Part shown: one piece after another, positions 1 to 64,000 of the stretch
Layout of the letters: every line of letters starts with the position of its first letter
Numbering within the stretch: the first letter of the stretch is position 1
Source of the DNA: Candidatus Eremiobacteraceae bacterium
Lineage (GTDB): Bacteria; Vulcanimicrobiota; Vulcanimicrobiia; Eremiobacterales; Eremiobacteraceae
Assembly (NCBI GenBank): GCA_035710745.1
Contig: DASTCX010000004.1
Span: forward strand, 1-64,000
DNA length: 64,000 nucleotides
Direction of reading: 5' to 3'
Program-made: the position numbers and the translations under genes
Notes under the pieces: model-generated
The model's database searches: none
What the model saw: only the letters and a program-made list of their open reading frames with translations
What the model was told of the DNA's origin: nothing

Positions 1-1
1 C

Positions 2-118
2 AAGATCCAATGGGTCAAATACCAGGCCCGCGGCTTCCGAAACGAAGCACGCTTTGCCCAGGCCATCTACTTCCATTGCGGCGGCCTCGACCTATCGCCG
101 AGCCACCAGAAAGCCTGA
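2..118 (+). pseudogene. C-terminal end of an ISL3-family transposase (cut by window edge)
   Basis: The first 39 codons are open from the window edge to a TGA at 116-118. They encode a tail with the pattern KIQWVKYQARGFRNEARF, which resembles the conserved C-terminus of ISL3/IS204/IS1001-type DDE transposases (family pattern K-I-K-x-x-K-R-x-A-x-G-F-R). The rest of the gene lies outside the window, so it may be intact or a relic. Directly after the stop come two copies of the dispersed GGTCGA hairpin, so any terminal inverted repeat of the element must lie within or beyond that cluster. I see no clear IS end. The family call rests on this short tail only. Confidence 0.6.
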
Positions 119-121
119 AGC

Positions 122-146
122 GCCGATTTATCTCGACCGCCACGGC
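122..146 (+). repeat. GGTCGA hairpin repeat, degenerate copy 1
   Basis: This copy keeps the right half of the repeat (loop TTTA, then TCTCGACCGCC and a CCGCGG-like arm), but its left arm is eroded. It lies four bases after the transposase stop and in the same orientation. Confidence 0.6.
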
Positions 147-165
147 CTTGCGTTCACACTTTGTA

Positions 166-188
166 GCGGTCGAGCTTCAGCTCGACCG
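166..188 (+). repeat. GGTCGA hairpin repeat, copy 2
   Basis: Inner palindrome GGTCGAGC-TTCA-GCTCGACC with a GTAG left flank. The orientation is plus, the same as the transposase remnant it follows. Confidence 0.85.
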
Positions 189-216
189 AAGACGACCTTG
201 AAGTTGGACGACGGCG

Positions 217-240
217 GCGGTCGACGTAAACGTCGACCGC
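217..240 (-). repeat. GGTCGA hairpin repeat, copy 3
   Basis: Perfect palindrome with inner stem ACGT and loop TAAA on the plus strand (TTTA on minus). It is one of two tandem copies downstream of the AI-2E permease stop and has the same orientation as that gene. Confidence 0.9.
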
Positions 241-260
241 TACCGTCGAGCGAGGCCGCG

Positions 261-284
261 GCGGTCGACGTAAACGTCGACCGC
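261..284 (-). repeat. GGTCGA hairpin repeat, copy 4
   Basis: This copy is identical in core to the one at 217-240 and carries the CCGCGG arm. It lies 18 bases beyond the stop codon of the minus-strand permease gene at 302. Confidence 0.9.
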
Positions 285-301
285 TATATCCTAATTTTTT
301 G

Positions 302-1393
302 TCACGTCTTAACGGTGGGATGTTGGCGGCCGGTGAGCCACGGGTGCAGCCAGACGCGCCACGCGACTTTGAATATCGCGGCGGCGGGGATGGCGAGGAC
401 GAGCCCCCAGAGGCCGAAGAGCTCGCCGCCGGCGAAGGCCGCGAAGATGATCGCCATCGGCGACACGCCGACGCTTTCAGCCATGACCTTCGGTACGAGC
501 ACGAGATCTGCGATCCGGGTGATGATGAAGATGACGAGCGCCGTACCGATGGCCATCGGCCACGACTGGAGCGCGCCGAGGATGACGCCGCAGAAAAGCG
601 CCACCATGATCCCGAGGTACGGCACCGCGTACATGACGCCGGTGATGACGCCGAGCAAGAGTGCGTAATCCGAACGGATGATGAGAAGCACGACAAACGT
701 CGCGACGCCCGTGAACGCGCACAACGCTGCTTGTGCGACAATGAAACCGCCGACGGCGTGCGAGACCTCGCGCGCGAATAGATGCGCGGTGTCCTGCGCG
801 CGCTCCGGGAACAAACTATAGAACGAGTCGCGTATCTCGTCGCTGTGCGACAGGAAGAAATAGGAGAGCACGACGCCCGTGATGCCGATGACGAGCATGT
901 TCGCGATGCCGAGCACGATGCTCCCCAATCCGGCGATCCCCGCGTTGAGCAGCGTCGCGATCTCGGTCGCGGCGCGCCCTTCGATGTCCTGGAATTGGGG
1001 CGGAAGCACTTTCGAGCCGATGTGCACGTCGATGTAGTGCTGCAGGGAGGTGAGCATATTCTGCGCACCGGTGACGTACGTGCCCCCGTTGCTGAAAAAC
1101 ACCTGCAGCTGATTCACCGTATCGGGGATGATGACGACGATCGCGACGACGACGACCGCGACGAGCACCGCGTACACGAGGCCGATAGCCACCGGACGCG
1201 GCATGCGCCGCACGAGCCGCCGCACGATCGGGTTGACGCCGTACGCGATGAGCGTCGCGACGATGAACACCTCGACCGTCCTCGGGATCAGCGTCAGGAA
1301 ATAGACGAGCGCCGCGAGCACGACGAGGATGATGACCGTGCGCCATGGCGACCGGCGCGGCTCGACGACCTCCGGCGCGCGCATCTCGTTCAT
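302..1393 (-). CDS. AI-2E family transporter (UPF0118 permease)
   Basis: A 363-residue polytopic membrane protein. Hydrophobic helices begin at about residues 18-60, a polar region follows at about 85-140, and several C-terminal helices end in a motif region with DLVLVPKVMAESVGVSP. That layout is typical of the AI-2E/PerM family (PF01594). Known members export small molecules or ions. The substrate cannot be read from sequence, and the AI-2E name is historical. The ATG overlaps the TGA of the upstream acetyltransferase gene (ATGA), so the two are translationally coupled. Two dispersed hairpins follow the stop codon. Confidence 0.85.
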   Translation of the reverse strand: MNEMRAPEVVEPRRSPWRTVIILVVLAALVYFLTLIPRTVEVFIVATLIAYGVNPIVRRLVRRMPRPVAIGLVYAVLVAVVVVAIVVIIPDTVNQLQVFFSNGGTYVTGAQNMLTSLQHYIDVHIGSKVLPPQFQDIEGRAATEIATLLNAGIAGLGSIVLGIANMLVIGITGVVLSYFFLSHSDEIRDSFYSLFPERAQDTAHLFAREVSHAVGGFIVAQAALCAFTGVATFVVLLIIRSDYALLLGVITGVMYAVPYLGIMVALFCGVILGALQSWPMAIGTALVIFIITRIADLVLVPKVMAESVGVSPMAIIFAAFAGGELFGLWGLVLAIPAAAIFKVAWRVWLHPWLTGRQHPTVKT

Positions 1394-1887
1394 GCGCTTG
1401 CCTCGACCAACTTCGTGAGGAGCAGGCGCTCTTCGACGAGGCCGGCGCGCGCGTAGAGCGAGCGCGCCGCGGCGTTGTCCGCGCTCACCATAAGGCTCAA
1501 GTGCGGCAGTTTGAGGCGTCCTGCCTCATGCTCCGCCGCCCTCAGAAGCGCGCGCCCGACGCCCGTGCGGCGCACAGGCTCCGCGACCGCCATGAACGCG
1601 ACGAACGCCTGATCGCTCTGCGTCACTTCATCTGGAACGTCTGTGAGCAGGATGAGGAAGCCGGCTCGTTCGCCGTCGACGGCGGCGATGAGATCGATCG
1701 TTCCGGGCCGCTCGCGGCAGAACATGAGGAGCCGGCGGAACGAGAGCGCTGCCGTGTCGGCGTTGACGTGCCGGATGCGTGAGACGCTCGTGGTCGCGCA
1801 CGACGAACCGAGCGCTGTGATGAACGCCTCGTCGTCAGGAGCGGCGCGCCGCACCTCGATGCTCACGCGAATTGCGTTCGTGAGCAT
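1390..1887 (-). CDS. GNAT family N-acetyltransferase
   Basis: A GNAT-fold acetyl-CoA-dependent acyltransferase of about 165 residues. The domain begins at IEVRRAAPDDEAF. The acetyl-CoA-binding loop reads VRRTGVGRALLRAAEHEA (Q/RxxGxG/A pattern), followed by a SADNAAARSLYARAGLV segment typical of motif B. The acceptor substrate is unknown. The start is uncertain: the 5' end overlaps the tail of the upstream GGDEF gene whichever ATG is chosen (1887, used here, or 1917), and neither has a strong ribosome-binding site. The stop overlaps the permease start. Confidence 0.8.
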   Translation of the reverse strand: MLTNAIRVSIEVRRAAPDDEAFITALGSSCATTSVSRIRHVNADTAALSFRRLLMFCRERPGTIDLIAAVDGERAGFLILLTDVPDEVTQSDQAFVAFMAVAEPVRRTGVGRALLRAAEHEAGRLKLPHLSLMVSADNAAARSLYARAGLVEERLLLTKLVEASA

Positions 1888-2956
1888 CGGCGGCTCGACC
1901 TTGATGTGCGGGAGCATCGCGCAGTGCGACGACGCGATCGCGTCCTGCCGCTTTCGCTTCGAGCAGACAGCGGTCTGCCGCCGCGACGCATTGCGCCGGC
2001 GTATGGATGTCGGCCGTCACCCACGCGATGCCGCACGAAACGGTCACGCCGATCTTCGAGCCGTCGAGCAGTTGGAGCGAGAGCTCGCCGACGGCTTGGC
2101 GGACGCGCTCGGCGATGTTCACCGCGTCATCACCGTCGCTGCCGGGCGCGATGACGGCGAACTCTTCGCCTCCCCAGCGAGTGACGACGTCGATGTCGCG
2201 AACAGAACCACTGATCGCGTCCGCGACGGCGCACAACATGCGGTCGCCGGACGGATGACCGTGGATGTCGTTGATCGATTTGAAGTGATCGAGATCGAAG
2301 AGCAGCACGCTCAACTTGTCGCCGAGACGGCGCGCCCGCTTCAGCTCGTCGGCAAGGCGGCGCTCGAAGTAGCGGCGGTTGAACGCGCCGGTCAATTCAT
2401 CGGTGACGCCCGCCGCGATGCTGTGCGCGAGCATCCGCGCGTTCGTCAAACCGCGGCCCGCCAGCGCCGAGAGCCGGATGAGTCGCCTGATCGCATCGCG
2501 GCTCAGCGGCGGGTGACCGTCGACCGCGACGACGATCGCGCCGAGGGCCGGCTCTTGGCGATCGCCTGGGATCGGGATGAGCAGGTAGCCGCCGAGCGAT
2601 GCGGCGTCGCCGGCGCGAAGGAGCCGCTCGATGTCGGCTGCGTGCGTGCGTACGGCCTCGGCTGCTTCGGGCTCCGCAAGCGACGCGACGCCGGCGAGCG
2701 CGATGGCGTTGCCGGCGCGGACGATGACGAAGCGGGGGCGTTGCCGCTGCTCGACGGCGACCGACGTGCAATCGAGCACGATACGCGCGATCTCGTCGCG
2801 GTCGAGCGTGGTGCACAGCCGCTCTGCCGCCGTCGAGAGGAACGACAACTCGGCGACTTTGGTCGCGAGATGCGCGTTCGTCGTCTCGAGCGCGGCGATG
2901 CGCGCGCGCAAGTCGAGTTCGTCCAGCTCCGATGGTGCGGACCGTTTTTTCGCCAT
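1835..2956 (-). CDS. Diguanylate cyclase with GAF-like sensor and GGEEF domain
   Basis: A protein of about 373 residues that should make cyclic di-GMP. A short coiled coil (about residues 16-40) precedes a GAF-like region (about 45-175) and a GGDEF domain. That domain has a DLDHFK metal-binding motif at about 222-227 and an active site GGEEF at about 263-267. An RDID motif at about 254-257, five residues before GGEEF, matches the inhibitory I-site, so product feedback is expected. It has no membrane segment and is therefore cytosolic. A GTG at 2959 lies directly before the ATG at 2956; the purine-rich AAGAAGGAA upstream suits the ATG better. The last 25 residues overlap the downstream acetyltransferase gene. 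Confidence 0.88.
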   Translation of the reverse strand: MAKKRSAPSELDELDLRARIAALETTNAHLATKVAELSFLSTAAERLCTTLDRDEIARIVLDCTSVAVEQRQRPRFVIVRAGNAIALAGVASLAEPEAAEAVRTHAADIERLLRAGDAASLGGYLLIPIPGDRQEPALGAIVVAVDGHPPLSRDAIRRLIRLSALAGRGLTNARMLAHSIAAGVTDELTGAFNRRYFERRLADELKRARRLGDKLSVLLFDLDHFKSINDIHGHPSGDRMLCAVADAISGSVRDIDVVTRWGGEEFAVIAPGSDGDDAVNIAERVRQAVGELSLQLLDGSKIGVTVSCGIAWVTADIHTPAQCVAAADRCLLEAKAAGRDRVVALRDAPAHQGRAADAHERNSREHRGAARRS

Positions 2957-3049
2957 CACTTCCTTCTTACCGCAGGATTACGCGGTAAACCGGGCGCGGC
3001 CATCTGTGACGACCGGCACGACGCATCCTCGAAGCGGATGGAGGAAGTT

Positions 3050-3874
3050 CTAGCGGACTGAAGCCGGCTCGCCTGCGTACCCGAGGCGCGTCGAGAGCTT
3101 CGCACCGCAGTCGATGAGCTCGGGTGTGACAGCGCCGACGTGCTCGTCGTTGAGGCGCGTCACGGGTCCAGACACGCTGAGCGAGGCGACGACCTGCCCC
3201 GAAGCGTCTCGCACGGGCACGGCGAGGCAGCGGACTCCCTCTTCTTGCTCCTCGTCGTCGAGCGCGAAGCCTCGCTCGCGTGTCTTCGCGAGCTCGTCGA
3301 GGAATTGTTTCGAGTCGGTGATCGTGTGCGGCGTACGAGCGGTGAGGCCGAAGCGGCGGAGGATGCCGGTGACGACGTCGGATGGTAGGTATGCGAGCAG
3401 CGCCTTGCCGCTTCCGGTAGAGTGCACCGGCAAGCGGTTGCCGACCTGAGTGAACATGCGCAAGATGCGCGACGATTGCGCCTGATCGATGTAGACCACT
3501 TCGCCGTCGTCGAGCACCGCGAGGTTCGCGCTTTCGCCGACGCGCTGGACGAGGCGCTGCAAGAACGGACGCGCTTCGAGCCGCAAACTGAACCGCTGCC
3601 GCATGTCGTGACCCATCTGCAGCGCGCGGAAGCCGAGCGAGTACTTGCGGTTGTGCTGGTTCTGCTTGACATAGCCGCGCTGGATGAGCGTGCCGAGAAG
3701 CCGGTGGACGGTCGCGAGCGGCAAGTTGACCGCCTGGCTGATCTCGACCAGCCCTACTTCAGTGCCGAATTCGACGAGCGATTCGAGGATGTCGAGCGTG
3801 CGCTCTACAGATTGTACGCCGGTCCGTTCCCGCCGGGAGCGGTCGCCCGTCACTTCGTCGACCGGAATATCCAT
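3050..3874 (-). CDS. IclR family transcriptional regulator
   Basis: A 274-residue regulator. The N-terminal winged helix-turn-helix (about 20-85) has a recognition-helix region LPLATVHRLLGTLIQRGYV at about 51-69. The C-terminal IclR effector domain contains LPVHSTGSGKALLAYLP and a CLAVPVRDASGQVVASLSVSGP segment. IclR proteins bind small organic acids or aromatic compounds and repress or activate nearby operons. No catabolic operon lies beside it, so the ligand is unknown. It is read from its own promoter at 3917-3946, which carries an inverted repeat and suggests autoregulation. Confidence 0.92.
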   Translation of the reverse strand: MDIPVDEVTGDRSRRERTGVQSVERTLDILESLVEFGTEVGLVEISQAVNLPLATVHRLLGTLIQRGYVKQNQHNRKYSLGFRALQMGHDMRQRFSLRLEARPFLQRLVQRVGESANLAVLDDGEVVYIDQAQSSRILRMFTQVGNRLPVHSTGSGKALLAYLPSDVVTGILRRFGLTARTPHTITDSKQFLDELAKTRERGFALDDEEQEEGVRCLAVPVRDASGQVVASLSVSGPVTRLNDEHVGAVTPELIDCGAKLSTRLGYAGEPASVR

Positions 3875-3916
3875 GCGGCCCGCTTCTTTCGCGGCATCTT
3901 TTTGGGATGTGGAAGC

Positions 3917-3946
3917 ATCCTAGCACTATTGACAAAAACCTGTCAA
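3917..3946 (-). promoter_or_regulatory. Promoter and candidate operator of the IclR gene
   Basis: On the minus strand there is a -35 TTGACA (3946-3941), an 18-base spacer and a -10 TAGGAT (3922-3917). A perfect inverted repeat TTGACA-N6-TGTCAA (3929-3946) covers the -35, where a repressor would block polymerase. Autoregulation is inference from this position. Confidence 0.6.
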
Positions 3947-3962
3947 GCCGTCAATGTCCCGA

Positions 3963-5126
3963 CTATTTCTCGGCCGCGGCCGCATATGCGATGCGCGCAT
4001 CGAGCGGTGGATGCGTGTAGAAATACCAGACGATGATCGGTGACGGGTGGACGACCGAGAGCCCTTCAGAGCCGAGGCGTGCGAACGCGCGAACGCCTGC
4101 ATGATCGATGTGGACGTGAGCGGCGGCGAACGCATCGGCGGCGTGCTCGATGTTGCGCGAGATGCCGTTGGCGACCGGTTGGGTCGCCAGCGCGAACGCG
4201 AGCAGCAGCCCGGCGAGCATCGGTATCGCCGCCGGATCGTCGATGCCGCGTGAAAGTCGGGGCGCGCCGCGGCGCGCGAGCGACGACCCGGCGAGCGCGA
4301 GAAACAGGATCGCGACAATCGAGCCGAGCCATCCGTAGAGCGATCCCCACCATATATGGTGCAGGACGTAGTGCCCCATCTCGTGGGCGACGACATAGAG
4401 CACTTCGTCCGGCTTGAGATCCTTCAATAGGTTGTCGCCCACTGCGATGCGCGCCGTCGGCCCGAGGCCCGCGACGTAGGCATTGCCTTCCGTCGTCTGC
4501 AGGCTCATGTCGTACTCGTAAACGGCCGACGCGCTGATGCCTTGCTGCGCTGCGAGATCGAGGATCGACTTCGTCAGCGGCGAGGGCGGCAGCGGCGTGT
4601 ACGTGTTGAAGAGCGGCGCGATGTATGCCGGGAAAACGGCGTTGCCGAGGACGATGAGCGGCGCCGCGACGGCGATCGCGACGAGCGGCCAGCGCGCTCC
4701 GAGCCTTCGGACGAGAGGTCCAAAAGGCAAACCGAGCGCAAAGACGACGACGAGCGTCACGGCCCCTGCGACCGCCCAGTCGTGAAACCACGTCGCCGGA
4801 GTCTCGAGGCTGAGACCATATCCGTGCAGGACGATGAACCCTGCATACCAATCGAGCGGCAGCATGACGACGGCGAAGCCGACGTAGACGATCGCGAGGA
4901 AAGCAGCTGTCGCGAGCAGCGGACGTTTGATGCGCGCCTCGAGCGCCGTTCGCAGACGCGCCGACAGCGCGCTGTAGTAGAAGCCGAATAGGAGGACGAG
5001 CTCGGCGGCGGCGCTTGCGAAGAAGATCTTCAGCTCGAGCGATGACAGCTGCGCCGCGAGCGCTTGGCGGGCGGGCGGATAGATCGAGTCGAGTATCTGC
5101 TGGACATCCGGCGCGAGCGGCGTCAT
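3963..5126 (-). CDS. M48 family zinc metallopeptidase (Ste24/CAAX-protease-like)
   Basis: A membrane-embedded metalloprotease of about 387 residues. Several hydrophobic helices precede the zinc motif HEMGH (in VVAHEMGHYVLHH, about residue 247), and a second ligand region NIEHAADAFAA supplies the distal acid. This is the layout of Ste24-type M48 peptidases, which act on membrane-associated substrates. The ORF stays open upstream to 5207, but that extension is only a translation of a dispersed hairpin repeat. I therefore chose the ATG at 5126, which begins MTPLAPDVQQ. Confidence 0.88.
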   Translation of the reverse strand: MTPLAPDVQQILDSIYPPARQALAAQLSSLELKIFFASAAAELVLLFGFYYSALSARLRTALEARIKRPLLATAAFLAIVYVGFAVVMLPLDWYAGFIVLHGYGLSLETPATWFHDWAVAGAVTLVVVFALGLPFGPLVRRLGARWPLVAIAVAAPLIVLGNAVFPAYIAPLFNTYTPLPPSPLTKSILDLAAQQGISASAVYEYDMSLQTTEGNAYVAGLGPTARIAVGDNLLKDLKPDEVLYVVAHEMGHYVLHHIWWGSLYGWLGSIVAILFLALAGSSLARRGAPRLSRGIDDPAAIPMLAGLLLAFALATQPVANGISRNIEHAADAFAAAHVHIDHAGVRAFARLGSEGLSVVHPSPIIVWYFYTHPPLDARIAYAAAAEK

Positions 5127-5177
5127 GCGTTGAGATGAGACAAGAACGAGCGCTCGACCTTTACTGATGAAAATGGA

Positions 5178-5201
5178 GCGGTCGACCTTATGGTCGACCG
5201 C
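5178..5201 (+). repeat. GGTCGA hairpin repeat, copy 5
   Basis: Variant inner stem: GGTCGACC-TTAT-GGTCGACC, with GGAGC left flank and CCGCC right flank. It lies upstream of the M48 start and is one of the few copies not oriented with the gene it follows. Confidence 0.85.
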
Positions 5202-5211
5202 CGCCACTTTT

Positions 5212-5253
5212 CGCCGAGCTTCGCTCGGCCGGTCGAGCTAAAGCTCGACCGCT
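5212..5253 (-). repeat. Two-hairpin repeat unit (type II), copy 6
   Basis: A second hairpin GCCGAGC-TTC-GCTCGGC (5212-5228) is joined directly to the main palindrome GGTCGAGC-TAAA-GCTCGACC (5231-5250). It lies 15 bases past the stop of the TonB-dependent receptor gene and is oriented with it. Confidence 0.88.
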
Positions 5254-5267
5254 ACATCGATCGTAGA

Positions 5268-8200
5268 TCAGATCTTGAACTGGAGGTCGAACGTCGCTTC
5301 GATCGGCAGTTTGACGCCGACGAAACCGGTGTTGTTGTTGTTGAGCCACATCGCGTACGGGTACGCGAGCTGGATCGGCCCGTTGTTGTGCGCGTTCGCG
5401 ACCGTGCCGCCCGTCGGCGTCAGGAAGCTCGACGGCAGCGTCGAGTACGCGCAGACGTTGGCGTAATCCCACGCGTAGCCTCGCTGGATGCACCGGTCGA
5501 TGATGTTCGACACGGTGAGCAACGCGTGCGTGCGCGGACCGACCTGATATCCGAGCGACATGTTGAGCGTGTAGCGCGAGGGCTGCTTGAAGTCGCCGAA
5601 ATTGTCGAACTTGCCCGTGTACGGGTCCGGGATCATGAGCGGGATGCTTCCGGCGAGCTGGTTCGGGAAGATCGTCGAGTGCTCGGTGCCCGTGATGTCA
5701 TCGTTCCACGACAACGGCGACCCGTAGACCGATCCGGAGCTGTAGATGAAGCTCGGTGTGATCGTCAGCGGGCCTTGCTTGTAGTTGACGAGCAACGTCG
5801 CCGTGTTCGGCACTTCATAGCCGTTGCCGGCTGCCCAGGGAACCGGGATGAGGTCGTACGGTGCGTACCAGGCGTTGCGATCGAGGAGCGGCTGCGCCTT
5901 CGCGCCGAGATACGGGCTCCCGGCCGTTTGATCGCCGAAGACGCCGCACGTCGACGTCGGGTTGCTCGACGGCGTCGCGCCGACGCAGCCGCCCGTGAAC
6001 GAGTTGTATAGCTGGATGTACGCGTTCATGTTGTCGATGACGTTGCGGCCGTTGGAGAAGTCGTTGTACTTGATCTGGCTGTGCGTGTACGTGTATGCGA
6101 GGCTCGCCGCCCAGCCGTCGCGCGAGAAGCTCCCCTTCTGGATCGCCAGCTCGACGCCGTCAGAAACCTGACGACCAGTATTGAATGAAGCGAAGAGGCC
6201 GGAGATCGCGTTGACGATCGTCTGCTGGACCTGGTCTTGCGTGCTCCGATAGAACGGTGTGACGCGCAAGCTCGCATCGCTCCCCGCGAAGCGGTGTTCC
6301 CAAGAAAGGTCGAAGTTCGTCGACCGATCCGGCCGCACGTCGTGGTTCGGCGTGAACTCGCCGTACGGCGCGAAGTTGATGCCGAGGAACGCCGGCAAGT
6401 TCTGTTCGACGACGTTCCACGACGCCTCTCGCGTGCTTGCCGGACGCGAGTAGATGCCGGCTGAGAATCGAAGAACGTTGTCCTGGTCGGCTTGGAACGA
6501 CACGCCGAAACGCGGCTGGAATTCGGTGTGCGAGAACGAGCTCGGATTCGTGTTGACCTCGTTCATGGCCGTCGTCAGCGGCCAGTCGGCCGAACACGTG
6601 TCGGTCGGCGAGTTCGTCTTCTGGAGCGGCTGGATGTAGCCGGGGCCGAAGCAGAACTCGTTGTTGTACGCGTGATACCAGAACGCGCGCGCGCCGTATA
6701 GCGACGGATTCGTCGTACTGTCGTTGAGATTGATCTTGTAGTTCTCGACGCGCGCGCCGACGTTGATCGTCACCCTATCCGTCGGTTTGATCGTGTCGTT
6801 CAAGCCGAGCGCGGTGAAGACCGGATTCACTTTGTTGAAGTTGGCGCGATAACCGCTCTCCGTGACGAGCCATTGACCGACCACGGGATTGACATCGAGT
6901 GTCAGCGGATCGTTGCACGGGACGACGAGGCATGGGCCGACAGACGTCCCCTGCACCTGATTGCCGAACTGGTCGATATACGGACCGCGATAGGTCGGCA
7001 GATGGTTCGGCGCGACGCAGAAAACCTGGACGCCGTTGTACGGGTCGAAACAATTCCCGTTCATGACGTCGCTCGTGATCGCCGGGTTGCTCTCGCCCGG
7101 GAAGCTGCCGGTCGTCGTGTAGCGCTGGATGCGCGTCGTCTCGTAGAGCGCCGACACGGTCAGCAAGTTCTTGTCGTTGAGCTGGGTCGAGTAATCCGCG
7201 ACGCCGCCGTATTGGTGCGACGGCAGCTCGTAGTCGGCGAGCTCGGCACCGTAGCAGCAGAAAAGCGCTTGCGACTCAGGGCCGTGGATGAACCAGTTCG
7301 AATAGTCGCCGAAGCCGAAGACGCGCAGGTACGAACTCGTCGAGAAATTGTGCTGGTACTGAAGCTTCATGATCGTGTCGGAGTTCGAGTTCGAGTCGCG
7401 CGTGAACGGCTGCACCGGCGCGCCGAACGCGTGCGGCGTGCTCGGGAACAGGTACTGGGTCACGTCGTTGAGGTTCGGCGCCTGCATCATCGGCCCGGTG
7501 TATACGAAGCCGTCGCCGAACGTCGTCGAGGCGCTGTTGTTCAGGAGGAACTGCGGTCCGCCGAGATCGTTCTGCGAGCTGTAGTAGTCGTTCCACAGGT
7601 AGCTCGTCATGTAGAGCAGTTGGACGTCGTCCGACGCCCCCACGCGTTGGTGGATGTTGACGACGTTCTCGTGGTCTTCCGTGTCGGCGATGCCGTATGC
7701 GTTGCCCGGCGTGAACACGTTCGAGCTATTGCCGAAGTACGTCGTATTGATCGGGTAGAAAAACCCTTGGTTGATGAAGCTCGCGCCGTTGAATTGGTCG
7801 ATATACCGATAGCCTTGACGGACATAAGCAGAGCCGATGTAGTACGAGAAGCGCTGGTCCGGCGTCGCTTCGCCGACCTCGTAGCTCACTTTGTTGTACT
7901 GCGTGGGTCCGCCGATGCCGAAGTCGAGCGTCTGGAAGCCGGGATTCGTTCCGCGCTTGATGACCTGATTGACGTAACCGGCAATGCCGGATGCGTCGGC
8001 GTTCGGCGACGTCCCGCCCGTGTAGACCTGGAGTTCTTGCTGCCCGAGGTTCGACAAGAACGTCTGCGGCGCGTTGTCGTACGTCCTGTTGACGGGGATG
8101 CCGTCGAACTCCCAACCGACCTGGTCGAGATCGCCGCCGCGGATGTAGATCGGCTGGTACCAGCCTTGCTGGCCCTGCACTGCGGACACGCCCGGCACCG

Positions 8201-8699
8201 AGGCCATCTGACCGTATGCGGTGTTCAGGTTGCCTGCGCCCGCGAGAGCAGAGGCGGCTTGTCCTTGCGCGCCGCTCACCGAGTAGACATTGCTCGTGAC
8301 GCCTGCGCGGACGAGTCCTCCGGCTCCCGTGACGGAGACGCGGCCGATAACGGCGGCGGTCTTTTTGAGGGCGATCGTCAGCGTCTGGTTTTGGTCGACG
8401 AGTACGTTGACCCCGGGAAGCGTCGTCGAGTCATACCCCGCTAGCGACGCCGTGACTGTGTACGTGTCGGGCGCGAGCGAGACAAACGCGTAGGATCCGG
8501 TCGCGTCGGTCGTCGTCGCCTCGGTTTGCGATGGCGACGTGATCGAGACCTTGACGCCTGCGATCGGCTGCTGCGTCGCGGAATCGACGACGTGCCCGCC
8601 GATAGCGCCGGTCGTACCGGCAAGTGCCGGTGCGCCGAGCGCCAGGGTCGCGCAAAGAGCTATCGCGAAAGCGGAAAGCCGCACTCGATATGCACGCAT
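5268..8699 (-). CDS. TonB-dependent outer-membrane receptor with carboxypeptidase-regulatory-like domain
   Basis: A 1,143-residue outer-membrane transporter. A signal peptide (residues 1 to about 27, ending ALA) is followed by a carboxypeptidase-regulatory-like beta domain (about 30-112, [20 protein letters not shown]). Next is a plug domain with the conserved region [20 protein letters not shown] (about 185-205), then a long beta-barrel. Such receptors import siderophores, vitamins or oligosaccharides using TonB energy. The ligand is not predictable here, and no TonB-ExbBD or ABC genes are adjacent. Its presence implies an outer membrane. It appears monocistronic. Confidence 0.9.
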
Positions 8700-8813
8700 G
8701 ACGAACTCCCCTTCTACCGTGACGGACGACGGAATACGTCGGCGCCCGTTGAATGCGTGGGACGTTCTTGTTCGAACGGTATTGTCCTACGGCAGTATCA
8801 TTGGAGGCCGGCG

Positions 8814-9227
8814 ATGATCGCGCACACCGAATACGTCACCTTCAACACGAAAAACCGCTACGAGATCATCGACATCACCGACCGCGTCGAGAAAGTCCGT
8901 GCGAGCGCCGGGTTGCGTGACGGTTTCGTGCTCGTCAGCGCGATGCACATCACCGCGAGCGTCTTCGTCAACGATCACGAAGCCGGCCTCTGGCACGACA
9001 TCATGGCGTGGCTCGAGAAGCTCGCGCCGCACGGCCTCGACTATCGGCATCATCAGACAGGCGAGGACAACGCTGATGCGCACCTCAAGCGGATGCTCCT
9101 CGGCCATCAAGTGCTCGTGCCGGTCACCGACGGCAAGCTCGATCTAGGGCCGTGGGAGCGCGTCCACTACGGCGAATTCGACGGCAAACGGCCGAAGCGC
9201 GTCCTCTTCAAGGCGCTAGGGGAGTGA
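8814..9227 (+). CDS. YjbQ/UPF0047 family protein (secondary thiamine-phosphate synthase)
   Basis: A 137-residue protein with the family hallmarks: an early [17 protein letters not shown] strand region, a central ASVFVNDHE segment, the histidine-rich stretch [16 protein letters not shown], and a C-terminal [16 protein letters not shown]. Family members have weak thiamine-phosphate synthase activity; their true role is debated. The start at 8814 is fixed by a GGAGG at 8803-8807. A longer upstream reading frame overlaps the receptor gene region on the other strand and is not credible. Confidence 0.9.
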
Positions 9228-9263
9228 ATCCGAGATGATTGTGAGCGGCTTCGCCGTGCGAGC

Positions 9264-9518
9264 TTAGCCGGCTGGTACGATCGAGACGACGCTATCCGGA
9301 TCGAAGGTCGTGCAGTTCACCCAATCGCCCGTGGCGCTTTTCGCCTTGCAGATCTGCCACGCCGATCCCGACTTGACGATGACGCCCGTAAGCGTCGTGC
9401 CATCGCTCATCTGCATCTTGCACGCACGCATCGAAGCAGCATATTCGACGACCGTCGCATCACCACCGTTAGACAAGGGCAACCTCCCGCTAAGTTCGGA
9501 TCGAGGCGCGACGTTCAA
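9264..9518 (-). CDS. Small hypothetical protein
   Basis: An 84-residue ORF that I do not recognise. It has two cysteines in a beta-rich middle (MQMSDGTTLTGVIVKSGSAW and a WVNCTTF segment) and no signal peptide or membrane helix. Base composition is less GC-biased than the neighbours. It lies between yjbQ and a GGDEF gene, both of which end facing or near it. It could be a real small protein or chance; I see no strong ribosome-binding site. Confidence 0.4.
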   Translation of the reverse strand: MNVAPRSELSGRLPLSNGGDATVVEYAASMRACKMQMSDGTTLTGVIVKSGSAWQICKAKSATGDWVNCTTFDPDSVVSIVPAG

Positions 9519-9536
9519 CCGAGCTTCGCGCGAGCC

Positions 9537-10757
9537 CTATCGTCGCGGGATCGGACCCTCGCCAGGATGACCGGCGTATCGCGGTTGCGCGCGAAATCGC
9601 AGGAACTCGATCCGATTGCGTCCGGATCGCTTCGCCTCGTACATCAAACCGTCGGCCACTTCTAGCAGTCTATCGGCGGGCTGGCGATCGTCGCTCGGAA
9701 CGTCGACCGGGTAGTGCGCGACGCCGATGCTCACCGTGATCTTCACCGCTTCGCCGAATCCCGTCGCGTCGACGTTCGCGCGGACGCGTTCGGCGATCTC
9801 GACGGCCGCATCTTTCGTACGGTCGACGAGCGCGATGCAGAACTCGTCGCCGCCGTTGCGACCGGCGAAGCCGCCGCTCTTGTCCGCGATGTCCCCGAAG
9901 AGCGCGGCCAGCGAGCGCAACAACCTATCGCCCGCGGCGTGACCGAACGTGTCGTTGTAGAGCTTGAATCGATCGGTGTCGACGAAGAACAGCGCGAGGT
10001 CGCGCTTCGCGGCGACCTCATCGCGCAACCGTTTGCGAAACGCGATCGGCGTCATGAGCCCGGTAAGGCCGTCGACCGATGAATCGCGTCGGACGACGTC
10101 GGCGAAGCGCGCACGTTCGAGCGAATCGGACGCGAGCCGCGCGACGGTGAGCACCGTCCGCAGGTCGTCCGCCGCGAACGGTGCGTCGAGCACGCGCTCG
10201 ACGTAGAGAACGCCGATGACTTCCGGCGATAGTCCGCGTCCACGAGAGCGGACGAGCGGAACTGCGAGCGCCCACACGCGGTCGCGGCTGCCTGCGGCCG
10301 GTCCGACCTTGTCGGACCACGGCTGCGATGACGCATCGAGCACTTCAACGTCGGCCGGGATGTCGAGCCGCGTCGGTCCGACGGCGATCGACGTCTTCGC
10401 GTCGCGTGCCATCTCGATGATCGAAGCGCCCTCGTACGATGAACCTTCGCGCAAGAAGCGCGCGTAGCCGTCGCCGGCGCGCGCGCCAAGCACGAGGCGG
10501 CCGTCGTCGATGTAGAAGCAGAGCATCGTCTGCGACGGTACGAAGACGCCGAGGCGGTCGAGGATGCGCGCACAGGTCGCAGCGGTCGAATCGGTGACGG
10601 CGTCGGTGAGCGACGGCACGAGGTGTTGTAGGAGATCGAAGCGTCGCTCTGCTGCGACGGCGCGCGCCGCGAGCGAGCGATTGCGCAACGCGAGCATGAC
10701 GATAGCCGCCGCGCCGGCGACGGTCACGATCGTCAGCACCCACTGGGAGATGCTCAC
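9537..10757 (-). CDS. Membrane-anchored diguanylate cyclase (GAF-like plus GGDEF)
   Basis: A protein of about 406 residues starting at a GTG. It has one N-terminal transmembrane helix (about 3-23, WVLTIVTVAGAAAIVMLAL), a GAF-like sensory region (about 40-210), and a GGDEF domain with VDTDRFKLYND and the intact active site RNGGDEF at about 300. The position where an RxxD inhibitory site would sit reads KSGG, so the I-site is missing, unlike in the other cyclase in this window. The ORF extends to 10868 only by reading through two dispersed hairpins, so that extension is rejected. It follows glmU on the same strand. Confidence 0.87.
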   Translation of the reverse strand: MSISQWVLTIVTVAGAAAIVMLALRNRSLAARAVAAERRFDLLQHLVPSLTDAVTDSTAATCARILDRLGVFVPSQTMLCFYIDDGRLVLGARAGDGYARFLREGSSYEGASIIEMARDAKTSIAVGPTRLDIPADVEVLDASSQPWSDKVGPAAGSRDRVWALAVPLVRSRGRGLSPEVIGVLYVERVLDAPFAADDLRTVLTVARLASDSLERARFADVVRRDSSVDGLTGLMTPIAFRKRLRDEVAAKRDLALFFVDTDRFKLYNDTFGHAAGDRLLRSLAALFGDIADKSGGFAGRNGGDEFCIALVDRTKDAAVEIAERVRANVDATGFGEAVKITVSIGVAHYPVDVPSDDRQPADRLLEVADGLMYEAKRSGRNRIEFLRFRAQPRYAGHPGEGPIPRR

Positions 10758-10785
10758 GCTTTCCCATCCGACTCGGGAGACCGCG

Positions 10786-10809
10786 GCGGTCGAGATAAAT
10801 CTCGACCGC
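10786..10809 (-). repeat. GGTCGA hairpin repeat, copy 7
   Basis: Core GGTCGAGAT-AA-ATCTCGACC with the CCGCGG arm. It is the second of a tandem pair 3' of glmU, in the orientation of glmU. Confidence 0.9.
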
Positions 10810-10835
10810 TCCCAATCTCTCTTAGCTAGACCGCG

Positions 10836-10859
10836 GCGGTCGAGATAAATCTCGACCGC
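10836..10859 (-). repeat. GGTCGA hairpin repeat, copy 8
   Basis: Its core is identical to the copy at 10786-10809. It lies 12 bases after the glmU stop, oriented with glmU. Confidence 0.9.
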
Positions 10860-10871
10860 TCCCCTCAATCC

Positions 10872-12212
10872 TTATTTGTCTTTGGGCTTCAGCGGTTTCG
10901 CGGGGTTACCCGCGACCCGCTCACCCGCCTGCACGTCGCGGATGACAACAGAACCGGCTCCGGTCAGCGCCTCATCCCCGATGGTCACCGGCGCGACGAG
11001 CGACGAGTTCGAACCGATGAACGCCTTGCGCCCGATCTTCGTCTTGTTCTTGTTCTTGCCGTCCCAGTTGCACGTGATGGTACCCGCACCGATGTTCGCT
11101 TCGGCGCCGATCTCCGCATCGCCGAGATACGATAGATGGTGCGCCTTCACGCCTTTCCCCATGATCGTCTTCTTCAGCTCGACGAAGTTGCCGATCCGCG
11201 AATCATCCGCGATCTGGGCGCCCATGCGGATGTGCGCGAACGGTCCGACGGTGACGCCGGCACCGATCGAGCTGTCGCGGACGATCGAATACCAGATCTG
11301 CGCCCGATCCCCGACTTCTGCATTGTCGAGCATCGAGTCGGGACCGATGACGCAGCCCATGCCGATCCTCGTCTTCCCGCGCAGATGCGTGTTCGGCAAG
11401 ATGACGGTATCGTTGCCGGAGGCGACCTGCGCGTCGACGTAGGTCGTCGACGGATCGACGATCGTCACGCCCGAGAGCATGAGCTCATCGAGGATGCGAC
11501 GCTGCATGACGGCGCGCGCTGCGGCAAGCTCGACCCGGTTATTGACGCCCATGACGAGCCGGGCGTCACGGCAAATGACGGCTTCGACCAAACCTTTATC
11601 GGCGACGATCGACGCGATACAGTCGGTGAGATACAGTTCGCCCTGCTTGTTGTCGGGCTTCAGCCGCCGGAGATGGTCGCGCAGAGAGCGCTCATCGAAG
11701 CAGTAGATACCGGTGTTCACTTCGTCTATCGCGCGCTCGGATTCCGACGCATCGACGTTCTCGACGATCCGCGCCACCCGGCCGTTCTCGCGCACGATGC
11801 GGCCGAAATTCGTCGGCAGCGAGACGCGTGCGCTCACGAGCGCAGCCGGCGCGCCGCTCGCCGAGCGAGCCGACATGACGTCGCGAAGGAGCGAAGCGGG
11901 CACGAGCGGCATGTCGCCGCTGGCGACGAGGACTTGTCCGTCCGATTCTGACAACGCGGCCATCGCGAGCTGCATCGCGTGGCCGGTGCCGTTCGGCGGC
12001 TCTTGGACGACGCAGGCGACGCCGAGCGCCTCGACTGCTGGACGCAGCTCGTCGCTGACGACCGCCGCGATCTCGTCAGCGCCGGCGCCACGCACGGCGT
12101 CGAGGACGTGCTCGATCATCGGCCTGCCGCACAGCTCGTGAAGCACTTTCGGCGTGCGGCTCTTCATCCGCGTGCCCTTACCGGCAGCCATGATGATCGC
12201 GCGCGTCTTCAC
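10872..12212 (-). CDS. glmU: Bifunctional UDP-GlcNAc pyrophosphorylase / GlcN-1-P acetyltransferase
   Basis: GlmU (446 residues) makes UDP-N-acetylglucosamine for peptidoglycan and LPS. The N-terminal uridyltransferase domain begins IIMAAGKGTRMKS (nucleotide-binding loop, residues 6-18) and has QEPPNGTGHAMQLA. The C-terminal half is a left-handed beta-helix with hexapeptide repeats and the acetyltransferase segment ELKKTIMGKGVKAHHLSYLG, including the catalytic-type His. Its length is typical. The ATG overlaps the gltX stop by four bases (ATGA), giving tight coupling in an operon with gltX and the acyl-CoA mutase genes. Confidence 0.96.
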   Translation of the reverse strand: MKTRAIIMAAGKGTRMKSRTPKVLHELCGRPMIEHVLDAVRGAGADEIAAVVSDELRPAVEALGVACVVQEPPNGTGHAMQLAMAALSESDGQVLVASGDMPLVPASLLRDVMSARSASGAPAALVSARVSLPTNFGRIVRENGRVARIVENVDASESERAIDEVNTGIYCFDERSLRDHLRRLKPDNKQGELYLTDCIASIVADKGLVEAVICRDARLVMGVNNRVELAAARAVMQRRILDELMLSGVTIVDPSTTYVDAQVASGNDTVILPNTHLRGKTRIGMGCVIGPDSMLDNAEVGDRAQIWYSIVRDSSIGAGVTVGPFAHIRMGAQIADDSRIGNFVELKKTIMGKGVKAHHLSYLGDAEIGAEANIGAGTITCNWDGKNKNKTKIGRKAFIGSNSSLVAPVTIGDEALTGAGSVVIRDVQAGERVAGNPAKPLKPKDK

Positions 12213-13771
12213 GCGGACGTACCCGACGCGGCGGCTGGCTTTGCCGACGACAGCCGCTCGAGCAGCGCGTCGATCCGTGCGAGGCTCGTCTGCCGTCCGA
12301 CGATGCTCGTCACCTCGAAGATGCCCGGGCTCACCGCCTGCCCGGTCAACGCGACGCGCAGCGGATGGATGAACGAAGCCGCTTTGACTCCATGTTTTTC
12401 CGCAAGCCCACGGATCGCGGCTTCGATGTCCGCTTCGCCGAATCCGGGCGCGTCCGCGAGCGCATCGCGAACGGCGCGAAGCCGCTCGACCGCCTCCGGT
12501 GCCTTGCAGTGCTTCTCGAGCGCCTCGGGCGTCGGATCGACGGGTGTGTCCGTGAAGAAGTACGCGCCGAGGTCGATGACATCGGCGATCGTGCGCACAC
12601 GATCGACGAGCAGTCCGGTGACGCGCTCGATATGCTTTGGATCGGTTCGAGTCGCCGACGGCAAGCGCTTGCGCAAGAGCGCGGCGACGCGATCGGCCAC
12701 GATGTGGAGCGGTTCGTTCTTGAGGTATTCCTTGTTCATCCAGCCGAGCTTGTTCAGGTCGAAGATCGCCGGATGTTTGACGACGTCGGCGAGCGTGAAC
12801 GCCCGCACGATCTCCTCGAGCGGCATGATCTCGCGGTTCTCACCTGGCGACCAGCCGAGAAGTGCGAGAAAGTTGACGAGCGCTTCGGGCAGGTAACCGA
12901 GCTCGCGATAGTCGTTGACGAACGTCGCGCCGTCGCGCTTGCTCAACTTACGCCGCTGCTCGTTGAGGATGATCGGCAGGTGCGCCATGACAGGCGGTTC
13001 CCAGCCGAACGCTTCGTACAAGAGCAGCTGCTTCGGCGTGTTCGCGAGGTGCTCTTCGCCGCGGATGACGTGGGTTATCTCCATCGCGTGGTCGTCGATG
13101 ACGGCCGCGAAGTTGTAGAGCGCCACCCCGTCGCTCTTGACGATGACGAAGTCGCCGATGGTGCCGGCGGGGAACGTCACGTCGCCGCGGATGACGTCGT
13201 TGACTGTGACGGCGCGCGCCGGGTCGACCCGGAAGCGGAGCGCCGCCCCGCCGCGTTCTGCGCGGAGCTTCGCACGCTCGGCATCCGTGAGCGCGCCACA
13301 CGTACAGGCCGGCGCAGCCCGGTCTTGTAGCGGTCGAGCTTTAGCTCGACCGGGGTCGACCGCTCCACCCAGGTCGTCGTCGGGTTCGTCGTCGGCCGAC
13401 TCGTCATCGGGTTCGGTCGAGCCTGCGATAGGCTTGACGCAAAAGCATTCGTAGACGCGCCTGTCGGCGACGAGCTTCGCAGCGGCCTGCGAATGAAGCT
13501 CGCGTCGCTCGCTCTGCACGTACGGCGCGTGCGGACCGCCGACATCAGGACCCTCGTCCCAGTCGAGCTTGAGCCAGCGCAACGCGTCGTAGATGCCGGC
13601 CGTGAACTCCGGCTTGAAGCGCGCGGCATCGGTGTCTTCGACTCGGAGGACGAACGCGCCGCCGTGGTGGCGCGCGAAAAGCCAATTGAAGAGCGCTGTT
13701 CGCGCCCCGCCGACGTGGAGAAAGCCGGTCGGGCTCGGAGCGAACCGCACCCGCACGCGTTCGGTCTTCAA
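12209..13771 (-). CDS. gltX: Glutamyl-tRNA synthetase with an in-frame hairpin-repeat insertion
   Basis: Class I aminoacyl-tRNA synthetase (520 residues) that charges tRNA-Glu. The HIGH-type motif is in FAPSPTGFLHVGGARTALFN (about 10-29) and the KMSKS-type motif is RRKLSKRDG (about 270-278). A CFC...CTC zinc-site pair lies at about 108 and 153. Between these cysteine pairs is an acidic low-complexity stretch, then about 17 residues (GGAVDPGRAKARPLQDRA) encoded by a copy of the dispersed hairpin at 13330-13380. The frame is kept and both catalytic motifs are intact, so the enzyme is probably functional. Whether it also charges tRNA-Gln cannot be told. Confidence 0.95.
   Translation of the reverse strand: MKTERVRVRFAPSPTGFLHVGGARTALFNWLFARHHGGAFVLRVEDTDAARFKPEFTAGIYDALRWLKLDWDEGPDVGGPHAPYVQSERRELHSQAAAKLVADRRVYECFCVKPIAGSTEPDDESADDEPDDDLGGAVDPGRAKARPLQDRAAPACTCGALTDAERAKLRAERGGAALRFRVDPARAVTVNDVIRGDVTFPAGTIGDFVIVKSDGVALYNFAAVIDDHAMEITHVIRGEEHLANTPKQLLLYEAFGWEPPVMAHLPIILNEQRRKLSKRDGATFVNDYRELGYLPEALVNFLALLGWSPGENREIMPLEEIVRAFTLADVVKHPAIFDLNKLGWMNKEYLKNEPLHIVADRVAALLRKRLPSATRTDPKHIERVTGLLVDRVRTIADVIDLGAYFFTDTPVDPTPEALEKHCKAPEAVERLRAVRDALADAPGFGEADIEAAIRGLAEKHGVKAASFIHPLRVALTGQAVSPGIFEVTSIVGRQTSLARIDALLERLSSAKPAAASGTSA
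13330..13375 (+). repeat. GGTCGA hairpin repeat inside gltX, copy 9
   Basis: Full palindrome GGTCGAGC-TTTA-GCTCGACC (core 13333-13352), followed by an extra GGTCGACCGCTCC half-unit. It is in frame with gltX on the opposite strand and translates to part of the zinc-loop insertion. It is the only copy inside a coding region here. Confidence 0.92.
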
Positions 13772-13779
13772 GGCAGAAG

Positions 13780-14187
13780 TTACGCCTCGACCCGCTTCCC
13801 GCAGGCTTTGCGCACGAAGTCGATCGTCGTCGCGATCGGCGTGCCCGGCGTGAAAACCGCCGCGACGCCTGCATCGAGCAGCGGTTGGATATCCTCGTTC
13901 GGGATCGTACCACCGCCGAACAGGATGATGTCGGAGGCGTTCTGCTCGTCGAGCAGCTGCTTCATGCGCGGGAAGAGCGTCATGTGCGCGCCGGAGAGCA
14001 CGGAGAGTCCGATGCCGTCGACGTCCTCTTGGATCGCCGCCTCGACGACCTGCTCGGGCGTCTGGTGCAAGCCGGTGTAGATGACCTCGAATCCGGCATC
14101 GCGCAGCGCGCGCGCAATGACCTTCGCGCCGCGGTCGTGGCCGTCAAGCCCGGCTTTTGCTACGAGGATGCGGATCGGTCGCGGCAT
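13780..14187 (-). CDS. B12-binding small subunit of acyl-CoA mutase
   Basis: A 135-residue cobalamin-binding domain. The base-off/His-on motif DGHDRG (Asp15-x-His17-x-x-Gly20) is present, with further B12-fold segments ([26 protein letters not shown]). It pairs with the catalytic subunit encoded just upstream to form methylmalonyl-CoA-mutase-type enzyme. I chose ATG 14187 because it overlaps the mutase stop (TGATG) and places the motif at the usual distance from the N-terminus; a longer frame to 14274 is overlap only. The gene lies eight bases from the gltX start. Confidence 0.93.
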
Positions 14188-15875
14188 CAGATGAACGCCG
14201 GCTCGCGGTAGCGGCCGAAGATCGGCACGAGCGCTTCCGAGATCTCGCCGAGCGTCGCCTTCTTTCGCACGCAATCGAGATAGTGCGGCATGAGGTTCTC
14301 ATCGGTTTCGGCCGCGCGCTTGAACGCCGCGAGCGAAGACTCGACCGCGCTTCCGTCACGGCCTGCGCGGAACTCCTTGACGCGCCGGCACTGCTCCAGC
14401 TCCATCTCGCGGTCGATCTTGAGCAGTGCTATCTGTTGTTCTTCCTCGACGATGAACTCGTTGACGCCGACGATGATCCGCTCGCCGTTCTCGATTTCGC
14501 GCTGATAGCGATACGACGCGTCTGCGATCTCTTTTTGGAAGAAGCCGGCGTGAATCGCCGGGATGACGCCGCCGAGCTCGTCGATGCGGCGGAAGTAGTC
14601 TTCGGCTGCTTCTTCCATCTCATTGGTGAGCTTTTCGACGAAGTACGAGCCGCCGAGCGGATCGATGACGTTCGTCACGCCCGTTTCGTACGCGAGAACC
14701 TGTTGCGTGCGCAGGGCGATCTGGACGTTCTTCTCGGTCGGCAACGCGAGCACTTCGTCCAGCGAGTTCGTGTGAAGCGATTGCGTGCCGCCGAGCACCG
14801 CCGCCATCGCTTGGAACGCAGTGCGCATGATGTTGTTCTCGGGCTGTTGAGCTGTCGCCGAGCAGCCTGCGGTCTGCGTGTGGAAGCGCAGCGTCCACGA
14901 ACGCGGGTTCTTCGCGTGATACCGATCGCGCATGTGGCGCGCCCAAATGCGACGCGCTGCGCGGAACTTCGCGATCTCCTCGAAGAAGTCGGAGTGCGAA
15001 TTGAAGAAGAACGAAAGGCGCGGCGCGAACTCGTCGACGTCTTGCCCGGCTTTCACCGCCGCCTCGACGTACGCGAATCCGTCCGCGAGCGTAAATGCGA
15101 GCTCTTGCGCTGCGGTCGATCCGGCTTCGCGGATGTGATAGCCCGAGATGGAGATCGTGTTCCACTTCGGCACGTTTTTCGAGCAATACGCGATCATGTC
15201 GGTGATGATGCGCATCGAGGGCTCGGGCGGGTAGATCCACTCCTTCTGCGCGATATACTCCTTGAGCATATCGTTCTGGAGCGTGCCGCCGAGCTTTTCT
15301 TGCGGCACGCCCTGCGATTCGGCCGTCGCGATGTACATCGCGAGCGCGACCGGAGCCGTGCAGTTGATCGTCATCGACGTCGTGATCTTGCCGAGGTCGA
15401 TGCCGGCGAAGAGGTCTTGCATGTCCGCCAGCGTCGCGATCGCGACGCCGCATTTGCCGACCTCGCCGAGCGCGCGCGGATGATCGGAGTCGTAGCCCAT
15501 GAGCGCCGGCATGTCGAACGCGACCGAGAGACCCGTCTGGCCCTGCGACAGCAAGAACTTGTAACGTTCGTTCGTCTGCGTCGCCGTGCCGAAGCCGGCG
15601 AACTGGCGCATCGTCCAAAGCCGGCTGCGGTACATCGTCGGGTGGATGCCGCGCGTGTACGGAAACTGGCCCGGGTAGCCGACCTCTGTTGCGTAGTCGA
15701 TGCCCTTTACGTCCTCAGGGTCATACATCGGCTTTAGGGGATGGTCGGAAATCGTCCGGTCGTTCGCGCCCGGCAGCTTGGCTGCCGACTCGAACTGGGC
15801 TTCCCAAAGAGCCTTGTCACCCTTTGGCGCCTGGCCGTTCTTCGAATCCGGCTCGCCGCCGATCAACTTCGCCAC
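14187..15875 (-). CDS. B12-dependent acyl-CoA mutase large subunit (methylmalonyl-CoA mutase type)
   Basis: A 562-residue catalytic subunit with a TIM-barrel core. It carries [20 protein letters not shown] near residue 80, [19 protein letters not shown], and [18 protein letters not shown]. It interconverts branched and linear acyl-CoAs, most often succinyl-CoA and methylmalonyl-CoA. Two substrate-pocket positions send mixed signals: RQFAGFG has Phe where classical methylmalonyl-CoA mutase has Tyr (Phe is known from isobutyryl-CoA mutase), while PPEPSMRI keeps the Arg expected for methylmalonyl-CoA. The substrate call is therefore provisional. The GTG start at 15875 has AAGGAAG upstream. It is first gene of an operon with the B12 subunit, gltX and glmU. 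Confidence 0.92.
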
Positions 15876-15982
15876 GTCGGTATCTTCCTTGGATATAGCT
15901 TTGAGAGGCGCACCGCCGCCTGTCCCGCTTTCTTCGGCCAGAGGCTGGGTCGCGCCTGCGGACGAGGTCCCGACCTCCAGCG

Positions 15983-16011
15983 TTGACCCTACTGCCGTTC
16001 ATTGGTATAAT
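15983..16011 (+). promoter_or_regulatory. Sigma-70-type promoter of the infC-rpmI-rplT operon
   Basis: TTGACC (15983-15988), a 17-base spacer and a perfect TATAAT (16006-16011). This is a near-consensus housekeeping promoter. Transcription should begin at about 16018. Confidence 0.85.
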
Positions 16012-16016
16012 GCACC

Positions 16017-16151
16017 GGTAGCGCGACTACCCTTCGCACCGTTCGGCGCCTCCAGGCAGTCAGATCGGTCCGAAAGACGAAGGCAGAACGCATCTTCAAT
16101 CGTTCAACTGACGTCTTTCATCGGGTAGCCTGCACGAAGCGGGCTATTTTT
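16017..16151 (+). promoter_or_regulatory. infC leader with mutually exclusive hairpins (candidate attenuator)
   Basis: The leader starts with a hairpin GGTAG-CGCGA-CTACC (16017-16031). The segment CTACCC (16027-16032) is also perfectly complementary to GGGTAG (16123-16128), the 5' arm of the downstream terminator. Pairing of these two would break both hairpins and act as an antiterminator. Between them, CCGAAAGACG and CGTCTTTCATCGG form an additional long-range stem. In Firmicutes, L20 represses this operon through leader structure; a similar role here is inference. Confidence 0.55.
16124..16151 (+). terminator. Intrinsic terminator in the infC leader
   Basis: An 8-bp stem TAGCCTGC/GCGGGCTA (one G-U pair) with loop ACGAA, followed directly by five T residues. 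It lies before infC, so transcription must pass it conditionally. Confidence 0.75.
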
Positions 16152-16203
16152 ACGTCCGCAGGTCGAGCCCGGCTCGACAGCACCAGGAAGGAGCACGCAC
16201 CAG

Positions 16204-16815
16204 ATTAGCAAGCCACTGCGCGTCAACCAGCAGATACGTACACCACAGGTCCGCGTCATCGCGGACGACGGCGCTCAGTTGGGAGTAATGGCGACCTTCG
16301 AGGCCCTCGCGCTCGCGCGCGAGCGCGGCGTCGACCTCATCGAGGTCTCGCCCAACGCGGTCCCGCCCGTCTGCCGGCTTTCCGACTTCGGCAAACTGAA
16401 ATACGAACAAAGCAAACGCGACAAAGAGGCGCGCAAGAAAGCGCACCATATGGAACTCAAGGAAGTCAAGCTCCGGCCGAAGATCGAGGAGCACGACTAC
16501 CTGGTGAAGTTCCGCACCGCCGAGCGGCTGCTGCAAGGCGGCGACAAAGTGAAAGTGACCATCATGTTCCGCGGTCGCGAGATCACCTACCAGCAGCACG
16601 GACGACGACTGCTCGATCGCGTCGCCGCCGACACGACGAAGATCGCCGTCGTCGAACGCGAGCCGCGCGTCGAGGGCCGGAACATGTTCATGATCCTATC
16701 GCCGCGCCACGAGATCGTCCAGGCAGCGGCGGCCAAGGCGGCGGCCCGTGCCGCGGCGGATGCGGCGAACCATCACCCGATCGCGGCTGCCGAAGCGGGC
16801 GACGCGACGATCTAA
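16204..16815 (+). CDS. infC: Translation initiation factor IF-3, starting at AUU
   Basis: IF-3 binds the 30S subunit and rejects wrong start codons. The ATT at 16204 opens the frame [18 protein letters not shown], the expected IF-3 N-terminus, and is preceded by AGGAAGGAG at 16185-16193, ten bases away. There is no in-frame ATG, GTG or TTG between it and the upstream leader; the first standard start (TTG 16279) would remove conserved residues ahead of [23 protein letters not shown] start codons on infC are known from enterobacteria and allow autoregulation by IF-3 discrimination. The protein is 203 residues with an alanine-rich C-terminal extension. It is first gene of infC-rpmI-rplT. Confidence 0.93.
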
Positions 16816-16840
16816 AGACAGTCAGACGACGAGGAAACCG

Positions 16841-17047
16841 ATGCCGAAACTCAAGACGCACAAGGGCGCGGCGAAGCGCGTGAAGGTGACCGGAACCGGC
16901 AAGTTCATGCGCGAGCGACAGTTCTCGGGCTGCAGCCATATCCTCACGAAGAAGTCGCCGAAGCGCATACGCAAGTTCCGCAAGCAGGTCGTCGCCGACA
17001 AGACCGACGTGGCACGCCTGAAGCGCCAGTTGCCCTACTCGCAATAG
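16841..17047 (+). CDS. rpmI: 50S ribosomal protein L35
   Basis: A 68-residue basic protein that starts [20 protein letters not shown], the classic L35 N-terminus, and contains [16 protein letters not shown]. The ATG at 16841 follows a GAGGAAA ribosome-binding site. The longer upstream frame overlaps infC and is not used. It lies between infC and rplT in the universal order. Confidence 0.97.
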
Positions 17048-17078
17048 CGCACGACTCGACGAAGGAGACGAACCCGAA

Positions 17079-17453
17079 ATGGCACGCGTCAAACGCGGGA
17101 TGATATCGCTGAAGAAGCGACGCAAGGTCCTCAAAGCGGTCAAAGGCTTTCGCGGCGCCCGCGGCACGACTTACAAAGCTGCGAACGAGGCGCTGCTCCA
17201 CTCGCTCATCTACTCGTTCCGCGACCGGCGAGTTCGCAAGCGCGATTTCCGCGCGCTGTGGATCACGCGCATCAACGCGGCGGCACGCCAAGAAGGCCTT
17301 TCCTACAGCCGCCTCATGAGCGGCCTCAAGAAAGAAGGTCTCGCGATCAACCGTAAGGTGCTCGCCGATCTCGCCATCAATGACCAGGCTGCGTTCGCCA
17401 AACTATTGGAGATCGCGAAGAAGCATCAGCCGAAGGCCGCGGCAGGAGTTTAA
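17079..17453 (+). CDS. rplT: 50S ribosomal protein L20
   Basis: A 124-residue basic protein ([20 protein letters not shown] start; [20 protein letters not shown] centre), a normal length for L20. L20 is an early assembly protein of the large subunit and in Bacillus represses its own operon through leader RNA. The leader at 16017-16151 would be the place for such control here. AAGGAG precedes the ATG. Its stop is followed four bases later by the probable start of an rRNA methylase. Confidence 0.97.
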
Positions 17454-17457
17454 ACCG

Positions 17458-18273
17458 CTGGCCTTCCCAACCGCGGGCTTTCACCATCCATCGGTGCGCG
17501 CCGCGAGAAGCCTCCATCTGAAGAAGCATCGCCGTGAACAGCGATGCTTTCTCGTCGAGGGCCCGACCGCAGTCGAGGCGGCGCTCGCTGCGCCGGCAGT
17601 CACGCTCGATCGGATCTTCGTCGATTCGCGGGTGACGCTTCCGCCCGCGATCGCTGCGATGGCCGGCTCGCGGCACGTCGAGGTCATGGCCGTCGACGAC
17701 CGCACGATGCATGCGCTCGCCCAGACCAAAACGCCGCAGGGCGTCGTTGCGGTCGCTAGGTTCTTCGATCAGGAGCCGAGTCGGCTCATCGAGATCACCG
17801 GCGACGCGTCGCAACCGTGCATCGTCCTCGTCCTGCACGACGTCGCCGACCCGGGAAACGCCGGTACGTTGATCCGCTCCGCCGAGGCGTTCGGCGCGGC
17901 GGCCGTCTGCTGCGGATCCGCCGGCGTCGACCCCTACAACGAGAAGGTCGCGAGGGCATCCCTCGGGTCGATGTTCCACATCCCCCTTATCTGCTACGAC
18001 GAGTGGAGCAAGCTCGGCGATGCGCTCGCCGCGGCGAAGATCTCGCTCGTCGCTGCCGAAGCGGGCGCGCCCGACGTGCGCACTGTCACACTGCCAAGAC
18101 GGGTCGCATTGCTCGTCGGAAACGAGCGCCACGGCCTGACGGGCGTGCCGGACGATGCCATCGAGGCTCGGATCGGCATTCCGCAGACGCCGCGGGCCGA
18201 GTCGCTCAATGCCGCGGTCGCCGGATCAATCGTGCTGTATGAGATCGCCCGCGCGAGAACGAGCGCTACGTAA
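17458..18273 (+). CDS. TrmH/SpoU family RNA 2'-O-ribose methyltransferase, probable CTG start
   Basis: A SPOUT methyltransferase of about 271 residues. It has an N-terminal RNA-binding region (KKHRREQRCFLVEGPTAV) and the three SpoU motifs: DPGNAGTLIRSAEAFGA, VALLVGNERHGL and the C-terminal PRAESLNAAVAGSIVLYE. It probably modifies 23S rRNA or tRNA. The start is unclear. The only ATG (17380) lies deep inside rplT, and a GTG at 17494 cuts into the conserved N-terminus (HPSVRAARSL). A CTG at 17458, nine bases after AGGAG (17444-17448) and four bases after the rplT stop, fits best. It is commonly found beside rplT and pheS. Confidence 0.85.
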   Translation: MAFPTAGFHHPSVRAARSLHLKKHRREQRCFLVEGPTAVEAALAAPAVTLDRIFVDSRVTLPPAIAAMAGSRHVEVMAVDDRTMHALAQTKTPQGVVAVARFFDQEPSRLIEITGDASQPCIVLVLHDVADPGNAGTLIRSAEAFGAAAVCCGSAGVDPYNEKVARASLGSMFHIPLICYDEWSKLGDALAAAKISLVAAEAGAPDVRTVTLPRRVALLVGNERHGLTGVPDDAIEARIGIPQTPRAESLNAAVAGSIVLYEIARARTSAT

Positions 18274-18293
18274 ATGTCAAGCCCCGCGCGCAC

Positions 18294-18322
18294 TTGTTTC
18301 AATCGAAGTCTTTTGCTATACT
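18294..18322 (+). promoter_or_regulatory. Promoter upstream of the YqzL-like gene and pheST
   Basis: TTGTTT (18294-18299), a 17-base spacer and TATACT (18317-18322). It lies just after the methylase stop and would drive the microprotein gene and pheST. Confidence 0.65.
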
Positions 18323-18368
18323 CGTGCGTAGCGATCCACGAAACGGATGAAGGAGGCCAGCGTCTGCG

Positions 18369-18467
18369 ATGCTCTCTCCTGACGTGTTCTGGAAATTCTT
18401 CAAGTCCACGGGCTCGATCCAGGCCTATCTGCTCTATAAGCGGATGGTCCCCCAGGGTTCCCACTGA
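18369..18467 (+). CDS. YqzL-like 32-residue microprotein
   Basis: A 32-codon ORF, below usual gene-calling limits. It encodes a peptide with the pattern VFWKFFKSTGSIQAYLLYK. This matches the YqzL-like family of tiny proteins in Firmicutes (aromatic-W-x-x-F-x-x-T-G-x-I-x-x-Y-L-L-x-K), whose function is unknown. An AAGGAGG at 18350-18356, twelve bases before the ATG, and a good promoter support expression. In Bacillus yqzL lies between era and recO; here it precedes pheS. The three Phe codons near the start also resemble a Phe-rich leader peptide, so a role in attenuating pheST is an alternative. Confidence 0.75.
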   Translation: MLSPDVFWKFFKSTGSIQAYLLYKRMVPQGSH

Positions 18468-18485
18468 TCCAAGGCGGTCGATTCC

Positions 18486-18525
18486 GGTCGAGCTAAAGCT
18501 CGACCGCTACAAGGTCGACCGCTCT
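18486..18525 (-). repeat. GGTCGA hairpin repeat, copy 10
   Basis: Core GGTCGAGC-TAAA-GCTCGACC (18486-18505), flanked on both sides by extra GGTCGA half-units (18476 and 18513). It lies between the YqzL-like gene and pheS. Its orientation is opposite to the surrounding genes, which is unusual for the family, and it resembles the gltX copy in having flanking half-units. Confidence 0.88.
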
Positions 18526-18542
18526 ATCGTAAAGGAAATCGA

Positions 18543-18600
18543 GGCCGCAGCGATGCGGCCCATTTCGTTCCCCGGACGACCGGCCATGATGGCGGGGCGT
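18543..18600 (+). other. Paired GC-rich hairpins in the pheST leader
   Basis: A 7-bp stem GGCCGCA-GCGA-TGCGGCC (18543-18560), followed by CATTTCGTT, then a second imperfect stem (CCCCGG ... GCGGGG, about 18570-18598). The first is terminator-like, but its T-run is weak. They may be attenuation elements for pheST; this is unproven. Confidence 0.4.
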
Positions 18601-18623
18601 TCGATTCCGACCGGAAACGCCAC

Positions 18624-19655
18624 GTGAGCGACCTTAGCGACCAACTCGAAGCGCTCGTCGCCGAAGTCCGCGCGCGCGCGGCGGGGCTGAACGATGTCGA
18701 CGCCATCGACGCGCTCAAGACCGAAGTGCTCGGCCGCAAGGGCGGCCGCTTATCGCAGTTCATGGCGGGACTCGCGAAGATCCCCAAGGATGAAAAAGCC
18801 GAGTTCGGCCAACACGTCAACGACGCGAAGCGGGCGATCGAAGAAGAACTCGACCGAGCGCGACGACGTGTCGAGGGCGCCAGTCTCGACCTGGCCCTCT
18901 CCCACCGTTACGACGTCACCTTTCCGGCGATACCGCCGCACGCGGGCGGCCTTCACCTTCTGCGTCACACGCTCGACGCCGTCGTCGACTTCTTCGGATC
19001 GCGCGGCTTCGCGATACTCACCGGGCCCGAGGTCGAAGACGAATACCACGCCTTCGAGACGCTGAACATCCCGGCCGATCATCCGGCGCGCGACAACATG
19101 GACACGTTCTATCTGCCGCGCGGCGGACTGTTGCGGCCGCACACGTCGCCGATGCAGATCCGCGCGATGCTCGCGCATCCGCCGCCTATCGCCGTGCTCG
19201 CACCGGGCAAGGTCTACAGGCGCGACGCGCTCGACGCGAGCCATTCGTTCATGTTCCATCAGATCGAAGGGCTGCAGGTCGACCGCGGCGTCACGTTCGG
19301 CCACCTCAAGGGCTTCGCGACCGATCTTTGCAGGCATCTCTTCGGCGCGGATCGGCGCACGCGCTTTCGGCCGTCATACTTCCAGTTCACCGAACCGTCG
19401 GCGGAAGTAGACGTCTCATGTCATGCCTGCGACGGCGCCGGGTGCCGTACGTGCAAAGGATCGGGTTGGCTCGAGATGGGCGGCAGCGGCATGGTGCACC
19501 CGAACGTGCTGAGAGCAGCCGGCTACGATCCCGAGGAATTCACCGGCTGGGCGTGGGGCCTCGGGCTCGACCGCATCGCGATGCTGCGCCATCGCATCGA
19601 CGACATCCGCGTCTTCTTCGAGAACGATCTCGGCTTCTTGGAGCAATTCGGCTGA
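18624..19655 (+). CDS. pheS: Phenylalanyl-tRNA synthetase alpha subunit
   Basis: A 343-residue class II synthetase subunit that forms an alpha2-beta2 enzyme with PheT. It has an N-terminal coiled coil (about 1-85) and the catalytic core with GFAILTGPEVEDEYHAFETL, HTSPMQIRAML (motif 2 region), and the C-terminal GWLEMGGSGMVHPNVL and WGLGLDRIAMLRH (motif 3). A CHACDGAGCRTC segment adds extra cysteines in the loop before GWLE. The GTG start is near a weak ribosome-binding site. The stop overlaps the pheT start (TGATG). Confidence 0.96.
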   Translation: MSDLSDQLEALVAEVRARAAGLNDVDAIDALKTEVLGRKGGRLSQFMAGLAKIPKDEKAEFGQHVNDAKRAIEEELDRARRRVEGASLDLALSHRYDVTFPAIPPHAGGLHLLRHTLDAVVDFFGSRGFAILTGPEVEDEYHAFETLNIPADHPARDNMDTFYLPRGGLLRPHTSPMQIRAMLAHPPPIAVLAPGKVYRRDALDASHSFMFHQIEGLQVDRGVTFGHLKGFATDLCRHLFGADRRTRFRPSYFQFTEPSAEVDVSCHACDGAGCRTCKGSGWLEMGGSGMVHPNVLRAAGYDPEEFTGWAWGLGLDRIAMLRHRIDDIRVFFENDLGFLEQFG

Positions 19656-22117
19656 TGCGGCTTCCCGTTTCGTGGCTGCGCGATTTCGTCGCGACCGACG
19701 CGACCCCGCAGAAAATCGCCGATGTTTTGACGTCGCGCGGCTTCACGGTCGACGGAATCGAGCCGCAGCCTGTGCCCGAGAACATCGTCGTGGGTCGCAT
19801 CGAGACGCTCGCGCCGCACCCGGACGCCGACAAGCTCCAAGTGAGTACGGTCGACGTCGGAGGCTCGGGCGCGCTCCAGATCGTCACGGGGGCGCGCAAC
19901 GTCGCGGTCGGCGACAAGGTGCCGATCGCGCTCGTCGGATCGATCGTCTACACCGGTGCTGCCGGCCCCGACGGCGAGCCCGAGACGAAGGCGATCAACA
20001 AGGCAAAGCTGCGCGGTATCGAGTCGAACGGCATGATGGCGTCCGCAAACGAGCTCGCGCTGCCGGGCGAATTCGACGACGGCATCCTCATCATGGACGC
20101 CGATGCGCCGGTCGGCGCCGAGTTTTGGTCGACCGTTCGCTTCGGCGACGCCGTGCTCGACGTCGACGTGCCGAGCAACCGCGCCGACTGCCTCTCCGTC
20201 ATAGGACTCGCACGCGAGGCCGCCGCGGGCCTCGGGGCCCGTTTCTCGGAGCCGATTTGGGGCGACGGCACGGGGCCTGATCGATCTCCCATCGGGGTCG
20301 AGATCGGCGATCCGGCGGTATGCCGCCGGCTCATCGGGCAGCTGTTCACCGGCCTAGTCAACCGCCGTGCGCCGCTTTGGATGACGTTGCGGCTTCACGC
20401 CGCTAACGTCCGAAGCATCGATTTGATCGTCGACGTTTCGAACTACGTCCAGCTCGAGACGGGTCAGCCGCTTCATTTCTACGACGCATCGCTCATCAAA
20501 GGCGGCCGCATCATCGCGCGTTCCGCGCGTGAGGGCGAACGTGTCGTCACGCTCGATGACATCGATCGGGCGTTGCCGGACGGCACACCGGTCATCGCTG
20601 ACGGTGAGCGCCTCGTAGGCATCGCAGGCATATTCGGCGGGCGCGATGCGAGCGTCAAGCCGACGACGACCGATGTCTTCCTCGAATCGCCGAACTTCGT
20701 CGGTCCTCGCATTCGCCGCGCCGCCATCGCGCTCGGCCTTCGGACTGAGGGCGGCATGCGGCACGAACGCAATCTGCCGCTCGAACTGCCAGAACTCGGC
20801 CGTCGGCGCGCCGCCGACGTGCTCATCGCCGCCGGCGCTAAGCCGAGTGCCGTCGTCGAGGCCGGCGAACGACCCGGCGCGGCGCGGACGATCTCGCTGC
20901 GGCCTGCGCGCGCGAATGCTCTACTTGGCACCGATTACGATACCGCGAAGATGGTCGCGGCGATCGAGCCGATCGGACTCGAGGTCGAGAATCGAGCCGG
21001 TTCGCTCGTCGTCACGACACCGTGGTGGCGGCCCGATCTGGTCGAAGAGGTCGATATCGTCGAGGAGGTCGCTCGCAGCATCGGCTATGACGGCATCGCC
21101 GAGCGCCGGTCGGTCGCTGCGCCGCAGACCGTCGACGACTCCCTCTTCGATCAAGACCGCGAGCTGGCGCGCTCGAGCGCGGCGCTCGGGTACTTAGAGA
21201 TCGTGTCGATCGCCCTGCAAGGCACGCGCGTCATCGAAGCGTGGGAGCGTTCAGGGCTCCCATTTTGGACCGGTCTTGCGACCGTCGACAATCCGCTTTC
21301 GGACGATCAGCGCTTTCTCAGGCCGAGCCTGCTGCCTGGACTGCTGTCGGCAGCGAGCCGCGCGTGGCCTCGTGCGAACGGATCGCTTCGTCTGTTCGAG
21401 GTCGGCCACGTCTTTCGTGCGCTTGATCCTTCGGACGAAAAGGGAGCATCGCGTTCGCACGACGGCATGTACGTCGACAACGGCGTGGTCGAGTGGCCGT
21501 CGCTCTGCGGTCTCGCGGTGTTCGGCAGCGAGGACTCCAGCGGCGCGCTCGACCGGCAGTTGCTCGCGGTAAAGGGCGATGCCGAAAAGCTCGTCGCCGA
21601 ACTGGCTGGCGTGGTGCCGGACACCATTCCAGCGCCGCGCCATTACCTCCATCCGCTCGCATCGGCGGACCTTAGGATCGGGGCCAAGACGGTCGCGAAG
21701 TTCGGGCGGATCCATCCGCGGCTCGCGAATGCGTACGAACTCCCGGCGACCACGTATGCGTTCATGCTCTATATGGAAGAATTGCCTCACATCCGACCCG
21801 CGTTGCCGTTCGCTCCACTGCCGAAGTTCCCGGGCACGCGACGCGACATCGCAGTCGTCGTCGGGCTCGACGTCACCGCAGGCGATCTCATGAATGCGAT
21901 CGTCGGCGCGGGCATCCACGCCTTTGAGCGGGTAGCCGCTTTCGACGAATACGTCGGTCCGCAGATCGCGCCCGGCAAGAAGAGCATCGCGCTCGCCATC
22001 TGGCTGCGGCGTCACGATACGACGATCACGGATGCGCAGGCCGATGCGTCGGTCGCCGGCGCGGTCGCTCTCTTGCGCGACAGGTTCGGCGCGGAACTTC
22101 GCGGTCCAGCGACGTGA
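19655..22117 (+). CDS. pheT: Phenylalanyl-tRNA synthetase beta subunit
   Basis: An 820-residue subunit with the family layout: an N-terminal start MRLPVSWLRDFV, a tRNA-binding (EMAP-like) domain at about 40-150 (VGRIETLAPHPDADKLQVST), the B3/B4 editing domain, B5 and a catalytic-like domain, and a C-terminal anticodon-binding fold (FPGTRRDIAVVVGLDV). It binds tRNA-Phe and clears Tyr-tRNA-Phe. The start overlaps the pheS stop and the stop overlaps the cvpA GTG (GTGA), so pheS-pheT-cvpA is one transcript. Confidence 0.96.
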   Translation: MRLPVSWLRDFVATDATPQKIADVLTSRGFTVDGIEPQPVPENIVVGRIETLAPHPDADKLQVSTVDVGGSGALQIVTGARNVAVGDKVPIALVGSIVYTGAAGPDGEPETKAINKAKLRGIESNGMMASANELALPGEFDDGILIMDADAPVGAEFWSTVRFGDAVLDVDVPSNRADCLSVIGLAREAAAGLGARFSEPIWGDGTGPDRSPIGVEIGDPAVCRRLIGQLFTGLVNRRAPLWMTLRLHAANVRSIDLIVDVSNYVQLETGQPLHFYDASLIKGGRIIARSAREGERVVTLDDIDRALPDGTPVIADGERLVGIAGIFGGRDASVKPTTTDVFLESPNFVGPRIRRAAIALGLRTEGGMRHERNLPLELPELGRRRAADVLIAAGAKPSAVVEAGERPGAARTISLRPARANALLGTDYDTAKMVAAIEPIGLEVENRAGSLVVTTPWWRPDLVEEVDIVEEVARSIGYDGIAERRSVAAPQTVDDSLFDQDRELARSSAALGYLEIVSIALQGTRVIEAWERSGLPFWTGLATVDNPLSDDQRFLRPSLLPGLLSAASRAWPRANGSLRLFEVGHVFRALDPSDEKGASRSHDGMYVDNGVVEWPSLCGLAVFGSEDSSGALDRQLLAVKGDAEKLVAELAGVVPDTIPAPRHYLHPLASADLRIGAKTVAKFGRIHPRLANAYELPATTYAFMLYMEELPHIRPALPFAPLPKFPGTRRDIAVVVGLDVTAGDLMNAIVGAGIHAFERVAAFDEYVGPQIAPGKKSIALAIWLRRHDTTITDAQADASVAGAVALLRDRFGAELRGPAT

Positions 22118-22644
22118 ACTGGATCGACGCGCTCGTGTTCCTGACGCTGGCCGTGGCGTTCTGGGGCGGTTATAGAGCGGGCGTCGTCCGCGAACTCATC
22201 GGCCTCGCGGCGATCGTCATCGCATGGGTGCTCGCCGGTGCGTTCGCGGGACCCTTTTCCGATGCGCTCGGCGTGCAGCTCGGCGTCTCGGTCTCCGTCG
22301 CGCACCTCATCGGCTTCTGGCTGCTCTTCCTCGTCGTCTTCGCCGCGGTTCGCGCCGGCGGATGGGTGCTCGAGAAGTTCGCATCGCTGCCGATCATCAA
22401 GGTCGTCAGCGGCATCGGCGGCGGAATCGTCGCGGCGGCGAAATCCGCTCTGCTCTTGTGGTTTCTGTTGTTCGTCGCGCTCTTCTTCCCGATGTCGGCC
22501 GAGGTTCGCACCGCGATGCGCTCGTCACCGAGCGCGAGAGCCATCGACTCCCTCGACACGCCCGCGTATGCGATGCTCGAGAGCGCGCTGCCGCGCTCGG
22601 TCCGCGTCGTCGCCTCGTCGATCCTCAAACATCATCGACTTTAG
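22114..22644 (+). CDS. CvpA family membrane protein
   Basis: A 176-residue protein with four hydrophobic helices (about 5-25, 28-50, 62-85, 98-122) and the CvpA-type opening NWIDALVFLTLAVAFWGGYRA. The first helix end and GGYRAGVVRELIGL segment match the family. CvpA is linked to colicin V production and envelope function in other bacteria; the molecular role is unknown. The GTG start overlaps the pheT stop by four bases. A dispersed hairpin and a strong terminator follow. Confidence 0.85.
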   Translation: MNWIDALVFLTLAVAFWGGYRAGVVRELIGLAAIVIAWVLAGAFAGPFSDALGVQLGVSVSVAHLIGFWLLFLVVFAAVRAGGWVLEKFASLPIIKVVSGIGGGIVAAAKSALLLWFLLFVALFFPMSAEVRTAMRSSPSARAIDSLDTPAYAMLESALPRSVRVVASSILKHHRL

Positions 22645-22660
22645 GCGCATAGGGGTGGGA

Positions 22661-22685
22661 GCGGTCGACGTTTATCGTCGACCGC
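22661..22685 (+). repeat. GGTCGA hairpin repeat, copy 11
   Basis: Core GGTCGACG-TTTAT-CGTCGACC with GGGAGC and CCGCGG arms, 16 bases after the cvpA stop and oriented with it. Confidence 0.9.
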
Positions 22686-22815
22686 CGCGGTTTTGCCTGA
22701 GTGTGAACACAGAGATGCGGGAGACTAACTCTCTCGCGGCCTCAAAACACCCGCTTAGGGCGAGATCCTCTCGCGACAACGCGCGCAAAGATCGAGACGC
22801 TTCCCGTGGGAAAAT

Positions 22816-22850
22816 AAGAGCGCCGGACCTTGGTCCGGCGTGCTCTTTGG
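22816..22850. terminator. Strong bidirectional terminator between convergent genes
   Basis: A long stem AAGAGC-GCCGGACC-TT-GGTCCGGC-GTGCTCTT with A-rich sequence on the left and TTT on the right. It can serve both cvpA (plus) and the exported Ig-like protein gene (minus). The remaining bases of 22645-22865 show nothing else. Confidence 0.85.
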
Positions 22851-22865
22851 TGGCACGGTTTTCGA

Positions 22866-24236
22866 CTAGTGTGGGATCGGTGGGTTTGCCGGCGGTGGCT
22901 TTGGTCCCGGCGGCGGATTCTTCGGATTGCCCGGCTTGCCTGGGGTGACGGGTACGGCGACGGGGCCGCTCTTCGGCTGGTTCACCCTGACGGCGCGATG
23001 GAAGATCGAGAATATCTTCATGCCCGTCGTGAAGTCTGAGGGAAGCGCTTGACCGAACGTGTCCGTGACGAGGGTCGTGAATGTGATCTGGTAGCCCTCG
23101 CCTTGGACCAAACCCGACCCCTGCTCGCCGAGGGTCATCACCGTGCCGGTCGGGTCGAACGATACTTGGCCGAAGGACGAAAGCGGAGCGGGGGGCGTCG
23201 TAGCGCCGGCGCCGCCAGGCTGGAGCGTGAACGACGCGTAGGTGCTATTACCGGTAATACCGGTCTGCGATGTCGTGTTCACCGGCTGCGAAAAGAAGAA
23301 CGTGATAGTGCCGGTCGGAGGTTCGCCATTCGGCGCGAATCCGGTGATGGCAAAAGTCCCGGCGCTCGGCGACGGCGCGACGCAGGTCGCGCAAAACGCG
23401 CCAGGCTGACCGTGGTGGCCGATCGCGAGCAGTGCGCCGCCGGCAGCTGCGAGCAACGCGAAAACGTTGAAGCCGCCGCGCGAGTGCTGCGCCGGAAGCG
23501 GTGCCATCGACTTCGTGCTCGTCAGCGCGTCGCCGACTTGCGGCTGATAACCGGGAACCGCGTTCGAGAAGCTCACCAGCGCGTCGTCATCGGTGATGCT
23601 CGTGATAGTCGCACCCGCCATCTGCTGGCCGTTGCGCGTGACCGTGAACGTGTCGCCGAGCGAGAACCCATCTTCGGTTCCCAAGTCGGCTCTCGCGCCC
23701 GTCGTCGTCGAGTAGATCGTGCCGATGCCGCGATGACCGGCGGCGAGCGCCGCGAGGTTGCTCGAGATCCCCGCAGCGAGCGAACCGGCGTTGCCGGGAT
23801 ACGGCTGCGAGAACACCTGCGAGCTGATGAACGCCATCGGTGCGACGCGATAGAGCGACAGGCGGTAGTACACTTGTCCGCCGGATGTTTGGACGATGCT
23901 GCCGAGAAGCAGCTCATCCGCGCCCACCTTAGCTGCGCTGCTCAGCGCACCCACGAACGGATCGTCAGTCAACGTCTTCGGAAGACCGAGCGGGCCGCCG
24001 CCGCGCGCCGAAAACCCCGAAGTCGACGATACTGCGCGATACGCGGCGTTGCTGAAGTCGGTGGCGATGGTGCCGCTTGCGCCGGCTTCGTTCGAGAACG
24101 ATTGGACGGCGATGGCCGTCGTACCGTCGCCACGCGCCGGTGATGATGCGGGCGCCGCGACCGCGCCGATGATCGCCAATCCGATGACGCACGCCGCAAG
24201 ACGCTGCAGCGCACGAACGCTCACTATAAGTCTCAC
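22866..24236 (-). CDS. Exported protein with SbsA-type Ig-like domain and proline-rich tail
   Basis: A protein of about 456 residues that I cannot name. It has an N-terminal signal-type helix (LAACVIGLAIIGAVAAPASS), a first domain resembling outer-membrane lipoprotein or CsgG-like folds (AIAVQSFSNEAGASGTIA), and a second small beta domain (about 210-260). A hydrophobic segment FNVFALLAAAGGALLAIGHHG precedes a Big_5/SbsA-like Ig domain (FAPNGEPPTGTITFFFSQPV ... SFDPTGTVMTLGEQGSG). The C-terminus is proline-rich (PPPGPKPPPANPP). The GTG at 24236 sits behind a GGAAGGGA site; a second in-frame GTG is at 24224. Envelope location is inferred. Confidence 0.7.
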   Translation of the reverse strand: MRLIVSVRALQRLAACVIGLAIIGAVAAPASSPARGDGTTAIAVQSFSNEAGASGTIATDFSNAAYRAVSSTSGFSARGGGPLGLPKTLTDDPFVGALSSAAKVGADELLLGSIVQTSGGQVYYRLSLYRVAPMAFISSQVFSQPYPGNAGSLAAGISSNLAALAAGHRGIGTIYSTTTGARADLGTEDGFSLGDTFTVTRNGQQMAGATITSITDDDALVSFSNAVPGYQPQVGDALTSTKSMAPLPAQHSRGGFNVFALLAAAGGALLAIGHHGQPGAFCATCVAPSPSAGTFAITGFAPNGEPPTGTITFFFSQPVNTTSQTGITGNSTYASFTLQPGGAGATTPPAPLSSFGQVSFDPTGTVMTLGEQGSGLVQGEGYQITFTTLVTDTFGQALPSDFTTGMKIFSIFHRAVRVNQPKSGPVAVPVTPGKPGNPKNPPPGPKPPPANPPIPH

Positions 24237-24270
24237 CGAAGAGTCCCTTCCCCCAGTCGAACCGATCGGG

Positions 24271-25455
24271 CTACATCGCTGCCCTGGCTGTCGCCGCTCG
24301 GACGCTCCCGTCCGCGCCGGCGAGGGTGCGCGCTGTCGCGGCACTCGCCGATCCCAGCGCCACTCTCACGCCCAAGTCTCCGAGCGCCAACTCCAGCGCT
24401 CCCATCGCGCCGATCAGATCGCGCTCTGCGAGCGCTCCCATGTTGCCGATGCGGAAGATCTTGCCTTCCACTTGTTGTTGTCCGCCGCCGACGACGACGC
24501 CGTAGCGCTCTCGAAGGCGGCTGAGAAGTGCCTTGGCTTCGACACCCGCCGGCACTCGGACGGCCGTGACCGTCTGCGAGTACCAACGCGGCTGCGCGAA
24601 GAGCGTCAGCCCCACCGCCATGCACCCGGCACGGACGGCAGAGGCATAGCGCGCATGCCTCGCATGCGCGGCTTCGCGGCCTTCCTTCAAGTAGTTATCG
24701 GACGCCCGTTCGAGGGCCGTTAGTATCGGGACAGGGGGTGTCCAGGGGGTCGCGCCGTCGTCGGCTGCTTTGCGCGCCTTGAGAAGGTCGAGGTAGAAGC
24801 GCGGCATCTTGGCCTGCTCGGCCGCTTGCCACGCGCGGTCGCTCAGGACGACGATCGCCGCGCCGGGAGGGGCCGCGAGCGCCTTTTGCGAGGCGGTCGC
24901 AAGCGCGTCGATGCGCCATTCATCCGTACGCAGCTCGACCGCGCCGGCGCCGCTGACGGAGTCGACGACCGTGAGAGCCGGATGATCGCCTTTCGCCTTC
25001 ATGAGCGCTTCGAGGTCGTTGCCGACGCCGGTCGACGTCTCGTTGTGAGTGATGAGGATGCCCTTGATCACACCCGCCGTATCCGCTCGAAGCCGATCGC
25101 GAAGCCGCTGTGGGTCGTTGCCCCAACCCCATTGCTCGGACATCGATTCGACGTCGCCGCCGTATGCTCGCGCGATCGCGGCGAGCCGATCGCCGAACGA
25201 TCCGACACTCAGGCTGAGCAGCTTGTCGCCGGGAGAGAACAGATTGACCACGATCGACTCGAGCGCGCCGGTCCCGGAGCTTCCGAGCAGCACGATGCGC
25301 TTTGATGTTTGGAGAATCTCGCGCAAACGCTCGTAGAGCCGTTCGTATAAGGCGCGCGCGCGTGGGCCGCGATGGTTTTGCATCGGCGCGGCAGCGGCGG
25401 CGAGCACGTCTTCGGAAACGGCGACCGGACCCGGAATCAACAAGATCTCTGACAC
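24271..25455 (-). CDS. Class V aminotransferase (alanine-glyoxylate aminotransferase-like)
   Basis: A 394-residue PLP enzyme. It opens LLIPGPVAVSEDVLAA, has the GSSGTGALESIVVNL cofactor-binding stretch, the ILITHNETSTGVGND loop, and the PLP-lysine segment LATASQKALAAPPG. This matches the AGXT/serine-pyruvate branch that moves amino groups onto glyoxylate or pyruvate. The exact substrate is unknown. The GTG at 25455 follows GAGAGGTG. The frame remains open far upstream (to 26343), but only antisense to selD. Its 5' end lies 81 bases from selD and is transcribed divergently, with no obvious functional link. Confidence 0.87.
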   Translation of the reverse strand: MSEILLIPGPVAVSEDVLAAAAAPMQNHRGPRARALYERLYERLREILQTSKRIVLLGSSGTGALESIVVNLFSPGDKLLSLSVGSFGDRLAAIARAYGGDVESMSEQWGWGNDPQRLRDRLRADTAGVIKGILITHNETSTGVGNDLEALMKAKGDHPALTVVDSVSGAGAVELRTDEWRIDALATASQKALAAPPGAAIVVLSDRAWQAAEQAKMPRFYLDLLKARKAADDGATPWTPPVPILTALERASDNYLKEGREAAHARHARYASAVRAGCMAVGLTLFAQPRWYSQTVTAVRVPAGVEAKALLSRLRERYGVVVGGGQQQVEGKIFRIGNMGALAERDLIGAMGALELALGDLGVRVALGSASAATARTLAGADGSVRAATARAAM

Positions 25456-25536
25456 GTCGTTCGCACCTCTCGCGCGCGCATCGTTCTTGTCCGCACCAAA
25501 GGTCGCCTTCGTCGGCGCACCAAAGCAATCGACGTC

Positions 25537-26580
25537 ATGTCTGCATCCGACATCGCTCGCCTGACGCACGTCGTCGACTGCGCAGGCTGAGCGTCCAAAA
25601 TGGACGCGGGCGTCCTCGCGCAGGTCCTGCGCGTCATGCCGCCGCCCGATGATCCCAACGTCCTCGTCGGATTCGAAACGTCCGACGACGCGGGCGTCTA
25701 TCGCATCGCGTCCGATACCGCTCTCGCGCTGACGGTCGACTTCTTCACGCCGATCGTCGACGACCCGGCGACGTTCGGCGCGATCGCCGCCGCCAACTCG
25801 CTTTCCGATCTCTACGCCATGGGTGCGAAACCGGTCGTGGCGCTCGCGGTGGCGGCTTTCCCCGAGAGGGGACTCGACAAGAGCGTTCTCGGGGCGATCT
25901 TCGCCGGCGGCGCTGCGAAAGCGCGCGAAGCGGGGATCGCGATCATCGGCGGTCACACGGTGAAGGACCCGGAGCCGAAGTACGGCCTTTGTGCCATCGG
26001 CCTCGTCCACCCAGACAAGATCGTGCGCAACTCGACGGCGCGGGCCGGCGACGCTCTCGTCTTGACGAAGCCGCTCGGTACCGGCATCATCACGACGGCT
26101 CGGCGGCGCGATGCGATCGGCGATGCGGAACTCGCGGCGGCTGTGGAAAGCATGACGACGCTCAATCGTGCGGCTTGCGAGGCGATGCTCTCGGTCGGCA
26201 TCGATTCCGCGACCGACGTCACCGGCTTCGGCTTGGTCGGCCATCTGCGCGAGATGATCGACGGGTCGGGCGTCGGCGCTTCGATCGATGCTCGTTCGGT
26301 GCCGCTCCTCGCCGGCGCGCTCGAACTCGCCGCGCTCGGTCACGCGCCCGGGGGCTCGAAGTCGAATCTCGAACGCGCGCTCGCGCTGGGCTCGTCATTC
26401 GAATCCGTGCCCGAGGCGCTTCAGCTCGTTCTTTGCGACGCACAGACGTCCGGCGGCTTGCTCATCGCGGTGCCCGAGGAACGCACCGGTGCGTTGCTCG
26501 ACGAACTCGTCCGTGGCGGTGTGAACCGAGCGGCCGTCGTCGGCCGTATCACGAGTGAGCAAGGCCTGAAAGTGCGCTAG
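25537..26580 (+). CDS. selD: Selenide, water dikinase, itself a selenoprotein (UGA-Sec)
   Basis: SelD makes selenophosphate from selenide and ATP. From ATG 25537 the frame reads [17 protein letters not shown], then TGA at 25588-25590, then [13 protein letters not shown]. The TGA aligns exactly with the catalytic Cys of the E. coli enzyme (GAG-C-GCK), and the essential Lys follows three residues later. Translated through UGA it gives 347 residues, with [23 protein letters not shown] and [11 protein letters not shown] as in the family. A hairpin at 25617-25633 supports Sec insertion. A start at 25600 would delete the active site. Selenocysteine here implies SelA, SelB and tRNA-Sec elsewhere in the genome. 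Confidence 0.9.
25591..25633 (+). promoter_or_regulatory. Candidate bacterial SECIS element of selD
   Basis: Two stems follow the UGA. GCGTCC-AAAAT-GGACGC (25591-25607) is directly adjacent. The second, CGCGCAG-GTC-CTGCGCG (25617-25633), has a 7-bp stem and an apical loop starting with G about 33 bases after the UGA. The second fits the bacterial SECIS model as I recall it (loop 16-37 bases downstream, G in the first loop positions). Confidence 0.65.
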
Positions 26581-26672
26581 CGGCGCGACACAGGGACCGC
26601 TTTGCGGATCGCCCAAGGACGCCGTCCGCGTCGCGCGGGACCCACCCACGACACGTTCCCGGAGGCCAACGA

Positions 26673-28685
26673 GTGAGATCGCCAACCGCCGTCGCTTCGC
26701 CGTCGCTCGACCTGCTCTGCGTCAATACGATCCGCACGCTCGCCATCGATGCGGTCCAGAAGGCGAACTCAGGCCACCCCGGTATGCCGATGGGCGCCGC
26801 CGCGATGGCATATACGCTGTGGACGCGCCACCTCAGGTTCAATCCGCGCAACCCCGATTGGGTCGATCGCGATCGCTTCGTCCTCTCGGCCGGCCACGGG
26901 TCGATGCTGCTCTATGCGCTGCTCTTCCTCACCGGCTACGACCTGACGCTCGACGACCTCAAGCAGTTCCGCCAGTGGGGGTCGAAGACACCCGGGCATC
27001 CCGAGCGCGGCCACACAGCGGGCGTCGAGGTGACGACGGGTCCGCTCGGCCAAGGCGTCGGCAACGCCGTCGGTCTTGCGATGGCCGAACGCATCCTCTC
27101 CGCGCGCTTCAACAACGCCGAGGGTTCGATCGTCGACCATCGCACGTACGTCATCGCGAGCGACGGCGACATGATGGAAGGCGTCGCGTCGGAGGCGTCG
27201 TCGCTCGCCGGACATCTCCAGCTCGGTAGGCTCATCGTGCTCTACGACGACAACCTCGTGTCGCTCGACGGCCCGACGAGTCTCTCGTTCACCAACGAAG
27301 ACGTGCAGAAGCGGTACGACGCATACGGCTGGCACACGCAGTTCGTGGCTGATGGCAACGACATCGATGCGATCGACCAGGCGCTTGTCGCCGCAAAGGC
27401 GGATCCGCGGCCGTCGCTCATCCGCGTACGCACGCACATCGGCTACGGCGCGCCGCACAAGCAGGATACGTCCGCCGCACACGGCGAGCCGCTCGGCGCC
27501 GACGAAGTGCGCGCCGCGAAGCTCACGTACGGATGGGATCCCGACGCGCAGTTCCTCGTACCGGACGATGCCCTCGCTCACTTCAGGTCCGCGATCGCGC
27601 GCGGCGCAGAGCTCGAGTCGAAATGGCGAGCGGCCTTCGACGCATATCAAAGCAAACGCCCGGCGCTTGCGAAGCAATTCCTCGACGAGCAGGCGGGAAA
27701 ACTCGCGTCAGGTTGGGCGGACACCCTGCCTGTTTTCAAACCGGAGGACGGTGCGGTCGCGACTCGTGACGCATCGCAGAAGGCGATCAACGCGCTCGCC
27801 CTCACGGTGCCGGCGCTCATCGGCGGTGCCGCCGACCTTGCGACGTCGAACAAGACGTCGGTGAAAGACTGCGGCGACTTCGAGCCGACCGACTACGCAG
27901 GACGCAATCTTCGCTTCGGCGTTCGCGAGCACGCGATGGGAGCGGCGCTCACGGGGATGGCGGTCCACGGCGGCTTGCGCCCGTATGGCGGCACCTTCCT
28001 TATCTTCTCCGACTACATGCGTCCGACGATCCGCCTCGCCGCGCTGCAAGGCGCGAATCCCATCTACGTCTGGACGCACGACAGCATCGGCCTCGGCGAG
28101 GACGGTCCGACGCACCAGTCGATCGAGCAGGTCGCGAGTCTGCGCGCGATCCCGAACATGACGATGATGCGCCCCGCCGATGCGAACGAAGCCGTCATCT
28201 GCTGGCGTATCGCCGTCGAACACAAGGGCGGGCCGGTCGGGATGGCGTTCACGCGCCAAAAGCTGCCGGTCTACGCTGCCGCATCGGTCGCCGGCGCGGC
28301 GCGCGGCGGCTACACGCTCGCACGCGAAAGCGGAGGCGATTTGCGCGTCATCCTCATCGGCACCGGCTCGGAAGTGCATGTCTGCATGGCCGCCCGCGAT
28401 CTGCTCCAGAAAGACGGCATCCCGACGCGCGTCGTCAGTCTTCCGTGCTGGTCGATCTTCGACGCGCAGGAAAGCGCGTATCGCGACGACGTCCTCCCGC
28501 CCACGGTCCATGCGCGCGTCGCCGTCGAAGCCGCATCCGTCTTCGGCTGGGAGCGCTACGTCGGCGATCGGGGAGCCGTGATCGGAATGCACCGCTTCGG
28601 CGCGTCGGCGCCTGCGGAGACGCTCTTCAAGGAATTCGGATTCACGCCCGAGCGCGTCGCCGAACGCGCGCGATCGCTCCTTTGA
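26673..28685 (+). CDS. tkt: Transketolase
   Basis: A 670-residue thiamine-diphosphate enzyme that moves two-carbon units between sugar phosphates. Visible signatures are [18 protein letters not shown] (substrate and TPP), the TPP-binding [14 protein letters not shown] at about 163, and [20 protein letters not shown] with [12 protein letters not shown] in the C-terminal half. The GTG start follows a GGAGG site. It opens a seven-gene pentose-phosphate operon that ends with pgl and a glycosidase. Confidence 0.96.
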
Positions 28686-28701
28686 GGCCGTGGTTTGCAG
28701 G

Positions 28702-28741
28702 GCCGAGCTGCGCTCGGCCGGTCGAGACAAATCTCGACCGC
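28702..28741 (-). repeat. Two-hairpin repeat unit (type II), copy 12
   Basis: GCCGAGC-TGC-GCTCGGC (28702-28718) is joined to GGTCGAGA-CAAA-TCTCGACC. It lies between tkt and tal and is oriented against both, an exception to the usual rule. Confidence 0.88.
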
Positions 28742-28766
28742 TCCCAAGTAACTTCGAGGTTAGCAA

Positions 28767-29891
28767 ATGCCTAGTCCGTTGAACGACCTCATCAAGTTCG
28801 GACAGAGCTTCTGGCTCGACAACATCCGCCGGGGGTTCACCCGCAGCGGTGAGCTGCGCCGGCTCATCGACGTCGACGGCTTACGCGGCGAGACGTCGAA
28901 TCCGACGATCTTCGAGAAGGCGATCGCGGAGAGCGACGACTACGACGACGCCGTCAAGACGCTCGTCGCGGCGAAGAAGACGCCGGCCGATGTCTACGAT
29001 GTGCTGACGACCGACGACGTCCGCGAGGCGTGCGACGTCTTTCGCGATCTCTACAATTCGACGAAGGGCAGCGACGGGTTCGTCTCGATCGAGCTGCCGC
29101 CGAAGTTCGCCAAAGACACGGACGCCTCGATCAAAGAGGGCCTGCGTCTCTGGTCGCTCGTCGACCGCCCGAACCTCATGGTCAAAGTGCCGGCGACGGA
29201 TGAAGGTATTCCCGTCATCCGGCGGCTCATCGCACAGGGGCTCAACATCAACATCACGCTGATGTTCGGCGAGCAGTACTACTCGAAGGTCATCGACGCG
29301 TATATGAGCGGTCTCGAGGACCGCCATAACAAGGGTCTGCCGCTTCAGCAAGTGGCGTCGGTCGCGTCGTGCTTCGTAAGCCGCGTCGACACGGAGACGG
29401 ACAAGCGCCTTACCGCGATGACGGACGGTGCGGAAGCAGGCCGTACATCGGCCGCGCAGTCGCTGCTCGGCAAGGTCGCTATTGCGAATTCAAAACGTCT
29501 CTATCGCCTGTACAAGGATTCGATCGAATCGGACCGGTTCAAGGCGCTCGCTGCGGCCGGCGCCCGCCGTCAGCGCCCGCTCTGGGCGAGCACGTCGACG
29601 AAGAATCCGAAGTATCCCGACACCTACTACGTCGAAGCGCTCATCGGCGAGGACACGATCGACACGATGCCGCCCGCCACGATCGACGCGTTCCGAGATC
29701 ACGGCAAGGTCGCCGCGACGCTCGACGCGGGCTACGACGAGGCGGATGCCACGATCGCGCGGCTCGAATCGCTCGGGATCTCGCTCGCCGATGTGACCGA
29801 AAAGCTCCTCGCCGACGGCCTCGTCTCGTTCGAGAAGTCGTATCAGGAGCTGTTCTCGGTCCTCGAAGACAAAGTCGCGGCGCTGTGCTAA
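28767..29891 (+). CDS. tal: Transaldolase
   Basis: A 374-residue enzyme of the longer TalB/Tal type that exchanges dihydroxyacetone units between sedoheptulose-7-P and glyceraldehyde-3-P. The Schiff-base lysine lies in NLMVKVPATDEGIPVIRRL (about residue 138). The N-terminus has GQSFWLDNIRRGF and RGETSNPTIFEKAI, and the C-terminal half has RRQRPLWASTSTKNP. It ends seven bases inside pgi, indicating coupled translation. Confidence 0.95.
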   Translation: MPSPLNDLIKFGQSFWLDNIRRGFTRSGELRRLIDVDGLRGETSNPTIFEKAIAESDDYDDAVKTLVAAKKTPADVYDVLTTDDVREACDVFRDLYNSTKGSDGFVSIELPPKFAKDTDASIKEGLRLWSLVDRPNLMVKVPATDEGIPVIRRLIAQGLNINITLMFGEQYYSKVIDAYMSGLEDRHNKGLPLQQVASVASCFVSRVDTETDKRLTAMTDGAEAGRTSAAQSLLGKVAIANSKRLYRLYKDSIESDRFKALAAAGARRQRPLWASTSTKNPKYPDTYYVEALIGEDTIDTMPPATIDAFRDHGKVAATLDAGYDEADATIARLESLGISLADVTEKLLADGLVSFEKSYQELFSVLEDKVAALC

Positions 29892-31564
29892 ACGCGATAG
29901 ACCGGCAGCGTCTCGCGGGTTTCGACGCGTTCGACCTTCGCGGCGCGCTCACCAGGCTCGACGACGAACGGCTCGTCGCCCGCGTCTGGCAACACGATCC
30001 CGATCTTTGGAAGCCCGGCGACGCCGCACACGCGAAGGTCATCAAGAACCGCCTTGGCTGGCTCACGGTCCCCGAGACGATGGAAGCGTGTCTCGACGAC
30101 ATCGTGGGGTTCGCCGATTCCGTGCATCGCGACGGCATAAAGCACGCTGTCCTCATGGGCATGGGGGGCAGCAGCCTTTGCCCGATCGTGTTGCGCGAGA
30201 CCTTCGGCGTGCGTTCCGGCTACCCGGAGCTCATCGTCCTCGACAGCACGTCGCCTGCCGCCGTGACGGCGGTCGAGAAGCAGATCGACGTCAAGGCGAC
30301 GCTCTTCATCGACGCGAGCAAATCGGGCTCGACGCTCGAGAGCCACAGCTTCGCCGAGTACTTCCTGGCGAAGGCGACCGCGGCGTTCGGCTCGTCCGAG
30401 CAAGCGGCGAAGCGGTTCGCGTGCATCACCGACCCCGGTACGAAGTTGGCTACCGCCGGGCGTGATCGCGGCTATCGGCGCGTCTTCGAAAATCCGCCGG
30501 ACATCGGCGGACGGTACTCTGCGCTCTCGTATTTCGGACTCGTTCCCGGCGCCGTCGCCGGGGTCGACGTGGCCGGCCTTCTGACGCGCGCGCTCCGTAT
30601 GGCTCAGGCGTGCGCCGTCGGCGTCATGGCGGACCGCCATCCCGCGGCGACGCTCGGCACCGCGCTCGCGCAGGCGGCGTTCCATGGCAGCCGCGATAAG
30701 ATCACGTTCCTCGCCTCGCCGCAGATCGCGACGATCGGCATGTGGCTCGAGCAGCTCATCGCCGAGAGCACAGGTAAGGAAGGCAAAGGTCTCATCCCGA
30801 TCGCCGACGAGCCTGTGGGACCGCCCGGCGCATACGGTGACGACCGCTCGTTCGTCTCGATCAAGTGCGGCGACGACAGCGCGCATGAGGCGCTGTGCCG
30901 CTCGCTCGAGGAAGCCGGGCATCCGGTGACGCGCATCCACCTGCGCGATCCGCTCGACGTCGCGGAGGAATTCTTCCGCTGGGAATTCGCGACGGCGACC
31001 GCGGGTGCGCTGCTCGGCATCGATTCTTTCGACGAGCCGAACGTGCAAGAGAGCAAGGACAACACGAACCGGATCCTCGGCGAAGGCGTGAAAGCGGATC
31101 CTTCGCGCATCGCGCCGACCGATGAGAAGGCGCTCGCGCAGCACGTCGGTCAGCTGCGCCGAGGCGACTACCTCGCGCTCCACGCGTTCGTCATGCCGAC
31201 GCAGGCCCGCACGAACGTCGTACAGCGTGCGCGTGCGGCGTTGCGCGACGCGACGAACGCCGCGACGACGTTCGGCTACGGGCCGCGCTTCCTCCATTCG
31301 ACCGGCCAGCTCCACAAAGGCGGACCGAACACCGGCGTCTTCGTGCAGCTCGTCGGAACCGAGGGCGGGAGCGTCGCGATCCCGGGTGCTCCCTTCGATT
31401 TCGGCACGCTCATCGCGGCGCAATCCCTCGGCGACTTGCAGTCGCTGAAGGCTCACGGCCGCCGGGTCATCTCGATCGACCTCGGTGACGATATCGACGC
31501 CGGTCTCGGGGCGTTCGCGAAGACCGTCGACAAGATCGCACCTCACCTAGCGCCGGCGCCGTAA
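29885..31564 (+). CDS. pgi: Glucose-6-phosphate isomerase
   Basis: A 559-residue isomerase linking glucose-6-P and fructose-6-P. Sugar-phosphate-binding motifs are GMGGSSLCPIVLRETFG and DASKSGSTLESHSFAEYFLA, with LHSTGQLHKGGPNTGVF near the C-terminus. This resembles the version often found fused to or beside transaldolase. The start is GTG 29885, which overlaps the tal stop by seven bases; earlier in-frame codons lie inside tal. The near-overlap suggests that the two enzymes are made in equal amounts. Confidence 0.93.
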   Translation: MLNAIDRQRLAGFDAFDLRGALTRLDDERLVARVWQHDPDLWKPGDAAHAKVIKNRLGWLTVPETMEACLDDIVGFADSVHRDGIKHAVLMGMGGSSLCPIVLRETFGVRSGYPELIVLDSTSPAAVTAVEKQIDVKATLFIDASKSGSTLESHSFAEYFLAKATAAFGSSEQAAKRFACITDPGTKLATAGRDRGYRRVFENPPDIGGRYSALSYFGLVPGAVAGVDVAGLLTRALRMAQACAVGVMADRHPAATLGTALAQAAFHGSRDKITFLASPQIATIGMWLEQLIAESTGKEGKGLIPIADEPVGPPGAYGDDRSFVSIKCGDDSAHEALCRSLEEAGHPVTRIHLRDPLDVAEEFFRWEFATATAGALLGIDSFDEPNVQESKDNTNRILGEGVKADPSRIAPTDEKALAQHVGQLRRGDYLALHAFVMPTQARTNVVQRARAALRDATNAATTFGYGPRFLHSTGQLHKGGPNTGVFVQLVGTEGGSVAIPGAPFDFGTLIAAQSLGDLQSLKAHGRRVISIDLGDDIDAGLGAFAKTVDKIAPHLAPAP

Positions 31565-31592
31565 AACGCCGCGTATCCAGGAGAACGTTTCA

Positions 31593-32528
31593 ATGCAGAT
31601 CGCGATGATCGGCCTCGGCAAGATGGGCGCGAACATGGTCGAGCGCCTGCTCGAAGGTGGCCACTCGGTCGTCGTCTACGATCGCAGCGCCGACGCCGTC
31701 AAAGCGTCGGTCGGCAAGGGCGCTACCGGCTGCGCGTCGCTCGAAGAAGTCGTCAAGGCGCTGACGCCGCCGCGCGCCGTCTGGGTGATGGTGCCGTCGG
31801 GACCGCCGACGATCCAGACGATCGACAAGCTCGGCGATCTGCTCTCGCCCGGCGATGCGGTCATCGATGGCGGCAACTCGTATTGGAAGGATGGACAAGA
31901 GCAGGCGAAGCGGCTGAAGACCAAGGGCGTCGACCTCGTCGACGCGGGCACGTCGGGCGGTGTGTGGGGCCTGAAGGTCGGCTATTGCCTCATGGTCGGC
32001 GGCGTGGCCGCCACCTGCAAACGCCTCGAACCGATCTTCCTCACCCTCGCGCCGAAAGACGGATACCTCTATGTCGGGCCGCCGGGCGCCGGACACTTCG
32101 TCAAGATGGTCCACAACGGTATCGAGTACGCGATGCTCCAGGCGTACGGCGAAGGCTTCGAGCTCATCCGAGCGTCGGAGTTCGGCGACGGCATCGATCT
32201 CGGCAAGGTCGCCCATTTGTGGAACCAGGGCAGCGTCGTCCGCTCGTGGCTGCTCGAGCTCGCGGAGCTCGCCTTTGCGGCCGATCCGAAGCTCGACAAG
32301 ATCGAGGGTTACGTCGACGACACCGGTGAGGGCCGGTGGACGGTCAAGGACTCGATCGACCTCGCGGTTCCGGCACCGACGATCGCATTATCGCTCATGA
32401 TGCGATTCCGTTCGCGCCAGGAAGATTCGTTTTCGGCCAAGGTCATCGCGGCACTGCGCAACCAGTTCGGCGGCCATGCGGTCTACGCCGAACCGGCAGC
32501 CGCCGGCGACGGCAAGGCGAAGGCGTAA
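31593..32528 (+). CDS. gnd: 6-phosphogluconate dehydrogenase, decarboxylating, short form
   Basis: A 311-residue oxidative decarboxylase that yields ribulose-5-P. The Rossmann motif GLGKMGANM is at residues 7-15 and the substrate and catalytic segment GPPGAGHFVKMVHNGIEYAM lies near 165-185. It belongs to the short (about 300-residue) class rather than the 470-residue class. Asp30 at the end of the second strand (VVYDRS) suggests NAD rather than NADP preference, a known trait of this class; this is inference. AGGAGAA precedes the ATG. Confidence 0.93.
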   Translation: MQIAMIGLGKMGANMVERLLEGGHSVVVYDRSADAVKASVGKGATGCASLEEVVKALTPPRAVWVMVPSGPPTIQTIDKLGDLLSPGDAVIDGGNSYWKDGQEQAKRLKTKGVDLVDAGTSGGVWGLKVGYCLMVGGVAATCKRLEPIFLTLAPKDGYLYVGPPGAGHFVKMVHNGIEYAMLQAYGEGFELIRASEFGDGIDLGKVAHLWNQGSVVRSWLLELAELAFAADPKLDKIEGYVDDTGEGRWTVKDSIDLAVPAPTIALSLMMRFRSRQEDSFSAKVIAALRNQFGGHAVYAEPAAAGDGKAKA

Positions 32529-32530
32529 GG

Positions 32531-34081
32531 ATGGCGACGACGCCCGCCGACCTCGTCAATCCGTTCCGCGAAGGGCTGAGGACCGATCGCGCGACGGCTC
32601 CATGCCAGCTCGTCATCTTCGGCGCGTCGGGCGATCTCACGAATCGCAAGCTGCTGCCCGCGATCTACAATCTCGCGCAAGCCGACCTCTTGCCGCCCTC
32701 GTTCTCGGTCATCGGCTTCGCCCGCGACTCGCTCGATGAGAAATCGTTCCGCGACAAACTGCGCAACGCGGTCGCAACGAGCGGCGACGTGCGGGTCAAA
32801 GACGATGCGGTGCTCGCGCGACTCGTCGAGCGCACGCACTACGTCGGCGGAGACTTTCACGATCCGGCCTCCTACGACCGGCTCAAGGCCGCGATCGAAA
32901 AGTACGGCAAGGAATATGCGACCGGCGGCAACCTCATCTTCTACATCGCGACGCCGGCGAGTCTGTTCGGCGACATCGTCGAGAAGCTCCACGATGCCGG
33001 ACTTGCCGCCGCCGATTCCGCCGATCGCTTCGTCCGGATCATCGTCGAGAAGCCGTTCGGTCGCGACCTCGCGAGCGCGAAGCTGCTCAACGCGGAACTG
33101 CTCAAGTATCTCTCCGAAGACCAGGTCTATCGGATCGACCACTACCTGGGCAAAGAGACCGTCCAGAACATCCTCGTCCTGCGCTTCGCGAACGGCATCT
33201 TCGAGCCGATCTGGAACCGCCGCTACGTCGACCACGTGCAGATCATCGTCGCCGAGAGCCTCGGGATCGAGGGGCGAGGCAACTTCTACGAAGAGACCGG
33301 CGTGGTGCGCGACATCATCCAAAACCACGCGCTCCAGCTCTTGTCGCTCGTCGCGATGGAGCCGCCGACGACGTTCGACGCGCGCGAATTCCGCGACGAG
33401 AAGATCCGGGTCATCGAAGCCATTCGTCCGATCCCAGTCGAAGATCTTCGTGCGTCGTGCGTTCCCGGCCAGTATGGCGCGGGTTTCGTCGACGGCGACG
33501 ACGTGCCGGCGTATCGCGACGAGCAGAACGTCGCCAAGGATTCGATCACCCCGACGTACGGCGCGTTTCGCTTCTTCGTCGACAACTGGCGCTGGGCAGA
33601 TGTGCCCTTCTACGTCCGCAGCGGCAAGCGGTTGCCGAAGCGGCTCACAGAGATCGCGATCCAGTTCAAGCGCGCGCCGCATCTCCCGTTCCGCAAGAGC
33701 CAGGTCGACGAGCTTTCGGGGAACGTCCTGGCCTTGCGGATCCAACCCGATGAGGGGATCACGCTTCGGTTCGGCGCCAAGGTGCCGGGGCCAAGTATGC
33801 GCATCCGATCGGTCAACATGGATTTCGGCTACGGCGAGACGTTCGGCCGCGAGGATGCCTCGCCGTACGAGCGTCTCATCCTCGACTGCATGAAGGGCGA
33901 TCAGACGCTGTTCGACCGGGCCGACGGCGTCGAGGCGGCGTGGGCGCTTATCGATCCCGTTCTCGCCGTGTGGCAGACCGACCGCAGCACCGTGTTTCCG
34001 AATTACGCCGCCGGCACGTGGGGACCGGCCGAGGCGGACGCGCTCATCGAGCGCGACGGCCGTCAATGGCGCAGGCTGTGA
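32531..34081 (+). CDS. zwf: Glucose-6-phosphate 1-dehydrogenase
   Basis: A 516-residue enzyme committing glucose-6-P to the oxidative pentose-phosphate pathway. The coenzyme motif IFGASGDLTNRKLLPA is at about 27-42 and the active site RIDHYLGKETVQN at about 201-213. The ATG at 32531 comes two bases after the gnd stop, and AAGG spans the junction. Its stop overlaps the opcA start. The order gnd-zwf-opcA-pgl matches actinobacterial and cyanobacterial operons. Confidence 0.96.
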   Translation: MATTPADLVNPFREGLRTDRATAPCQLVIFGASGDLTNRKLLPAIYNLAQADLLPPSFSVIGFARDSLDEKSFRDKLRNAVATSGDVRVKDDAVLARLVERTHYVGGDFHDPASYDRLKAAIEKYGKEYATGGNLIFYIATPASLFGDIVEKLHDAGLAAADSADRFVRIIVEKPFGRDLASAKLLNAELLKYLSEDQVYRIDHYLGKETVQNILVLRFANGIFEPIWNRRYVDHVQIIVAESLGIEGRGNFYEETGVVRDIIQNHALQLLSLVAMEPPTTFDAREFRDEKIRVIEAIRPIPVEDLRASCVPGQYGAGFVDGDDVPAYRDEQNVAKDSITPTYGAFRFFVDNWRWADVPFYVRSGKRLPKRLTEIAIQFKRAPHLPFRKSQVDELSGNVLALRIQPDEGITLRFGAKVPGPSMRIRSVNMDFGYGETFGREDASPYERLILDCMKGDQTLFDRADGVEAAWALIDPVLAVWQTDRSTVFPNYAAGTWGPAEADALIERDGRQWRRL

Positions 34082-35166
34082 AACGCGGCGACGGCGTCGC
34101 GGCGCCGGCGTTCGATGGGCTCAAGCCGGTCGCACCCGCGCAGGTCGAGGCCGAACTGACGAAACGGCTCGCCGACAGCGGCGTGGCTGCGGGCGAAGCG
34201 CCGTCGCGCGCCTGCACGCTCAATCTCGTCGTCTACGTCGAGCGCGCGTCGGAGATCATGCAGGTCGCCGAGGCGATCCGTGCGCTCGAAGCCTCACATC
34301 CGATGCGCGTCTTGCTCGTCACGCTCGACTCGGGCGCGCCTGCAGATCGCGTGCAGACGTGGGTCGACGTCGAATGCTCCGATTGCGGCCAGGTCTGCAG
34401 CGAACAGATCGTCCTGCGCGGCAATCCGGATGCCTCGGCGAGGATCGTTTCGACCGTACTCGCGCTGCTCGTCGCCGATCTTCCGGTCGCCCTGTGGTGG
34501 CGATCGGACTCGCCATATCTCAGCCGCTTGTTCAGAGGGCTCGCACCGCTCGCCGATAAGATCGTCGTCGACTCTATCCGCTTCGGAGACGGCCCGGCGG
34601 CCCTCGATACGCTCCATCGGCTTGCTTGGAGCGATCGTCGAGCGCGCTCGGATGGACGCGACCGTGCGCGTCATCGCGCGCCGATCGCCGACATGAATTG
34701 GTACCGCATCGCGACGTGGCGTTCGACGCTGTCGGCGTGCTTCGACGATCCCGCCGTGCTCGCGTTCCTGCCGTCGATCGACAAAAGCGAGATCGAGTTT
34801 TCGCTCGGACCGCAAGGCGGCGATTCTCCGCCCTCGGCCCGGTCGCTGCTGCTCGCCGGTTGGATAGTCAGCCGCATGCCCGCGATCGCCGGCCACGGAG
34901 ATCTGAGCGGCGTGCCGAGCGATTGGGCGACGCACGGCGCGATCGTCGCGCTGCGCCTGCGGTCGTCGGCATCCCGAGCGGGCGTCTCTATCGAGTGGAA
35001 GAGCGATAAGGTCGGCATCGACGCGACGGCGTTCGGCGCCGGCGGCGTTCCGATGCGGCGTTGGCGATTCGAGCCGGACCCGGAAGACGAGGCCGACCTG
35101 CTCTACAGCTGCATCGATTCGATGTCGCCCGATCCGGTGCTCGAGGCGGCGCTGGAGGTCGGATAG
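34078..35166 (+). CDS. opcA: OpcA, glucose-6-phosphate dehydrogenase assembly protein
   Basis: A protein of about 362 residues. The region ADLPVALWWRSDSPYLSRLF matches OpcA, an allosteric effector or assembly factor of G6PDH known from cyanobacteria and actinobacteria. The first part (about 20-110) is a mixed alpha/beta domain with CTLNLVVYVERASEI. The GTG at 34078 overlaps the zwf stop (GTGA); an ATG at 34066 is also in frame. A gene beside zwf is the rule for opcA and supports the call. It may make G6PDH activity redox-responsive. Confidence 0.9.
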   Translation: MKRGDGVAAPAFDGLKPVAPAQVEAELTKRLADSGVAAGEAPSRACTLNLVVYVERASEIMQVAEAIRALEASHPMRVLLVTLDSGAPADRVQTWVDVECSDCGQVCSEQIVLRGNPDASARIVSTVLALLVADLPVALWWRSDSPYLSRLFRGLAPLADKIVVDSIRFGDGPAALDTLHRLAWSDRRARSDGRDRARHRAPIADMNWYRIATWRSTLSACFDDPAVLAFLPSIDKSEIEFSLGPQGGDSPPSARSLLLAGWIVSRMPAIAGHGDLSGVPSDWATHGAIVALRLRSSASRAGVSIEWKSDKVGIDATAFGAGGVPMRRWRFEPDPEDEADLLYSCIDSMSPDPVLEAALEVG

Positions 35167-35168
35167 GC

Positions 35169-35915
35169 TTGGGCGCGACGCGGGTCGTCAAAGTCGCGGA
35201 TCCGCTACTCCTCGCCAAGCGCGCCGCCGATGAGTTCGCGATGTCGGCCTCGGCTGCGCTGCACGAACGAGCGCGGTTCGCCGTCGCTCTTTCCGGCGGC
35301 AAGACGCCGCACGCGATGCTCGAGACGCTCGCGACTCGCACCCTCGATTGGCCGTCGATCCATTTTTTCTGGAGCGACGAGCGTTGCGTCGCCCCTGACG
35401 ACCCGAGCAGCAACTACGGCATGGCGCGCAACGCACTGCTATCGAAGATCGCGGTGCCGAAGGGCAACGTCCACCGGATGCGCGGCGAGCTCGATCCTTT
35501 GGCCGGTGCGTCTGCATACGACGCCGAGCTGCGCGCGTTCTTCGGCGCGGGTGCTCCGGTCTTCGATCTCCTGTTCCTCGGCCTCGGCACGGATGGCCAC
35601 ACGGCATCGCTTTTTCCGGGAACCGCTGCTTTGGGAGTCACCGACGTGTGGTGCGCGGCGAACCAGGTGAGCGCGCCTGTCGCTTCGCCGTGGCGCTTGA
35701 CGCTCACATATCCTGCGATCAATGCCGCGCGCCGCATCATCTTTCTCGTCGAAGGCGCGGACAAATCGGACATTCTCGCGAACGTTCTCGGGAATGAGAA
35801 GGACGTGCGGCGCTATCCCGCCCAAGGCATCGCGCCGACCGACGGTGAGCTCGTCTGGCTGGTCGACTCCGCGGCCGCCGCGAACCTCCCGGCTTCATCG
35901 CTGACCGACGGATAA
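35169..35915 (+). CDS. pgl: 6-phosphogluconolactonase
   Basis: A 248-residue lactonase of the NagB/devB fold that hydrolyses 6-phosphogluconolactone, the product of Zwf. Family motifs are AVALSGGKTPHAMLE, FFWSDERCVAPDDPSSN and GLGTDGHTASLFPGT. A TTG at 35169, three bases after the opcA stop, is the only plausible start near the normal N-terminus. With this gene the operon encodes every oxidative and non-oxidative step except ribose-5-P isomerase and ribulose-5-P epimerase. Confidence 0.93.
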   Translation: MGATRVVKVADPLLLAKRAADEFAMSASAALHERARFAVALSGGKTPHAMLETLATRTLDWPSIHFFWSDERCVAPDDPSSNYGMARNALLSKIAVPKGNVHRMRGELDPLAGASAYDAELRAFFGAGAPVFDLLFLGLGTDGHTASLFPGTAALGVTDVWCAANQVSAPVASPWRLTLTYPAINAARRIIFLVEGADKSDILANVLGNEKDVRRYPAQGIAPTDGELVWLVDSAAAANLPASSLTDG

Positions 35916-35923
35916 GGAACTCC

Positions 35924-38203
35924 GTGCCTGCTAACTCGTACACGTATCCGCCGGAGCGGCTGCTCACGGGCGCAAACCTCGGCAATTGGGAGCTTTTCCT
36001 CAAGCTGACGTCGCTTTCCGACGTCGGCGGCTTGTGGAGCGCGGTCGACAACCAGATCTATTGCGGCCGCTGGGTGACGACGTTCTCCGTCGATCGCGAG
36101 CGCGCGACCGCCGTCGAGACGACGCACGCGCCGGCATATCAGGACACGACCTACCGCTGCGCCGGTCTGAACATCCGCAAGCTCGCGTTCCTCCCCGTCC
36201 GCGATGATCTGCTCCAGATCATGCACATGCCGATCGCGTTCGAGAACACGACCGACAAGCCGCTCGCGGCGACCGTCGTCTGCGACGTGCACTTCCCAGC
36301 GTTCGTCTGGCCCGGCATGTACAAGATACCTGAGATGGCCCAGCGCAACAAACGCGTCGCGCACCGAGAGATCGACGGTGTCATCGTCAGCGCCACCGTC
36401 GGCAACGACAAAGAGGTCCGCGTGTTCGGCGCCGACGCCGAGCCCGCGTCGACGAATCTCACCGATCGCGGCTTTCAACGGACGTACCGGATCGAAGTGC
36501 CGGCACGCGCGAAGGCGGCGCTCGAGATATCGATGGCGTTCAGCCATCGCGGCTACGACGACGCCATCAAGACGTATCGGCATGCACCGCGCTCGGGTGA
36601 AGCGCTCGCGAAGACCGAGGCGGAGTACGAGCGCGTCCATCGCAACGGCGTCGTACGCACGCCCGAAGCGGCGATCAATCGCGCCTTCGATTGGGCGAAG
36701 ATCAACACGGTGCGCGTCGAGCACCGCTTCCCGTCCGGCTTCGGATTCACGAACGATCCTTCGCAAGACATCGTCGTCACGCGCGACGTGGCGTGGTTCG
36801 TGACGGGCTCCGACTACATCACGCCCGACTTCTCGCGCGGAATGCTCGATCTCGTCGCCGCGTTCGGCATCGAGCCCGGCGGCAAGATCACCGAGTTCAT
36901 CAACGCGTGCGCCGATCCGCCGACGCGATCCGACTACGACCTCAACATCAACGACGACACCCCGCTCATCGTCGGCGCCGTCTACCACCACTTCGCGGTG
37001 ACGCGCGACCGGTCGGCGCTCGACCGCGCTTGGCCGATGACGCGCAACGCGATCGAATGGATCCTCGCGCAGATGGTCGACGGGCTCGTCTTCTCCGATT
37101 CGCGCGAGTCGAACGTCTGGGGCATCTCGGGCTGGCGCAACATCATCCCGCAGGGGCAGATCTCCGGCTGGGTGACGGAGATCAACGCCGAGTGCGCGTA
37201 CGCGTTGCGCTTGGGCGCGCAGCTCGCTCGCCTCATGGGTGCCGAAGCGGACGCGGAGCGCTACGCCGAGGCGTCCGATGTGCTCAAGGACGCCATCAAC
37301 ACGAGGCTCGTCAGCGAGAAGACCGGGCTCTATCTGCTCAACATCGATCCGGAGGGCGAGAAGCATCACGACCTGACCGGCGACCAGATCTTTCCGGTGC
37401 TCTTCGGCGTAGCGGACGAACAGCGAAGGCGCAAAGTGCTCGACCTGCTCTACACGCCCGAGTTTTGGACGCAGTTCGGCGTGCGCACCGTCGGCAAGCA
37501 CCAAGACGAATACGATCCGGACTACGGCATCCAACTGCTCGGCGGCGTGTGGCCGAACCTGACCGCATGGGTCGGCTTCGGCGGCCGTTACTACTCGCCG
37601 CGCCGGCTCGCCTCGGCGCTGCGCAACATCTGGCGGATCAGCGAAGTCGATAATCCGCGCGCCTACTACAACGTCGTGCCGGGCCTCTTCCCAGAGCGCC
37701 TGTCCGGAGATTCGTTCAAGAGCCGCGGCATGGCGATGAGCCCATGGATGCCCCCGACGTATCTGTGGACCGTGTACGAAGGGCTGCTCGGCTTCGAGCC
37801 GACGATCGAGGGCTTGCGCATCAATCCGCACATCCCGGCCGACTGGTCGTGGATCGGCGCGCGCGACGTGCCGGTCATGGGCGGCCGCCTGTCGATGTTC
37901 TATCACCGCCGCCGCCTCCACGCGAACATGGCGGTCAGGTCGCGCAGCAAGATCGACGTCTACGACGAGGACGTCAGCCGCTTCATCGAATGCGACGCGC
38001 CGTTCTCCGTCGCGCTGCGTCAAGGAAAGCGCGTGGCGATCTTCATCGGCACAGCTGGCGCCGGATCGTTCACGCTGAAGATCTCGCCTCCGCTGACGTC
38101 CAGCGAAGAGACACACCGCATCTCGTTGCCCGAAGGCGGCAGCAAAGCGATCTCGCTTCGCATGGCCGGCCGCGCATCCGTCGAAGAACTCGCCGCCCGC
38201 TAG
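35924..38203 (+). CDS. Six-hairpin glycosidase (amylo-alpha-1,6-glucosidase/GH-like)
   Basis: A 759-residue protein with an N-terminal beta-sandwich (about 1-240) and an (alpha/alpha)6 barrel (about 250-680), followed by a small beta domain. Segments such as SRESNVWGISGWRNIIPQGQ, EINAECAYALRLGAQLARLM and DLTGDQIFPVLFGV recall glycogen-debranching and GH15/63/116-like enzymes. It has no signal peptide, so it is probably cytosolic. It is downstream of pgl by eight bases, so glucan breakdown would feed the pathway; the substrate is inferred only. Its C-terminus may differ from known families. Confidence 0.75.
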   Translation: MPANSYTYPPERLLTGANLGNWELFLKLTSLSDVGGLWSAVDNQIYCGRWVTTFSVDRERATAVETTHAPAYQDTTYRCAGLNIRKLAFLPVRDDLLQIMHMPIAFENTTDKPLAATVVCDVHFPAFVWPGMYKIPEMAQRNKRVAHREIDGVIVSATVGNDKEVRVFGADAEPASTNLTDRGFQRTYRIEVPARAKAALEISMAFSHRGYDDAIKTYRHAPRSGEALAKTEAEYERVHRNGVVRTPEAAINRAFDWAKINTVRVEHRFPSGFGFTNDPSQDIVVTRDVAWFVTGSDYITPDFSRGMLDLVAAFGIEPGGKITEFINACADPPTRSDYDLNINDDTPLIVGAVYHHFAVTRDRSALDRAWPMTRNAIEWILAQMVDGLVFSDSRESNVWGISGWRNIIPQGQISGWVTEINAECAYALRLGAQLARLMGAEADAERYAEASDVLKDAINTRLVSEKTGLYLLNIDPEGEKHHDLTGDQIFPVLFGVADEQRRRKVLDLLYTPEFWTQFGVRTVGKHQDEYDPDYGIQLLGGVWPNLTAWVGFGGRYYSPRRLASALRNIWRISEVDNPRAYYNVVPGLFPERLSGDSFKSRGMAMSPWMPPTYLWTVYEGLLGFEPTIEGLRINPHIPADWSWIGARDVPVMGGRLSMFYHRRRLHANMAVRSRSKIDVYDEDVSRFIECDAPFSVALRQGKRVAIFIGTAGAGSFTLKISPPLTSSEETHRISLPEGGSKAISLRMAGRASVEELAAR

Positions 38204-38214
38204 CAGATCCGGGA

Positions 38215-38238
38215 GCGGTCGAGATTCATCTCGACCGC
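38215..38238 (+). repeat. GGTCGA hairpin repeat, copy 13
   Basis: Core GGTCGAGAT-TC-ATCTCGACC with GGGAGC and CCGCGG arms, 12 bases after the glycosidase stop and oriented with it. Confidence 0.9.
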
Positions 38239-38267
38239 CGCGGCCTTTCCTCAACGGAAATGTAATA

Positions 38268-38330
38268 GCCCGAGCGAAGCTCGGCTCCCGGTGTAAGGTC
38301 GTCTCCGGTCGAGCTAAAGCTCGACCTCTA
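38268..38330 (-). repeat. Two-hairpin repeat unit, split (copy 14)
   Basis: CCGAGC-GAA-GCTCGG (38270-38284) and GGTCGAGC-TAAA-GCTCGACC (38307-38326), separated by about 20 bases. The unit is oriented with the minus-strand gene that ends at 38356, so each convergent gene has its own copy. Confidence 0.82.
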
Positions 38331-38355
38331 CATCTTCTCTTAGGTTGAGATCGCC

Positions 38356-39450
38356 CTACTGAGCGGCGGCGTTTATGACGAGCGTTGCGTGGACGTACGA
38401 GAGCGTGCTCTCGGCGCCTTGGTTGCCGTTGAGCTCGCCGCGCAAGAGGCCGTCGCAGCACCCGCCGGTCTCCGTGTTGGCGACTGCCAAGCCTTCGGTG
38501 TTGTTGCCGCGGAACCAGTCGTAGGCCGTGCGTGCGCGCTCGAGATAGGCGGCGTCGCCTGAGAGCGTGTACGCCGCGTGCCAGAGATCGACCATGCCGC
38601 ACGCTTCGAGCGGCTGCTGGTCGTAGATCGCGCGATGCCCATCGCGGCGGTACCAGCCGTCGTTTCCGATCGCCACGAACATATCGTCCGGCTGTGTCAC
38701 CGATGCGAGAAAGTCGAGCGCGGCCATGCCGGCCTTTTCGATCTTCTTGTCGCCGGTCGCGATGGCCGCGCGCAGCATCGATTCCGGCAGGCGCGCGTTA
38801 CCCCAGGTCAGCGTATCCGACCACCACGGCCAGTCGGCGGTGGCGTTCGCGCGATGGGCGACGAGCATCGAAGACGCGAGGCGAAGGAACACGTCCTTCA
38901 GCCGTCCTCGAAGCGACGTTGGCAAGGCGGGTCCGGCCGCTCGCAGCGGCCACGCCGATTCCGGCGCGAGCGCCGCGCTCATGCCGAGGATCGCGTAGGC
39001 GCGTGCATGCGTGACGCGCAGCTCGTCGACGACCGGCAAAGCTCGTTCCAGCAGGCCGATCGCAGCCTCGCGCCACTCCGGAACGGTCGAGCAGCGCGCT
39101 GCCGTGCCCGCCGCCCAAATCGTGCGTCCGATCGAATCTTCCGAACCGACGACGTCGAGATACTGGCCGTCGATGTCAGCCATATTATGGAACCAGCCGT
39201 CGTCACGTTGCGCCGCAGTGACGAAAGCGGCGGCCCTATCGCCGATCTCGCGCGCGTACGCCGGTGCGTCCGAGCGGGTCATGACGTGGACCGCTGCGAG
39301 CCACGCGCGCGCGTTGTCATCGAGGCACGTACCCGATCGCAGATCCGGCGATTCGCCGCGGGCGAACTGCACGATGCCCGCCGGCGCCATAAGGCGCCGG
39401 AGGTGCTCGAGATGGACTCGCGCCTGCACGGCGACGTCGGTCGGGGTCAT
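38356..39450 (-). CDS. Six-hairpin glycosidase-like protein
   Basis: A 364-residue all-alpha protein with repeated helical hairpins (DDNARAWLAAVHVMTR, QRDDGWFHNMADIDGQYL, DWPWWSDTLTWGNARLPESM). It resembles the proteins encoded next to GT4 mannosyl/glucosyltransferases in many genomes, which are often annotated as glycosyl-hydrolase-like. Acidic residues in DDGWF and GWYRRDGHRAIYDQQP could be catalytic, but I cannot assign a substrate. The ATG overlaps the stop of the upstream glycosyltransferase (ATGA), so the two very likely act on the same glycan. Confidence 0.72.
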   Translation of the reverse strand: MTPTDVAVQARVHLEHLRRLMAPAGIVQFARGESPDLRSGTCLDDNARAWLAAVHVMTRSDAPAYAREIGDRAAAFVTAAQRDDGWFHNMADIDGQYLDVVGSEDSIGRTIWAAGTAARCSTVPEWREAAIGLLERALPVVDELRVTHARAYAILGMSAALAPESAWPLRAAGPALPTSLRGRLKDVFLRLASSMLVAHRANATADWPWWSDTLTWGNARLPESMLRAAIATGDKKIEKAGMAALDFLASVTQPDDMFVAIGNDGWYRRDGHRAIYDQQPLEACGMVDLWHAAYTLSGDAAYLERARTAYDWFRGNNTEGLAVANTETGGCCDGLLRGELNGNQGAESTLSYVHATLVINAAAQ

Positions 39451-40673
39451 GCGCCTAGGCTGGCGGCCGCGATGTCGAGCCCTGCGAGCAGCGAATCGGC
39501 GAACGCCTGACGATAGCCGGCCGCGATCCGCGGCCACGTCATGCGGCGGCCGAAGCGGTACGCGGCCGACTCGAGCGATGCGCGCAGGCCCGGGTTGCGG
39601 AGCACGTCGTCGACGGTCGTCGCGAGCGCATGCGGATCGCGGAACGGCACCGTGATGCCGCGCCCATCGGCGAGCAGCTCCTTCGCGTAGAGGTATTCTG
39701 TCGCGATGACGGCTCGTCCGCAAGCCACGGCGTACGAAAGCGTGCCGCTCACCGATTGATGCGGATCGAGGGAAGTCGAGACGTAGACGTCGGTCGCGAG
39801 GAGCGCGCCGACGACCTCGTCGTCGGTCATGTAACGGTTGACGAACGAGACGCGATCGATGACGCCGAGCGCTTGCGCCCGCTCGAGCAGGCCGGTGCGG
39901 TAGCGTTCGCCTTCGTGGCGCTTCACCGACGGGTGCGTCTGTCCCCAAAGGACGTAGCGCGCTTTCGGATGGCGCTCCACGATCGCGGGCATCGCGTCGA
40001 TGATCGTCTCGATGCCTTTGCCGCGGCTAAGCAGCCCGAACGTCGAAAGCACCGTGTCGTGCTCGAGGCCGAATGGACGCTTCCAGCGAGGTCCTCGAAC
40101 CGGCGCGACGTCGGGGACGCCGTGCATGACGACGCATACCTTTGACGGACGGACGCCGTACCGCGCGGTGAGGATCGTCTTGCTCGCCTCTGTGAGCACC
40201 ATGACGCGGTCGGCGCGATGGCATAGCTCGCGCGTGACGCGCAGCGTCGCCTCGTCGGGGTCGGGCAGCGTCGTGTGAAGCGTCAGGACGATCGGACGGT
40301 GGAGATCGCGGAGGAACGCGAGCAGATACGACCCTCGTTCTCCGCCGAACAAACCGTATTCGTGTTGGATGTTCACCACGTCGGCTGAGGAGGCGTTCGC
40401 CGATCTTGCCGCACGCGAGTACGACTCGAGGTCGTCGCGGTCGATCGTGTCCATGACGCAGCTCGGATAAAGATAGCGCTCGCCGGTGTCGTTCATAGCG
40501 ATCACGTCGCTGACCAGGCCCGTCATCGCGTCGTACGCACCGCGCACGTCTTCCACGAACGTCGCGATGCCGCACTCGCGCGGCGGATACGAACCTAGGA
40601 ACAGCACACGCGGATGCGCGCTGCCATTTTCCGATGCTCGGATAGTGACGTTGTCGTAAGGGCGAACGATCAT
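39447..40673 (-). CDS. Glycosyltransferase family 4
   Basis: A 408-residue GT-B enzyme. The N-terminal domain has VLFLGSYPPRECGIATFVED and the helix-rich acceptor region QHEYGLFGGERGSYLLAFL. The C-terminal donor domain has FGLLSRGKGIETIIDAMP and the conserved acidic region VYVSTSLDPHQSVSGTLSYAVACGRAVIAT. Use of a nucleotide-activated hexose is expected. A GGAG site six bases upstream sets the ATG at 40673. The upstream extension to 40877 overlaps the lon end and is rejected. Confidence 0.87.
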   Translation of the reverse strand: MIVRPYDNVTIRASENGSAHPRVLFLGSYPPRECGIATFVEDVRGAYDAMTGLVSDVIAMNDTGERYLYPSCVMDTIDRDDLESYSRAARSANASSADVVNIQHEYGLFGGERGSYLLAFLRDLHRPIVLTLHTTLPDPDEATLRVTRELCHRADRVMVLTEASKTILTARYGVRPSKVCVVMHGVPDVAPVRGPRWKRPFGLEHDTVLSTFGLLSRGKGIETIIDAMPAIVERHPKARYVLWGQTHPSVKRHEGERYRTGLLERAQALGVIDRVSFVNRYMTDDEVVGALLATDVYVSTSLDPHQSVSGTLSYAVACGRAVIATEYLYAKELLADGRGITVPFRDPHALATTVDDVLRNPGLRASLESAAYRFGRRMTWPRIAAGYRQAFADSLLAGLDIAAASLGA

Positions 40674-40732
40674 GCGATCTCCATGAAGGGATGAATCAGG
40701 CGGACTGCCGTTCTTATACCCACGAATCTGGC

Positions 40733-40756
40733 GTCCCAATACGCTTAGTATGGGAC
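40733..40756 (-). terminator. Hairpin downstream of lon
   Basis: GTCCCA-A-TAC-GCTTA-GTA-TGGGAC forms a 9-bp stem with one bulge, 24 bases after the lon stop and ahead of the glycosyltransferase gene. It lacks a clear T-run, so it may be a weak terminator or a 3'-end stabilising hairpin. Confidence 0.4.
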
Positions 40757-40779
40757 GGGACGATGGGGCCCTAGCGCGG

Positions 40780-43185
40780 TCAGCGTGCTGCTGCGGGCAG
40801 CTGTTTGCCGTTGCGGCGGCCGTTATGGGATTCGACCGCCTTGATGATGGGCTTGCCGAGCGCGACGGCAAGGACATCGGAGAGATCTTCGACGTAGACG
40901 AACTTCAAGCTCTTCGCGACTTCGCGCGGAACGTCTTCGGTGACGTCCGGCTCGTTGCGTCTCGGAAGGACGATGCGCTTGATGCCGGCGCGCTTCGCAC
41001 CGAGCACCTTTTCCTTGACGCCGCCGATCGGCAGCACCTGGCCGGTCAGCGTGATCTCGCCCGTCATCGCGACGCTCGCGTCGACCCGTCTGCCGGTGAA
41101 TGCGGAGACGAGCGACGTCGCGATCGCGACGCCCGCGGATGGGCCGTCCTTAGGCACGGCGCCGGCGGGCACGTGGATATGCACGTCGTGTTTGTTGAAG
41201 AACTCGTCGGACAGGCCGAGTTCGGTGGAGCGGCTGCGCAGGAACGAGAGCGCGGCTTGCGCCGACTCTTTCATCACGTCGCCGAGCTGGCCGGTAAGCG
41301 TCAGCTTGCCGGTGCCCGGCATCACCGTCGACTCGACGAATAAGATGTCGCCGCCGACAGGTGTCCAGACGAGCCCGGTCGCGACGCCTTTCGCCGCCGT
41401 CCGTTTGGCGATCTCGCCGAAGTAGCGCTGTTTGCCGAGATAATCGGAGACGTTCGACCCCGTGATGCGCGCTACGAACTTCGGGTCGGACGCGACCTTG
41501 CGCGCGACCTTGCGGCAGATCGTCGCGATCTCGCGCTCGAGATTGCGCACCCCCGATTCGCGCGTGTAGTTCGCCGCGATCTCGTCGATCGCGTCGCGAG
41601 TGATCGTGCACTGCTTGGCCGTCAGGCCGTTCGCCTCGAGCTGTTTCGGCAGCAGGTACTTGCGCGCGATCGCGACCTTCTCTGCCTGCGTGTAACCCGA
41701 GAGGAAAAGGATCTCCATGCGATCGCGCAGCGGAGGCGAGATCGTGTCGAGCTGGTTGGCGGTCGCGATGAAGAGCACTTTGCTCAGGTCGAACGGCAAG
41801 TCGAGGTAGTGGTCGCGGAACGAGTTGTTCTGCTCCGGGTCGAGCACTTCGAGCAGCGCGGACGACGGATCGCCGCGGAAATCGGCGCCGACCTTGTCGA
41901 TCTCGTCGATCATGATGAGCGGGTTCGCCGAGCCCGCATCGCGGATCGCGCGGATGAACGTGCCGGGCATCGCGCCGATGTACGTGCGCCGGTGACCGCG
42001 GATCTCCGCCTCGTCGCGGACGCCGCCGACCGACAAGCGTATGAACTTGCGATTCATGGCGCGCGCGATCGACTTGCCGAGCGACGTCTTGCCGACGCCG
42101 GGCGGTCCGACGAAACAGAGGATCGGTCCCGAGAGCGTGTTCTTCAGCTTGCGGACCGCGAGATATTCGAGGATGCGGTCCTTCACTTTCTCTAGGTCGT
42201 AGTGGTCCTCGTCGAGTATTTTGCGCGCTTTGGCGATGTCGAGGCTGTCTTCGGTGGTCACCGCCCACGGCAGCGTCACGAGCCAATCGAGGTACGTGCG
42301 GATGACCGAGTACTCGGGACTCGCCGAGGGGATCTTCCCGAGACGGTCGAGCTCGCGCATCGCCGCCTTGTCGGCGTCGGGCGGCATCTTCGCGGCGACG
42401 ATCTTCTCGCGCAGCTCGTTGACGTCTGCTTGGGTCGGATCGGCTTCGCCGAGCTCGTCTTGGATGGCTTTGAGCTGCTGGCGCAAGTAGTACTCGCGCT
42501 GGTTCTTGTCCATCTCTTTTTGGATGTCGCTCTGGATCTTGTGGCCGAGTTCGAGCACCTCGAGCTCGCGCGTGAGGAACGCCGTGAGCATACGCAGGCG
42601 CGCGAGCGTGTCGCGTTCCTCGAGCACCATCTGCTTGTCGGACGTCTCGAGCCGCATCGTCGACGCGATGAAGTACGACAGCAGATTCGGATCGCTGATG
42701 TTGTTGACTTCGAGCTCGAGCTCTTTCGGCGCCGACGGCAAGAACGAGAGCAGTTTCGTGTACTGCGACGCGAGATTGCGCGAAAGCGCGGTCATCTCGT
42801 CGCTTTCGAGCGTGTTCTCGTCGAGCAAGTCGATCTTCGCGGCGAGGTATGGCTGCGCTTGCGTGAACTCGTCGATCTTGAACGGCACCGTTCCCGAGAT
42901 GATGCAGCGCAGCGTGCCGTCCGGCACTTTGATCATCTTCTGGATGATCGCGACCGTGCCGACCGTGTAGACGTCCTCGGGACCTGGCGGCGACGCATCC
43001 TTTTCCTTGAGCGCGACGACGCCGACCGGCACGCCGTTCTTCAGCGCGTCTTCGACGAGCTTGATGCCGTGCTGTTTGGTCACCGCGAGCGGCATGACGG
43101 TGTTCGGGAAGAGCACGGCTTCCTGCAGCGGCAGGATCGCGAGCTCCGACGGGATGCTGCTCGTCTCGCGCACGTTCTCAGCCAT
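40780..43185 (-). CDS. lon: ATP-dependent protease Lon
   Basis: A protease of about 801 residues that degrades misfolded and regulatory proteins. It has the N-terminal LON substrate domain (SELAILPLQEAVLFPNTVMP), the AAA+ domain with Walker A GPPGVGKTSLGKS at about 360 and Walker B PLIMIDEIDK, and a C-terminal Ser-Lys protease domain with KDGPSAGVAIATSL (catalytic Ser near 680) and EKVLGAKRAGIKRI (catalytic Lys near 725). The ATG at 43185 shares bases with the hsp20 stop (TGATG). A GTG one codon earlier is possible. Confidence 0.97.
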   Translation of the reverse strand: MAENVRETSSIPSELAILPLQEAVLFPNTVMPLAVTKQHGIKLVEDALKNGVPVGVVALKEKDASPPGPEDVYTVGTVAIIQKMIKVPDGTLRCIISGTVPFKIDEFTQAQPYLAAKIDLLDENTLESDEMTALSRNLASQYTKLLSFLPSAPKELELEVNNISDPNLLSYFIASTMRLETSDKQMVLEERDTLARLRMLTAFLTRELEVLELGHKIQSDIQKEMDKNQREYYLRQQLKAIQDELGEADPTQADVNELREKIVAAKMPPDADKAAMRELDRLGKIPSASPEYSVIRTYLDWLVTLPWAVTTEDSLDIAKARKILDEDHYDLEKVKDRILEYLAVRKLKNTLSGPILCFVGPPGVGKTSLGKSIARAMNRKFIRLSVGGVRDEAEIRGHRRTYIGAMPGTFIRAIRDAGSANPLIMIDEIDKVGADFRGDPSSALLEVLDPEQNNSFRDHYLDLPFDLSKVLFIATANQLDTISPPLRDRMEILFLSGYTQAEKVAIARKYLLPKQLEANGLTAKQCTITRDAIDEIAANYTRESGVRNLEREIATICRKVARKVASDPKFVARITGSNVSDYLGKQRYFGEIAKRTAAKGVATGLVWTPVGGDILFVESTVMPGTGKLTLTGQLGDVMKESAQAALSFLRSRSTELGLSDEFFNKHDVHIHVPAGAVPKDGPSAGVAIATSLVSAFTGRRVDASVAMTGEITLTGQVLPIGGVKEKVLGAKRAGIKRIVLPRRNEPDVTEDVPREVAKSLKFVYVEDLSDVLAVALGKPIIKAVESHNGRRNGKQLPAAAR

Positions 43186-43625
43186 CACGCGCGACCTCGG
43201 ACGACCATGCGGATCTCCGTGCGGTCGATCGGCAGCAGGCGCGACCCGTCTGCGACCGGCAGCTTGACCGTGAGGATGCCGTCGTGGTACTCCGCCTTGG
43301 CGGCATCGACGACGACCGGCGACGGCAGCTGGACCTTCTTCAAGAAGTAACCGTACTCGATCTCTTTTCGGACGACGCTCTCGGTGCGCCTGACGTCGAG
43401 GTCGCGCTTTCCGGCGAGGTATAGGTTGGCGCCCTCGACGACGAGCTTGATGTTCTCGCGCGAAACCCCGGCGAGTTCGACGCGCACGACGATCGTACGG
43501 CCGCGGTCGGTCACGAAAACGTCGCAGTTAGGGTTGAACGATCCGCGACGGGCGTGGCTCGTTATAGGCAGGCTGAGTTCGGCGAAGAGACGGTCGAACT
43601 CGCGGAAAAGCTCGTCTGGATACAT
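43185..43625 (-). CDS. Small heat shock protein, Hsp20 family
   Basis: A 146-residue alpha-crystallin-domain chaperone. The N-terminus MYPDELFREFDRLFAEL is the typical amphipathic opening. The core has VFVTDRGRTIVVRVELAGVSRENIKLVVEGANL, and the C-terminal region has AEYHDGILTVKLPV, the conserved GxLxxxLP-like strand. It holds unfolding proteins for refolding or for degradation. It is translationally coupled to lon directly downstream. The longer ORF to 43799 includes a hairpin repeat and is rejected. Confidence 0.93.
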   Translation of the reverse strand: MYPDELFREFDRLFAELSLPITSHARRGSFNPNCDVFVTDRGRTIVVRVELAGVSRENIKLVVEGANLYLAGKRDLDVRRTESVVRKEIEYGYFLKKVQLPSPVVVDAAKAEYHDGILTVKLPVADGSRLLPIDRTEIRMVVRGRA

Positions 43626-43662
43626 CGAAGCAACAGACTTCGACGCGGGACAGCCCACTTCC

Positions 43663-43703
43663 GCCGAGCTTCGCTCGGCCGGTCGAGATAAATCTCGACC
43701 GCT
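43663..43703 (-). repeat. Two-hairpin repeat unit (type II), copy 15
   Basis: GCCGAGC-TTC-GCTCGGC (43663-43679) is fused to GGTCGAGAT-AA-ATCTCGACC (43681-43700). It lies 18 bases after the stop of the Nudix/phosphatase gene and is oriented with it. Confidence 0.9.
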
Positions 43704-43720
43704 CCCCGGTTTTCTGAAAG

Positions 43721-44644
43721 TTATGGTGGCGGGAGGTATCGCCCGTAAAGAAAGGATTCGCCGTCGAAGTCGAGCACCCAGGCCGACCCTTTCTCCCAAC
43801 GCGCATCGCTTTCCACGGCGAGACCTTGATCGACGAGGCGAGTCAAGACGTCGCCGACGACGTCGCCGTGCGTGCAGACGACCGTCGGCGGGTCCGCATG
43901 CGAAGAGATATAGTCGAGCACGTCGTCGCCATCGCTGCCTTCGACGAGTGCATCGACGCGTTCGACCGTCAAGCCTCGCTGTTTCGCGAGCGGCTCCACG
44001 GTCTCGACGCAGCGCGCTGCGGGGCTCGACGCGATTCGAGCGATCGAGAAAGCGGCGAGCCGGTCGACGAGCGCGTCCGCCTGGCGCTTGCCGCTTTTCG
44101 AGAGCGGCCGCGATTCATCCGGACCTTCCCACTGCGCGCGGCTGCCGGCCTTCGCGTGGCGCACGAGATAGATCGCTCCCGAAGTGCGGCCTCGCATCGT
44201 GACTTTGCCCTCGCGGCCGCCGGGTACAGCGTCTTCGCCATGACCTTCGAGGCCTTCGAGCAGCAGCTGGCGATCGTGGTGATACGAGAGGATGTCACCG
44301 GCTTCGGCGACGTGCACCCAGCGGAGCTGATCGACTTCTTTGGTCGCCTTGAAGTGCCCGTCGAGCGCACGCATCACCCAGTAGTGGACGATCTTCTGAC
44401 GACCTTTGTGATCCTTATACTTCGTCGAGCCGAGAGCGCGCTCGAGCCGGCAGCGCATGCCGGTCTCTTCCTCGACTTCGCGAAGGGCCGTGTGCTCCTC
44501 GCGTTCGCCCGCTTGAAGTTTGCCTTTCGGCAATGTCCAGTCGTCATAGGAAGGCCGATGCACGACTGCGACCTCGAGCGAACCGTCGGGTCGCGAGCGC
44601 ACGACGACGCCGCCCGCCGCTCTGACGACGCCGTTCACCGCCAT
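43721..44644 (-). CDS. Nudix hydrolase fused to histidine phosphatase (MutT1-like)
   Basis: A 307-residue two-domain protein. The N-terminal Nudix domain has a perfect Nudix box from Gly41 to Met63 (G-x5-E-x7-REVEEETG), which binds Mg and the diphosphate of a nucleotide. The C-terminal histidine-phosphatase domain carries YLVRHAKAG at about 161-169 and ASSPAARCVETVEPL, SixA-like. The same fusion is known from mycobacterial MutT1, which cleans oxidised nucleotides or acts on dinucleoside polyphosphates. The neighbours, a CHAD protein and ppk1, suggest involvement in polyphosphate or nucleotide stress. The ATG at 44644 overlaps the upstream gene by ten bases. Confidence 0.9.
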   Translation of the reverse strand: MAVNGVVRAAGGVVVRSRPDGSLEVAVVHRPSYDDWTLPKGKLQAGEREEHTALREVEEETGMRCRLERALGSTKYKDHKGRQKIVHYWVMRALDGHFKATKEVDQLRWVHVAEAGDILSYHHDRQLLLEGLEGHGEDAVPGGREGKVTMRGRTSGAIYLVRHAKAGSRAQWEGPDESRPLSKSGKRQADALVDRLAAFSIARIASSPAARCVETVEPLAKQRGLTVERVDALVEGSDGDDVLDYISSHADPPTVVCTHGDVVGDVLTRLVDQGLAVESDARWEKGSAWVLDFDGESFLYGRYLPPP

Positions 44645-45483
44645 GCCGGCAACTCCGCCGCGCTGACCTTCTGCCAGGCGGGCTCCCATTCGGCGCGTGC
44701 GCGGGAGACCGCTTCGATCTCGAGCGCGAGCATCGCGTTCGCAGCCAGCGCCAGCTCGCGGCGCGAACGCAGGCGACGCAGAAGCCTGCAGGCGAAGACC
44801 GCGTCGTTCAGCTCGCCGAGCACATCCTGCAGTCGTTCTGCGGCTTTGGCAACGGTCTTTGTTCGCGCGCCCGCGACGAATCCGACTGCCTCCGCCGCGT
44901 AGCGCAAACGCTTGGCGAGGATGCGGATCCGATGCAGTTTCGCGAAGGCCGGTCGCGCCGGCAGACTTTCGACCGCATTCCTGATCCGCTTCTTGCGTCG
45001 CTTCATGATGGGCGGAAGCGCTTGCGAAGCGGTCAGGCGAGCGGCGAGCGTGAGTCGCGGCGATCGGGCCGCGAGTTCGAGCCGCGCGCGCAAACGCGCG
45101 TAGCGGGCCGATCGCAGCGCCTCTACCATTCGAGCGCGCGCGGCCGAACGCGCTTTGCGGGCGGCGGCAATCAGCGCAGCGACGTTCGGGTCGCCGGCAC
45201 CCCCGGATCGCGCAGCCGCAGCGCGAAGTCTCGAAAGGAAGACGTCATGATCACGCACCGCACCCAACTCGCCCCCAAGCCATCGAAGCTCCTGCCGGAG
45301 CTTGCCGCTCCATCGGGCATCGACGAGTTCGCGAAAGGTCCGCAAGTCGGAGCGCAGCCGCCGGACGGCGACTCGAGCTTGGTGGACCGGCTCGATGCCG
45401 CGACCCGAGATCGCCCCTGATTCGTTCTCGAGCAGACGCTTCACCGACGCCGCAATCGCACGCCGGACGGCGAGACCGGCCAT
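44635..45483 (-). CDS. CHAD domain protein
   Basis: A protein of about 282 residues, all alpha-helical and rich in Arg and His, with the conserved opening EPVHQARVAVRRLRSDLRTF and the pattern RIRILAKRLRYAAEAVGF in the second half. CHAD domains bind inorganic polyphosphate through these basic residues and localise to polyP granules. The start is taken at ATG 45483 between the genes; a longer version overlapping ppk1 is unlikely. The position between ppk1 and a Nudix/phosphatase fits a polyphosphate role. Confidence 0.88.
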   Translation of the reverse strand: MAGLAVRRAIAASVKRLLENESGAISGRGIEPVHQARVAVRRLRSDLRTFRELVDARWSGKLRQELRWLGGELGAVRDHDVFLSRLRAAAARSGGAGDPNVAALIAAARKARSAARARMVEALRSARYARLRARLELAARSPRLTLAARLTASQALPPIMKRRKKRIRNAVESLPARPAFAKLHRIRILAKRLRYAAEAVGFVAGARTKTVAKAAERLQDVLGELNDAVFACRLLRRLRSRRELALAANAMLALEIEAVSRARAEWEPAWQKVSAAELPAWR

Positions 45484-45502
45484 CGGCGTTCGCGGCGACG
45501 GC

Positions 45503-47629
45503 TCAGCCTGCGGCTTCAACGTGCGCCTGCGACCGCGCGAGCGCGAGCTCTTGGAGCACGCGCTGCGGATGGCGACGCGCGCCGCCCGTTCCGTCGTATC
45601 GCCACGTGCCATCCGGCCCGAGATGCCATGCCTCGCAGTCGTCGCTCAGCTCGATGTCGAGCACTTCGCTCAGGCGCTGCTGCAGGGCCGGGTCGGTGAC
45701 GGGGGCTGCGGCTTCGACGCGGCGGTCAAGATTGCGCGGCATGAGGTCCGCCGAGCCGATGAGGTACACCGCTTCTCGCGAGTCCTTACCGAAGCGGAAG
45801 ATCCGCGAGTGCTCGAGATACCGTCCGACGATGGACCGCACTTTGATGCGTTCGGATAGGTTCGGCACACCCGGCTGGAGGCAGCAGATGCTGCGGACGA
45901 TGAGGTCGACGTCGACGCCGGCGTTGCTCGCGGCGTAGAGCGCGTTGATGATCTCGGCATCGACGAGGTTATTCACCTTCATCGTGATCCGGCCGCCCTC
46001 GCGTCTTTCCATCTGCGAACGGATGAGACCGAGGATCGCCGTCCGCATGCCGACCGGCGCGACGACGAGCTTGCGGTACGCGCTTTGCTTGCTGTAGCCG
46101 GTGAGGAAGTTGAAGAGGTCCGTCAGATCCGAGCCGATGTCGGCGTCGCACGAGAGCAAGCCGACATCTTCGTAGAGCGCTGCCGTCGTCGGGTTGTAGT
46201 TGCCCGTGCCGACGTGGCTGTACCGCCTGATCCCGTCTTCGTCGCGGCGCACGACGAGCGCGCACTTCGCATGCGTCTTTAGGCCGACGATGCCGTAGAC
46301 GACGTGGACGCCCGCTTCTTCGAGAGCGCGGGCCCACGCGATGTTCGTCTCTTCGTCGAACCGCGCCGTCACCTCGACGACCGCGACGACTTGCTTGCCG
46401 GACTCCGCCGCGCGCATGAGCGAGCGCGCGATCGCGCTATCGGGAGTCGAGGTGCGGTATACGGTCTGTTTGATCGCGAGAACGGCCGGGTCCATCGACG
46501 CCTGCTCGATGAACGCCTCGACCGAGGTCGAGAACGAATCGTATGGATGGTGGACGAGGATATCGCCGGCGCGAAGCGCGCGGAAGAGATCCGTTCGCGC
46601 GCCGGCTTCCGGCGGCGCGAGCCGAGTCTGCGTCATCGGCATCCACGGTTCGTACTTGAGATCCGGACGTCGCAGCTTGACGAGCTCCGCAAGACCCGTC
46701 AGGTCGAGCAGACCGTCGATCTCGTAGACGTCGTCGTTTGCGAGCTCGAGTTCGTCGAGCAGCAGCGTGCGGACGTCCGCCGGCATCGCCGCGTCCGTCT
46801 CGAGGCGAACGGCGCGCGGCGACCTGCGTCGCAGGCGAAGGGCGGTCTCCACCGCGACGAGCAGATCTTCGATGTCGTCTTCGTTGAGCGTGAAGTCGGT
46901 GTTGCGCGTGATGCGAAACGCGTGACGCGAGAATACCTTCATCCCCGGGAAGAGCGTCGCGAGATGCGCAGCGATGATCTGTTCGAGCGCTACGAACGCG
47001 CCGGAGTCGGGGATCGCGACGAATCGCGGCAGCAGCGGCGGCACCTTCACGCGCGCGATGCGCGGTTCGTCGCTCGATGGATCGCCCACGACGGCCGCGA
47101 GATTGAGCGATAGGTTCGAGATGAACGGGAACGGATGTGCGGGATCGACTGCGAGCGGCGTGAGCACGGGGAATAGCCGTTCTTCGAAGAAGCCGTCGAG
47201 GTACGCGATCTCTTCGTGCGACAACGCGTCGTAGTCGACTAGACGGATGCCTTCGGCGCGCAGGCTTGGGACGATGTCGGTGGCGAAAGCACGCATTTGG
47301 CGGGCGACCATGTCCTGCACGCGGACGCGGATGGTGTCAAGAACCTCTGTGGTCGCGAGGCCGTCCGGTGCGGTCGACGCCAGCCCGGCTCCGAGTTGCT
47401 CTTTGAGGCCCGCGACGCGGATCTGGAAGAACTCATCGAGGTTTCGGCTGAAGATCGCGAGGAAATTGACGCGCTCGAGCAGCGGCACGGTCGGGTCTTC
47501 CGCGAGGGCGAGGACGCGGCAGTTGAAGTCCAACCACGACAGCTCGCGATTCAAAAAATTGTTCACGGGACCCGATGTCTTGGGCGCGTGACGGGCGCCA
47601 CTCCTTGGCGAGGTGGTTTTCTTAATCAT
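45503..47629 (-). CDS. ppk1: Polyphosphate kinase 1
   Basis: A 708-residue kinase that polymerises ATP gamma-phosphate into polyphosphate. It has the N-terminal domain (FLNRELSWLDFNCRVLALAE), the VHHPYDSFSTSVEAFIEQAS loop, KQTVYRTSTPDSAIARSLM, and the autophosphorylated-His segment GLKTHAKCALVVRRDEDG near 453. The C-terminal domain includes HVGTGNYNPTTAALYEDVGL. It is first gene of the ppk1-CHAD-Nudix cluster. The ribosome-binding site region contains AAGAAAA upstream of the ATG. Confidence 0.96.
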   Translation of the reverse strand: MIKKTTSPRSGARHAPKTSGPVNNFLNRELSWLDFNCRVLALAEDPTVPLLERVNFLAIFSRNLDEFFQIRVAGLKEQLGAGLASTAPDGLATTEVLDTIRVRVQDMVARQMRAFATDIVPSLRAEGIRLVDYDALSHEEIAYLDGFFEERLFPVLTPLAVDPAHPFPFISNLSLNLAAVVGDPSSDEPRIARVKVPPLLPRFVAIPDSGAFVALEQIIAAHLATLFPGMKVFSRHAFRITRNTDFTLNEDDIEDLLVAVETALRLRRRSPRAVRLETDAAMPADVRTLLLDELELANDDVYEIDGLLDLTGLAELVKLRRPDLKYEPWMPMTQTRLAPPEAGARTDLFRALRAGDILVHHPYDSFSTSVEAFIEQASMDPAVLAIKQTVYRTSTPDSAIARSLMRAAESGKQVVAVVEVTARFDEETNIAWARALEEAGVHVVYGIVGLKTHAKCALVVRRDEDGIRRYSHVGTGNYNPTTAALYEDVGLLSCDADIGSDLTDLFNFLTGYSKQSAYRKLVVAPVGMRTAILGLIRSQMERREGGRITMKVNNLVDAEIINALYAASNAGVDVDLIVRSICCLQPGVPNLSERIKVRSIVGRYLEHSRIFRFGKDSREAVYLIGSADLMPRNLDRRVEAAAPVTDPALQQRLSEVLDIELSDDCEAWHLGPDGTWRYDGTGGARRHPQRVLQELALARSQAHVEAAG

Positions 47630-47700
47630 TTCTCAACCGTGCCGCGGCTACGATGGTGGTGCGCCCTGACCGGGTCGATATACCGTATCAGGAGAGTGGC

Positions 47701-49293
47701 ATGAGTTCGAGCCTCGTGATCACGGCGGCCGATAGGACCGGCAGGTGGTATCTCGTGCCGGGGTCTTCCAATTCGTACGATTTGACCGTCGCGAACGAGT
47801 CGGATCACGCCGTGCTGTGCAAGCTGACGCTCGACGAGCCGACTGACGCCGGCGCGGTCACTCCATCGTCGCTCACGCTCAAGGGCGGCGAGTCTCGAAA
47901 CGTGTCCGTCGCATTCAAGCCGGAGTGGCTGACGCTTCGCGATCGCAAGGCGGTCGTCACCGCGCGCGACGCGGCGGGCACCGTCATCGCGACGTTCGTC
48001 AGCGATCTCGTCGCCGCCACCGCAACCGACTGCAGCGTCTCGCTCGCGTGGAAAGATGAGATCGGCGGCGACGGCGGTCTGCGCGGCTTCATGCTCTCGT
48101 GCGCCGTGCGGAGCATCAGCTCGATGCCCGGCGTCTTCGAACCCGAGTTCACACCGCACCCGTCGCTCCATTTTCCGGAGAAGCAGCGCATCTCGCTCGG
48201 CCCCGGCGAGTCGTCGACGTTCGACGTGCCGATCATCTGGAATCGTTCGTCGCGTGATCCGGAAGGTTGGAACCATCCGCGCTCGATCGAAGTCGCCGTG
48301 CCGGTGACACACGGACGCCGCTCGGCGACGGCTCCCTGGGATCTCGTCCAACACCACATCGAGCCGTATCTCACCGATGCGGACAAATCGCCCCTCATCG
48401 CGCGCCGTCCGCCGCCGCCGAAGTTCACGCAGCCCGGCGGCGCGCCGGCGATGTCGCCGCTTGCCGCGACGCAGTTACCCGAGCCCTTGCCCGCAGCGCC
48501 GGCTACCGGATCGCACAACGCGCGCATCGAGCAGGCCGAGATGGAAGCAGGGGTCGTCGCATCACCACGCAGCGCGCAGCCTGCCGGTCATGATACACAC
48601 CCAGCGCAGCCCGCCCAAGTTCCGCCGTCGCACGCGCGGCCCGTCGATCGGGAGACAATCGCGATCTCGCCGAGCACGCTGCTCCTCATCGCGCTTGCGG
48701 TGAGTGCGATCGCCATCGCGCTCGTCTGGATCATGCGGACGTCGCCCGGCACTTCGGCGGTCTCGACCGCTCCGGTGCCGATCGCGTCGAAGGCGATCCC
48801 GAGCGGGCCGCCCGTTCACAGGCCTAAGGCGCGGCCGAAGAAGCCATCTTCGCATGCGACGACCGCTTCGGTCGCCGGCACGGTGCAAAACGATTCGACC
48901 ACGACCGTGCCTTCGCAAGGCGCCGCGACGACATCGAGCGCGACGAGCGCTCCGCAGTCGCACGAGCCGCCGGCACAGACGCAGCGCGCCTCTGCCCCCC
49001 GCGTCTCGCCGCTCGATCGATCCGCGCTTGTCCAACTAGGCGACGTCGGCGCCGAGTACATGCGCGGCGGACGTCAGGTGCACGTCTTTTGGAGTTCGTA
49101 CGCGCAGGCGCGCGCGCAGATCCAGCTGCTCGACGATCGGAGCACGCTCGTCGCGCAGACAGTCGTCGGCCGCCGCGAAGCAGCGCTGCTCTCGCTGCCC
49201 CGCAACTATCGCGGCTCGCTCTACATCCAGGTGACCGCGATCGGCTACGACGGCACGCGCGTCGTCAGCACGACCTCGCTGGGACCCCCTTAG
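47701..49293 (+). CDS. Membrane-anchored protein with Ig-like N-terminal domain
   Basis: A 530-residue protein of unknown function. The first about 220 residues form a beta-rich, cytosolic region (LVPGSSNSYDLTVANESDHA and LTLKGGESRNVSVAF look like Ig or hydrolase-accessory folds). A low-complexity Pro/Ala stretch (about 235-315) follows, then one transmembrane helix (about 320-345, TLLLIALAVSAIAIALVWIM), a Ser/Thr/Ala-rich linker and a compact beta domain at the C-terminus (about 445-530). No signal peptide precedes it. AGGAGAG lies just before the ATG. It is divergent from ppk1 by 71 bases. Confidence 0.72.
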   Translation: MSSSLVITAADRTGRWYLVPGSSNSYDLTVANESDHAVLCKLTLDEPTDAGAVTPSSLTLKGGESRNVSVAFKPEWLTLRDRKAVVTARDAAGTVIATFVSDLVAATATDCSVSLAWKDEIGGDGGLRGFMLSCAVRSISSMPGVFEPEFTPHPSLHFPEKQRISLGPGESSTFDVPIIWNRSSRDPEGWNHPRSIEVAVPVTHGRRSATAPWDLVQHHIEPYLTDADKSPLIARRPPPPKFTQPGGAPAMSPLAATQLPEPLPAAPATGSHNARIEQAEMEAGVVASPRSAQPAGHDTHPAQPAQVPPSHARPVDRETIAISPSTLLLIALAVSAIAIALVWIMRTSPGTSAVSTAPVPIASKAIPSGPPVHRPKARPKKPSSHATTASVAGTVQNDSTTTVPSQGAATTSSATSAPQSHEPPAQTQRASAPRVSPLDRSALVQLGDVGAEYMRGGRQVHVFWSSYAQARAQIQLLDDRSTLVAQTVVGRREAALLSLPRNYRGSLYIQVTAIGYDGTRVVSTTSLGPP

Positions 49294-49311
49294 TCCTGCG
49301 GAAGGCCTTGC

Positions 49312-49899
49312 ATGTCGTTTGACCCGACCGCGCAGTACGCGCTTGCGTATGCGCTGACGACGACCGCCGGATTGCGCGGATTTTTGACGATGCTCGTCGC
49401 CTCGGTCGCCGTCCATCTCGGCTGGATCCATCCGAGCGCGACGTTCGCATGGCTCGGGTCGGACACGGCGACCATCGTCCTCGCGGTCTTCGCAGTGCTT
49501 GAGATGCTCGCGGACAAGTTCCCCGGCGTCGATCACGCGATGCAGGCCGTGTATTTCGTCGCGAGACCCGTCGCCGCCGCGATCCTCGTCGGCGCGACTG
49601 TCCACCCGTCGAACAGCGCGGAGCTCTACGCGATGATGGCGGCCGGCGGCCTCAACGCGCTCATCGTCCACGGGTCGGCATCGACCGCGCGAGTCGCATC
49701 GACCGTGACGACGGCCGGGCTCGGCAATACCGCGCTCAGCTTCCTCGAAGACGGCGTGACCGCGGGCGGATTGTTCCTCGCGTTCTTCAAGCCGATCGCC
49801 GCCGCGATCGTCGCTCTCGCGTTCGTCGTCTTCCTCGTCGTCGTGGCGCGCGGCACCGTCGCCCGCGTCCGCGCGCTCGCCCCCCGCCGCGACCGCTAA
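49312..49899 (+). CDS. DUF4126 family membrane protein
   Basis: A 195-residue protein with several hydrophobic helices and the DUF4126-like elements TTAGLRGFLTMLVASVAVHLGW, LEMLADKFPGVDHAMQ and AGGLNALIVHGSASTARVASTVTT. Family function is unknown. It begins 18 bases after the previous gene with a GGAAGG site, so both are probably co-transcribed. The C-terminus is basic. Confidence 0.82.
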   Translation: MSFDPTAQYALAYALTTTAGLRGFLTMLVASVAVHLGWIHPSATFAWLGSDTATIVLAVFAVLEMLADKFPGVDHAMQAVYFVARPVAAAILVGATVHPSNSAELYAMMAAGGLNALIVHGSASTARVASTVTTAGLGNTALSFLEDGVTAGGLFLAFFKPIAAAIVALAFVVFLVVVARGTVARVRALAPRRDR

Positions 49900-49914
49900 C
49901 GTCAAAGGACCAGG

Positions 49915-49957
49915 GAGCGGTCGAGATTTATCTCGACCGGCCGAGCGAAGCTCGGCC
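49915..49957 (+). repeat. Two-hairpin repeat unit (type II), copy 16
   Basis: GGTCGAGAT-TT-ATCTCGACC is fused to the mirror-image second hairpin GGCCGAGC-GAA-GCTCGGCC (49939-49957). The unit starts about 15 bases after the DUF4126 stop, is oriented with that gene, and ends on the last base of the convergent MFS stop codon. Confidence 0.92.
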
Positions 49958-51183
49958 TAGCGCGCCTCGTGCCGGAGCGCTTTGATGGCGGCCGCGTAGA
50001 GGGCTGCGATGGTCCAGCCGATCGCCGAGGCGATCATCGCGTCGCGTGCGCCGTACACTTGCGCGATCCATCCGCCGATGAGCGTCCCCGGCACGAGCCC
50101 GATGAGCGCGATGAGACGCACGGACGCCGAGACGCGACCGACCTTGTCCTCGGGCGCGACGCGCATGCGCCACGCGACGATCTGCGCGATCTCGAACGAG
50201 CCGCACGCGCTTGCGCACGCGAAGAACGTGACCCCGAACCACAGCTCGTGCGCGAAGACGACCGGTAAGAATATGAAGGCGTCTATCGCGTACGCGGTTA
50301 TGAGCGCCTTGCCGAACGGCCAACGCATGCCGTAACGGCCGGCGATCAGCGACCCGACCACCGAGCCTGCGGCGATGACGCCGAACGCGAGCCCGACCTG
50401 CTGCGTCGAAGCGCCGAGATCGCGCTCCAAGAACGGGATGATCACGGCGAACGCCATGATGCCGAAGAAGTTGAGCGCTCCGCTGAGCATTGCGACGGCG
50501 CGCATCGCGTCGTCCGCCAGCACGATGCGGAACCCCTCGGCGACGTCCGCAACGAGCTCTCGCACCGTAGGCATCCGACCCGGTACGTCTGGACCGAGCG
50601 TCGGTAACACGTAGAGCGACAGCTGCGACGTTAGGTACGTGAACGCGTTGATCGCTAACTCGGGCAGCGGACCGACGAGCGCGAACAGCGCGCCGCCGAT
50701 GGGCGGCACGATGAGGTTCGCTCCTTGCTCGGCGGCGATGAGCGCTGCGACGGCCGGCGACGCGCGATCCTTGCCGAGCAAGAATGGAATGCTCGGCGAT
50801 TGTCCGCCGATGAAGAACGCTGCGCATGTGGCGATGATCGCGATGCCGGCGTACAGCCACGGCAACGTCAGCACGCCGCGCGCGTACGCGAGCGCGAACA
50901 GCGCGAGGACCAAGAAGCGGATGAAATCGCAGAGCAGCATCATCCGGCGCCGGTCGAGCCGGTCGGCGAGCGCGCCGCCGATCGGGCCGAACAGCGCGAA
51001 CGGGAGGAACTCGAGCGCGTACGAGACCCCGAGCGACAGCGGGGAGCCGGTCAGGTGATAGACGAGCAGCGGGATCGCGAGCGTGCGCAGGCCATCTCCG
51101 ACGTAGCTGAGCGCTTGGCCGGCGTAGAACAGGCTGAACGTGCGAGACGCGAAGATGCCCTGAGCGCGGGCGACGGTTGACAT
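49957..51183 (-). CDS. Major facilitator superfamily transporter
   Basis: A 408-residue exporter-like permease with about twelve helices. It resembles the MFS_3 (EntS-like) group: SLFYAGQALSYVGDGLRTLA at the start and the loop motif GGALADRLDRRRMMLLCDF (motif A type) after helix 2. A central duplication boundary occurs near residue 205. The substrate is unknown; drug or siderophore efflux is common in the family. The gene stands alone. Confidence 0.85.
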   Translation of the reverse strand: MSTVARAQGIFASRTFSLFYAGQALSYVGDGLRTLAIPLLVYHLTGSPLSLGVSYALEFLPFALFGPIGGALADRLDRRRMMLLCDFIRFLVLALFALAYARGVLTLPWLYAGIAIIATCAAFFIGGQSPSIPFLLGKDRASPAVAALIAAEQGANLIVPPIGGALFALVGPLPELAINAFTYLTSQLSLYVLPTLGPDVPGRMPTVRELVADVAEGFRIVLADDAMRAVAMLSGALNFFGIMAFAVIIPFLERDLGASTQQVGLAFGVIAAGSVVGSLIAGRYGMRWPFGKALITAYAIDAFIFLPVVFAHELWFGVTFFACASACGSFEIAQIVAWRMRVAPEDKVGRVSASVRLIALIGLVPGTLIGGWIAQVYGARDAMIASAIGWTIAALYAAAIKALRHEAR

Positions 51184-51397
51184 CGGAGAAACCCCTCGGT
51201 AGTGCGGATGCGAAAGGTCGACCCGATTAGGCCGACCGATGAATCTGATGCGTGCGCTAGATCGCGCTACGCCGTGAGAGGGGTCTCCATAATAGTTGCG
51301 ATGTTCGCGCGCCTAAGCTTGCTTCCTTTTGTGGGACGAAGCAGCGCGATGTGATGCAGTACAATGTGTGGTGCCGAGCTGCGCTCCGCATACCACA
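51184..51397. other. Intergenic region with degenerate repeat
   Basis: 214 bases between the MFS start and the DUF4097 stop. It contains a TGTGGT...ACCACA inverted repeat (51366-51402) that encloses a degenerate second-module hairpin GCCGAGC-TGC-GCTCCGC, and a possible minus-strand -10 (TATTAT at 51290-51295). No ORF is credible. Confidence 0.5.
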
Positions 51398-52249
51398 TCA
51401 GCGCATCGTGACTTGGATGTCGCCGCTCGCGGTCTCGAGCTGTACCGCCGCGCCGCCGCTGCCGACCTGCGCGTGCACGGTCGCTCCGGAATCGCGTTCT
51501 TGGATCGGCACCCGGAGATTGCTGTCCATCGAACCCGAACTGGTCGACGCGTCGATCGAGAAGCCGGCACCGCGCGGGACCGTGATCGAAACGTCGCCGC
51601 TTGCGCTTTTGATCCGTACCTCGTGGATGTGCGTCAGACTGTCGAAGGCGGCGTCGACGCTGCCGGAATCCGACACGAGCGACGTGTCGTTCGTGAGATT
51701 CTCCGCGTTGATGTCACCCGACGAATCGTATGCGGCTACGGACGACGCGACGTTCGACATGCTGATGTCGCCGCTCCGCGTCTTGGCATAGACTTGACCG
51801 CCGATGTCATGTATCTCGAGGTCGCCGCTCATCGCGTCGATATGCACAGGTCCTGCGATGCTGCGCACGTCGACGTCGCCGCTCGCAGTCGATACCGTGA
51901 CGTGTGCGCCGGCCGGTACCCGCAGTTCGTACGATACGCCGCAGTTGTCGCAATCCGTCCGAGCGTTCTCCGAGACCGACACGTGATCGGAGGTCGCGTC
52001 GACCGTCGAATCGATGCGCGCGAAATCGCCGCTCGACCAAGCGGTCTTCTTCGTCACGACCTCGACTTTGCTCGAATTCCAACCTTTGATGCTGACGTCG
52101 GCGTCCGTCGCGTCGACGGCGATCTGCGCGTCAGAGTCGACGTCGTACGTCTTCGTGTCGGTCTGCGTCTGCATGGGCCATGCGCCGGCCCGCGCGACAA
52201 GCGCGCTAAGAGCGACGGCAGCAACGGCCACGATCGCGATGGCTTTCAT
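51398..52249 (-). CDS. DUF4097 beta-strand repeat protein, exported
   Basis: A 283-residue protein with an N-terminal signal peptide (MKAIAIVAVAAVALSALVARAGA) and a right-handed beta-solenoid of repeats (VSTASGDVDVRSIAGPVHID, SGDLEIHDIGGQVYAKTRSG). Such DUF4097 adhesin-like folds occur in surface and membrane-associated proteins, and their role is not known. A Cys pair (CDNC) lies near residue 90. It lies downstream of the groES-groEL region, behind the groEL terminator, with its own unidentified promoter. Confidence 0.82.
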   Translation of the reverse strand: MKAIAIVAVAAVALSALVARAGAWPMQTQTDTKTYDVDSDAQIAVDATDADVSIKGWNSSKVEVVTKKTAWSSGDFARIDSTVDATSDHVSVSENARTDCDNCGVSYELRVPAGAHVTVSTASGDVDVRSIAGPVHIDAMSGDLEIHDIGGQVYAKTRSGDISMSNVASSVAAYDSSGDINAENLTNDTSLVSDSGSVDAAFDSLTHIHEVRIKSASGDVSITVPRGAGFSIDASTSSGSMDSNLRVPIQERDSGATVHAQVGSGGAAVQLETASGDIQVTMR

Positions 52250-52331
52250 GGCTTTGCGTACGCCTCCACCAGCGCGAATGTTTCACCCCTGGCGTCCCGC
52301 GACCCGCGCGCAACGGTGCGAACGGCCGCGT

Positions 52332-52385
52332 CCGTCGAGACCGCGGCGGTCGAGACCGCGGCGGTCGACCGTAAAGGTCGACCGC
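52332..52385 (-). repeat. GGTCGA hairpin repeat with tandem half-units (copy 17)
   Basis: The full copy GGTCGACC-GTAAA-GGTCGACC (52361-52385) is preceded by two partial CCGCGGCGGTCGA units. It follows the groEL terminator and is oriented with groEL. Confidence 0.88.
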
Positions 52386-52387
52386 TC

Positions 52388-52422
52388 CAAAGAAGAAGGG
52401 CCCGAGCGGTCTGCTCAGGCCC
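52388..52422 (-). terminator. groESL operon terminator
   Basis: On the minus strand there is a GGGCCTGAGC-AGACC-GCTCGGGCCC stem followed by TTCTTCTTT. A second palindrome GTGGGC-CCGA-GCCCAC (52435-52450) abuts the groEL stop. Confidence 0.8.
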
Positions 52423-52449
52423 CGTCACGTGTAGGTGGGCTCGGGCCCA

Positions 52450-54419
<1,970 letters not shown>

Positions 54420-54507
54420 GGGATTGAACCCTCCTTATGTGTCGGTGACGACGCTGATAGCGCCGGCGGGGCCGGCGACGCGGCGAAACGAACAATTGCT
54501 TCTCGGA

Positions 54508-54532
54508 AATGCCGCCCCGGACGGGGCGTTTT
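54508..54532 (+). terminator. Hairpin with T-run in the groES leader (antisense orientation)
   Basis: CGCCCC-GGAC-GGGGCG followed by TTTTT on the plus strand, within the untranslated leader of groES. In that orientation it would stop transcripts running antisense to groES toward alr. On the groES strand it is only a GC-rich hairpin. Confidence 0.4.
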
Positions 54533-54537
54533 TCGCG

Positions 54538-54564
54538 TTAGCAGTCTTGGCACTTGAGTGCTAG
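54538..54564 (-). promoter_or_regulatory. CIRCE operator (HrcA-binding site) of groESL
   Basis: TTAGCAGTC-N9-GAGTGCTAG, differing from the CIRCE consensus inverted repeat (TTAGCACTC-N9-GAGTGCTAA) at two positions. It sits at the expected transcription start of groES, the usual place for HrcA repression. hrcA itself is not in the window. Confidence 0.9.
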
Positions 54565-54576
54565 GGGAATTATAGC
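54547..54576 (+). promoter_or_regulatory. Candidate divergent alr promoter overlapping CIRCE
   Basis: On the plus strand, TTGGCA (54547-54552), an 18-base spacer and TATAGC (54571-54576). The CIRCE right arm lies inside the spacer, so HrcA could also affect alr. This is a proposal, weaker than the groESL promoter. Confidence 0.45.
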
Positions 54577-54597
54577 CTTTGCGTGCCCCTTTGACAA
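54569..54597 (-). promoter_or_regulatory. groESL promoter
   Basis: On the minus strand, TTGTCA (54597-54592), a 17-base spacer and a perfect TATAAT (54574-54569). The CIRCE begins four bases downstream of the -10. Confidence 0.88.
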
Positions 54598-54628
54598 GAG
54601 GGTCCTGCGGCGGAGGTCGGATGCTCGC

Positions 54629-55705
54629 GTGACGGGCTCGAAAACCCGGCCCTGGCTGGAGGTCAGCCCGAACACGCTTCTCGCCAACGCTCGCGCCCTC
54701 GCGGCTCGAGTCGCCCCTTCGGCGCTCTGCGCCGTCGTCAAGTCGAACGCTTACGGGCACGGCCTTGTCCCGGTCGGCAAAGCGCTGTCCGAGGCCGGAA
54801 TCGGCGGACTGCGACTCGGCGTCTTCACCCCGGCCGAGGCGTTCGAGTTGCGCGAGGCCGGCGTGGCCGCGCCCCTCATCGTCCTAGGCCCGCAGGAAGA
54901 CGCCGACATCGAGCGGTTGTCGGGGCTCGCCGTCGAGCTCGCGCTTACGGACGATCTCGACGCGAGCCGCTACCGCAAGGGCGCGGCCGTCCACGTCAAG
55001 ATCGACACGGGCGTCGGGCGCTTCGGCGGCACGGCCACCGGCGCGCGCAACACGATCGAACTGTGCGAATCCGCGGGCGTGCGGATCGCCGGCGTCTACT
55101 CGCACCTCGCGAATGCTGAAGACCTCGATGAGCGATTCACGACGTCGCAGCTCGAGCGGCTTCTCGCGGTGCGAGCGCCCGCGGGGGCGCTGCGGCATAT
55201 CGCCGCGAGCGCGGCTGCCATCATGTGGCCGGCGACGCGGCTCGACATGGTGCGCTGCGGCATCGCGTTGTACGGTTACTGGCCCTCGGAGGCGGTGCGC
55301 ACCGTCGATTCCGCGCGCGGCCTCACGATCGAGCATGCGTTGCGCTGGTTCGCACCGGTCGTGCAAGTGCGCGACGTGCCCGAAGGCACGACGGTCGGTT
55401 ACGGGTGCGAGTTCGTCGCCAAACGCCCGAGCTCGATCGCCGTGCTGCCTCTGGGTTATGCCGACGGACTTCCTCGTGCCGCGGGCAACGGCGCGCTGAA
55501 GGTCCGCTTCGGCAATGCGAGCGCTCCGATCGCCGGCCGCATCTGCATGAACGCGTGCATGGTGGACGTCACCGACGTGCAGCCCCAAGTCGTGCGCGGC
55601 GACGTCGCGGAGCTCGACATCGATGACGTCGCACAAGCCGCCGGCACGATCGCCTACGAAGTATTAGCCCGCCTTCCTGAATCGCTCGACCGCGTCTACG
55701 TGTGA
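54629..55705 (+). CDS. alr: Alanine racemase
   Basis: A 358-residue PLP enzyme making D-alanine for peptidoglycan. The Schiff-base lysine is Lys38 in CAVVKSNAYGHG. The catalytic Tyr-region VGYGCEFVAKRPSSIAVLPL lies near 258, and GRICMNACMVDVTD contributes to the active site. The GTG start at 54629 follows GGAGG at 54612-54616. It is divergent from groESL and not linked to the dcw genes further along. Confidence 0.95.
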   Translation: MTGSKTRPWLEVSPNTLLANARALAARVAPSALCAVVKSNAYGHGLVPVGKALSEAGIGGLRLGVFTPAEAFELREAGVAAPLIVLGPQEDADIERLSGLAVELALTDDLDASRYRKGAAVHVKIDTGVGRFGGTATGARNTIELCESAGVRIAGVYSHLANAEDLDERFTTSQLERLLAVRAPAGALRHIAASAAAIMWPATRLDMVRCGIALYGYWPSEAVRTVDSARGLTIEHALRWFAPVVQVRDVPEGTTVGYGCEFVAKRPSSIAVLPLGYADGLPRAAGNGALKVRFGNASAPIAGRICMNACMVDVTDVQPQVVRGDVAELDIDDVAQAAGTIAYEVLARLPESLDRVYV

Positions 55706-55810
55706 CAGGCCGGGGCTGCCGGCTTAACTGAAAATTTGCGCGAGCGGGGGTCACGGGAGCGCTGCCGAATCATCAGGGTTAGGGCACACCTTCCCCATCG
55801 GGTGATCGCC

Positions 55811-57343
55811 ATGCGCCGCACCTGCATCCCCATCGTCGCGCTGTTCGCGCTCGCGCTTTTCGCGTGCCCGGCCTTCGCCGACGCACCCACGATCATCGTC
55901 GACGGCTATACGGTGCAGACCGACGTGCCGCCGGTCGTCATCGACGGCCACGTCCTCGTTCCGCTGCGCGGCGTCTTCGAGCGCTTCGGCGCACGCGTCG
56001 ATTACGACGCGACTGACAATGCCGCGATCGCCCAGCGCGACGGAACAACCGTGAAGGTCGTCGTCGATGATCCAGTCGGATGGGTGAACGGCGCGCGCGT
56101 CGCGCTCGAGACGCCGCCGCGCGAGATCGCGGGCCGAGTCGAGGTGCCGCTCCGTTTCGTCGCTCAAGCGCTCGGTGTGTCGGTCGACTACGACGCGTCG
56201 TCGAACGAAGTCGTCATCGTCAGCGGCGCGAGTCCGGGCAACTTCGTCGCGGCGGGTCCGGGAACACCGCCGTACGCGTCCACATCGCTGGCTTCTAATT
56301 ACGGTGCATCGGGTACGACCGGCACCGCGCCGACGGTCGAGGGCCAGCAGCCATCGCCGAACGCGCTCATCGGCACGGACTATCCGCAGATCTACGCTCG
56401 CCTCGGCGGCGGCTCGTCCGCGGTCGATCCGGCGACGGTACGCGTCGTCGTCGACGGCGTCGACGTGACCGATCAGTCGACGGTATCGTCAGCCTATATC
56501 GCCTACACGCCGACGGATCAGATGACCGGCGGCACGCATACGGTCGATGTCAGCGGTCAATCCGACGACGGCACGCCGTTCGACTCGCAGTGGTCGTTCA
56601 GGATACAATCGTATTCGTCGACGGACTACGTCTCGTCCGTCGTCGGCTACAACGCGCCGATGTTCGGCTATTCGCGTTTCGGATTCTTCCCGCCCGGCTT
56701 CTCGGTGTTCGCGCCGGGCCCGCAGTTCTTCGTCTTCGGTCAGCCGATCGTGTTCGTGTTCTTCAGCCCGTTCTTCCCGAACGGTACCGGCTTCTTCTCG
56801 CTCTCCGGCGTGCCGGGTCAATTCGTCATGACGCCGTGGCTCGGCTGCCCAGGTTTCTTCTGGGGATCGTTCAGCGTGCCGCAAGGCGTGTTGTCACCGA
56901 ATGCCGTCGTCGCCGCACACTTCACGACCTCGGATGGACGCTCAGTCATCGCGCACGCGACCGCCCCGCTGCATATCGACGGCACGCGCAAGACGCTGCC
57001 CGCATCGCTGCATTTCGCGGTGCGCAGCCAACTCGTCAACCGTCCGATGACGCCGCGTTCGTTGGTCGCGTTCAACCGCGTCGAGCGCGCGACTATCATC
57101 TCGCGCCGTTCTGCGATGACGGTGCTGCACGGCGTTCGTGTGCCCGTTCGGACGATGATGCCAGTCGCGCGCCGCAGTCAGCCTCGCATCACGACCATAC
57201 CGCGCATGCTTCCGCCGCAGCCTGCGCTCGTCGGACGTCCGATGATCCCGATCGGTCACCCGATCGTGATGCCGCCGCCGACGCCGGTCGTGATCCCTCG
57301 AGTGCCGGCGCCGGTCGTCATCCCGCGCAAACCTCCGCAATAG
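55811..57343 (+). CDS. Exported protein with copper-amine-oxidase-type stalk domains
   Basis: A 510-residue protein with a signal peptide (MRRTCIPIVALFALALFACPAFA). Residues about 25-145 contain two stalk-domain repeats (DGHVLVPLRGVFERFGARVDYD and AGRVEVPLRFVAQALGVSVDYD), typical of the Cu_amine_oxidN1 family in envelope proteins. A beta region follows (about 170-275), then an aromatic- and Phe-rich region (about 275-370) and a basic, Pro-rich tail. The function is unknown and probably relates to the envelope. The ATG at 55811 starts at the signal peptide; a GTG nine bases earlier is possible. Confidence 0.8.
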   Translation: MRRTCIPIVALFALALFACPAFADAPTIIVDGYTVQTDVPPVVIDGHVLVPLRGVFERFGARVDYDATDNAAIAQRDGTTVKVVVDDPVGWVNGARVALETPPREIAGRVEVPLRFVAQALGVSVDYDASSNEVVIVSGASPGNFVAAGPGTPPYASTSLASNYGASGTTGTAPTVEGQQPSPNALIGTDYPQIYARLGGGSSAVDPATVRVVVDGVDVTDQSTVSSAYIAYTPTDQMTGGTHTVDVSGQSDDGTPFDSQWSFRIQSYSSTDYVSSVVGYNAPMFGYSRFGFFPPGFSVFAPGPQFFVFGQPIVFVFFSPFFPNGTGFFSLSGVPGQFVMTPWLGCPGFFWGSFSVPQGVLSPNAVVAAHFTTSDGRSVIAHATAPLHIDGTRKTLPASLHFAVRSQLVNRPMTPRSLVAFNRVERATIISRRSAMTVLHGVRVPVRTMMPVARRSQPRITTIPRMLPPQPALVGRPMIPIGHPIVMPPPTPVVIPRVPAPVVIPRKPPQ

Positions 57344-57363
57344 CGGAATCGAAAACAGATGGA

Positions 57364-57416
57364 GCGGCCGACCTTTACGGTCGCAAGGGAGCGGTCGAGA
57401 TTTATCTCGACCGCCG
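57364..57416 (+). repeat. GGTCGA hairpin repeats, one degenerate and one full (copy 18)
   Basis: A degenerate unit GCGGCCGACC-TTTAC-GGTCGC (57364-57384) precedes the full palindrome GGTCGAGAT-TT-ATCTCGACC (57393-57412) with GGGAGC and CCGCGG arms. Both lie just after the stalk-domain gene stop and are oriented with it. Confidence 0.88.
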
Positions 57417-57447
57417 CGGTCTCGCGGATCTAATTTGATTCGGTAAA

Positions 57448-58194
57448 CTACGTATAGGCTGACGCGCTCACGTGATCGAGCAGCCAAATACCGCCGGTGC
57501 CGGTCAGTTGGGTGCCGCAAAAGGGGCACGTCGCAGCGCCGGCCGCGGTCGGCGCGCCGCACGACGGGCAATGGGTCGCTCCGCCGGCGCCCGCGCTCTT
57601 CGGGGTCGTCGTACCCGGCGGTCGAACGAATGTCACGAATTCGGTGAAGTAGTCCGACTGCGGGTTCCCCACCGCAGCCGCGCCCGTTTTGATATCTTGG
57701 GTGAAGCGTACGCCGGTAGAGACGACCCGCACGACGATCGCTTGTCTTAGGCCATCGAGCATGACGTTGATGATCGCAGAGCTGACCATCTTCGTATCGC
57801 GCACGACTCGGCGCAGTCCGGCGCTCTTCCAGTTGGCGACGTGCGCGCGATACGCAGCGACGCACTGTGGCGTCGCGATCGCGGTCATGCCGTCAGCGTT
57901 CATGTCCGCGTCGCACGCGAGGTACGTCTGATAAGAGGCAGCGGCTTGCGCGAGAAACTGCAGGTCGTTGAAATCCGGATCGATCTGCTGAAGTCCTGTG
58001 ACTTCATCGTGCACTCGATCCTGGATCGACGGGGGTGGCGCAACGGTCCACGCCTGAGCGGTCGGCGAGAAATCAGGATCGAGTTTGGCCGGATCCTTGA
58101 AGAACCACGTGTGTTGCCCGTCGGATGATCGTTCGGTGACGAATTTATAGATCGCGATCACGGCCAGAAGGATTAACCGAATGAGACTGCCCAT
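57448..58194 (-). CDS. Tim44-like domain protein with C-terminal zinc ribbon (paralogue A)
   Basis: A 248-residue protein with an N-terminal membrane helix (IRLILLAVIAIYKFV), a Tim44-like alpha/beta domain (LQQIDPDFNDLQFLAQAAASYQ ... RQAIVVRVVSTGVRFTQD), and a C-terminal zinc ribbon CPSCGAP...CPFCGTQL. Tim44-like domains in bacteria are of unknown function, and similar folds bind protein or lipid partners at membranes. It is a tandem duplicate of the gene ten bases upstream. The last 60 residues are nearly identical in the two, while the N-termini differ. Confidence 0.78.
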   Translation of the reverse strand: MGSLIRLILLAVIAIYKFVTERSSDGQHTWFFKDPAKLDPDFSPTAQAWTVAPPPSIQDRVHDEVTGLQQIDPDFNDLQFLAQAAASYQTYLACDADMNADGMTAIATPQCVAAYRAHVANWKSAGLRRVVRDTKMVSSAIINVMLDGLRQAIVVRVVSTGVRFTQDIKTGAAAVGNPQSDYFTEFVTFVRPPGTTTPKSAGAGGATHCPSCGAPTAAGAATCPFCGTQLTGTGGIWLLDHVSASAYT

Positions 58195-58203
58195 GACCTA
58201 CGG

Positions 58204-58968
58204 CTACGTGTACGCTGATGCGCTGACGTGATCGAGCAGCCAGGTACCGCCGGTGCCGGTCAACTGCGTGCCGCAGAACGGGCACTTCGCTGCCCCAGCG
58301 GTGGTCGGCGCGCCGCACGAGGGGCAATGGGTCGCGCCGCCGGTGCCTGCGCTCTTCGGCGTCGTCGTTCCCGGCGGGCGGACGAAGGTGACGAAATCCG
58401 AGAACGTCGTCGAGCTCGCGCTGCCGTCGGTCGCGACGCCCGAATCTGCATCTTGGGTGAAGCGGACGCCGGATGTCGAAAACCGGACGATGACCGCCTG
58501 GCGGGTGCCGTCGACTGAGACTTTTATGATCGCAGAACCGATCGTCGTCATGTCGCGAACGACGCGACGCAGCCCGGCCGCGCGCCAATCGGCAACCTCC
58601 TTTCGATAGCAGTCGGCGAATGCCGGCGTCGCCACCGCTGCGAGTGCGTCGGGGTCCATCGCGCCGTCGGCCGCGACGTACGCGTTATACTGGGCGGTCG
58701 CCATCGAGAGGAACTCGATCTCGTTGAAATCCGGATCGATCTGCTGGAGCGTCGCGACCTCGTCATGCGTGCGCTGGGCGCCGGTCGGTTGCGGCATCAT
58801 CGACGTGTCGATCGGCAGCGGGGTCGTAACGATCGTATCGCCGCTGATGCTGTCCGAGGTCCAGATCGTCATGCGCGGGTTGCTCTGCGTGTCGAGCTTG
58901 AAGAGCATGTTGAGGACGTCGCCGACGAAGCGGAAGACATCGCCCATGAAATCCGAGCCGCCCGGCAT
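58204..58968 (-). CDS. Tim44-like domain protein with C-terminal zinc ribbon (paralogue B)
   Basis: A 254-residue paralogue of its downstream neighbour. It has the same Tim44-like core (EVATLQQIDPDFNEIEFLS) and zinc ribbon (CPSCGAPT...CPFCGTQLTGTGG), but it begins with MPGGSDFMGDVFRFVGDVL and has no clear membrane helix. One partner may anchor at the membrane while this one is soluble; that is inference. The start lies directly after the HAD gene stop, so it is in the same transcript as ddl and the HAD phosphatase. Confidence 0.78.
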   Translation of the reverse strand: MPGGSDFMGDVFRFVGDVLNMLFKLDTQSNPRMTIWTSDSISGDTIVTTPLPIDTSMMPQPTGAQRTHDEVATLQQIDPDFNEIEFLSMATAQYNAYVAADGAMDPDALAAVATPAFADCYRKEVADWRAAGLRRVVRDMTTIGSAIIKVSVDGTRQAVIVRFSTSGVRFTQDADSGVATDGSASSTTFSDFVTFVRPPGTTTPKSAGTGGATHCPSCGAPTTAGAAKCPFCGTQLTGTGGTWLLDHVSASAYT

Positions 58969-59676
58969 TTACGCCCCTCGCAGACTGCCGGCGTCGCGGC
59001 CCCACTCGAGGCCGTCGCGCCATGCCTCCAATATATCGGCAGCTTCTGCCGGAGTCTGCGCGAACGCGTCGGGCTCGCGCGTGCCGAACGCGTCTTCGGT
59101 GATCGGGCGCCAGAGCGCCGCGATGGAGCGGACGCCGGCGCCGTCCGCCGCTTCGACGTCGAGCGGCGAGTCGCCGACGTAGGCCGTCTCAGCCGCGTCG
59201 ACCTGCATGAGCGCGAGCGCATAGATGAGCGGCTCGCAATCCGGCTTGTGTCGCGAGGTGTCTTCTTTCGCGACGATGTGCTCGAACATGCCGTCGAGCC
59301 GGCACAGCGCGAGTCCGCGTCGCGCCGTATCGCGCAGCTTCGACGTCACGACGCCGAGTCGCAACCCGCCCGCGCGCAGGCGCCGCACGCTGTCGACGAC
59401 GCCCGCCATGTTGCGCACGTCGTCGTCGTGGCGCGCGAGATTGAAGTCGAGATACGTCGCGGTCGCGGCTTTCAGATCGTCGCCGTGGAAGTAGCGCGCG
59501 AGCGTATCGTACAGCGGCAGGCCGAGGTCGGCTTCGATCTGCTCGCGCGTCATGATGCGCCCGTGCGCGCGATACGTGTGCGAGTACGATTCGATGATGA
59601 GTTCGGTCGAGTCGATGAGCGTGCCGTCCAGATCGAATAGTGCGGCGCGCAAAGGACGGCGAGCCTTGCGGATCAT
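58969..59676 (-). CDS. HAD family phosphatase (phosphoglycolate-phosphatase/PpaX-like)
   Basis: A 235-residue haloacid-dehalogenase hydrolase. Motif I is ALFDLDGTLIDS (nucleophile Asp), motif II region LGVVTSKLRD, and motif IV is ETAYVGDSPLDVEAADGAGV. The cap between them is the small helical C1 type. It probably removes phosphate from a small metabolite such as phosphoglycolate or pyrophosphate; the substrate is not determined. The ATG overlaps the ddl stop by four bases. Confidence 0.88.
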   Translation of the reverse strand: MIRKARRPLRAALFDLDGTLIDSTELIIESYSHTYRAHGRIMTREQIEADLGLPLYDTLARYFHGDDLKAATATYLDFNLARHDDDVRNMAGVVDSVRRLRAGGLRLGVVTSKLRDTARRGLALCRLDGMFEHIVAKEDTSRHKPDCEPLIYALALMQVDAAETAYVGDSPLDVEAADGAGVRSIAALWRPITEDAFGTREPDAFAQTPAEAADILEAWRDGLEWGRDAGSLRGA

Positions 59677-60602
59677 CGGGCGCTTATCCCTTGACGCGAG
59701 AGCGCGCAGCGCGTCAGCCTTTCGACGAGCGACTCGTACGGGATGCCCGCCGCCGCGGCTGCTTCAGGGAACAAGCTCAGCGATGTGAGACCCGGCAGCG
59801 TATTGCATTCGAGCAGGTAGAGCGACTCGTCGGTCGCGTCCATCATGACGTCGATGCGGGAGTAGTCCCGGCAGCCGAGCGCGTCGTGCAGGCGCAACGC
59901 ATACTCTTGCATCCGAGCCGCGATCGGCACATCGAGATCGGCGGGCACCGTGTGCCGGCTTGCGCCCGCCGTATATTTCGCGTGGTACGAATAGAACTCG
60001 TCCGACGGCGCTATCTCGACGACCGGCAGCGCGTCGCACCCGAGCACCGAGACGGTGAACTCGCGACCCCGCACGTACGCCTCGACGATCATGCGATCGG
60101 CGACGCTTCGCGCGGCAGCCACAGCTCCCGCCCACTGCGATTCATCGCGAACGATCGTGACCCCGACGGCCGATCCTTCCGCGAGCGGCTTGACGACGCA
60201 CGGCACACCCGGCCGTTTAGGCGGCGTCGAGGGCACGTCACTCGCGTCGATCACGACGGCGCGCGGCGTCGGCAGATCCGACGCCCGCATGACCGCTTTC
60301 GTCATCCATTTGTCCATCGCGACCGCGCTCGCGCGCATGCCCGAGCCCTGGTAGCCGAGTTCCATCCAATCGAGCAGCGCTTGGATCGTGCCGTTCTCGC
60401 CCGCGCCGCCGTGAAGCGCGTTGAAGACCGCATCCGGCTTTGCTGCGCGGAGGCGATCGACGAGATCGTCGCTTGGGTCGATGATGGTGGTGCGATATCC
60501 GAGCGAATCGAGCGCCGCGACGACGCCCGCGCCGGTCTGAAGACTGATCTCGCGCTCGGCCGAAGCGCCGCCCATGAGAACGACGACGTGTGACATGGAC
60601 AC
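59673..60602 (-). CDS. ddl: D-alanine--D-alanine ligase
   Basis: A 309-residue ATP-grasp ligase that makes D-Ala-D-Ala for peptidoglycan. It has VVLMGGASAEREISLQTGAG at the start, the HGGAGENGTIQALLDWMELGY ligase signature with SGMRASAVAMDKWMTKAVM, the EGSAVGVTIV phosphate loop, and a C-terminal NTLPGLTSLSLFPE. The GTG at 60602 lies eight bases after AGGA; ATG 60596 is two codons inside. It follows murB in the usual mur gene order. Confidence 0.94.
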   Translation of the reverse strand: MSMSHVVVLMGGASAEREISLQTGAGVVAALDSLGYRTTIIDPSDDLVDRLRAAKPDAVFNALHGGAGENGTIQALLDWMELGYQGSGMRASAVAMDKWMTKAVMRASDLPTPRAVVIDASDVPSTPPKRPGVPCVVKPLAEGSAVGVTIVRDESQWAGAVAAARSVADRMIVEAYVRGREFTVSVLGCDALPVVEIAPSDEFYSYHAKYTAGASRHTVPADLDVPIAARMQEYALRLHDALGCRDYSRIDVMMDATDESLYLLECNTLPGLTSLSLFPEAAAAAGIPYESLVERLTRCALSRQGISAR

Positions 60603-60664
60603 GGGAGAAGTCCTTAGGGAGTTGCCGACGCCGAACCTGCGTTAAGAAATTTTGGCGAGCGCGG

Positions 60665-61585
60665 TCAGAGGACGTGGACTTCGGTCTCCAACTCGATGCC
60701 GTGCTTTTCGCGGACGGCCCCTCGCACGCGTTCGATAAGCGCGAGGACATCCGCGCACGTCGCGCCGCCGCGGTTGACGATGAAGTTCGCGTGTTTCGTC
60801 GACACCTCGGCCGCGCCGACACGCCATCCCTTGCAGCCCGCGGTCTCGATGAGGCGAGCCGCGTAGTCGCCCGGCGGATTGCGGAAGATACTCCCCGAGT
60901 TGGGCAGCTCGAGCGGCTGCGTCGCGTTGCGCCGGTCGATCCGTTTTCTCAGCTCCGCCTGAACTTCGCGCGTGTCGCCTGGGGTGAGCACCATCTCGGC
61001 GGCGCAGACGACGGCGCTGCGGTCGAGCGACGACCGGCGGTACGCGAACTCCGGTCTCGTGAAGGTCTGGAGTTTTTCACCCGCCACGACGACCTCGACG
61101 CGGTCGACGACATCGCCGATCTCGACGTCGGTGCCGGCGTTCATGCGAACCGCGCCGCCGACCGTGCCGGGAATCCCGACGAGGCCTTCGACTCCGCTCA
61201 ATCCGTGCTTCGCCGCCTCGCGGCAAAGCGAGACGACCGGCGCAGCGCCGCCTGCCCGGACCCGGTTACCGTCGACGGTCACTTTCGTGAAGTCGCCAGC
61301 GAGCCGGACTATCAAGCCGTTGAAGCCCTCATCGCGGACGAGCAGGTTCGAGCCGAGCCCGATGACGGTCCACGCGACGTTCTCGGAGGCGCAGATGGAA
61401 AGCGCCGCGACGAGGTAGCGCGGATCGCGGATCTCCGCATACGCGGCCGCGCGACCGCCGACGCGCATCGACGTCTTCGGGGCCATCGGCTCGTCAGTCT
61501 TGAGACTCGGCCCGATGACGATCGCGAGCGCTGCGATCTGCTCCGCGGATGGCGCGCTGCCCGGCACTGACGGCGAAGTGGTCAC
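60665..61585 (-). CDS. murB: UDP-N-acetylenolpyruvoylglucosamine reductase
   Basis: A 306-residue FAD enzyme that produces UDP-MurNAc. FAD-binding stretches are VIGLGSNLLVRDEG and GLVGIPGTVGGAVRMNAG. The catalytic serine is in PNSGSIFRNP and the acid is in ELETEVHVL at the C-terminus. Its length matches the short, type II MurB found outside enterobacteria. It is 62 bases upstream of ddl and 129 bases downstream of a membrane glycosyltransferase that separates it from murC. Confidence 0.95.
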   Translation of the reverse strand: MTTSPSVPGSAPSAEQIAALAIVIGPSLKTDEPMAPKTSMRVGGRAAAYAEIRDPRYLVAALSICASENVAWTVIGLGSNLLVRDEGFNGLIVRLAGDFTKVTVDGNRVRAGGAAPVVSLCREAAKHGLSGVEGLVGIPGTVGGAVRMNAGTDVEIGDVVDRVEVVVAGEKLQTFTRPEFAYRRSSLDRSAVVCAAEMVLTPGDTREVQAELRKRIDRRNATQPLELPNSGSIFRNPPGDYAARLIETAGCKGWRVGAAEVSTKHANFIVNRGGATCADVLALIERVRGAVREKHGIELETEVHVL

Positions 61586-61634
61586 CCGCCGATGTTAGGC
61601 GTCGACATAGGTCAACTCTTTCCGATGGTTGGGC

Positions 61635-61697
61635 CGCGGCGGTCGAGATGAATCTCGACCGCTCCCAGTCATCTTGATAGGCCGCGGCGGTCGATCG
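61635..61697 (-). repeat. GGTCGA hairpin repeat, copy 19, with partial second unit
   Basis: Full palindrome GGTCGAGAT-GA-ATCTCGACC (61640-61659) with CCGCGG and GGGAGC arms, plus a partial CCGCGGCGGTCGATCG unit at 61682-61697. It lies between the membrane glycosyltransferase stop and murB, in the same orientation as both. Confidence 0.88.
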
Positions 61698-61714
61698 TCG
61701 TGGCGGCGTTTGCG

Positions 61715-63646
61715 TCACAACTCGTAGACGGACAAAGCGAGCGCTGGCGGCCCGACGCTCGCTTGCGGATCGCCGAAATCGAGCGCCGCTACGTGACGCA
61801 GTTCGACCGGCGGAGCCAGATCGACGCTCGTGCAGCGGTCGAGGTCGACGAAGTACGACCGGCCGGCCGAGTCGCGCAGCGGCGGGAACGTTAGGGATAT
61901 GCGTTGCGGCCTCTCGGACGCTTCGATACGGAGTGGACGAGCGGCGAGACCTGCTCCGCTGGTCTCGAGCAGGCTCAGATATCCGCGTGCGCATCCGCGA
62001 GGAGCGACCACGCGAAGCTCGATCTGGTCCAGATCGTTTCTGCTCGGCGTGAACTCGATGCGGAAGTCGTGCTTGCGGTCGATCCCCGGCGGCATGACTC
62101 GCGCGGCGATGTCCAATCCGTCAGGCAGCGGGATCGCGTCGGGCTGCGCGAGACGGTAGACGTCGAAGCGCACCGCGTATGGGAAGCGAGTGATGGGCGG
62201 ACTATCGCTGAGCCGGTAGGCGCGATCGAACCAATCGTATTCGAGCGGATCGACGAACGCGTGCCACGCGGCGTTGTCGACGTAGACCGTCGGCCGGTAC
62301 TGCTTGAACGCCCAGATCCCGTCGCCGAGCGCGAGGTGCGGCGCGACGCCCGCGTTCGTCAGTCCCTCGTAATCGACGATCGGGCGGCCGGAGTAGTAGC
62401 GCAGCTGCCCGATCTCGGGGTAGGCGATGGTGTCGGCGGGTCCCGTATGTGCTCCGAGCCACTCGCCGAGCTCGCGGTAGGCGCTGTCGCTCAACAGCGG
62501 CATGACGACGGTCGCGCCGAGGCTCAACATGCGGACCGGCTTCGTCGTCGCGGAGATCATGAACCAGACATTCACCGCGACGATGCACAGCGACGCCACG
62601 CGCGCGACGCCCACCCACGATCTCCGCGCGGGGCCGCCGTCCGAGTCGCGCGGCCAGCCGAGCGACGCGCAGACCGCCGCGAGCACCGCCAACTGGACGG
62701 TGAACCAAAGGAAGAACGGCACGCGCATAAACGCGTAAAGCGCAGTGTATGCCAGCGCCCAAGCGCCCACATACCAAGGCGCGCCGTCGATCCAAGAGCC
62801 TGCCCAGGCTGCGACGGCGGCCGCGATGCACGCGACGAGAAGCAGCGGCGCGAGCCAACTTCCTGCGCCGCCGCCGAGACCGTACGCCTGGCCCGCGAGC
62901 GCGACGAGTCCGTGCAGGTACGGACCGACGATATTGTACGAAAGCTCGGCGCGCTTCGCCGCGATGCTCTGCGAGAACGGCGAACCGAAGTATGCGGTCG
63001 CCACGATGCACCACACAGCGAACGGGGCAAGGGCGACGGCGACGAACTTCAGGCCGGCGTTCGTGCCGTTAGTTCGGAACACGCCGAGCGCCGCCAACGG
63101 CGCGACGAGCAATGCTTCGGGGCGCATGAGCGTCGCGAGCCCGAGAACGATCGCCGCGCCGACGGCTCGACCACCTCTGAGCAGAAGCAACGCGCCGACG
63201 ACCATCGCCACGCATAGATACGTCTCGTGCGACCATAGGAGCAGTATGCTTGGCGCGCACAGCAGCGTGAGCGACGCGGCGAGCGCGCCCTCAGGCGCTG
63301 CAAGCGTCCGGACGAGCGCGTACGTGCCAAATCCGATCAACAGGCACGCCAGCGCCGCGAAGATCTGCGCGATCGTGACGACGTCGACGTGCGTGAGGAC
63401 GTTGAGCCCGGCGTAGACCAACACGGCGAGCGGCGCCGATGTGCTGAGAACGCGCTCGCCCGGATCGAACGAGAATCCCTGACCGGACGCGAGATCCGAC
63501 GCCGTGTCGTAGCCGATGAACGAATCGTCGAAGGCGTATTCGCCGAAAAACGCCCGGATCACCATGACGCACGCGAGCGCGATGATCGCCAGGTAGAGCG
63601 CCTCGAGAATGCGACGCGACGGGAGCGAGCGGGCCGTACGCGTCAG
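61715..63646 (-). CDS. Polytopic membrane glycosyltransferase-like protein, probable CTG start
   Basis: A protein of about 643 residues. It has about ten transmembrane helices, and an extracytoplasmic acidic motif FDDSFIGYDTASDLASGQGF near the start is typical of GT-C/PMT-like transferases that use lipid-linked sugars. A soluble C-terminal domain (about 410-643) has no recognised motif. The first annotated ATG (63565) lies after part of the first hydrophobic helix (ILEALYLAIIALACVM), so the true start is upstream. A CTG at 63646-63644 overlaps the murC TGA (CTGA) and restores the helix. It separates murC from murB, an unusual insertion in the mur operon. Confidence 0.78.
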   Translation of the reverse strand: MTRTARSLPSRRILEALYLAIIALACVMVIRAFFGEYAFDDSFIGYDTASDLASGQGFSFDPGERVLSTSAPLAVLVYAGLNVLTHVDVVTIAQIFAALACLLIGFGTYALVRTLAAPEGALAASLTLLCAPSILLLWSHETYLCVAMVVGALLLLRGGRAVGAAIVLGLATLMRPEALLVAPLAALGVFRTNGTNAGLKFVAVALAPFAVWCIVATAYFGSPFSQSIAAKRAELSYNIVGPYLHGLVALAGQAYGLGGGAGSWLAPLLLVACIAAAVAAWAGSWIDGAPWYVGAWALAYTALYAFMRVPFFLWFTVQLAVLAAVCASLGWPRDSDGGPARRSWVGVARVASLCIVAVNVWFMISATTKPVRMLSLGATVVMPLLSDSAYRELGEWLGAHTGPADTIAYPEIGQLRYYSGRPIVDYEGLTNAGVAPHLALGDGIWAFKQYRPTVYVDNAAWHAFVDPLEYDWFDRAYRLSDSPPITRFPYAVRFDVYRLAQPDAIPLPDGLDIAARVMPPGIDRKHDFRIEFTPSRNDLDQIELRVVAPRGCARGYLSLLETSGAGLAARPLRIEASERPQRISLTFPPLRDSAGRSYFVDLDRCTSVDLAPPVELRHVAALDFGDPQASVGPPALALSVYEL

Positions 63647-64000
63647 ACGGATCCGACGCCCGCGTCTGCCGCGGACATCCCCGCGGCGAGCTCGTGTGCG
63701 ACGCCGCCGATGTCACCGGCGCCAAGCGTCAGGATGAGGTCGCCGCCTTGCATCGAGCGCTGCAGGTACGCCAAAGCATCCGCGGGCTTCGGCAGATGCG
63801 ACACGGGCTTCGACGGATCGAAATCGCGTATGCATTCGACGATCGATTCGGCGCGCACGCCCGGGAGCGGCACCTCGCCGGCCGCGTAGATGTCCGTCAC
63901 GACGATGACGTCTGCGCCCAGCAGCGCCTGCGCGAAATCGCGGAAGAGATAGGCCGTCCGGCTGTACCGGTGTGGCTGGAACGCGACGACGATCCGGCCA
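63643..64000 (-). CDS. murC: UDP-N-acetylmuramate--L-alanine ligase, C-terminal end (cut by window edge)
   Basis: The C-terminal 118 codons of MurC, continuing beyond the window. The frame contains VAFQPHRYSRTAYLFRDF, the MurC-specific FQPHRYSRT signature, followed by GADVIVVTDIYAAGEVP and GGDLILTLGAGDIGGVAHEL. MurC adds L-alanine to UDP-MurNAc at the start of stem-peptide synthesis. Its stop overlaps the CTG of the next gene (CTGA), and murB and ddl follow on the same strand. Confidence 0.94.
   Translation of the reverse strand, partial: GRIVVAFQPHRYSRTAYLFRDFAQALLGADVIVVTDIYAAGEVPLPGVRAESIVECIRDFDPSKPVSHLPKPADALAYLQRSMQGGDLILTLGAGDIGGVAHELAAGMSAADAGVGSV

Follow-up and report, generated by a model that had tools for sequence, protein, structure and literature searches.

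A selD gene with an in-frame UGA predicted to encode selenocysteine in an Eremiobacterota-like bacterium

Results and discussion

The selD locus and its active site

The window, by which we mean the whole stretch of 64,000 nucleotides analyzed here from the start of contig DASTCX010000004.1 (assembly GCA_035710745.1), contains a selD gene whose reading frame is crossed by a single TGA codon (Table 1). The ATG at 25537 and the TGA at 25588 share a frame in which this TGA is the sole internal stop, and read-through translation gives a protein of 347 residues ending at 26580, confirming the proposal of the first-pass annotation that a single SelD of the same length as the E. coli protein (347 aa) is encoded. 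The read-through product matches the TIGR00476 profile over positions 1-310 of 311 with 368.6 bits (curated cut-off 125), and aligns over residues 6-333 with E. coli SelD (3u0o; E 1.8e-75). In this alignment the TGA-encoded residue 18 is equivalent to Cys17 and Lys21 to Lys20, placing the TGA on the catalytic Cys/Sec with the conserved Lys three residues later, as had been claimed from the letters alone. Both sequence marks of SelD membership are present, namely the full-length match above the cut-off and the Cys/Sec of the N-terminal loop followed by Lys three residues on. The start at 25537 is supported by the homologues, which begin at the matching residue, and the 17 codons preceding the TGA are conserved in relatives (RLTH..xCAG). 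A plain ORF search begins the gene at the ATG at 25600 and returns 326 residues that lack the catalytic residue, just as was expected of routine annotation; the reading given here restores the active site that is lost when the gene is shortened in this way.

The divergent neighbor of selD (window 24271-26343, minus strand) resembles BhcA and PhnW and is a class V aminotransferase by a match of 312 bits, which falls short of the curated cut-offs; its open frame continues antisense through selD.

Table 1. Features of the selD locus and of the selenocysteine genes elsewhere in the genome (window coordinates unless a contig is given)
Feature	Position	Strand	Evidence
selD, selenide water dikinase, predicted Sec at residue 18	25537..26580	+	TIGR00476 match, 3u0o alignment, homologue starts
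TGA, predicted Sec18, equivalent of E. coli SelD Cys17	25588..25590	+	3u0o alignment; codon across the phylum
Codon of conserved active-site Lys21 (E. coli Lys20)	25597..25599	+	alignment to 3u0o
Predicted bacterial SECIS hairpin, 7-bp stem CGCGCAG/CTGCGCG, loop GTC	25617..25633	+	fold; covariation in Sec forms
selA	C15:11177-12517		516 bits
selB	C15:12538-14406		310.5 bits summed
tRNA-Sec, anticodon tca	C15:47023-47112		74.5 bits
FdhA, formate dehydrogenase alpha subunit, UGA at catalytic Sec	G000:C4:103682-105544 (locus L205, 647-2779)	-	NNVDSCNRT-U-HAPSVVGL

A SECIS-like hairpin that accompanies the UGA across the phylum

The hairpin downstream of the UGA (CGCGCAG-GUC-CUGCGCG; z -3.1) has a loop that begins with G, and lies exactly where the first-pass annotation had pointed to a bSECIS-like element about 33 bases past the UGA. 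It satisfies all four published bSECIS constraints (PMC13188914), with 7 base pairs, a GUC loop, a UGA-to-loop spacing of 33 nt and a folding energy of -11.1 kcal/mol. A scan of the window at the Rfam gathering thresholds gave no matches. When selD alone was synonymously recoded, 121 of 4000 recodings folded as well and 1240 of 20000 kept all 7 pairs; in the window sequence by itself the hairpin exceeds chance expectation to only a moderate degree, and the comparative evidence for it is much stronger than the single-sequence evidence. A second hairpin directly after the UGA (GCGTCCA-AAA-TGGACGC) was set aside as it is not generally kept in relatives.

The comparative counts of codons and hairpins are based on 89 SelD copies of the phylum in which the site was inspected. 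Alignment with these homologues, as had been recommended, reveals either TGA (62 copies) or a cysteine codon, TGC or TGT (27 copies), at the active site, such that the window selD has an in-frame UGA at the position of the homologues' redox Cys, a criterion for bacterial selenoproteins. All 7 stem positions are paired in 46 of the 62 Sec forms versus none of the 27 Cys forms, in which the hairpin is mostly lost (Mann-Whitney p 2e-13 for stem pairing, kinship ignored). Among the TGA copies, a Gln codon CAG is matched by a Leu codon CTG, and CAA by TTG, in 47 of 52 cases, a coupling that is silent in the protein and preserves the pair (counts 34/4/1/13; Fisher p 5e-8, kinship ignored). Upon correction for kinship the codon coupling is left with 5 independent row pairs, of which about 4 point the expected way and none the opposite way (sign test p about 0.06-0.5), too few for significance alone. 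The structure counts exceed those of shuffled and slid controls in 15 representatives. Across the phylum, the selD hairpin is clearly conserved and covarying in the TGA copies.

Selenocysteine machinery and a second UGA-containing gene

The genome is a 41-contig draft of an Eremiobacterota-like MAG (2.97 Mb, 98% complete), and Candidatus Eremiobacterota MAGs are among its nearest named loci. The suggested check for selA, selB and tRNA-Sec recovered all three, with selA adjoining selB and the tRNA-Sec on the same contig, and their co-occurrence in one genome is a further criterion for bacterial selenoproteins. The window's own contig also carries the formate dehydrogenase gene of Table 1, so the recommended search for other UGA-containing genes likewise succeeded; a plain gene finder cuts this gene in two, and a hairpin about 20 nt past its UGA has a GGUCU loop, as does that of E. 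coli fdhF. Together, the three machinery components, with the UCA anticodon of the tRNA, and the UGA-containing FdhA support the earlier claim that the organism makes selenocysteine, and this poorly studied lineage appears equipped to use it in both SelD and formate dehydrogenase. The idea that Sec is used in SelD only was rejected because of the UGA-containing FdhA. A covariance model of the SelD UGA and hairpin, searched against the genome, retrieved only selD itself (E 2.6e-17; next match E 0.13), and none of the weaker matches that were inspected places a TGA within a convincing open frame.

Neither a second SelD above the family cut-off nor a selenouridine synthase (TIGR03167) was found in this genome, a draft at 98% completeness in which small gaps are possible; hence, selenophosphate here appears to be dedicated to Sec synthesis.

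Interpretation of the UGA codon

In favor of a sequencing or assembly error for TGC or TGT at 25588, several relatives of the same family have TGC at this codon. Close relatives with Cys had indeed been named in advance as a sign of such an error, and G020, G021 and G023 of the same family are Cys forms, yet TGA occupies exactly this codon in G026, a genome of the same genus with 90% protein identity, and in 60 other SelD copies from the phylum, and the downstream hairpin accompanies TGA and not Cys. With the same codon in G026, an error is unviable as an explanation and we regard it as extremely improbable. No more credible is a true stop, leaving either a pseudogene or a shortened product restarted at 25600; an in-frame ATG is available there, but the codons ahead of the TGA are conserved in relatives, the rest of the frame is intact, and the genome offers no other SelD above the cut-off although selA, selB, tRNA-Sec and the UGA-containing FdhA need selenophosphate. 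As TGA is present in the same genus and in 62 of the 89 copies, and as the hairpin is kept in the TGA copies, sequencing error and pseudogene are for practical purposes excluded. The UGA might alternatively be read by another route, either reassigned throughout the genome, for instance to Trp, or passed over by read-through that lacks specificity; nothing specific favors this, and it is rendered highly implausible by the tRNA with a tRNA-Sec fold and a UCA anticodon, the conservation of the SECIS hairpin, the Cys rather than Trp borne by SelD homologues at the site, and the other genes of the window, which are normal under table 11.

We propose, with little reservation, that the window selD is a functional selenophosphate synthetase gene and that selenocysteine is inserted at its UGA (25588). 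Under this proposal, SelA would convert Ser-tRNA-Sec to Sec-tRNA-Sec with selenophosphate made by SelD itself, SelB would deliver the Sec-tRNA-Sec to the ribosome on binding the hairpin, and Sec18 and Lys21 would together make up the part of the SelD active site that handles selenium. Sec incorporation at 25588, SelD catalysis and the autocatalytic loop of the first-pass annotation, in which SelD would depend on its own product, are predictions from sequence.

Relation to known systems

Sec-containing SelD is textbook knowledge and the second most widespread bacterial selenoprotein. The window protein resembles the Sec-containing bacterial SelD/SPS2 proteins in having a predicted Sec at the equivalent of Cys17, within the N-terminal flexible loop, in the Lys three residues on and in the bSECIS directly after the UGA; the mechanism is no different, and only the host differs, belonging to an Eremiobacterota-like lineage. 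It shares its length and fold family with E. coli SelD, which has Cys17 in place of the predicted Sec. The Cys-form SelDs of its relatives are homologous, and differ by the Cys codon and the mostly absent hairpin, with most of their genomes keeping selA. The window selD is a widespread, long-known gene form, ordinary for selenocysteine-using bacteria, and no new kind of system. A literature search yielded nothing linking Eremiobacterota with selenocysteine, the matches for WPS-2 and selenoprotein being livestock studies; this silence is weak evidence of novelty, and for the lineage only.

Exchange of Sec and Cys in the phylum

A quick tree of the 89 SelD proteins implies 8 Sec/Cys exchanges, 5 of which are forced by strongly supported branches. 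Two Cys forms, from G020 and G023, are among the closest relatives of the window SelD by path, and most genomes represented by a Cys-SelD row (25 of 27) retain selA. A change from Sec to Cys in SelD has been inferred previously, sometimes with SECIS-like remnants after the Cys codons (2006, PMC1794560). We consider it somewhat probable that SelD of this phylum switched between Sec and Cys repeatedly, mostly keeping the Sec machinery, with the hairpin tracking the Sec form. If so, the phylum would provide a natural experiment on self-dependent selenophosphate supply, setting advantage against mere inheritance, and its repeated exchanges would be of use for comparing how Sec decoding is maintained, the principle itself being already known.

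In G134, a sequence matching selA (C21:69523-70815) contains a single internal TGA and adjoins a TGA-containing selD; this TGA could be an error, reflect gene decay or encode Sec. G120 has two SelD copies (L159, L178), one with Cys and one with TGA, and no selA was found in that draft. Two SelD copies also occur in G073 (C12:160578-161597 and C12:115090-116067), each matching with one internal TGA.
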